DNA from: a virus
Reading direction: 5' to 3' (one strand)
DNA: 23,006 nt
Virus record (IMG/VR): IMGVR_UViG_3300047586_000361
Span: 1-23,006 of that record
Shown here: positions 1 through 23,006 of the stretch, one piece after another
Layout of the letters: each line of letters opens with the position of its first letter
Numbering within the stretch: the stretch's first letter is position 1
The notes under the pieces: generated by a model
What the model was told of the DNA's origin: nothing
The model's database searches: none
What the model saw: the letters and a program-made list of their open reading frames with translations, nothing else
Position numbers and translations under genes: made by a program

Positions 1-390
1 GACCTTGTGTTCGTTCTCGATCTCGATGAAGGCGTAGCGGGAAAGGTCGCGCAGGCCGAACTTCGAGATCCAAGCGGTGATCATCGCGGGAAGGCGGACG
101 CGGGCAAGAACGAGTTCTTCTTCGGATTCGTACTCCTTGCGCACCTTTGCGATGAACGCGGCGAGGGCGGAGAGCGCCTTCGATTGCGATCCCGTTGCGT
201 AGAAGACGGCCTTCGCGTAGTGGAAGGCGGCACCGTTAAGAAGGGGCGCTCCTGTGCGGAGTGATTTCCACCCCTTGACGAAACGGAAGTAGAACTTCCT
301 GGGGCAACACGCAAAGAGGTTCGTGTAGTGCGATCCACTGGGCGAGGAGCCGCTGGGCATGGAAGGCATGGGGAACGCTTTCTGTTTCAC
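1..390 (-). CDS. RecB/Cas4-like PD-(D/E)XK nuclease, N-terminal part (cut by window edge)
   Basis: The frame is open for 130 codons from a GTG at 390 to the window edge. The start has a good SD (GGAG, 5 nt before GTG) and overlaps the upstream stop as GTGA. Around residues 12-25 is a Ser/Pro-rich opening (SGSSPSGS), followed by CPRKFYFRF near residues 29-37 and NGAAFH near 52-57. This is the N-terminal signature of the RecB/Cas4 exonuclease superfamily (PDDEXK_1 type), in which this His belongs to the first nuclease motif. The catalytic D/ExK residues should lie beyond the left edge. In phages such nucleases usually serve recombination or replication, often beside an annealing protein. The family call rests on motif recognition and the exact role is inferred. 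Confidence 0.75.
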   Translation of the reverse strand, partial: MKQKAFPMPSMPSGSSPSGSHYTNLFACCPRKFYFRFVKGWKSLRTGAPLLNGAAFHYAKAVFYATGSQSKALSALAAFIAKVRKEYESEEELVLARVRLPAMITAWISKFGLRDLSRYAFIEIENEHKV

Positions 391-737
391 GTCTTCTCCT
401 TTGCGTCGTAGATGATCTTCATGCCATGCGCCTTGGCAATCTTTCGCATGGAATTGGTTCCCACTCCTCCAGGAAAGAGGGCGACGCAATCAGCGAACTT
501 GGTCATCTTTTCGTTGCGCAGGGGTCCTGCAGCGCGCTCGTGCTTCGTCCAGTTCGCCCAAACGGTAACTGCGTCAAGACCCATCCACAGCGCCTTCTGT
601 CGCGCCCATGTATCGATACCGGGAGCGCCTCCGTCGACGACTTCGGTGATCTTGTAGTCGCGAAAAAGCCTGAAGAGAAGCTTTTCGTCGGCGTACGTGG
701 GCTTGTAGTCGCGGCCTCCTGCAACGATTAGTCTCAT
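387..737 (-). CDS. DUF2493/YspA-like SLOG-fold nucleotide-binding protein
   Basis: This 116-residue protein starts MRLIVAGGRDY, which is the beta-strand and glycine loop of the Rossmann-like SLOG fold. It continues with DGGAPGIDTWA (about residues 43-53), AAGPLRN (about 77-83) and a second glycine loop, FPGGVGT (about 95-101). This order matches the DUF2493 family, also called YspA-like. Known members are small cytosolic proteins predicted to bind nucleotide-derived ligands; the substrate is unknown. I chose the ATG at 737 because it has an SD (GGAG, 7 nt away) and overlaps the preceding stop as ATGA. The ATG at 764 would overlap the upstream gene needlessly. It sits directly upstream of the nuclease gene with a 4-nt overlap, so the two are probably cotranslated. 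Confidence 0.85.
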   Translation of the reverse strand: MRLIVAGGRDYKPTYADEKLLFRLFRDYKITEVVDGGAPGIDTWARQKALWMGLDAVTVWANWTKHERAAGPLRNEKMTKFADCVALFPGGVGTNSMRKIAKAHGMKIIYDAKEKT

Positions 738-910
738 GTCTTCTCTCCTTCCGTCTTGAGCCACTGGAGGCGCCCCATCAGCTTCGCGAGATGGAACTCA
801 CACAGGACGATGGTCGTCCCGTCTGCGCGGAGCGTGCGCGTTGTCGCGTTGGGACATCCTGTTGAAAGACAGCGTGTCTTCTCGCGGCGGAACTTCAAAG
901 CATCAGGCAC
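734..910 (-). CDS. Small zinc-finger-like protein (C-x4-C-x17-C-x2-H)
   Basis: A 58-residue product if read from the GTG at 910. It carries CLSTGC (C14, C19) and CEFH (C37, H40), a likely single zinc site, followed by a basic amphipathic C-terminus. The same C-x4-C...C-x2-H layout occurs in two other small genes of this leftward block (1638-1850 and 5021-5257). The stop overlaps the next start as ATGA, which supports expression. The start is uncertain: GTG at 910 overlaps the upstream stop region but has only a weak SD. Function is unknown; a nucleic-acid or protein-binding role is a guess from the finger alone. Confidence 0.55.
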   Translation of the reverse strand: MPDALKFRREKTRCLSTGCPNATTRTLRADGTTIVLCEFHLAKLMGRLQWLKTEGEKT

Positions 911-1187
911 GGGCGTCCCACGCGGCCCACGCCTTCGCCTCGCTGTCCGCGCCAGCGGTTCGCAGGCCGCAGACCACGCACAGCGCGGCAAGGCCGTCGT
1001 CTTCTTTTACAATCGCAGCGCCGTTGCCGCACATGGGACACTTCCCGTGGATGTTTACGAGGGACCAGTCCTCGTTAATGAGGGCGGTGACAAGGGAGTC
1101 CATCAGCGAGAGGACGCGTCCTGACTTGTTGCTGTGTGCCTCGTACCCGCCTTGGGCGAGGACGGAAAGGGTCTTTTCGTTGATCAT
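903..1187 (-). CDS. Lar-like restriction alleviation family zinc ribbon
   Basis: This 94-residue protein has a C-terminal zinc ribbon, CPMCGNG (C50, C53) and CVVCG (C70, C73). It is followed by EAKAWAAWDAR, which matches the eA..aWN.R ending of the Lar family. Rac prophage Lar reduces EcoK restriction, but many phage Lar-like proteins are untested. The N-terminal half (residues 1-45) is not recognisable. I chose the ATG at 1187 because of a GGAG SD 7 nt upstream and an ATGA overlap with the preceding gene. Family membership is fairly secure for the ribbon half; the antirestriction activity is inferred. Confidence 0.65.
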   Translation of the reverse strand: MINEKTLSVLAQGGYEAHSNKSGRVLSLMDSLVTALINEDWSLVNIHGKCPMCGNGAAIVKEDDGLAALCVVCGLRTAGADSEAKAWAAWDARA

Positions 1188-1345
1188 TTGGAGGCTCCTT
1201 CCATGAAGTTGAAAATAATTACTCCACAGTAATCGCAGAAGATGAAGTTGTATTCCTTCTTGTTTTGATGAAACTCTGCTCTGGTCCAGCTCGTCCTTTT
1301 GTCTTTTAATTCTACTCCGCACCGATCGCAAAATATCTTTGTCAT
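1184..1345 (-). CDS. Small two-CxxC zinc-ribbon protein
   Basis: A 53-residue product with two knuckles, CDRCG (C6, C9) and CDYCG (C37, C40), separated by a charged linker: a compact four-Cys zinc ribbon. The ATG at 1345 is preceded by a purine-rich SD (AGGAAAGA). The stop overlaps the next start as ATGA, so it belongs to the leftward operon. Function is not recognised. Lysine and isoleucine content and A-rich codons are higher here than in its neighbours. Confidence 0.65.
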   Translation of the reverse strand: MTKIFCDRCGVELKDKRTSWTRAEFHQNKKEYNFIFCDYCGVIIFNFMEGASK

Positions 1346-1638
1346 TCTTTCCTTCCTTTCAGGGACGTGTAGATTTTGTTGAAGTGCGCAAGCTCGTTGG
1401 TGAAGACGCGTTCTGCTTTGATGCATTTCACAGAGACGCGGGAAAGCAGGGCAAGATCATCACTGGAAAGCGAGGCGAAATCAAGGTCCAACATCTCGAT
1501 CAGACGCGCGCGGATCGTATCGGGGTCGGAAAGGCGCGGAGGCTTCTCTTTGTACCCTCGCTTGGCGGCAAGCTTGGCGAGAATCGCCGTCTTGTGCGCG
1601 GCGTAGTAGGCGGCGTTGGTTTCCTTCTTCTTCGGCAT
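1342..1638 (-). CDS. Conserved-type small basic phage protein, function unknown
   Basis: A 98-residue product beginning MPKKKETNAAYYAAHKTAI, a basic helix. A similar K/R-rich helix with a YY pair opens several small phage DNA-associated proteins. The middle (residues 40-75) is predicted helical and acidic-hydrophobic (IEMLDLDFASLSSDDL). The ATG at 1638 shares one base with the preceding TGA (TGATG), and GAGG lies 8 nt upstream. The end overlaps the start of the zinc-ribbon gene downstream by 4 nt. A DNA-binding role is only suggested by the basic N-terminus. Confidence 0.6.
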   Translation of the reverse strand: MPKKKETNAAYYAAHKTAILAKLAAKRGYKEKPPRLSDPDTIRARLIEMLDLDFASLSSDDLALLSRVSVKCIKAERVFTNELAHFNKIYTSLKGRKE

Positions 1639-1850
1639 CAGTAGTCCCTCGTCTGTCCCAGGAGGCGGACAAGCTTCAAGTGTTTGGCGCAAATGGGGTG
1701 CCCTTTGACGACCTGACGGCCGCAGTTCGACCACGAACAACGTAAGACACCTTCAGGGAGGGGGCGCAGGTTTCGCCTGTCTTTGATCTCGGCGATCTTT
1801 GCCAGCTCCCACGCACTCCACTCAATCGTGAGGCCATTACCATAGTTCAC
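1638..1850 (-). CDS. Small zinc-finger protein (C-x4-C-x10-C-x2-H)
   Basis: A 70-residue product if started at the GTG at 1850, which overlaps the end of the MptE-like gene. The zinc site is CSWSNC...KGHPICAKH (C38, C43, C54, H57). Its spacing is identical to that in the gene at 5021-5257, including a KG pair before the third Cys, so the two are probably paralogues. The N-terminal part is rich in Trp and charged residues (WSAWELAKIAEIKDRR). The SD is weak and the exact start uncertain. The stop overlaps the next gene by one base. Confidence 0.55.
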   Translation of the reverse strand: MNYGNGLTIEWSAWELAKIAEIKDRRNLRPLPEGVLRCSWSNCGRQVVKGHPICAKHLKLVRLLGQTRDY

Positions 1851-3186
1851 CTGATATAGGACGTCCTTCAGTGCCTGGAGCTTTGCCCGGTTCGTAGCCA
1901 ATCTTGGTGAGATATCCGTTATAGGAATCGAGTACGAGCTGGAAGTCGTAGGCGGGGGGCAGGGAGCGGAAGCCTCCTTCTGCCAATTTTTGAAAGTCGA
2001 CACGAGGCACCTCCGTGATAATGCCATCGGAACAGTCGAAAAGCGGAAGCTTGGTGATAACCCACGCGGTGAGCAGCGACCTCTTGTAGATCAGCATCGA
2101 CTCGTCGCAGACGTAGCCGTTGGCCGCACGAAGGATCTGGGAGTTGGTGATGATCGTGTCCCGGGGGGAGTTGACGTCGTGCGCATCGAAGTGGCCGTCA
2201 GGCTGCAAGACGAACGTCTTACAGCGAGAGGCGTGCTGCTTGTAGGCGAAGTCCACGCCCAGGAGGAAGACCGCGTCGAACTGGGGGATGATGGACATTT
2301 CCTGGAGGAGGTTCAGGAGCAAGATCTCGCCGTTTACCGCGCACCCCGCCTGATACATCATGTCGCGGATCATGGGGAAGAGCATATGACTGAACACGTT
2401 AAAGGGATGGTTCGCGCCTTGCTGCATCTGGATGATCGAGGTGAACCACTTGCGCGTGTTGGGGAACAGCGCCACCGCGTCGGGGTTCATCGCGGTGGGG
2501 GTGACGAGGGGCACGCCCAGAGCGTCATAGGGGACATAGGAAAGGTGATGGACGGTCCCAAAGCCGCTGTCCAGGGCGAGGATTGCATCAGGGTGGCGCC
2601 CTGCGGCAACCACCGCGCTGGCGTTGGAGGGTCCGCAGATGACAAGCCCCGGGAACGATGGGAGGAAGCGTGTCAGGTCGTCCAGGGACGAGCCGCTTCC
2701 GCAGATTACCGCGAGACGCGGATTCTTGACACGCGATATGTCCAAAGTGTGCGCCTGGATGAGGTCGCCACGGCGGGCGAAATCGTCGTAGATCACGCCC
2801 CCGTTGCGTCCCATGTTCGAGAACCACTCCTGTCCCCACTGCTGGAGGGTGAGGAAGTTGTCGAGGATGACTTCGTCGCTCGCGTCGAGGTCCATGCCTG
2901 CGGGTATGGGCATTCCCGCGTCGTTTCCGCCCTCCGCGTATTCAAGGTGGAAGGGAATGGCGTTGGGCGGGAGGACGGGCCCCCGCTGGTCGAGAGCGGG
3001 GGGGACGAGAAGCGGGCCGAAGCGTCGGCGCATGTTCGTGATCACTTGCTGGGCACCGAGTTCGTGGGCGGCTTTTGCCGCCTCAATCGCCAAGGCGACC
3101 ATCGCGCGGGGGGTCTCCGACTTGACGTCGAAGTCGGCTTCGGGGATGGGAAACGTCGATTCGTCAGTCTTGGTGTCGTCAGGCAA
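1837..3186 (-). CDS. MptE-like / DUF115 (MAF_flag10-type) protein
   Basis: A 449-residue protein whose core matches the DUF115 fold, shared by archaeal 6-hydroxymethylpterin diphosphokinase MptE and the Maf flagellin glycosylation factors. Visible motifs are CGSGSSLDD (about 162-170), a second strand with CGPSNAS (about 184-190), GRHPDAILALDSG (about 196-208) and FLLGVDFAY (about 307-315). In the family the GSGPSL-like loop binds the nucleotide donor. The N-terminal 150 residues are phage-specific and unrecognised. The start is a TTG with AAAAGGAG about 9 nt upstream. The gene lies first after the promoter at 3275-3304, with a leader of about 80 nt. It could be a glycan- or pterin-related transferase acting on a host or phage component; the substrate cannot be inferred. 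Confidence 0.7.
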   Translation of the reverse strand: MPDDTKTDESTFPIPEADFDVKSETPRAMVALAIEAAKAAHELGAQQVITNMRRRFGPLLVPPALDQRGPVLPPNAIPFHLEYAEGGNDAGMPIPAGMDLDASDEVILDNFLTLQQWGQEWFSNMGRNGGVIYDDFARRGDLIQAHTLDISRVKNPRLAVICGSGSSLDDLTRFLPSFPGLVICGPSNASAVVAAGRHPDAILALDSGFGTVHHLSYVPYDALGVPLVTPTAMNPDAVALFPNTRKWFTSIIQMQQGANHPFNVFSHMLFPMIRDMMYQAGCAVNGEILLLNLLQEMSIIPQFDAVFLLGVDFAYKQHASRCKTFVLQPDGHFDAHDVNSPRDTIITNSQILRAANGYVCDESMLIYKRSLLTAWVITKLPLFDCSDGIITEVPRVDFQKLAEGGFRSLPPAYDFQLVLDSYNGYLTKIGYEPGKAPGTEGRPISGELW

Positions 3187-3274
3187 AGTCGAGGGCTCCT
3201 TTTTCGTCGAGAAAAGCGGGGGGCTTCACTGAGCAACGCTCCGAAGTCCCCCATCGCCGTCAAGGAATAACGCT

Positions 3275-3304
3275 ATGGTATCACGAACAAGGTCGGTTTG
3301 TCAA
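3275..3304 (-). promoter_or_regulatory. Leftward sigma70-type promoter PL2
   Basis: Read leftward, this is TTGACA (3304-3299), an 18-nt spacer and TACCAT (3280-3275). The -35 overlaps the TGA of the coiled-coil gene, so the promoter is tucked between two genes and would drive the MptE-like gene and everything distal. Bases outside the hexamers are shared with the promoter at 6073-6102: AACCGA follows the -35 and TCGTGA precedes the -10 in both. That suggests a common operator as well as common core elements. Confidence 0.8.
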
Positions 3305-3984
3305 GCCCCGCGATTCACGAGGGTCTTGACGGGGCGGATCGAGAGGCCGGGGATGTCCCTGACGCCGTTTTTCCACGCGGCTTTGATGACGGCGATGCGT
3401 ATGTCACGGCTGACGTACTCGACGGGGACCGCGTCGAGGTCGAGGATCGTGATCTCGATGTCGTCGCGGAACGACCTGTCGTTGAGCTTCGCCTCGTTCT
3501 GGACCTCCGCTTGGGCGGCGACGACAGGGGCCAGAGCGAGGGCTTGGGCGCCTTCTTTGTCGCCGTTGCGCTTCAGCGCGAGAAGTTCTTTCTTGCGGGC
3601 GGCTTCGGCTTCGGCGTCAAGGCGGCGCTGGAGGGCGGCGCGCTCCTTCTGGGCAGCTTCTTCCTTCTTGGCGTAGTAGTCGGCCAGGAGGCGCTCGGCG
3701 GCGTCTTCCCAAGCGAGGGGTTCGAGAAGGACGGCCTTCTTCTCGGCGCGGATCGCCGAGATGGCGGTGTTCAGGGGCTTGAGGGTCTTGTCGTACCAGG
3801 ATTCGATGGTCTTGATCAGGGCGTGGGTCGTTTTCTGGACGACCTGGATACGGGTGTAGGTCGCCTCATCGATGATGCGCGCGGGAAGCGTTGTCGTGGC
3901 GCTCTTGACGATGGACAGCTCGCGCTCGATTGCGGGATCGAGGGAGGTCTTTGCCTTGGGGGCTTTCGTTTTCGTCGAGGTCAT
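3301..3984 (-). CDS. Coiled-coil protein, possible recombination-module partner
   Basis: A 227-residue cytosolic-type protein. Residues about 45-140 are strongly helical with long Lys/Glu/Ala runs (AKKEEAAQKERAALQRRL). There is a conserved-looking WYDKTLKPLNTAISAIRAEKK segment around residues 63-83, and the C-terminal 70 residues have mixed strands. Phage proteins with this layout (an initial helical pair, then a K/E coiled coil, then a small C-terminal domain) often lie beside exonuclease and annealing genes, but I cannot assign a family. The ATG at 3984 has a GGAG SD 7 nt upstream and overlaps the preceding gene as ATGA. The longer frame up to 4059 lacks a proper SD. Confidence 0.65.
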   Translation of the reverse strand: MTSTKTKAPKAKTSLDPAIERELSIVKSATTTLPARIIDEATYTRIQVVQKTTHALIKTIESWYDKTLKPLNTAISAIRAEKKAVLLEPLAWEDAAERLLADYYAKKEEAAQKERAALQRRLDAEAEAARKKELLALKRNGDKEGAQALALAPVVAAQAEVQNEAKLNDRSFRDDIEITILDLDAVPVEYVSRDIRIAVIKAAWKNGVRDIPGLSIRPVKTLVNRGA

Positions 3985-4166
3985 GGGGTTTCTCCTTTGC
4001 TGATCGTAGCATGGTACGCTGCGGTGGGCAGCGTTTCGTGGGTGTTGCCGCAGGGGCAACTTGTGAGCGTTCGTAGGACGAACTCCACGCGTTCCAAGGG
4101 GCCTTCAAAGAAGCGGCGCGCTCCGCAAGAGCATTCGACGAGAAGGGAGGCGTCAAGAAAGGTCAT
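3981..4166 (-). CDS. Small CxC...CxC zinc-binding-like protein
   Basis: A 61-residue product with CSC (C12, C14) and CPC (C37, C39), a likely four-Cys metal site in a minimal ribbon. The ATG at 4166 has a strong SD (GGAGG, 4 nt away) and overlaps the upstream gene as ATGA; its own stop overlaps the next start as ATGA. These couplings make expression likely. Function is unknown. Confidence 0.6.
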   Translation of the reverse strand: MTFLDASLLVECSCGARRFFEGPLERVEFVLRTLTSCPCGNTHETLPTAAYHATISKGETP

Positions 4167-4533
4167 CGGTCCTCCCTTGCGTCGTGGTCGTACTCGGCCT
4201 TTTCCTCGCGGTAGCAGGAGAGGTGGGCGCGAAGCGGGCCGAAGCGGTGCGTCTGGTCGAGGCCGAGGGGTTCGCCGCAGAGGGAACAGACGGCCTCATC
4301 GTCGGGGTCGCGCTGGTTGTATGGGGCATGAGGATCGTGCGCCGCGCCTGGGGGGTAGTAGTCTTTGAGTGCCATGCGTTTCGTACCTCCTGGAGAGAGT
4401 AGTTTCCGAAATACGCCTTCAGGTGAAGGACGATTTGACGGTACCAAGGAATCGGGGGGAGTGATTCGAGGGTTCCTTGTTCGTTGACCTGGATGTAGGG
4501 GGAACCCCCAACGTAGTGGATCTGGCCGATCAC
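4153..4533 (-). CDS. Small phage protein with long overlapping C-terminal tail
   Basis: The product starts at a GTG (SD AGGAG 7 nt upstream; GTGA overlap with the preceding gene) and begins MIGQIHYVGGSPYIQ. Residues 1-53 look like a folded globular peptide rich in Tyr and Gly. From residue 54 the frame enters the zinc-finger gene at 4163-4375 and becomes a Thr/Pro/Ser/Arg-rich string typical of out-of-frame reading, ending at 4153. Either the tail is genuinely translated (126 residues), or a frameshift or sequence error removes an early stop. Function is not recognised. Confidence 0.4.
   Translation of the reverse strand: MIGQIHYVGGSPYIQVNEQGTLESLPPIPWYRQIVLHLKAYFGNYSLQEVRNAWHSKTTTPQARRTILMPHTTSATPTMRPSVPSAANPSASTRRTASARFAPTSPATARKRPSTTTTQGRTDDLS
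4163..4375 (-). CDS. Small zinc-finger-like protein nested in a second open frame
   Basis: A 70-residue product with a Cys/His set C30, C33, H43, H51, C54 (CSLCG...THRF...HLSCY), an HNH-like or treble-clef-like zinc arrangement without a visible nuclease motif. The ATG at 4375 has AGGAGGT 9 nt upstream. Codon third positions are mostly G or C, as in the neighbours. Its whole length is also open in another frame that belongs to the upstream gene (4153-4533). I consider this frame the real one from its SD, codon bias and ATGA coupling to the next gene. Confidence 0.6.
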   Translation of the reverse strand: MALKDYYPPGAAHDPHAPYNQRDPDDEAVCSLCGEPLGLDQTHRFGPLRAHLSCYREEKAEYDHDAREDR

Positions 4534-4691
4534 GAGGGGGCTCCTTTCGGGTCGTCCACGAGGTGAGCGTGACAGAGGGGGCCGTGGCGATGGATAATCC
4601 ATGTCGCGCCATCGCCCACGAGGAGGATGTCCTCGCCGGGGGTGAGGCCAGTGGCGGTGGGCTCGCGTCCGCGCAGGTCGATGGTGATCAT
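4530..4691 (-). CDS. Small hypothetical phage protein
   Basis: A 53-residue product, MITIDLRGRE..., with a predicted beta-rich middle (EDILLVGDGATWIIHRHG) and a His-rich C-terminal third (HRHG, CHAH). The latter could hold a metal but is not a recognised motif. The ATG at 4691 has AGAGG 7 nt upstream and overlaps the preceding stop as ATGA; the end overlaps the next GTG as GTGA. Function is unknown; expression is supported only by coupling and codon bias. Confidence 0.5.
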   Translation of the reverse strand: MITIDLRGREPTATGLTPGEDILLVGDGATWIIHRHGPLCHAHLVDDPKGAPS

Positions 4692-5005
4692 CGGAGGGCC
4701 TCTCGGTAGTCGCGGTCGGCGGTGTCGCACAGGCCTTCGTCGCGGTCGCTGTCGTCGTCGAAGCCTTCGGCGTCGCCAACGCACTTGACGGCGCCGTCAA
4801 GGACGAGAATGCAGCGGAAGTCGGAGGGGGCGAACAGGGGCGTTCCGTCGCGGTCGGTGACGTTTTCGGAGGCTTCCTTCTGAACGAGTTCGACGGCGGA
4901 GGCAATGGTCGAGCAGCCATAGGCGGCGCTCACGTAGATGTCGGCGCCATAGTCGGAGGTGGCGTCCTGCGGGTAGAGCAAGACGACGGAATAGGTCTTT
5001 GTCAT
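4688..5005 (-). CDS. Hypothetical phage protein (105 aa)
   Basis: The product starts MTKTYSVVLLYPQD. It looks like a small alpha/beta domain: an N-terminal strand, a helix around residues 34-48 (ASAVELVQKEASENV) and a strand CILVLDG near 65-71. It ends in a very acidic stretch (DDDSDRDEG). The ATG at 5005 has a GGAG SD 5 nt away, the clearest start in this part of the operon. There is a 15-nt gap to the preceding gene and an ATGA overlap with the next. No family is recognised. Confidence 0.6.
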   Translation of the reverse strand: MTKTYSVVLLYPQDATSDYGADIYVSAAYGCSTIASAVELVQKEASENVTDRDGTPLFAPSDFRCILVLDGAVKCVGDAEGFDDDSDRDEGLCDTADRDYREALR

Positions 5006-5020
5006 AAAGACTCCTTTCGA

Positions 5021-5257
5021 TTACTGATGTTCAGAACAGAATGCTTTTCCTTTCGGGACGGAATTGAAACATCCGATGACGGCGCACTTTCCCGGTCGGG
5101 CCACCGAACGAGCCTGACGGTTCCACTTTTTCAAATCGTCCGATTTCCACTCCTCGCGAGAGGCGTAGACGGCCAGTTTTGATTCGACCAGGGCGGACGC
5201 TTCGAAGGCAGAGACGCGGCGCAGGGCGCCAGTCTTGAGGATGCGGATTGTCTTCAT
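5021..5257 (-). CDS. Small zinc-finger protein (C-x4-C-x10-C-x2-H)
   Basis: A 78-residue product with a basic N-terminal half and a C-terminal finger CAVIGC...KGKAFCSEH (C58, C63, C74, H77), the same spacing as the gene at 1638-1850. The region WKSDDLKKWNRQAR between residues 37 and 50 could be a DNA-contacting helix, which is inference. I prefer the ATG at 5257 over the GTG at 5269, although only a weak G-rich SD precedes it. The gene is preceded by a 76-nt stretch with two hairpins (5279-5294 and about 5323-5338). Confidence 0.6.
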   Translation of the reverse strand: MKTIRILKTGALRRVSAFEASALVESKLAVYASREEWKSDDLKKWNRQARSVARPGKCAVIGCFNSVPKGKAFCSEHQ

Positions 5258-5278
5258 GTCGACCCCCACTGTGAGGCC

Positions 5279-5294
5279 ATCGCTTCAGCGATGC
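5279..5294. repeat. Intercistronic perfect hairpin
   Basis: CATCGCT and AGCGATG are perfect arms of 7 bp around a 2-base centre. A second hairpin, TCGCCC-GCAA-GGGCGA, lies just to the right (about 5323-5338). No U-run follows on either strand, so these are not intrinsic terminators. They could set mRNA processing or stability between the ArdA-like gene and the zinc-finger gene. Confidence 0.4.
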
Positions 5295-5345
5295 CGTGAT
5301 ACGTCCGTCCCCGCTGCTTCGCCCGCAAGGGCGAGGGGCCGAGTC

Positions 5346-5726
5346 TCACGAGCGTATCCACCATGTCGTGCCGTCGAAGTCGAATGAGGTGTAATCGGAC
5401 TGGCAATCCTTCGCCCACTTCTCCCAGTCGATGTAGTTCGCCATCTGCGAATTATTGTCGAACATGCCGCAGTCTTCGGCAAGGTCGCGCATGGCGTCCT
5501 CGAAGCAGGCGTCCGCGATGGGCGAGTCGCCGTTTCGGACCGCGTCGTCGAGATTGATCTCGCTGTCGAGGGCTCGCAAGGCGTCCAGGCGGGAGGCGTC
5601 GTCAGGGTCGAGGAGATCGGCGGGTTCGCTGCCTTCGGAAAGGGCGTCTTTCGCGTCCTGCTCGCGGTCGAGCAGGGCGGAAAGTTCGTCGAGCAGGGCG
5701 GAAAGGTCGAGGTATTCGTTTCGCAT
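5346..5726 (-). CDS. ArdA-like antirestriction protein
   Basis: A 126-residue, very acidic protein. The C-terminal half reads DSPIADACFEDAMRDLAED (about 67-85), then YIDWEKWAKDCQSDYTSFDFDG (split about 98-119) and TWWIRS. This matches the ending of ArdA-type antirestriction proteins and related phage proteins (YiDwe..a.dl..DY....dG..y..R), which mimic B-form DNA with acidic side chains and block type I restriction enzymes. The N-terminal half is Leu/Asp-rich, shorter than and unlike classical ArdA. The ATG at 5726 has GGAGG 8 nt upstream. It is the first protein gene after the leftward promoter, where early antidefence genes are expected. The family call is moderate and activity is inferred. 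Confidence 0.6.
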   Translation of the reverse strand: MRNEYLDLSALLDELSALLDREQDAKDALSEGSEPADLLDPDDASRLDALRALDSEINLDDAVRNGDSPIADACFEDAMRDLAEDCGMFDNNSQMANYIDWEKWAKDCQSDYTSFDFDGTTWWIRS

Positions 5727-5796
5727 AGAGGAAGCCTCCGGTTCTTCCCGTGGCGGGAGCCACGGTCCGCGGATTGGGGCGACTCGCGCTTCTCTC

Positions 5797-5867
5797 GGTG
5801 AACGAGGGGAATCGAACCCCCACCTTTTGCTCCACAGGCAAACGTCCTACCGTTAGACGACGCCCAC
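5797..5867 (-). tRNA. tRNA-His (anticodon GTG)
   Basis: Read leftward, the gene folds as a full cloverleaf: acceptor GTGGGCG/CGTTCAC (two G-T pairs), U8, a 4-bp D stem, anticodon stem TTTGC/GCAAA with loop CTGTGGA, a 4-nt variable region, and T stem GGGGG/CCCCT with loop TTCGATT. The discriminator at 5797 is C, as expected for bacterial tRNA-His. Two oddities: the base before position 1 is T rather than the usual encoded G-1, and the 3' CCA is not encoded. It lies in the leader between promoter PL1 and the ArdA-like gene, so it must be cut from the polycistronic transcript. Confidence 0.9.
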
Positions 5868-6072
5868 AGAGCGAAGCGTGAGCCGCAAGAAGACAGGGAG
5901 AGACGGAACCCGTTGCTCTCCCCGCGCGCACGAGATAGAAGGGCGATCTCGGGAAGGGCGTCAATCCAGGGAGGCGCGGCGGGGAAGCTTGGGAGGGTAC
6001 CCGTCACGCTCGTCTCGTCCTGCCCTTCTCCAAAGATCGAGGGCGGCAACGCCGCTCTCATCAGACAGAGGG

Positions 6073-6102
6073 ATTGTATCACGAGAGAGATCGGTTTGTC
6101 AA
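6073..6102 (-). promoter_or_regulatory. Leftward sigma70-type promoter PL1
   Basis: Read leftward, this is TTGACA (6102-6097), an 18-nt spacer and TACAAT (6078-6073): a consensus -35 and a one-mismatch -10. It should drive the tRNA-His, the ArdA-like gene and the following small genes. Flanking bases match PL2 at 3275-3304 (AACCGA after the -35, TCGTGA before the -10), so both probably respond to the same regulator. Confidence 0.85.
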
Positions 6103-6210
6103 GAAGTTTTTTCGGGGCGCGACGGAGGGCGGACCGAGCGAAGCGAGGGCCGCAAAGCGGGTAGAAGCTGAGTTGAGGGGATGCGGAGGGAGCGCCGCCT
6201 GGGGGCGTTC

Positions 6211-6227
6211 GCGGCCGCTTCGGCCGC
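6211..6227. repeat. Perfect 7-bp inverted repeat upstream of rightward promoter
   Basis: GCGGCCG and CGGCCGC flank a 3-base CTT loop. It ends 3 bases before the extended -10 at 6230 and occupies the place where a -35 would be. No U-run follows, so it is not a terminator. It could be a repressor site or a recruitment element for the early rightward genes. Confidence 0.5.
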
Positions 6228-6229
6228 CG

Positions 6230-6238
6230 TGGTACACT
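6230..6238 (+). promoter_or_regulatory. Rightward extended -10 promoter PR
   Basis: TGG followed by TACACT gives an extended -10 (TGn plus a -10 with two mismatches), about 20 nt before the ATG at 6259. No -35 is recognisable because the palindrome at 6211-6227 occupies that position. It is the only promoter-like element upstream of the four rightward early genes. The predicted transcript would start near 6245, just before the ribosome binding site. Confidence 0.55.
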
Positions 6239-6258
6239 AAACGCGGAGGGTACCAGAG

Positions 6259-6534
6259 ATGAGACGGAACTACGAAAAGGAAAAGGGCGAGTTCCCCGGA
6301 GCGTACGCCGTGAAGGGGTGGGGAAAGGGAATAGCATGGCGCGTCCTGGGCTGGGAGACCGAACCGGACGACGATACGGAATGGACGGGGATTGAGAATC
6401 GCACCGGGCGGATCGTCGCTGTTATGATCGGAGACGATAGGCATTTCTCTGTCGATCCTGATGATGTTAAGGCAATCGAGGAAGGTTCCTACTGTCCAGA
6501 GTGTGGCCAGATAGGGTGCGGGTGCTATCGATAG
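6259..6534 (+). CDS. Small phage protein with C-terminal zinc knuckle
   Basis: A 91-residue product: a basic N-terminus, a beta-rich middle (WRVLGWETE, RIVAVMIGDD) and a C-terminal Cys cluster CPECGQIGCGC (C79, C82, C87, C89), probably a zinc site. The ATG at 6259 has GGAGGG 8 nt upstream. It is first in the rightward early group. Codons are more A/T-rich than in the structural genes. Function is unknown; it resembles short early phage proteins of the kind that modulate host enzymes, which is a guess. Confidence 0.65.
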   Translation: MRRNYEKEKGEFPGAYAVKGWGKGIAWRVLGWETEPDDDTEWTGIENRTGRIVAVMIGDDRHFSVDPDDVKAIEEGSYCPECGQIGCGCYR

Positions 6535-6553
6535 AGAAAGGAAGGGTAAAGAG

Positions 6554-7024
6554 ATGTTCACAAGGCAACACTACAAGGCGATAGCGGAGATGATTTCCGA
6601 ATTGAGCGAGGATATCGTCAACGCGAACGGAGAAAAGGAGACGGTTGTCCATAAAGGTCGGCTCGTTTCGGAGCTGGCGCGATTCTTTGCACGTGATAAT
6701 GAACGGTTTTCACGCGAACGGTTTGAAGACGCGTGCAAGAGGAGAGCGACCATGTATAGGCTCGTCTTGACGAAATGCGAGCGAGACGCGTTTGACTGGG
6801 TAGGGAATCGCTATTCAAACGGGGACGATATGCGGAGGAATATCGAACCGTTTCCCGTCAACGCGGAGGATTCCTGGGATAGCACGGGAGATGTTGCCTT
6901 TGATCTGCCAGAGTATGCCGCGTGGGATATCGCAATCTTAGCGAAGCAGGATGAGGGATTGTTTCCGTGCTTTGCATGGAAGCTGGCAGAGAAAATGCGC
7001 GCATTCATCGACGCAATCGTATAG
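6554..7024 (+). CDS. Fused two-domain early phage protein with internal start
   Basis: A 156-residue product made of two parts that I know as separate small proteins in other phages. Residues 1-65 (FTRQHYKAIAEMISEL... then DNERFSRERFEDAC) are of the widespread 'MFT-HY-IA...NPRFDRERFL-AC' type. Residues 67-156 start MYRLVLTKCERDAFDWVGNRY and end CFAWKLAEKMRAFIDAIV, matching a second family that normally begins at that Met. The join is in frame at 6752, where ATG still has a GGAG SD 7 nt upstream (6741-6744). A shorter second product of 90 residues is therefore likely besides the full fusion. No enzyme motif is visible. Family recognition is from memory. Confidence 0.65.
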   Translation: MFTRQHYKAIAEMISELSEDIVNANGEKETVVHKGRLVSELARFFARDNERFSRERFEDACKRRATMYRLVLTKCERDAFDWVGNRYSNGDDMRRNIEPFPVNAEDSWDSTGDVAFDLPEYAAWDIAILAKQDEGLFPCFAWKLAEKMRAFIDAIV

Positions 7025-7044
7025 ATAGAAGGGAGCATAGAGGT

Positions 7045-7239
7045 ATGGGAAACAATCGATTGAGGGTAAGCACGGCAAGAGACGGGACACGAACGGTGGA
7101 AGATCGTCGCACCGGGGCGTGGTACCTCGTGAAGCATGGGCGGATTATCGACTATGGAGTCAAGCGTGCAACGTGTCTTTTGCACCTAGGGGTGCTCGAT
7201 CACGAGCTGTCATGCGGCAGCGTGGACGGAGGGGATTGA
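7045..7239 (+). CDS. Small early phage protein
   Basis: A 64-residue product, MGNNRLRVSTARDG..., basic at the N-terminus with a strand-rich middle (WYLVKHGRIIDYGVKRA). This resembles a DUF-type single-domain protein of the kind that often follows the family at 6752-7024. I chose the ATG at 7045 (AGAGGT and GGGAG upstream) rather than earlier starts inside the preceding gene. It ends 1 base before the next ATG, with the ribosome binding site of that gene inside its 3' end. Function is unknown. Confidence 0.55.
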   Translation: MGNNRLRVSTARDGTRTVEDRRTGAWYLVKHGRIIDYGVKRATCLLHLGVLDHELSCGSVDGGD

Positions 7240-7240
7240 A

Positions 7241-7672
7241 ATGGGAATCGACTATGGAATGGGAATGACTAACATAGACAAGAGTAACGGCATCAGGTAT
7301 GGCGTTATCTCACAGAATGAAGTTTTGCAAGCGTGGGCAGATTCGAGCGAACCGTGGTACGGAGAGGAATCGGAATGGCCGAAAGACGAGGATGGCGAAC
7401 CGTATCTCGACGATATGGCGGAACCGTTGTCTTTCACGTATGAAGAGGAAGGGTACATGGCGGAATGCGGAGAAGACGGAGATATCTTTATCACGAAGTC
7501 GCCGTTCTATACGTTCTGTTCGTTCTGTTCGCCGTGCGCACCGGGGGCAGGATATTTGATGTCGAAGGATGACGGAGTGAGAGCGTATTGCTTCGGACAC
7601 GACTGGTTTGAAGGGGATAAAGCCCCGTATGAAGTCTACAGAGTGAGTGATGATAGGCTCGTCAGAGCGTAG
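7241..7672 (+). CDS. Conserved phage protein with CSFCSPCAPGAG motif
   Basis: A 143-residue product, very acidic in the middle. The start MGIDYGMGMTNIDKSNGIRYGV and the Cys-rich motif CSFCSPCAPGAG (C93, C96, C99), followed by CFGHDWF (C117, H120) and APYEVY, are characteristic of a conserved hypothetical family in phages and mobile elements. The family has no known function. The Cys/His set suggests a bound metal. The ATG at 7241 has GGAGG 8 nt upstream. It is last in the early rightward unit, 16 nt before the terminator hairpin. Confidence 0.75.
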   Translation: MGIDYGMGMTNIDKSNGIRYGVISQNEVLQAWADSSEPWYGEESEWPKDEDGEPYLDDMAEPLSFTYEEEGYMAECGEDGDIFITKSPFYTFCSFCSPCAPGAGYLMSKDDGVRAYCFGHDWFEGDKAPYEVYRVSDDRLVRA

Positions 7673-7688
7673 GCAGCGCTTCAAAGAC

Positions 7689-7717
7689 AGCCTCCCCTAA
7701 CGGGGAGGCTTTTTATT
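7689..7717 (+). terminator. Strong intrinsic terminator of early rightward unit
   Basis: A perfect 9-bp stem AGCCTCCCC/GGGGAGGCT closes a TAAC tetraloop (7698-7701) and is followed by TTTTATT. It lies 16 nt after the stop of the last early gene. In the leftward direction the hairpin is not followed by a U-tract, so it should work one way only, although a leftward small gene ends inside its loop. Confidence 0.9.
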
Positions 7718-7861
7718 CGAGGGGGGGAAGGTTTTTCGCTCAAGGTCGGCAATGGCAAGGTCGTAAACGCGGCCGCGCGTGAGGGCGAGGGCGCGAGCGA
7801 GAGCGGAAACGCGGGAGGGCAGGTTCGGATCGGCGGTGGAAAAGGAAATTGTCATACGCAT
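7697..7861 (-). CDS. Ribbon-helix-helix-like small DNA-binding protein
   Basis: A 54-residue product: a short N-terminal strand (MRMTISFS), then two helices separated by a turn (SRVSALARALALTRGRV and YDLAIADLERK), and a basic Pro/Lys tail. This is the size and layout of an Arc/CopG/MetJ-type ribbon-helix-helix domain, whose dimers place the N-terminal strand in the DNA major groove. Its stop lies in the terminator loop at 7697-7699. No SD is visible; a TATACT at 7871-7866 would place the transcript start at or next to the ATG, so the message may be leaderless. The adjoining palindromes (7917-7936, 7994-8011) are obvious candidate operators. The family is inferred from pattern only. Confidence 0.5.
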   Translation of the reverse strand: MRMTISFSTADPNLPSRVSALARALALTRGRVYDLAIADLERKTFPPSNKKPPR

Positions 7862-7916
7862 GGTAAGTATATCGGTAGAGTTTAGAGAAAAGATAAGTAA
7901 TTTTTTTAGCGTAGCG

Positions 7917-7936
7917 TTAGCATAGGGTAATGCTAA
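7917..7936. repeat. Palindrome TTAGCAT-N6-ATGCTAA
   Basis: Perfect 7-bp arms at 7917-7923 and 7930-7936. The arms resemble the iteron with one base changed (TTAGCAT versus TTAGCGT), so a protein that binds the iterons might bind here as a dimer. It lies 56 bp upstream of the ribbon-helix-helix-like gene, so it could also be its operator. Confidence 0.6.
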
Positions 7937-7993
7937 TGAAAGTTAGAGTTCTAAGTATTTTAAGTCGTGATAGGGGAAGGAATTGGGAGACGT

Positions 7994-8011
7994 ACTATAC
8001 AGATGTATAGT
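7994..8011. repeat. Palindrome ACTATAC-N4-GTATAGT
   Basis: Perfect 7-bp arms (7994-8000 and 8005-8011), 5 bases before the tandem iterons. It has an 18-bp operator-like size, is A+T-rich, and contains -10-like TATAGT and TATAC motifs on both strands. It could regulate transcription into the origin. Confidence 0.6.
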
Positions 8012-8091
8012 GAAAGTTAGCGTATTAGCGTAGGGTCTGTACCTTATCACTTTTTTTCCCTCAATCAAAAACACCCTCAAGACTCTGCTAA

Positions 8092-8220
8092 TACGCTAAT
8101 ACGGCTCTCTCTCTCTCTCTCTCTCTCTCATAACTCTATATAAGAGAAGAGAATACAGCGAATAGGGACGGGAAAAACCGTTTGCTTTCAGGTACGCTAA
8201 CGGACGCGAAATTACGCTAA
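8092..8220 (-). repeat. Iterons TTAGCGTA, leftward copies
   Basis: The reverse complement TACGCTAA occurs exactly at 8092-8099, 8193-8200 and 8213-8220. Bases around 8086-8103 repeat CTAATACG in tandem, mirroring the tandem at 8017-8032. With the three rightward copies this makes an opposed 3+3 arrangement over 315 bp. Confidence 0.8.
8105..8130. repeat. (CT)13 dinucleotide tract
   Basis: Thirteen uninterrupted CT units lie between the leftward iterons at 8092-8099 and 8193-8200, followed by an A+T-rich stretch (CTCTATATAAGAG). Such homopurine-homopyrimidine mirror repeats can form triplex or unwound DNA and are prone to length change. Confidence 0.85.
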
Positions 8221-8222
8221 TT

Positions 8223-8242
8223 CTATCCACAAGTTATCCACA
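8223..8242 (+). promoter_or_regulatory. Tandem DnaA boxes
   Basis: TTATCCACA at 8234-8242 is the exact consensus DnaA box. CTATCCACA at 8223-8231 differs by one base and is spaced 11 bp away, about one helical turn, so both would face the same side of the DNA. They directly follow the last iteron (8213-8220), as in many iteron-DnaA origins. Confidence 0.75.
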
Positions 8243-8245
8243 AGA

Positions 8246-8263
8246 TACTGTAAGGTAACAGTA
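8246..8263. repeat. Palindrome TACTGT-N6-ACAGTA
   Basis: Perfect 6-bp arms (8246-8251 and 8258-8263) immediately right of the DnaA boxes and just beyond the leftward terminator U-run. It looks like an operator. It resembles the gammaproteobacterial LexA box, but the gap is two bases too short. Confidence 0.5.
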
Positions 8264-8350
8264 AAGAAAAAGGCGCCCTCAGGGGCGCCTGACAAGATGA
8301 TAGGTTTCCGCTCTTCGTTCGTTCTCATTTCGTTTACCCTTCCTTCCATG
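8260..8350 (-). ncRNA. Predicted short leftward RNA beside the origin
   Basis: An extended -10 (8364-8356) and an intrinsic terminator (8290-8262) face the same way, bounding a transcript of about 80-90 nt that points at the DnaA boxes and iterons. It contains a purine-rich GGAAGGAAGGG near its 5' end, followed 8 nt later by an ATG that opens a frame through the terminator (MRTNEERK...). That peptide is unlikely but possible. Small RNAs next to phage and plasmid origins often control initiation, which is the basis for the inference. No known RNA family is recognised. Confidence 0.45.
8262..8290 (-). terminator. Leftward intrinsic terminator of short transcription unit
   Basis: On the leftward strand the 8-bp stem AGGCGCCC/GGGCGCCT (arms 8290-8283 and 8278-8271) closes a 4-base loop and is followed by TTTTTCTTTAC (8270-8260). 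Read rightward there is no U-run. It lies about 60 nt downstream of a predicted start near 8349. Confidence 0.8.
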
Positions 8351-8355
8351 AGTGA

Positions 8356-8364
8356 AGTATAGCA
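8356..8364 (-). promoter_or_regulatory. Leftward extended -10 promoter of short RNA
   Basis: Read leftward, this is TGC followed by TATACT: an extended -10 with a near-consensus hexamer. No -35 is visible in the G+C-rich DNA upstream, as is usual for extended -10 promoters. A transcript would start near 8349. Confidence 0.6.
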
Positions 8365-8377
8365 CGCGCGGGCGGAT

Positions 8378-8394
8378 GCCTGCCGAAAGCAGGC
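8378..8394. repeat. Hairpin GCCTGC-CGAAA-GCAGGC in possible packaging region
   Basis: A perfect 6-bp stem with a 5-base loop. It is followed by a second potential stem made of CCCCC and GGGGG runs around 8397-8420. Both lie about 100 nt before the first gene of the terminase operon. No U-run follows. They could be part of a pac/cos-type recognition site or a leader structure; sequence alone cannot decide. Confidence 0.4.
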
Positions 8395-8513
8395 CCACCC
8401 CCGTTTGGACGCAGGGGGTCGCGCGAGAGAAGAATCGTCTTTCCACCCCGCCGACCCCTGCACCCTTCCCGTGTCGCCTTTAAGGTTGGTGCGCGTCCCG
8501 TCGATAAGGAAGC

Positions 8514-8783
8514 ATGAGACTACGAAAACGCTACGCAACGAAAGACCGCACCGTGGACGCCTTGCACTACGTCTCGGGTGAGAACAGTCCCGCTTTCGTC
8601 GACCTCCTTCCCAGCGCCGCCATCTCCATGGACGGGACGCACCTCATCGTGAAGACCCCCGGGCAGACCCTGTCCCTCGCCCCTGGCGACTGGCTCCTCC
8701 TGCACCCTGAGGGCGACCTGGAGACGCTCACCGACGCCCAGTTCTCCGCGCGCTACACCTCGTCGGTCAAGAAGCTCAAGTGA
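8514..8783 (+). CDS. Conserved small phage protein with PGDW motif
   Basis: An 89-residue product with the motif APGDWLLLHPEGDL (about residues 56-69) followed by TDAQFSARYTSS. It matches a widespread family of small phage proteins with a PGDW(I/L)...F...Y pattern and no established function. The ATG at 8514 has AAGGA closely upstream. It is the first gene of the rightward packaging operon; its TGA overlaps the next GTG. It is a beta-rich cytosolic protein, possibly a structural or regulatory accessory. Confidence 0.65.
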   Translation: MRLRKRYATKDRTVDALHYVSGENSPAFVDLLPSAAISMDGTHLIVKTPGQTLSLAPGDWLLLHPEGDLETLTDAQFSARYTSSVKKLK

Positions 8784-9211
8784 GAGCGAAGAAGACGACG
8801 CGCAAAATCGTTCGTGCGAAAGCACGGAAACAAGAGGCATCTGCCCCTGTTGATGAAGCGCCTCTTCCTTCGATGCCTTCCGTCCCCCTGGTGTCCTCGC
8901 CTCATGCGATCCTGGACGAAGCGGTGGCCGTCGCTGCGCGCACCATCGCCAACGCGGCCGAAGGGGTCGAAATCTCCCGAGAGCAGCTTTCCGCCGCGCA
9001 GGACATCCTCAACAGGAAAGGCATTACCTCGGGGGGGCAGCGCAGTAACGCGATCCCCGAGGACTATGCCAGGGCCTCCCTCGCCTACGTGTTTCGCCTT
9101 CTGGGGTTTGGCGAAATCAAGTGGCCCCAAACGCTCGTTGCGACGCTCACCGCCAAAGACGACGCCCTTGTCTCCGCGGACGACTTCAACGCGGCACTTC
9201 AGGACGTATGA
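8780..9211 (+). CDS. Terminase small-subunit-like protein
   Basis: A 143-residue product: a very basic, probably disordered N-terminus (KKTTRKIVRAKARK), then helices with AARTIANAAEGVEISREQLSAAQDILNRKG (split about 52-81). The second of these resembles the 'aa..iL.r.G' helix common in small terminase and related DNA-recognition proteins. The C-terminal 50 residues are helical. It lies two genes upstream of the large terminase, as expected. The GTG start overlaps the previous stop as GTGA and has no strong SD, so translation is probably coupled. The family call depends more on position than on motif. Confidence 0.45.
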   Translation: MRAKKTTRKIVRAKARKQEASAPVDEAPLPSMPSVPLVSSPHAILDEAVAVAARTIANAAEGVEISREQLSAAQDILNRKGITSGGQRSNAIPEDYARASLAYVFRLLGFGEIKWPQTLVATLTAKDDALVSADDFNAALQDV

Positions 9212-9495
9212 GCGCAGGACAGATCATGCAGGGACGGCTTCGAATGGACGTTGACCCAGAATGCCATCTTCCTCCCGATTCAAAAGATGGCGACTACTGG
9301 AAGGAGAACGGAATCTGGTTTGGCTGGTGCCCGAACGGAGAACGCAATCTGCTCTGTTCTCTGGTCAATCACACCATCACCGAACATGAGGACGGAACGA
9401 TCACCGTTTCCCCGTCGATTCTCTGCGGACCCGTAGCCGACATAATCAAGGCATGGCACGGCTACCTTGAGCGTGGCGTGTGGCGAGAAGCATGA
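9208..9495 (+). CDS. Conserved phage protein, DUF6527-like (GTITVSPSI motif)
   Basis: A 95-residue product with WFGWCPNGE (about 36-44), HTITEHEDGTITVSPSI (about 54-70) and CGPVADIIKAWHGY. The 'W...dGT.T..PSI' core occurs in a small conserved phage and prophage family (DUF6527 or similar) of unknown role, often near terminase or late genes. The ATG at 9208 is just before the stop of the upstream gene and overlaps it by 4 nt. Cys residues at about 40, 49 and 72 could coordinate a metal. No enzymatic function is claimed. Confidence 0.6.
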   Translation: MSAGQIMQGRLRMDVDPECHLPPDSKDGDYWKENGIWFGWCPNGERNLLCSLVNHTITEHEDGTITVSPSILCGPVADIIKAWHGYLERGVWREA

Positions 9496-9704
9496 AAGAT
9501 GTCTTCTTCCTCCCGACGCTGCCCGTCCCGTCAAGACAAGTCACCGCCCGAGGCTGGATAGAACGTGAAAGCCCCAAAGTCGAAGTTCGAGATCCTTCCG
9601 CACCACGAGGCGCCGCTGTTCAGCAAGGAAAACGTGCGAAATCCCAAGCGCCTCATGCAGGCGATAAAGGCGGAGCTGGAAAGCGGGCGCGTAAGCGCCT
9701 CTGA
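9492..9704 (+). CDS. Possible small ORF overlapping large-terminase start
   Basis: ATG at 9492 overlaps the preceding TGA as ATGA, the arrangement used throughout this genome. The first 38 residues (MKDVFFLPTLPVPSRQV...) look plausible, while the last 30, overlapping the terminase start in another frame, are a low-complexity Gly/Lys/Arg string. It may be a real short peptide used to couple translation into the terminase gene, whose own GTG has a poor SD, or it may not be a gene. Evidence is weak. Confidence 0.3.
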   Translation: MKDVFFLPTLPVPSRQVTARGWIERESPKVEVRDPSAPRGAAVQQGKRAKSQAPHAGDKGGAGKRARKRL

Positions 9705-11316
9705 GATGTTCCTCGCGCTGCTTCGTCAGGCTTCCCTCGTATCCCTTTTCTTCTTCCTTACACATGTAGCGGCGTATAGCGGACCCTACGAGAAACTCAA
9801 CGAAGGCCTCCACTTGGAGATGGCCAACTTCAGACAGAGTGATGCGTGCATGAGGGATGGCGCCCGCGCTGCGGCGATCCTTTTCAGGTCCTCGTTCAAG
9901 TCGACGGTGTGCGGCCACGGGGCGGACTCATGGGAGGCTTTGCGCAACCCGAATATCCGCGTACGAATCGTCTCGGAAATCGTCGAGAGAGCCCACTCGT
10001 TCAAGAACATCATCAAGTCGACGTTTGATTCGAACTCGTTCTTCGCCCTCATCTTCCCCGAGTACGTCCCGGGGAAGGCGTCGTCAAGGTGGAACGAGAC
10101 GGAGATCGTCCTGCCCAATAGGACGCGAAACTACACCGAATCGACCATCAGCGCAGGAGGCGCCACCGGCGCTTCCGAAGGCATTCACGTTGACCTCCTG
10201 GACGTGGACGACATCCACGGGATCGAGGACGTTGACAGTCAACATCGCGCCAACGCGTCGATGTTGCAGAAGAAGAAGTGGTTCGCTACGAATGCGACGA
10301 CGCTCCTTGTGAATCTGAGGTCCAGGATCAATCTCCGGGGGACGTTCTACGGCGCGGATGACGTGCACTCGGCGATCATGTCCGATGCGGTCGCGATCCT
10401 CGGATACCGCGACCCTGAGTTTGCCGAACGTCCAGGCGGGACGTGGACGGTGTACTATCGGTGCTGGATCGAGGACGACGTGGAGGTCTTCCCCGAGGTC
10501 ATGGACAAGGCACGCTACGCCAAGCTTCTCGAAGAAGACCCCTGGACGGCGATCACGCAGTACGGGAACAAGGCGAGGGACCCCCTTGTCAGTGAGTTCT
10601 TCAAGTTCACTACGAAGCGCGCTCGCCTTCTCTGGAGCCCCAAGAAGCAACAGTGGTTTCTCCAGAAGGGAGCCCTTGCCGAGACGGAGGCGTCCAACTG
10701 GGAGGACGAGGAGAGCGTGAAGGTACGCCCTCTGGCAGCGATGGCGGTGGGGATGTTCGTCGACCCCGCGGGGACGGACAGGGGCATCTCCGCAAAGGCG
10801 TCCAAGAGCGCGGTGGAGATCATCGCCGTGGACGACGAGGAGAACGCGTACCTTGTGTGGTGCAGGGCGGGGTACTTCAGCGTGCACGCGCTGTTCGACG
10901 CCATCTTCGAGGGGTGCGTGAAGTTCGAAGGGGTCGTGGGAGTCGTAGGGGTTGAGTCGAATGCGATGCAGAAGATTATCGCACCGCTTCTGGAGAAAGA
11001 GCGCAGGGCGAGAAACTTCTACATAAATCCTGTTCCCATCATGGCCTCGGGGGACAAAGAGGCGCGCATCAGGATGAACGTGGGACGCGCGCTGAAGAAG
11101 GGGCAGGTCTACCTCGTCGAGGGGGAAGAGAGGGAGTTCGAAGAAGAGCGGATGTTGTTCCCCGGGAACGAGTTCAGACGGGACGTGCTGGACGCGTTTG
11201 AGAAGGGACTGACGTATCTGCAAAAGCCTCCGTCAAAAGCGGAGGAAGCGTACGACGAAGAGGAGTTCGAGGACTTCGTGACAGAGACGACGCGGGACCG
11301 ATGGACGGGAATGTAA
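9565..11316 (+). CDS. terL: Terminase large subunit (packaging ATPase and nuclease)
   Basis: A 583-residue protein that powers DNA translocation into the prohead and cuts the concatemer. The N-terminal ATPase shows an atypical Walker A, ILFRSSFKST (about 105-114), and a Walker B, LLDVDDIHG (about 211-219). The C-terminal RNase H-like nuclease shows FVDPAGTD (D400), GVESNAMQK (E464) and FRRDVLDAFEKGL (D540, D543), the usual three acidic clusters. Length is normal for the family. The start is a GTG at 9565, chosen because an in-frame TAG lies 6 bases upstream. It has only a weak SD (GGAT) and may be translated by coupling. It is followed 14 nt later by the portal gene. Confidence 0.92.
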   Translation: MKAPKSKFEILPHHEAPLFSKENVRNPKRLMQAIKAELESGRVSASEMFLALLRQASLVSLFFFLTHVAAYSGPYEKLNEGLHLEMANFRQSDACMRDGARAAAILFRSSFKSTVCGHGADSWEALRNPNIRVRIVSEIVERAHSFKNIIKSTFDSNSFFALIFPEYVPGKASSRWNETEIVLPNRTRNYTESTISAGGATGASEGIHVDLLDVDDIHGIEDVDSQHRANASMLQKKKWFATNATTLLVNLRSRINLRGTFYGADDVHSAIMSDAVAILGYRDPEFAERPGGTWTVYYRCWIEDDVEVFPEVMDKARYAKLLEEDPWTAITQYGNKARDPLVSEFFKFTTKRARLLWSPKKQQWFLQKGALAETEASNWEDEESVKVRPLAAMAVGMFVDPAGTDRGISAKASKSAVEIIAVDDEENAYLVWCRAGYFSVHALFDAIFEGCVKFEGVVGVVGVESNAMQKIIAPLLEKERRARNFYINPVPIMASGDKEARIRMNVGRALKKGQVYLVEGEEREFEEERMLFPGNEFRRDVLDAFEKGLTYLQKPPSKAEEAYDEEEFEDFVTETTRDRWTGM

Positions 11317-11330
11317 GAAGGAGGACGACA

Positions 11331-13160
11331 ATGAGTGACACACAGGACGTAGAGACAGAGAAGTACGTGGGCGTTCTGACGAAGAAGGAAAGCGAAGACA
11401 TCGTCGCCTTCCTGGACGAGGAGATTCGTCTGTGCGAGTTGGAGCGTGCGGGGGAAGAGGAAGAGTGGAAGGTCATCAGGCGCCAACGGTGGGCGCGCCC
11501 CGAGTTCGAGAAGAAGAACGTCCCGTGGCCCGATGCGAGTAACGTCTGTCCCCCAGGCGCCATGATCGCGACGAACACCGTCTTCGGGATGACCAAGAAC
11601 GCCTTTGGAGCGAAGACCCCCTTCTGGAGCATCACCGCGTTGCAGGAGAAGTCCAAGGAAGACATCCAGATCGCAAAGACGCTGGAGAGGTACCTGCAGC
11701 TTTTGGCGGATTCGCGTTCCGACTTGAACAAGCGCGAGCGGGACAGGGAGATCCAGGAGGAGGCGGATTCGCTGGGAACCGTGTTCGTCAAGGTTCCCTG
11801 GACGCAGGAGAAGCACCGCGTCACGTTGGAGAACGGAACGCAGGCGGATGCGACGTTTCATAACGGACCCGAGTGGGTTGTCTTCCCCAGGGAGGACGCC
11901 TACTACAGGATGCGGACGAAGGACATTCAGAAGGCCCAGTGGTTCGCCCAGGCGTTCGAGCTGGAAGAGCATGAGGTCGAGGAACGGTTCGCTTCGCAGA
12001 AGTGGACCGAGTGGGACACGTGGAGGACGGACTTCCGCTCCGAGGCGAAGGAGTACGAGAGGGACGTGGATGCGATGTCCAAAGGCGCTCCGCAGACGCG
12101 CAACGTGTGGGACTTCTTCGAGGTCTACGTCAGGTGGGATCTGGAGCCCAAAGACGGATTCTGGGAGGACCTCGTCCTTGTGTACAACAGGAAGAAGGGC
12201 GTCATCGTCAGCGCGCAGATCAACGGAATGGGAATACGCCCCCTGAGGCAATTCAACTTCATCAGGCGAAGCTTCCGTCTGGACGGGGCGGGTGTGGGAC
12301 ACGCGGGAATGCACATGCAAAGCGAGCTTGAGGCACTGCACAACAACAGGATCAATGCGGTGCATATGACCACGCTGAAGATGTTCATCGCAAGGCGCAA
12401 TAGCGGGATCAAAGAGCGGGAGAAGATGTTCCCGGGGAAGATCTGGATGATCGACAACGTGGCGGATTTCAAGCCGATTGAGGTTGGCGAAGTGTACCCT
12501 TCGTCGCTGCAGGCTGAGGGAAATGCGTGGCAGTATCTGCAAAAGGCAACGCTGATGTCCGACTCGATGGCGGGGTTCGCGGATCAGACGCTGAAGTCCA
12601 GAGACGGACTGGGGATGCAGACGAACAGGATGCGGGCCAACTCGGGGATCGTCGGAAGCATTCTGGAGGGGATGGAAGACGCCTATTCGGATCTTGGGCA
12701 GATGACCGTCTTCCAGCTTGTGTGGAACAAGGAGACGGTGCTGGAAAACGAGAGGACCATCGGGCGTCTCAGTGACGACGAGATGGCGGATCTTGAGAAG
12801 GCGCTCTCCATCGACGTACACGAGATCCCTGCGAAGCTCCGCTTCTCGGTGCGTACCAGCGATGCGGAGCAGACCTTCGAGGCGCGGAGACAGAACGTTC
12901 TCTCGCTATGGTCGATCTACAGTGTGTGGATGAACAAGATGATCCCGCTGATGATGCAGACGTACAGTGGGATCCCGCAGAAGGACGGGAGCATGCAGCC
13001 CCTGCCGCAGCCTGTGAAGGAGTTCATGGTCAGGACCACCGTGGGAAGCAACATCCTCATGGGGAAGATCTTTGAGTTCTTCGGGGAGGATGAGACTCAG
13101 GAGGATGAAAGCGAATGTCAACGCAAACGGAGAAGGTGGATCCCAGGCTGGTGGCGCTGA
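11331..13160 (+). CDS. Portal protein
   Basis: A 609-residue protein expected to form the dodecameric ring at the capsid vertex and dock the terminase. Recognisable features are the wing region (FFEVYVRWDLEP, about 254-265) and, after IRPLRQFNFIRRSF, the family hallmark 'GAGVGHAGMHMQSELEALHN' (about 319-338), which precedes the long stem helices and a Met-rich C-terminal barrel. It follows the large terminase, as in most tailed phages. The ATG at 11331 has AAGGAGG upstream. The last 20 residues (ECQRKRRRWIPGWWR) are unusually basic and aromatic and overlap two other open frames, so the true C-terminus may differ. Confidence 0.88.
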   Translation: MSDTQDVETEKYVGVLTKKESEDIVAFLDEEIRLCELERAGEEEEWKVIRRQRWARPEFEKKNVPWPDASNVCPPGAMIATNTVFGMTKNAFGAKTPFWSITALQEKSKEDIQIAKTLERYLQLLADSRSDLNKRERDREIQEEADSLGTVFVKVPWTQEKHRVTLENGTQADATFHNGPEWVVFPREDAYYRMRTKDIQKAQWFAQAFELEEHEVEERFASQKWTEWDTWRTDFRSEAKEYERDVDAMSKGAPQTRNVWDFFEVYVRWDLEPKDGFWEDLVLVYNRKKGVIVSAQINGMGIRPLRQFNFIRRSFRLDGAGVGHAGMHMQSELEALHNNRINAVHMTTLKMFIARRNSGIKEREKMFPGKIWMIDNVADFKPIEVGEVYPSSLQAEGNAWQYLQKATLMSDSMAGFADQTLKSRDGLGMQTNRMRANSGIVGSILEGMEDAYSDLGQMTVFQLVWNKETVLENERTIGRLSDDEMADLEKALSIDVHEIPAKLRFSVRTSDAEQTFEARRQNVLSLWSIYSVWMNKMIPLMMQTYSGIPQKDGSMQPLPQPVKEFMVRTTVGSNILMGKIFEFFGEDETQEDESECQRKRRRWIPGWWR

Positions 13161-13320
13161 AGCAGCAGCAGGCGGACCTGCAGGATCTCCTGGACCACAG
13201 GGGATGGCAGGTCTACTTGGGGCTGGCGCGAACGCTCCAGGTGCGGGAGGAGGGGGTCCTGCGCAGCAGCAAGGAGTCCCAGGAAATCTTTCAGGCTCAG
13301 GGGGTTTTCCGCCTCTTTGA
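13105..13320 (+). other. Gly/Pro/Ala-rich open frame, +1 relative to portal
   Basis: This frame is open from ATG 13105 (also ATG 13090) to TGA 13320, in the +1 frame of the portal gene. It reads as a low-complexity tail, GGAEAAAGGPAGSPGPQG then GAGANAPGAGGGG, ending PGNLSGSGGFPPL. Such Gly/Pro tails are common at the ends of portal and virion proteins. ATG 13105 has AGGAGG directly adjacent (too close), so independent initiation is poor. A frameshift from the portal frame before or at its TGA would append this tail. Alternatively it is a by-product of the overlapping 13115-13405 gene. Confidence 0.3.
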
Positions 13321-13405
13321 CAGCTTGAACACGGCGATCAAGGAATTGTGCGACGCGGATGAGGAAGCGCTGAAGATGATGCTTCCCGCCGAAGAGGAGA
13401 CGTGA
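13115..13405 (+). CDS. Small helical head-module protein
   Basis: A 96-residue product, mainly helical: VALKQQQADLQDLLDHRGWQ (about 11-30), then RTLQVREEGVL and a C-terminal acidic helix. The 'dLl.h.GW......' opening is typical of small unnamed proteins found between portal and scaffold genes. The ATG at 13115 is 10 nt after AGGAGG and overlaps the portal end by 46 nt. Codon third positions match the neighbours, favouring this frame. The stop overlaps the next start as TGATG. Function is unknown, possibly an assembly accessory. Confidence 0.65.
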   Translation: MSTQTEKVDPRLVALKQQQADLQDLLDHRGWQVYLGLARTLQVREEGVLRSSKESQEIFQAQGVFRLFDSLNTAIKELCDADEEALKMMLPAEEET

Positions 13406-14208
13406 TGGCGAAAGATGATGTGGAACCGCAGTTTCAGGACGAGTCCCCCGAGGAGATCGTCTTCACCGACGAGGCCGCAGCGACGCCTGATCCCGATGAG
13501 GACTTGCCAGAGGACGTAAAAAAGTCCTCCAAGAAGGACCTCTACAACAAGGTGAAAGCCCTTGAAGAGAAGGCGGCTGCGGCTCCGGGGGTCGAGGACA
13601 GGATCGCGGGAAGCTTTGCGAAGGCCGTTGAGGGGTTGCGTCCCGCCCCCGCGGCGGCCGCGCCCGCCCCCGCGCGGGAGAGCGACGCGGACTTCATGGG
13701 GCGTCTGAAGAAGGACCTCTTCGACGAAGAGAAGGCGCCCGCGCTGCTGAAGGAACTCGTTGCGCGCGAGGTCGGACCCATGTTCGCCCAGACGGTGGAG
13801 ATCAACTTTGCACAGGCGAGAAGGCTTGCGGAGATGGACGCCGAGACGGGACCCGTCCTGAAGCGCTACGGGAAGGAAGTCGACGCGATGTTGGGGACGC
13901 TCCCCGACAACGTGAGGAAGACGCCGCAGGCCTTGGACTACGTCTTGAAGCAGGTAAGGAGCGCGCACATTTCGGACATCGCGAGGGAGATGGCCCAGAC
14001 GATGCTGGAGGAGGAGCGCGCCAGGACGGATAAGCCCAGACGCGAGACGCTCAACTTGGAGGCGGGAGGCGCAAGAGGGGGAAGCGTCTCCAGTGCGGCG
14101 CCTCGGAAAAAAATCATCACGATCACTCAAGAAGATCGGCGAAAGGCCGATGAGATGGGCGTCGATGCAAGTGTCGTGGCGGCCCAGCGTGCGGGTCGCG
14201 TGTCGTAG
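13405..14208 (+). CDS. Capsid scaffold-like protein
   Basis: A 267-residue protein: an acidic N-terminus (DESPEEIVF...DEDLPED), an Ala/Pro-rich linker (about 82-92), and a long helical middle (residues about 95-215) rich in Lys/Glu. It ends with a basic C-terminal region carrying PRKKIITITQED and a helix-turn-like end (KADEMGVDASVVAAQ). Acidic-helical proteins with a basic capsid-binding tail upstream of the major capsid gene are typical internal scaffolds. ATG 13405 is chosen over GTG 13402 because GAGGAG is 5 nt away. No protease domain is visible. The assignment is from composition and position. Confidence 0.6.
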   Translation: MAKDDVEPQFQDESPEEIVFTDEAAATPDPDEDLPEDVKKSSKKDLYNKVKALEEKAAAAPGVEDRIAGSFAKAVEGLRPAPAAAAPAPARESDADFMGRLKKDLFDEEKAPALLKELVAREVGPMFAQTVEINFAQARRLAEMDAETGPVLKRYGKEVDAMLGTLPDNVRKTPQALDYVLKQVRSAHISDIAREMAQTMLEEERARTDKPRRETLNLEAGGARGGSVSSAAPRKKIITITQEDRRKADEMGVDASVVAAQRAGRVS

Positions 14209-14219
14209 GAAAGGTCGAA

Positions 14220-14906
14220 ATGGCAGTCAAAGAGAAGGAAAAGGCAAAACTCCCCCCCGCAAAGCGCGTTGTGGACGTAAGCAGGAAGCATTCGGACGAG
14301 GATATCCTCGCGCTGGAGGCCAAGGATTACGCGCTGCGCTTCAACGAGAGGGACTTCCGCGAGTTGGACGAGTCCACCATCGAGAAGCTTTCCTCGGCGA
14401 ACGCGAGGGACTACTTCATCACCAAGGGTGCGCATGACGCGCTGGCGAAGAACGCCAAGCGTAGCGCGTTGGGCTTCGAAGGGATCGAGATCGTCGACCC
14501 GTTGAAGACGCAGGCGAGGAACAAGCTCGCAAACGAGGGGATTCCCAAGGGATTCCATGCGTGCTGGAAGCGCCCTGACGAGGTCGAGGACGCGAAGAAG
14601 AACGGGTACGTGATGGTCCCCAAAGACGTGAAGACTCCTGGGGCGTCCTCCACGTCCTCTTCGCATGTCATCACTGCGAAGGACGGCAAGGACGACCTCG
14701 TGTTGATGATGGTCCCCCAGCGCCTTTTCTTGCAGCATCTGGAGGCCAACGCGCAGCAGAGCAGAAGGAACGCGGGGGCAACAATCAAGGAACTTTCGCG
14801 AAAGGTCGCGGAAACCAATAGGAATCTCGAAGGGGTCGAGCTTCCCAATCTCGAAGAGACCACCTCAACGGACGAAGTTCCGATCAGCGTGGATCGCGCA
14901 AGCTAA
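14220..14906 (+). CDS. Head-module protein of unknown function (228 aa)
   Basis: A 228-residue product with a basic N-terminus (KEKEKAKLPPAKR), a charged helical region, and a segment IPKGFHACWKRPDEVEDAKK then GYVMV (about 109-134). The 'KG.h..W.rpDE...a...GY..V' pattern recurs in virion-associated proteins of several phages next to the capsid gene. C-terminal residues 165-205 are helical. The SD is GGAAAGG. It could be a second scaffold component or an internal head protein; no catalytic motif is visible. Confidence 0.5.
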   Translation: MAVKEKEKAKLPPAKRVVDVSRKHSDEDILALEAKDYALRFNERDFRELDESTIEKLSSANARDYFITKGAHDALAKNAKRSALGFEGIEIVDPLKTQARNKLANEGIPKGFHACWKRPDEVEDAKKNGYVMVPKDVKTPGASSTSSSHVITAKDGKDDLVLMMVPQRLFLQHLEANAQQSRRNAGATIKELSRKVAETNRNLEGVELPNLEETTSTDEVPISVDRAS

Positions 14907-14921
14907 GAGGAGGAGAACGAA

Positions 14922-15401
14922 ATGGCAAACCCCAACAATCCCCACAGTTTTCTGTGGGAAAAGACGGATCAGTCGGGGGCCGTCAAGCTGAGAAGGTTCG
15001 TAACCGTGTCCAACACGACCCTCTCGGTCGGAGATCCCGTAGTCGTGCTGAGCGGGTACGTGAAGCTGGCGGGAATCACCTCGGTGGCCCTCTTCGGGTT
15101 TGCCGCAGAGGCGGTGACGGGAGTCGCAGCGACCAGGAAGAGCGTCGCGATCATTCCCGCGATCGACGGGTACACGTTCTCCGCACAGGTCAAGAGCGGA
15201 ACGAACCTCACCGTGGGGTACCTGGGAACCAAGGGCGGGATCGCAGGGACCACCAACGGAAAGATCGGCTTCAGCTCCACGGCAACCACCAGCGTGCTGC
15301 AGATCATCGGGTTGAAGAAGATGCCCGGCAACAACTGGGGCACCTACGCCCAGCTCATGCTGAAGGTCGTGCGGTCGGGCTACGAAGGCTCGATCAGGTA
15401 A
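14922..15401 (+). CDS. Head decoration/stabilisation-like protein
   Basis: A 159-residue, almost entirely beta-rich protein with many Val/Thr/Gly residues: VTVSNTTLSVGDPVVVLSG (about 28-46), LFGFAAEAVTGVAA and a C-terminal strand pair. The size, the composition and the position directly before the major capsid gene fit a decoration (cementing) protein of the type that trimerises on capsids. The strong SD GGAGGAG precedes ATG 14922. A perfect hairpin (14941-14958) lies 19 nt into the gene. Family is not certain. Confidence 0.5.
   Translation: MANPNNPHSFLWEKTDQSGAVKLRRFVTVSNTTLSVGDPVVVLSGYVKLAGITSVALFGFAAEAVTGVAATRKSVAIIPAIDGYTFSAQVKSGTNLTVGYLGTKGGIAGTTNGKIGFSSTATTSVLQIIGLKKMPGNNWGTYAQLMLKVVRSGYEGSIR
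14941..14958 (+). repeat. Hairpin at start of decoration-like gene
   Basis: CCCACAG-TTTT-CTGTGGG, a perfect 7-bp stem, begins 19 nt after the first base of the ATG at 14922. It is inside the coding frame (residues HSFLWE). Followed by GAAAAG rather than a U-run, so it is not a terminator. It may influence ribosome loading or message stability. Confidence 0.45.
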
Positions 15402-15416
15402 GGGGAGGAGAAAAAC

Positions 15417-16337
15417 ATGCCCGGACCTGGAATCATTTCAAGCGTTTACCCCAATCAGCTCACGATCAAGGACTTCGACAAGATCTACTACGACACGTAC
15501 CTGAGGACTCCCCCAGAGTACACGCAGTGGGTCAACGTCGTCAACGGGAAGGCCAACTACTTCAGAGCGGGACAGCTCGCAGGGTTTGGCGTCATCCCCG
15601 ACATGGACGAGGGCGACGGGGTTCCCGCGACCTCGCTCAAGCAGGGCAACGAGAAGACGATCAAGTACACCAACATCGGCGTGCAGGTGCAGGTGACGGA
15701 GAATGCAAGGGAGGACGACCAGAGCGGGTTGATCGCCAAGATCCCCGAGATGCTGGGGAAGTCGATGCTCCTGACCTGCGAGATGAAGGCGGCGGACATC
15801 CTGAACTCGGGGTTCGTCACCACGTACCGCGTTGCACTGGACACCAAGGCGCTCTTCTCCGCGACGCACACGCTGGTCGACCCGAGCGGGTCGTCCACAA
15901 CCATGTCGAACCTCGGGACCGCGGGGACGCTGTCCGAGACGACCTTGCAGGAGCTTTTTGACCTCCTGGAGAAGAACGTCACCGAGAACGGCATTCCCGC
16001 ACCGATCCGACCCAGGCTCCTGGTGATCCCCGTGGACCTCAGGTGGATCGCGGAACGGTTGCTGATGAGCGAGCTTCGCCCCGGGTCGATGGACAACGAC
16101 ATCAACGCGCTGAAGGGGAAGATCGGTTTCATGGTCAGCCACTTCCTCACTTCCACGACCGCGTTCTTCCTCCTGGCGGACAAGGCCGACCACGACCTTC
16201 AGTTCGTGTGGAGACGCAAGCAGCAGACGAAGGCGCAGGACGACTTCAACACGGGAAGCTGGATGTACAAGATCACCGCGCGCGTGACGGCAGACCTGTT
16301 CGACTACCGTGGGGCAGCCGCCAACGCGGGAGCCTGA
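15417..16337 (+). CDS. Major capsid protein
   Basis: A 306-residue protein, expected to form the HK97-fold shell. Visible features are an N-terminal helix (IKDFDKIYYDTY), an E-loop-like region (GVIPDMDEGDGVPATSLK, about 58-75), KYTNIGVQVQVTENA (about 83-97), the family signature ALFSATHT (about 145-152) near the spine, and P-domain strands RPRLLVIPVDLRWIAERLL (about 198-216). The SATHT motif is shared with Mu gpT-like and related capsids. The SD GGGGAGGAG is the strongest in the window, as expected for the most abundant product. Length is normal. Confidence 0.85.
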   Translation: MPGPGIISSVYPNQLTIKDFDKIYYDTYLRTPPEYTQWVNVVNGKANYFRAGQLAGFGVIPDMDEGDGVPATSLKQGNEKTIKYTNIGVQVQVTENAREDDQSGLIAKIPEMLGKSMLLTCEMKAADILNSGFVTTYRVALDTKALFSATHTLVDPSGSSTTMSNLGTAGTLSETTLQELFDLLEKNVTENGIPAPIRPRLLVIPVDLRWIAERLLMSELRPGSMDNDINALKGKIGFMVSHFLTSTTAFFLLADKADHDLQFVWRRKQQTKAQDDFNTGSWMYKITARVTADLFDYRGAAANAGA

Positions 16338-16340
16338 GCG

Positions 16341-16655
16341 ATGAGCTACACCTACGGAAGCTTCGAGGCGAAGACGTTCGTCAAGGCGGGGACCACGATC
16401 AAGGCGACAGCGGGACTGAACCTGAAGCTTTTCATCGTGAAGTGCCCCGCCACCGCGACAAGCGTGGCGGTTACGGGCATCTCGGCGGCGATGCTTTTGC
16501 AGACCGCGTACGGGGTGAAGATGTCGGGGGCAGTGGTGAAAACCTCTGCCTTGATGACAACGGCTTGTTCGCTGGGAGCGGCAAAGGTGATCTTCGCTGC
16601 AGTCAAGGCGTTGACAGGCGCCGCGATTCACGTTCTCGTGCACGACGCGCGATAA
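16341..16655 (+). CDS. Small beta-rich virion-type protein
   Basis: A 104-residue product, rich in Ala/Thr/Val, with repeated strands (TTIKATAGLNLKLFIVKC, VAVTGISAAML). It may be a second decoration or head-completion protein. Only 3 nt separate it from the major capsid gene; GGGAG 8 nt upstream supports ATG 16341. A related layout is seen in the 96-residue protein at 19322-19612. No family is recognised. Confidence 0.5.
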   Translation: MSYTYGSFEAKTFVKAGTTIKATAGLNLKLFIVKCPATATSVAVTGISAAMLLQTAYGVKMSGAVVKTSALMTTACSLGAAKVIFAAVKALTGAAIHVLVHDAR

Positions 16656-16667
16656 GCGAGGGGCTAC

Positions 16668-16916
16668 ATGCCCGGACAGACATACGAACGGATCACAATC
16701 TTGGGAAGCCCGCCGAATGCAAGCGGGCTTTCCCTTTCTATCTTACAGACGTTGGACGCCACGGGACCGATGCTGACGGGGGAACCGTGGTATCGGTGCT
16801 GTCAGTGCGGGATGGACTTCCCCAAGTCGAAGGTGCGCTTCTTTCGGGGGAAGGCGTACGGCGTGCCTTGCACTGACGCGCAGGATATTGCGCAGCTCGC
16901 GCGGGGGAAGCGATGA
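16668..16916 (+). CDS. Small Cys-rich protein (YRCCQCG motif)
   Basis: An 82-residue product. The C-terminal half reads EPWYRCCQCG (C44, C45, C47) and FFRGKAYGVPC (C68), as in small phage zinc-ribbon proteins with 'W.rC..CG...P...vr..GkaY..p.'. The first 35 residues contain a strong terminator-like hairpin in the DNA (16703-16734), so translation might instead begin at ATG 16770. The upstream ATG has GAGGGG nearby. The end overlaps the next gene as ATGA. Confidence 0.5.
   Translation: MPGQTYERITILGSPPNASGLSLSILQTLDATGPMLTGEPWYRCCQCGMDFPKSKVRFFRGKAYGVPCTDAQDIAQLARGKR
16703..16737 (+). terminator. Intrinsic terminator-like hairpin after capsid genes
   Basis: AAGCCCGC (16706-16713) and GCGGGCTT (16723-16730) form a perfect 8-bp stem with a 9-nt loop. 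It extends by GGG/CCC (16703-16705 with 16732-16734) past one bulged T and is followed by TTTCTATCTTA. It sits inside the reading frame at 16668-16916. A leaky stop here would keep capsid and decoration transcripts above those of the following genes. Confidence 0.55.
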
Positions 16917-17083
16917 CTCGCGAGATGGCGATATTCGTGACGCTTCTCCTTTTTGCTTTCGCGGAGGCGGTGATCATCCTTGTCCTGATGAAGCGCCTAC
17001 GGAAGGCGGGAAGGCGATATCGCTTTCGGGAGAACCTCCACGAGATGCTCCGCGTGACGGAACGCGAAGAGATGAGGCGCTAA
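16913..17083 (+). CDS. Small single-pass membrane protein
   Basis: A 56-residue product: one hydrophobic segment (residues about 5-26, IFVTLLLFAFAEAVIILVLM) followed by a strongly basic-acidic cytoplasmic tail (KRLRKAGRRYRFRE...). The ATG overlaps the previous TGA as ATGA; the next gene starts 2 nt after its stop. One transmembrane helix with a charged tail fits a spanin-like, holin-like or holin-regulating protein, but there is no endolysin nearby in the window, so the lysis role is speculative. Confidence 0.5.
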   Translation: MTREMAIFVTLLLFAFAEAVIILVLMKRLRKAGRRYRFRENLHEMLRVTEREEMRR

Positions 17084-17084
17084 G

Positions 17085-17390
17085 ATGACACGTGAGATGA
17101 TTGAGATCGGCGAGGCGATACGTGTGGAGAATGGTCCCGCAAGGCGGACGGCTGTTGCGACAAAGGCGCTTCTGGATGACGCAAAGACGGCGCGGCACTA
17201 TCGGGTTGGCGAAAAAGACGCGATGGGGAAGGTGATCGTCTTGGACGCACCGATGACGTATCTCGACTACAAGGGAGCGTGGGTCTGGTACGTCTACAAG
17301 TTTGACGCTGATGAGGGGCGGTGGCTCCCTGTTGCTGTGGAAGCGACGAAGGATTTGGCCCTCACCGCGGCGCATCTTCTGGAGGACTGA
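17085..17390 (+). CDS. Hypothetical phage protein (101 aa)
   Basis: A 101-residue product starting MTREMIEIGEAIRVENG. It has a mixed alpha/beta character with an aromatic strand WVWYVYKFDADEGRWLP (about 66-82), which often marks a DUF-type virion accessory. The ATG starts 2 nt after the preceding stop. No motif is recognised and no membrane segment is visible. Confidence 0.5.
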   Translation: MTREMIEIGEAIRVENGPARRTAVATKALLDDAKTARHYRVGEKDAMGKVIVLDAPMTYLDYKGAWVWYVYKFDADEGRWLPVAVEATKDLALTAAHLLED

Positions 17391-17392
17391 CC

Positions 17393-17767
17393 TTGGCGTA
17401 CATGAACGACATCCTCTACGATCTGCTTCTCGCGGGATTCTCAGGGGTGGCGACCCGCCTGGATATCTGTTCGCAGGAACCCGCGACGTACACCGAGGCA
17501 ACCTCGACGTACACGCTGGGAAACAAGACGGGGATCACCTATCAGGCCGCGGCAGATCGGACGCCTAACGGAAGGAAGATCGCTGTGGATGCGATCAGCG
17601 GCGGGAGCGTCACGGGGACGGGAACTGCTTCGCATTGGGCGATCACCAAGCCCACGACGACGACGGCCCTCTACGCGGCAAAGACGCTTTCCGCGACGCA
17701 GGCGGTCACAAGCGGGAATACGTTTTCGTTGGCGTCGTTTGACATCGGCGTTCCGGACGCCGCATAA
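17393..17767 (+). CDS. Conserved tail-associated-type protein
   Basis: A 124-residue beta-rich product if read from the TTG at 17393 (GGAGG 7 nt upstream). The ATG at 17402 would leave 16 nt to the SD, so I favour TTG. The sequence DICSQEP-TYTEATSTYTLG followed by K.G and DAISGGSVTGTGTASHWAI resembles a small conserved phage protein near tail or fibre genes, often annotated as hypothetical. It is probably a beta-sandwich virion part. The TAA overlaps the next ATG by one base. Confidence 0.55.
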   Translation: MAYMNDILYDLLLAGFSGVATRLDICSQEPATYTEATSTYTLGNKTGITYQAAADRTPNGRKIAVDAISGGSVTGTGTASHWAITKPTTTTALYAAKTLSATQAVTSGNTFSLASFDIGVPDAA

Positions 17768-18399
17768 TGGCTGACACAAAGATCTCTGCACTTCCTGCAG
17801 CCTCAACCGTAGCGGACGCCAACGAGATCCCCATCAACGAAGCGGGAACTACGAAGAAGATCACCGCGCTCCAGCTCCGCGCCTATTCGGGAGACGGCCT
17901 CTTCAACGCATCCGTCACGCCGCAGGCGATCAGCGCTACCACGGCGTATGTCGCCAACTCAAATATCGCTGTTCCAGCAGGAAAACTCAGGATCAAGACA
18001 ATATTCCGATGGACGATCAGCGTCACGAAGTCGGCGGCGGGCACCACGGCAGGTTGTGCGATCATCTTCAAGCTCGGAGCGGCAGGCACGACGGGTGATG
18101 CGAGCATTCTGACATTCACGTTCGGCACTCCTACGGGCGTTGCGGATACTGCATTCTTCGAGGTGATGGTTGTGATCCGCGGTCCGCTCTCCGCATCGTG
18201 CATCGCGGACGGGATAGCCATCATGCAGCACAACCTTGCGGCGACGGGCTTCTCAACTCTTCCCGCTGAAACAAAGCAGGTCACGTCGGGAACATTTGAC
18301 GCAACAGTTGCGAATCTGATCGCGGGACTCACGATCACGACGACGGCGCTGTCCGTGTGGACGGTGACCTCGGTAGTGGCGGAGGCACTCAACCTGTAA
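17767..18399 (+). CDS. Fibre-like virion protein
   Basis: A 210-residue product. The N-terminus KISALPAASTVADANEIPI (about 5-23) followed by KKITALQL is the common opening of phage tail and head fibre proteins. The remainder is Thr/Ala/Val-rich beta-structure (FRWTISVTKS, TSGTFDATVANLIAGLTI), as in trimeric adhesion or decoration domains. It therefore probably forms a fibre or a receptor-contacting knob. The start shares a base with the preceding stop (TAATG). Confidence 0.6.
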   Translation: MADTKISALPAASTVADANEIPINEAGTTKKITALQLRAYSGDGLFNASVTPQAISATTAYVANSNIAVPAGKLRIKTIFRWTISVTKSAAGTTAGCAIIFKLGAAGTTGDASILTFTFGTPTGVADTAFFEVMVVIRGPLSASCIADGIAIMQHNLAATGFSTLPAETKQVTSGTFDATVANLIAGLTITTTALSVWTVTSVVAEALNL

Positions 18400-19034
18400 T
18401 GGCCAGATTCCTGCTTGAATATCCAACGAAGATTCTCCTCGAGGACGAGGCCAGCGCGATCCTTCTCGAAGACGGGACGCTGCTCCTGGACGAGTACTCC
18501 GCGGCTGCGGCCACCGATGGACTCCTGCTTGAAGATGGCTCGTCTCTGCTCCTTGAGGTTACCGACAACGCCCTCACAGCGAACGGACTCGACTGCGGGA
18601 CGCCCGCCCTGGCCTCTCCCGCTGTCTCCCAGAATCACGTCGTTGCCGCAGCCCTTCTCACGACTACCCCAGTACTCGCCAGTCCAGCGGTATCACAGAA
18701 TCACGCGCTGACCGCGGCTCTGTTGACGACGGTTCCCGTCTTGGCAAGTCCGGTGCTTTCCCAGAATCACAGCATCGGGGCGAATACGCTGACGGGAAGT
18801 GTCGTTTTAGGGACACCAGTAATTTCTCAGGGGCACGTCTTGGGGGCGAGCGGTATCCTTGTAGGACCCGTTCTCGGCGGACCGACACTGGCGCAGATTC
18901 ACGCGATGGTAGCAAACGCGTTGGCGGCAGGTGCACCTGATCTGGGAACTCCAGCGATTCTGCTTGCGGGTGGGACCTCGTCGTGGTCGAGGAGAAGGCG
19001 GCAGATGCTCGCCTCGCGCGGGAGAGGCGTATGA
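18399..19034 (+). CDS. Repeat-containing tail protein (LLLEDG and 22-residue SQNH repeats)
   Basis: A 211-residue product with two repeat systems. Residues 11-53 hold LLEDG-type hexad repeats (ILLEDE, ILLEDG, LLLEDG, LLLE). Residues 60-190 hold five units of exactly 22 residues, each with a His (H80, H102, H124, H146, H168), based on a P.LASP.(V/L)SQNH..(T/G)A.(L)LT consensus that decays toward the C-terminus. Similar P-VLGTP-H repeats occur in other phage tail proteins. The C-terminus is basic (SWSRRRRQMLASRGRGV). It is probably a long beta-rod or a flexible virion linker. The start overlaps the preceding TAA; the stop overlaps the next ATG. Confidence 0.6.
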   Translation: MARFLLEYPTKILLEDEASAILLEDGTLLLDEYSAAAATDGLLLEDGSSLLLEVTDNALTANGLDCGTPALASPAVSQNHVVAAALLTTTPVLASPAVSQNHALTAALLTTVPVLASPVLSQNHSIGANTLTGSVVLGTPVISQGHVLGASGILVGPVLGGPTLAQIHAMVANALAAGAPDLGTPAILLAGGTSSWSRRRRQMLASRGRGV

Positions 19035-19300
19035 CAGGACAGGATGTGGGCGTGCTTGAGTTCACAAGCGCAGATGTCGCCCTTGCGCTGACGGGAATGA
19101 AGTTCGTCAAGCACTTCAGGTGGATTTCCGCTACCGCCTCGGGGCATAAGTGTGTGGTGACGTCGCATTCTGGGAGCGTCCTTTTCGAGAGTGAGGCGGA
19201 CGGGGCGAAGTTCATCGATGTGCACCCATTGTACAAAATCGTGAACGGGCTTACCATTGACACGTTGGACAGCGGGAAGCTGTTCGTGTATTTAGCATAG
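19031..19300 (+). CDS. Hypothetical small virion-module protein (89 aa)
   Basis: An 89-residue beta-rich product (VGVLEFTSADVAL, CVVTSHSGSVLFESEADG). The ATG overlaps the previous stop as ATGA. It lies between the repeat protein and a 96-residue beta protein, so a structural role is likely, but no family is recognised. It has no transmembrane or signal segment. Confidence 0.45.
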   Translation: MTGQDVGVLEFTSADVALALTGMKFVKHFRWISATASGHKCVVTSHSGSVLFESEADGAKFIDVHPLYKIVNGLTIDTLDSGKLFVYLA

Positions 19301-19321
19301 AGGCAGAGGCTGGAGGAAAGC

Positions 19322-19612
19322 ATGGCAACAACGAACTCGATGACGAACCTGATCACGATGAACGCGCAAGGGGACACCGCGCGCGTGGCGGTGAAGTTCC
19401 GCCTCGCGGGGGTGATTGCGGTGGCGAACAGTCCCACCGCGCTGCCGCTGTTGCGTCTCACGGACAACGCGGGGGCGGTGGATATCATCCCGCTGGCGAA
19501 GGGGCGGACCGCGGCGCTGACAATCATCGCAAAGTTCGATCCCCCGATCGAGGTCGTAGGGATCAAGGCGACGAGCCTTGCCAACATGAGTGTTCGCATA
19601 CAGGTGAGGTAG
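19322..19612 (+). CDS. Small beta-rich virion-type protein
   Basis: A 96-residue product: N-terminal MATTNSMTNLITM, then three to four strands (RVAVKFRLAGVIAVA, ALTIIAKFDPPIEVVGIKA) and a final strand. Its overall layout resembles the protein at 16341-16655, suggesting small head or fibre accessory proteins of one type. GGAGGAAAGC precedes ATG 19322. Function is unknown. Confidence 0.5.
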   Translation: MATTNSMTNLITMNAQGDTARVAVKFRLAGVIAVANSPTALPLLRLTDNAGAVDIIPLAKGRTAALTIIAKFDPPIEVVGIKATSLANMSVRIQVR

Positions 19613-19616
19613 AAAG

Positions 19617-19772
19617 ATGCCTGGAAAGAAAGGGATCGTCTCCAAAGCGCAGCAGGGGTATATGTTCGCCAAGCATCCCAAGATGGCGGACAAGATGATG
19701 CACGAGGCGCAAGCGGCAGGGGTTGATACCAAGCACCTGCCCAAGCACGCGAAGAAGAAGAAGAAAGCATAG
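19617..19772 (+). CDS. Small basic phage protein (51 aa)
   Basis: A 51-residue product, starting MPGKKGIVSKAQQGYMFAK and ending with a run of Lys (KHAKKKKKA). The 'SKAQQ..m' opening is shared with tiny basic proteins often encoded in phage structural operons, presumably nucleic-acid-binding or head-associated. The start lies 4 nt after the preceding stop and the end lies 12 nt before the next gene, which has its own start. Confidence 0.6.
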   Translation: MPGKKGIVSKAQQGYMFAKHPKMADKMMHEAQAAGVDTKHLPKHAKKKKKA

Positions 19773-19784
19773 GGACGTAGCGGC

Positions 19785-20819
19785 ATGGCAACCCTTGCGA
19801 AGTGGTCAGGACGGCGTCTGGTCACACGATCGAATCCAGAGTGGTTCCCGGGGAATAGCGTCTTCTGTGGGGCGCCGATCCTTCTGGGGGATGGAAGGAC
19901 GCTCTGGCAGTATTCGCAAGGGTCGAACATGATTCTGCGCCTTCCCTATGCGCAGACAAACTTCACTTCTACCCCTGGGGAGAAGGAAGCAGAAGCGGGA
20001 AACTACCTGCACGGAGCCTTCTACTACAACGATTGCGTGTACATGCTGGGGACTGTGGGGAACACAGTCATATTGAAGAAAGTGAACGTTCTCACTGGGG
20101 CGACTTCTACGACAGATCTTTTCAACGTTCCCAGCGGAGCCAACGATCGCTTGCGCGACGTGTACATGTGCTTCGATGGAAGTGACTACGTGGGAATTGT
20201 GTTTTACGAATCACAAACTGGCGTGCGCGTATACTCGTATCGCATGTCGACGGGAGTTGTGGCGCTACTTATCACCGAATCGACACAGTCGATAAACGCG
20301 ACGGGAATCGGAACGCTGGGGGGAGTTTTCTACTATTCATACAGTCACTTCCCTGCCGGAATGTCTATCGTCGGGGTCTGGGACATGAAAAGCATCGCGG
20401 TAACAGGAGGAGCGGCGACAACCATAGTGAGCAACAGCGCTGATTTCCTCGCAGTCGGGTGGAAGGGAAATCACATCCAAGGGACGAAGCTGTACAACAC
20501 ATCGAGAAACGCGAATGTTGACATTCCCGCTCTCGTGGGGGGAAGAGGTGCGATCTTCCTTGACGATAGCGGAACACCGTGGAAGATCTTTTTTCTGATG
20601 GACACAGACGCGCAAGAACGCTCAGGTTCGACACTGGTGAACTCGAATCCGTTCACAGCGAATGCGTGCTTTCTCGCACAGGGGGGAGTGTTTCCCTGGC
20701 GTTCGGACGAGGACTGGCATCCCAACGCTCCAGTTGAGACGATTCCGCGGCACATCGTCTGGGGATGTGGCAACGGAGGGTGGGTCGAGCTTGCGCCCAA
20801 GGGACGGGAGATTATATGA
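19785..20819 (+). CDS. Beta-propeller-like virion protein (344 aa)
   Basis: A 344-residue product without a signal peptide. It shows repeated strand pairs with aromatic/Gly turns spaced about 40-50 residues apart (YNDCVYMLGT, DGSDYVGIVFYES, LGGVFYYSYS, DDSGTPWKIFFLM), in the manner of a propeller or solenoid. This would fit a tail hub, tail spike body or adhesin, but no catalytic motif is visible. Codons are more A/T-rich than in the capsid genes. It ends ATATGAC, where its TGA overlaps the next ATG. Confidence 0.5.
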   Translation: MATLAKWSGRRLVTRSNPEWFPGNSVFCGAPILLGDGRTLWQYSQGSNMILRLPYAQTNFTSTPGEKEAEAGNYLHGAFYYNDCVYMLGTVGNTVILKKVNVLTGATSTTDLFNVPSGANDRLRDVYMCFDGSDYVGIVFYESQTGVRVYSYRMSTGVVALLITESTQSINATGIGTLGGVFYYSYSHFPAGMSIVGVWDMKSIAVTGGAATTIVSNSADFLAVGWKGNHIQGTKLYNTSRNANVDIPALVGGRGAIFLDDSGTPWKIFFLMDTDAQERSGSTLVNSNPFTANACFLAQGGVFPWRSDEDWHPNAPVETIPRHIVWGCGNGGWVELAPKGREII

Positions 20820-21709
20820 CGTTGCTTGAGATTCGTACCGCGGTGTGGGAAGAACTCGGGGAGCCGCCGAACTGCGACCCCGCGGACGAGGTGAGTCTTG
20901 CGCGCCTCAATGGGTGGATCAACAGGGCGTACAAGAAGATCCTGTTCTGGAAGTTCCCTGACGGGTCGCAGGTACGGTTTCCCGCGACGGAGGGAGAGGT
21001 CTTCTTCAAGACAAGTGCGCCGACGGGGACGATCGTGGGGGCGACCCTGTCGACGATCACACTGGGGGCGGGGGCGGGATCGAATGACGATCAGTACAAC
21101 GGGTGGATGATCGAGACGACAGAGGGGAAGTCGTTGATCGTCGCCTATGACGGAGCAGGAAAGACGGCGACCCTCGCGGTTGCACTGGGCGCCATTCCCT
21201 CGGGAGCGTACACGCTTTCCAAACGCTTCATGAAGTTCTGCGGACCTCTGGATGTGGGGGTTGCAGACAACGTCGCTCTTTCCAGCGTCACAGAGATCAA
21301 GGAAGTGCAGAAGCTGATGCTTCTTGACGGAGAGGTGGAGATCGTTCCTGCGCAGAGAACGGACAGCTTCTCGGGATGGTTGAGAACCCCGGGGAGGCCC
21401 TCGACGTATCTGAGAAGAGGGGCGCAGATCATCTTCGACTGCCCTGTGGACGAGGAGCTTTGGTTCGCCATGGAGTACGCGAAGATCCCCCCTGACTTGA
21501 CGGAGGACGGGGACGAGCCGCAGATGCCCGAGACGTTCCACGAGGCGGTGATGATGTGGGCGCTGTGGCGGGGATATCACTGGATGCAGGAAACGGACAT
21601 GGCGTACAGCACCAAGCAGGACATCATGGACTTCATGAGGACGACCAGGGCGCCGTTGGAGATGGCCGCGGAGAGGGAAGACGCGGGAGTGGAGGTGAAC
21701 TTTGGGTAG
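20816..21709 (+). CDS. Head-tail adaptor protein
   Basis: A 297-residue product. N-terminal helices MTLLEIRTAVWEELG and LARLNGWINRAYKKILFW (about 29-46) match the start of phage adaptor/connector proteins that bind below the portal. These have the pattern 'tl.elr..v...lg......a.ln.wiN.ay..i'. The middle is a beta-insertion (about 57-120) and the C-terminal 50 residues are helical (FHEAVMMWALWRGYHWMQE...). It overlaps the previous gene as ATGA. It would link portal and tail in a short-tailed virion. The family call is moderate. Confidence 0.65.
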   Translation: MTLLEIRTAVWEELGEPPNCDPADEVSLARLNGWINRAYKKILFWKFPDGSQVRFPATEGEVFFKTSAPTGTIVGATLSTITLGAGAGSNDDQYNGWMIETTEGKSLIVAYDGAGKTATLAVALGAIPSGAYTLSKRFMKFCGPLDVGVADNVALSSVTEIKEVQKLMLLDGEVEIVPAQRTDSFSGWLRTPGRPSTYLRRGAQIIFDCPVDEELWFAMEYAKIPPDLTEDGDEPQMPETFHEAVMMWALWRGYHWMQETDMAYSTKQDIMDFMRTTRAPLEMAAEREDAGVEVNFG

Positions 21710-22397
21710 CCCGTCACAGTCGCGAGATTCAAGCTTTGAGTCGGCCCCTGCAGGGAGTGATCTTCTCTCGACGGTGGATACCGCGATCCAGTTTGAGAAG
21801 TTGGTCGAGCGCGAACGTCTGGAGCGGGAACATTTCTACGGACTCGCCGAGACGCAGAGCAAACATGGGTGGCACAAGAAGGGAAGCGCGAGGGCTTTCT
21901 TCCAGTCCGCCCCGCCCACGACGAAGCTCGATCCTCCCGCAAGCAATTTGGACGCCGACGATGATGGAAGGATCTTCGTCGATTCGGATGACTTTCTTCT
22001 TTATGCGCACGACGGGACGAAATGGCAGGGTCTTATCCGAGAACTGGCGCGCGTCTCGATTCAGGGAACCCTCGCAGTCGGGGCGAATGTCCTGCCGAGG
22101 ATTGTCTTTCCCAGAGCGGCTACGATCCTGAAGGTCAGCGCGTACTGCGAGACGGCGCCCACGGGGGCGTCCCTTCTCGTTGACATCAACAAGAACGGCG
22201 ACGCGGGACTTTCGATCTACAGCGGGGCGACGCGCCTGACTGTAGCGGCGGCGGCGAACGCGGGAAACACAATCGTCTTTCACGCGACGAACAAGATCCT
22301 CGCCGCTGACGACCAGCTCACAATCGACATTGACCAAGTCGGGTCGACAATTCCTGGGGCGGACTTCTCGATCACCATCGAGGTGCAGCTTGGCTGA
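21702..22397 (+). CDS. Head/tail fibre-like protein
   Basis: A 231-residue product starting from a TTG that has GGAGGTGA, close to the ideal SD, 6 nt upstream; it overlaps the previous gene by 8 nt. The N-terminal 60 residues are helical and charged (a probable virion anchor). Residues 75-105 contain DADDDGRIFVDSDDFLLYAHDGTKW, a collar-type turn motif. The C-terminal 110 residues are a beta-domain (ILKVSAYCETAPTGASLLVDI, DQLTIDIDQVGS, FSITIEVQLG) of a kind found in phage fibre and head-spike proteins. It is likely a virion surface component. Confidence 0.6.
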   Translation: MGSPSQSRDSSFESAPAGSDLLSTVDTAIQFEKLVERERLEREHFYGLAETQSKHGWHKKGSARAFFQSAPPTTKLDPPASNLDADDDGRIFVDSDDFLLYAHDGTKWQGLIRELARVSIQGTLAVGANVLPRIVFPRAATILKVSAYCETAPTGASLLVDINKNGDAGLSIYSGATRLTVAAAANAGNTIVFHATNKILAADDQLTIDIDQVGSTIPGADFSITIEVQLG

Positions 22398-23006
22398 GAA
22401 TCTGACAAGCGTCGAGAGGACGGGAACCGTCGACAAGGGGGCGTCGGCGGTGGAGACGTTTCCCATCGATGCGTGGGAGTTCAATCCCGTCGCGGCGCTT
22501 CTGACGCTTCGCACTCCGTGGAAGCTTCTTGCGATTGCCGCAGACGTGAGCACTTCGACGGATCTGGCAAGCAGAAATCCGGTGCTTCTCGCGGGGCAGA
22601 TCGGCTACGAGACGGATACCCTCAGTTTCAAGATTGGCGATGGGACAACGGCATACAACACGCTGACGTATGCGTATCGGGGATTGCCTGTTGCAGGGGA
22701 GCCAAGCCTCGGGACGCCTCACCGGTTTCCTACTACTGGCACTACCTCCCGGCTACTGACTAATGCTCTTGCTTTTCCAGCAGTCGGGGCTTGGAGTGCT
22801 GCGCAAACGGCGCAAGGACCGGACGGTATTAAGGAAATACTTTGCACAGTCTACGCTGACATAAATGTCAGCGTGGCGAACACACTTACTACTGTAGAAT
22901 TGATGTTCAGCGACAATAATTCAAATACTCCCACATTCAATACTTGCCATTCCTATTTCATATTCGAGTTTTGCCCCAGTGCGGCAGCGGGTTCCTTCCG
23001 ACAGCA
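22390..23006 (+). CDS. Tail fibre/receptor-binding protein, N-terminal part (cut by window edge)
   Basis: The frame is open for 205 codons from a TTG at 22390 (GAGGTG 4 nt upstream, 8-nt overlap with the preceding gene) to the window end. Residues 62-94 hold RNPVLLAGQIGYETD then FKIGDGTTAYNTL, the well-known 'NPvL..GEiGyetDt..fKiGDG.T.wn.L' motif of phage tail fibres (major tropism determinant N-terminal-type domain). This anchors a receptor-binding protein to the virion. From about residue 150 the codons become A/T-rich (AAT, ATA, ACT), and a 22-bp inverted repeat lies at 22853-22874. Confidence 0.75.
   Translation, partial: MAENLTSVERTGTVDKGASAVETFPIDAWEFNPVAALLTLRTPWKLLAIAADVSTSTDLASRNPVLLAGQIGYETDTLSFKIGDGTTAYNTLTYAYRGLPVAGEPSLGTPHRFPTTGTTSRLLTNALAFPAVGAWSAAQTAQGPDGIKEILCTVYADINVSVANTLTTVELMFSDNNSNTPTFNTCHSYFIFEFCPSAAAGSFRQ
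22853..22874. repeat. 10-bp inverted repeat inside the fibre gene
   Basis: ACGCTGACAT and ATGTCAGCGT are perfect 10-bp arms around a central AA. It lies in coding sequence where composition changes from G+C-rich to A+T-rich. No U-run follows on the right. Confidence 0.6.

Follow-up and report, generated by a model that had tools for sequence, protein, structure and literature searches.

Genomic context of the array

The window, meaning the whole 23,006-bp stretch of DNA analysed here, is a fragment of an IMG/VR virus record. Its array of short repeats lies between a rightward gene block (6259-7672), beyond which leftward genes predominate, and a series of exclusively rightward genes that encode a putative TerS (8780-9211), TerL (9565-11316), the portal and the major capsid protein, with TerS being named from its position and its relative in locus L003. 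This locus, which was reached via the capsid gene and is part of the 51.6-kb record G001, is the closest syntenic relative, sharing ~70% DNA identity with the window and remaining syntenic from 7241 to the window end. The features of the array region are as follows.

7689-7715, plus strand: intrinsic terminator that ends the rightward gene block and faces the array
7864-7963: least stable 100 bp of the window in a nearest-neighbour profile, a candidate unwinding element, overlapping block A
7906-7936: iteron block A, with TTAGCGTA at 7906 (+), the weaker copy TTAGCATA at 7917 (+) and the weaker copy TTAGCATT with its core at 7932 (-)
8017-8032, plus strand: iteron block B, a head-to-tail TTAGCGTA pair (8017 and 8025) that aligns with GTTAGCGTTATTAGCGTGTTAGCGTC in L003 (1982-2007)
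8084-8099, minus strand: iteron block C, TTAGCGTA at 8092 and the weaker, degenerate copy TTAGCAGA with its core at 8087; the L003 counterpart is a GCTAA core at 2100
8105-8129: simple-sequence tract (CT)12C, replaced by (ATT)8 at this place in L003/G001
8193-8220, minus strand: iteron block D, two leftward TTAGCGTA copies (8193 and 8213); the leftward cores of L003 are at 2179 and 2189
8223-8231 and 8234-8242, plus strand: DnaA-box-like 9-mers CTATCCACA and TTATCCACA, in the window only
8271-8290, minus strand: intrinsic terminator that faces the array from the right

The first-pass annotation had described the region as gene-free, which holds for 7862-8513, except that a small minus-strand transcription unit may end at the terminator at 8290-8271. 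A TATACT box at 8356-8361 and this terminator could bracket a short RNA of <100 nt; in G001 the place of 8270-8361 is taken by two small ORFs, and an Rfam search returned a tRNA as its sole match. A tRNA-His (GTG) gene is at 5797-5867 (-), and to its left are a Lar-like ORF (903-1187), a YAcAr/SLOG-like ORF (387-737) and an MptE-like protein (1837-3186, -) which matches PF01973 below the cut-off and is conserved in G001. Directly adjoining the array is a 54-aa ORF (7697-7861, -) whose sequence reads as ribbon-helix-helix (RHH)-like, with a TATACT box (7866-7871) a few bases before its start, so that it is possibly leaderless. It has no Pfam or PHROG match and no relative in G001; its structural model, with a single helix (pLDDT 72), is not an RHH fold and is uninformative.

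Organization of the iterons

The six exact TTAGCGTA sites that had been claimed, three forward and three reverse, are all present, and counting them across the 23,006-bp record returns no copy outside the array, meaning that the iterons are not scattered but confined to ~310-315 bp. When one mismatch is allowed, 17 sites are found against 5.6 expected, a number reached in 0 of 100 shuffles. When the 652-bp region was dinucleotide-shuffled 1000 times, non-simple octamers reached at most 4 copies, compared with the 6 observed. The TTAGC core is similarly concentrated, as 9 of the window's 13 cores fall in the array (the six exact copies and the three degenerate ones). Several short identical repeats clustered in noncoding DNA or in an initiator gene are a feature of iteron-type phage theta origins of the lambda ori and SPP1 oriR kind, and the cluster seen here is kept in L003.

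The simple-sequence tract had been given as (CT)13 among the leftward iterons; it is (CT)12 plus C, and it is located between two leftward groups, C and D. The TTAGCGTA octamer is also found at L021 5656-5700, in an unrelated 65-kb phage contig, as a one-directional tandem array of (TTAGCGTA)n with (TTAGTATA)n.

Conservation in the closest syntenic relative

A search of relatives found the array in L003/G001, where it is kept though the neighbouring small genes differ. On the reversed strand of G001 it falls at 12.9-13.3 kb. In L003, 9 of the 11 TTAGC cores of the 20.9-kb locus lie within 265 bp, forward and then mostly reverse, while the locus as a whole has fewer cores (11) than shuffling predicts (21). 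Between the same conserved neighbours, the L003 spacer contains GTTAGCGTTCGTTAGCG, GTTAGCGTTATTAGCGTGTTAGCG, a reverse core, (ATT)8, and one forward and two reverse cores. When the two spacers are aligned, 37 of the 56 iteron columns are identical (66%) versus 160 of 383 other columns (42%). The inward-facing intrinsic terminators also bracket the array in both the window and G001, the L003 elements being terminator-like hairpins: a hairpin plus T-run at ~1797-1825 and a hairpin followed by T at 2250-2271 match the places of the left and right terminators, respectively.

The DnaA boxes follow a different pattern. The two DnaA-like 9-mers proposed for the window were confirmed, 11 bp apart, yet none of TTATCCACA, TTGTCCACA, TTTTCCACA or CTATCCACA is present in the entire 51.6 kb of G001. 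The conserved DnaA boxes of a DnaA-dependent origin are thus not seen, and the DnaA half of the suggested iteron-plus-DnaA origin fails in comparison; as the boxes are not conserved in the closest relative, such an arrangement is lineage-specific at best. They may have an auxiliary role for host DnaA in the window's lineage only.

Comparison with G001 also bears on whether the array is an operator and promoter control region, in which the repeats would be operators for a regulator, either the 54-aa RHH-like protein or an early/late switch protein, with promoters inside the array. The RHH-looking ORF does begin at the array edge with a -10-like TATACT box, a sigma-70-like promoter is matched at 7983-8011, and in the more distant phages vir526 and G037 the arrays sit where early and late genes diverge, as would suit such a switch. 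However, G001 keeps the array but not a relative of the ORF, which in the window itself lacks both a modelled RHH fold and a database match; the single promoter-like match is at shuffle level (0.7 expected), and inward-facing terminators bound the array in both genomes. Because of the terminator brackets and the loss of the ORF from G001, we consider operator function unlikely.

The same layout with other repeats

More distant phages hold arrays of similar layout in which the repeat sequence differs. Circular vir526 (BK063670; TerL 35% identical) has its array in a stretch of ~1 kb that lacks annotated genes and precedes the terminase genes, and its AAAATGCA layout is common to L012 and L014. 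A further pair, G036/G037, was reached through the gene adjoining the window's array; the G037 portal falls in the same PHROG families as the window's, whereas its TerL is different. The repeat positions in these phages are as follows.

vir526, 393-430, 739-764, 822-841 and 973-993: AAAATGCA/TGCATTTT groups around a TA-rich tract (877-930)
G036/G037, 11055, 11066, 11131, 11140 and 11330: TAGTCC
G036/G037, 11089, 11352, 11466 and 11479: GGACTA

The G036/G037 array includes a GAA purine tract, and the CT tract of the window is not a constant element but belongs to a set of simple-sequence tracts, with (ATT)n, GAA-purine and TA, that replace one another. The order of copy orientations across lineages was dropped as evidence, as it is ambiguous in an array that can be read from either side. 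The listed host of vir526 is Methanomicrobiales, yet the phage encodes groES-like, PolA-UDG and DUF3987 genes, and a hairpin-T terminator of bacterial style (1915-1937) is present in the near-identical L014; it may be worth checking the host assignment.

Scanning IMG/VR for the motif returned 30 contigs, mostly with plain tandem repeats unrelated to the array, and besides L003 only L023/G008 had opposed groups at its least stable 60 bp. In G008, an unrelated 32-kb phage, opposed TTAGC groups surround a TA tract that forms the least stable 100 bp of the phage; ~2 kb away is a gene with a weak resemblance to DUF3987, and a primase gene comes after it. As the motif was the sole search key for G008, only layout, instability and neighbours count as evidence. 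Within this AT-rich phage, TTAGC groups with 10-bp spacing occupy L057 17220-17511, reverse to the left and forward to the right of the TA-rich tract, and this segment is likely an origin in its own right. Among the 30 contigs, a DUF3987 match was found only in L003/G001 and G008, with G006/vir526-like being added separately; the link for G008 is weak because its match is below the curated cut-off.

The layout is not general in phages with DUF3987. No clear equivalent array was found in PaP2, Vibrio phage ABTNL-3, MW202489 or MW202554, and the array is not generally present among the DUF3987 phages in INPHARED. L065 has no equivalent array, L064 and L068 have a weak one at most, and in L048 the corresponding place is a gene-free, A+T-rich stretch of 1.1 kb without clear iterons. 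Single-sequence terminase and MCP scans gave few relatives, and a profile search of genome contigs with a TerL alignment gave none.

The position of these arrays relative to the terminase genes informs the possibility of a packaging signal (pac or cos) with repeats bound by the small terminase subunit. Terminase small subunits do bind repeated sites, and the genes for the putative TerS and TerL lie downstream of the array, with TerS 0.56 kb away in the window and ~0.8 kb away in G001. A pac or cos site would be expected in or against terS, which the array does not touch; the pac of SPP1, for example, overlaps gene 1 itself (PMC6316719). In vir526, a ~2-kb gap with other genes precedes the gene before TerL, and TerL is >3 kb from the array in G037 and 10 kb in G008. 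The array is the end of neither the window nor G001, and low duplex stability is no hallmark of pac. With a distance to the terminase genes that is variable and sometimes large, a packaging signal is disfavoured and appears quite improbable.

Duplex stability and GC skew

The local A+T-richness that had been claimed is clear, with 38.8% GC in the array region versus 58.9% in the record. The least stable 100 bp coincide with the left edge of the array, not with the CT tract, and in vir526 they sit between two repeat groups. The chance that the least stable 100 bp of a record would overlap the array is ~0.018 for the window, 0.007 for G001 and 0.015 for G037, figures that do not amount to a formal joint test, as the window and G001 are not independent, the vir526 array is only the second-ranked repeat cluster there, and the G037 array ranks third in its locus. 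An adjacent, easily melted element, as in iteron-type phage theta origins, is therefore present here.

A change in GC skew occurs at the array as had been anticipated, but its sign is mixed. In both vir526 and G037 the array coincides with the minimum of the cumulative skew, the sign expected of an origin, although this is confounded with gene orientation since the genes diverge there too. The window and G001 show the opposite of what a standard bidirectional origin would give, with positive skew on the left side of the array and negative skew on its right. The resulting local skew maximum, together with opposed groups of 8-bp iterated sites, would suit a centromere-like partition site or a replication fork barrier. 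A strongly destabilised tract is unexpected at such sites, vir526 and G037 have skew minima instead, no ParA/ParB pair could be recognised in the vicinity of the array, and neither an integrase nor a partition gene was noted among the listed G001 ORFs, part of which were scanned; we regard this explanation as very improbable.

A proposed lytic replication origin

In bringing these data together, a replication origin is the best-supported function, as the position and form of the array are conserved and coincide with the least stable DNA. The origin claim of the first-pass annotation therefore survives in its iteron part and loses its DnaA part, and the skew is of mixed sign. We consider it fairly probable that 7862-8245 is the lytic replication origin of a tailed phage, of the iteron-plus-unwinding-element kind for which SPP1 oriR is an established precedent. 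This reading is weakened by the reversed skew sign in the window and G001, by the ~25 kb that separate the G001 array from the genes for the helicase and the HTH protein, and by the other DUF3987 phages without a clear equivalent array.

Initiator binding, melting and replication start at the array are what we infer. A phage-encoded initiator, encoded elsewhere, would bind the 8-bp TTAGCGTA iterons in forward (A, B) and reverse (C, D) orientation, and once bound could bend the DNA between them or wrap it. Opening would then take place in the unstable, A+T-rich stretch within and beside block A and the simple-sequence tract, the phage replicative helicase would load at the opened DNA, and the inward-facing terminators would keep transcription out of the array.

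The best initiator candidate comes from gene association. G001 has consecutive genes for a DNA polymerase, a DUF3987 protein and a two-HTH protein (146 aa), and the same trio is found in vir526: the polymerase aligns full-length with the UDG-PolA protein of vir526, the DUF3987 proteins are 31% identical, and the two-HTH proteins share 28% identity (E = 0.003). By this association only, the two-HTH protein that follows the UDG-PolA and DUF3987 helicase/primase genes is the candidate. In the genome of the window, the trio would fall in the part missing from the fragment.

More tentatively, and with considerable doubt, these arrays might form a class of lytic origins in which opposed 8-9-bp iterons surround an unstable tract, with layout and genome position kept while the iteron sequence (TTAGCGTA, GTTAGCGT, TAGTCC, AAAATGCA) is swapped between lineages, served by a so far undescribed HTH initiator that acts with a DUF3987 helicase/primase and is encoded at a distance. 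Origins that combine iterons with an unwinding element are already established as a type, and PLE satellites provide a precedent for iteron exchange between relatives (PMC8263062). In a limited, incomplete literature search, no description was found of short iterons in an opposed layout whose sequence changes between lineages.

Origins are unknown for most uncultured tailed phages. A recognisable signature, with short iterons in opposition at a gene-free spot of lowest stability that terminators bound and that separates early genes from terminase, could allow sequence-based calling of origins in these lineages. The suggested PolA-UDG/DUF3987/HTH operon supplies a definite candidate for the initiator, and lineage-to-lineage replacement of the iteron sequence would be a natural series for the evolution of initiator specificity.

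Comparison with known origins

Opposed initiator sites flank an AT-rich element in SaPI, archaeal ORB and SV40 origins. The array studied here is likened to these by layout alone, having two opposed groups of sites around or beside an unwinding tract.

The SPP1 origins oriR and oriL, served by the initiator gp38, are alike in combining short repeats with an AT-rich unwinding element. oriR consists of direct repeats and an AT-rich DUE, is intergenic and away from initiator gene 38, and is located in the late region with transcription signals on both sides; oriL, ~13 kb away, is within gene 38 (PMC6316719). The ~25-kb separation of trio and array in G001 can be likened to that between oriR and oriL. 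In contrast to the direct repeats of SPP1, forward and reverse groups are opposed here, and no homologue of gp38, gp39 or gp40 was identified, and the relatives carry PolA-UDG and DUF3987 genes.

The lambda and Stx phage origins have O-protein iterons bound by a phage initiator next to an AT-rich tract (PMC7466680), and the present iterons likewise adjoin such a tract, with initiator binding here only proposed. The lambda iterons are ~19 bp long and form one array of 4-6 copies inside gene O, whereas nine 8-bp copies are arranged here in opposed groups, outside any gene.

The PLE satellite origin with RepA is a noncoding iteron origin in which iteron and initiator specificity are exchanged as a module (PMC8263062). 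PLE1 differs in that its RepA is known and its three iterons are semi-palindromic and ~30 bp long; as in the PLEs, the lineages compared here vary in their repeat sequence.
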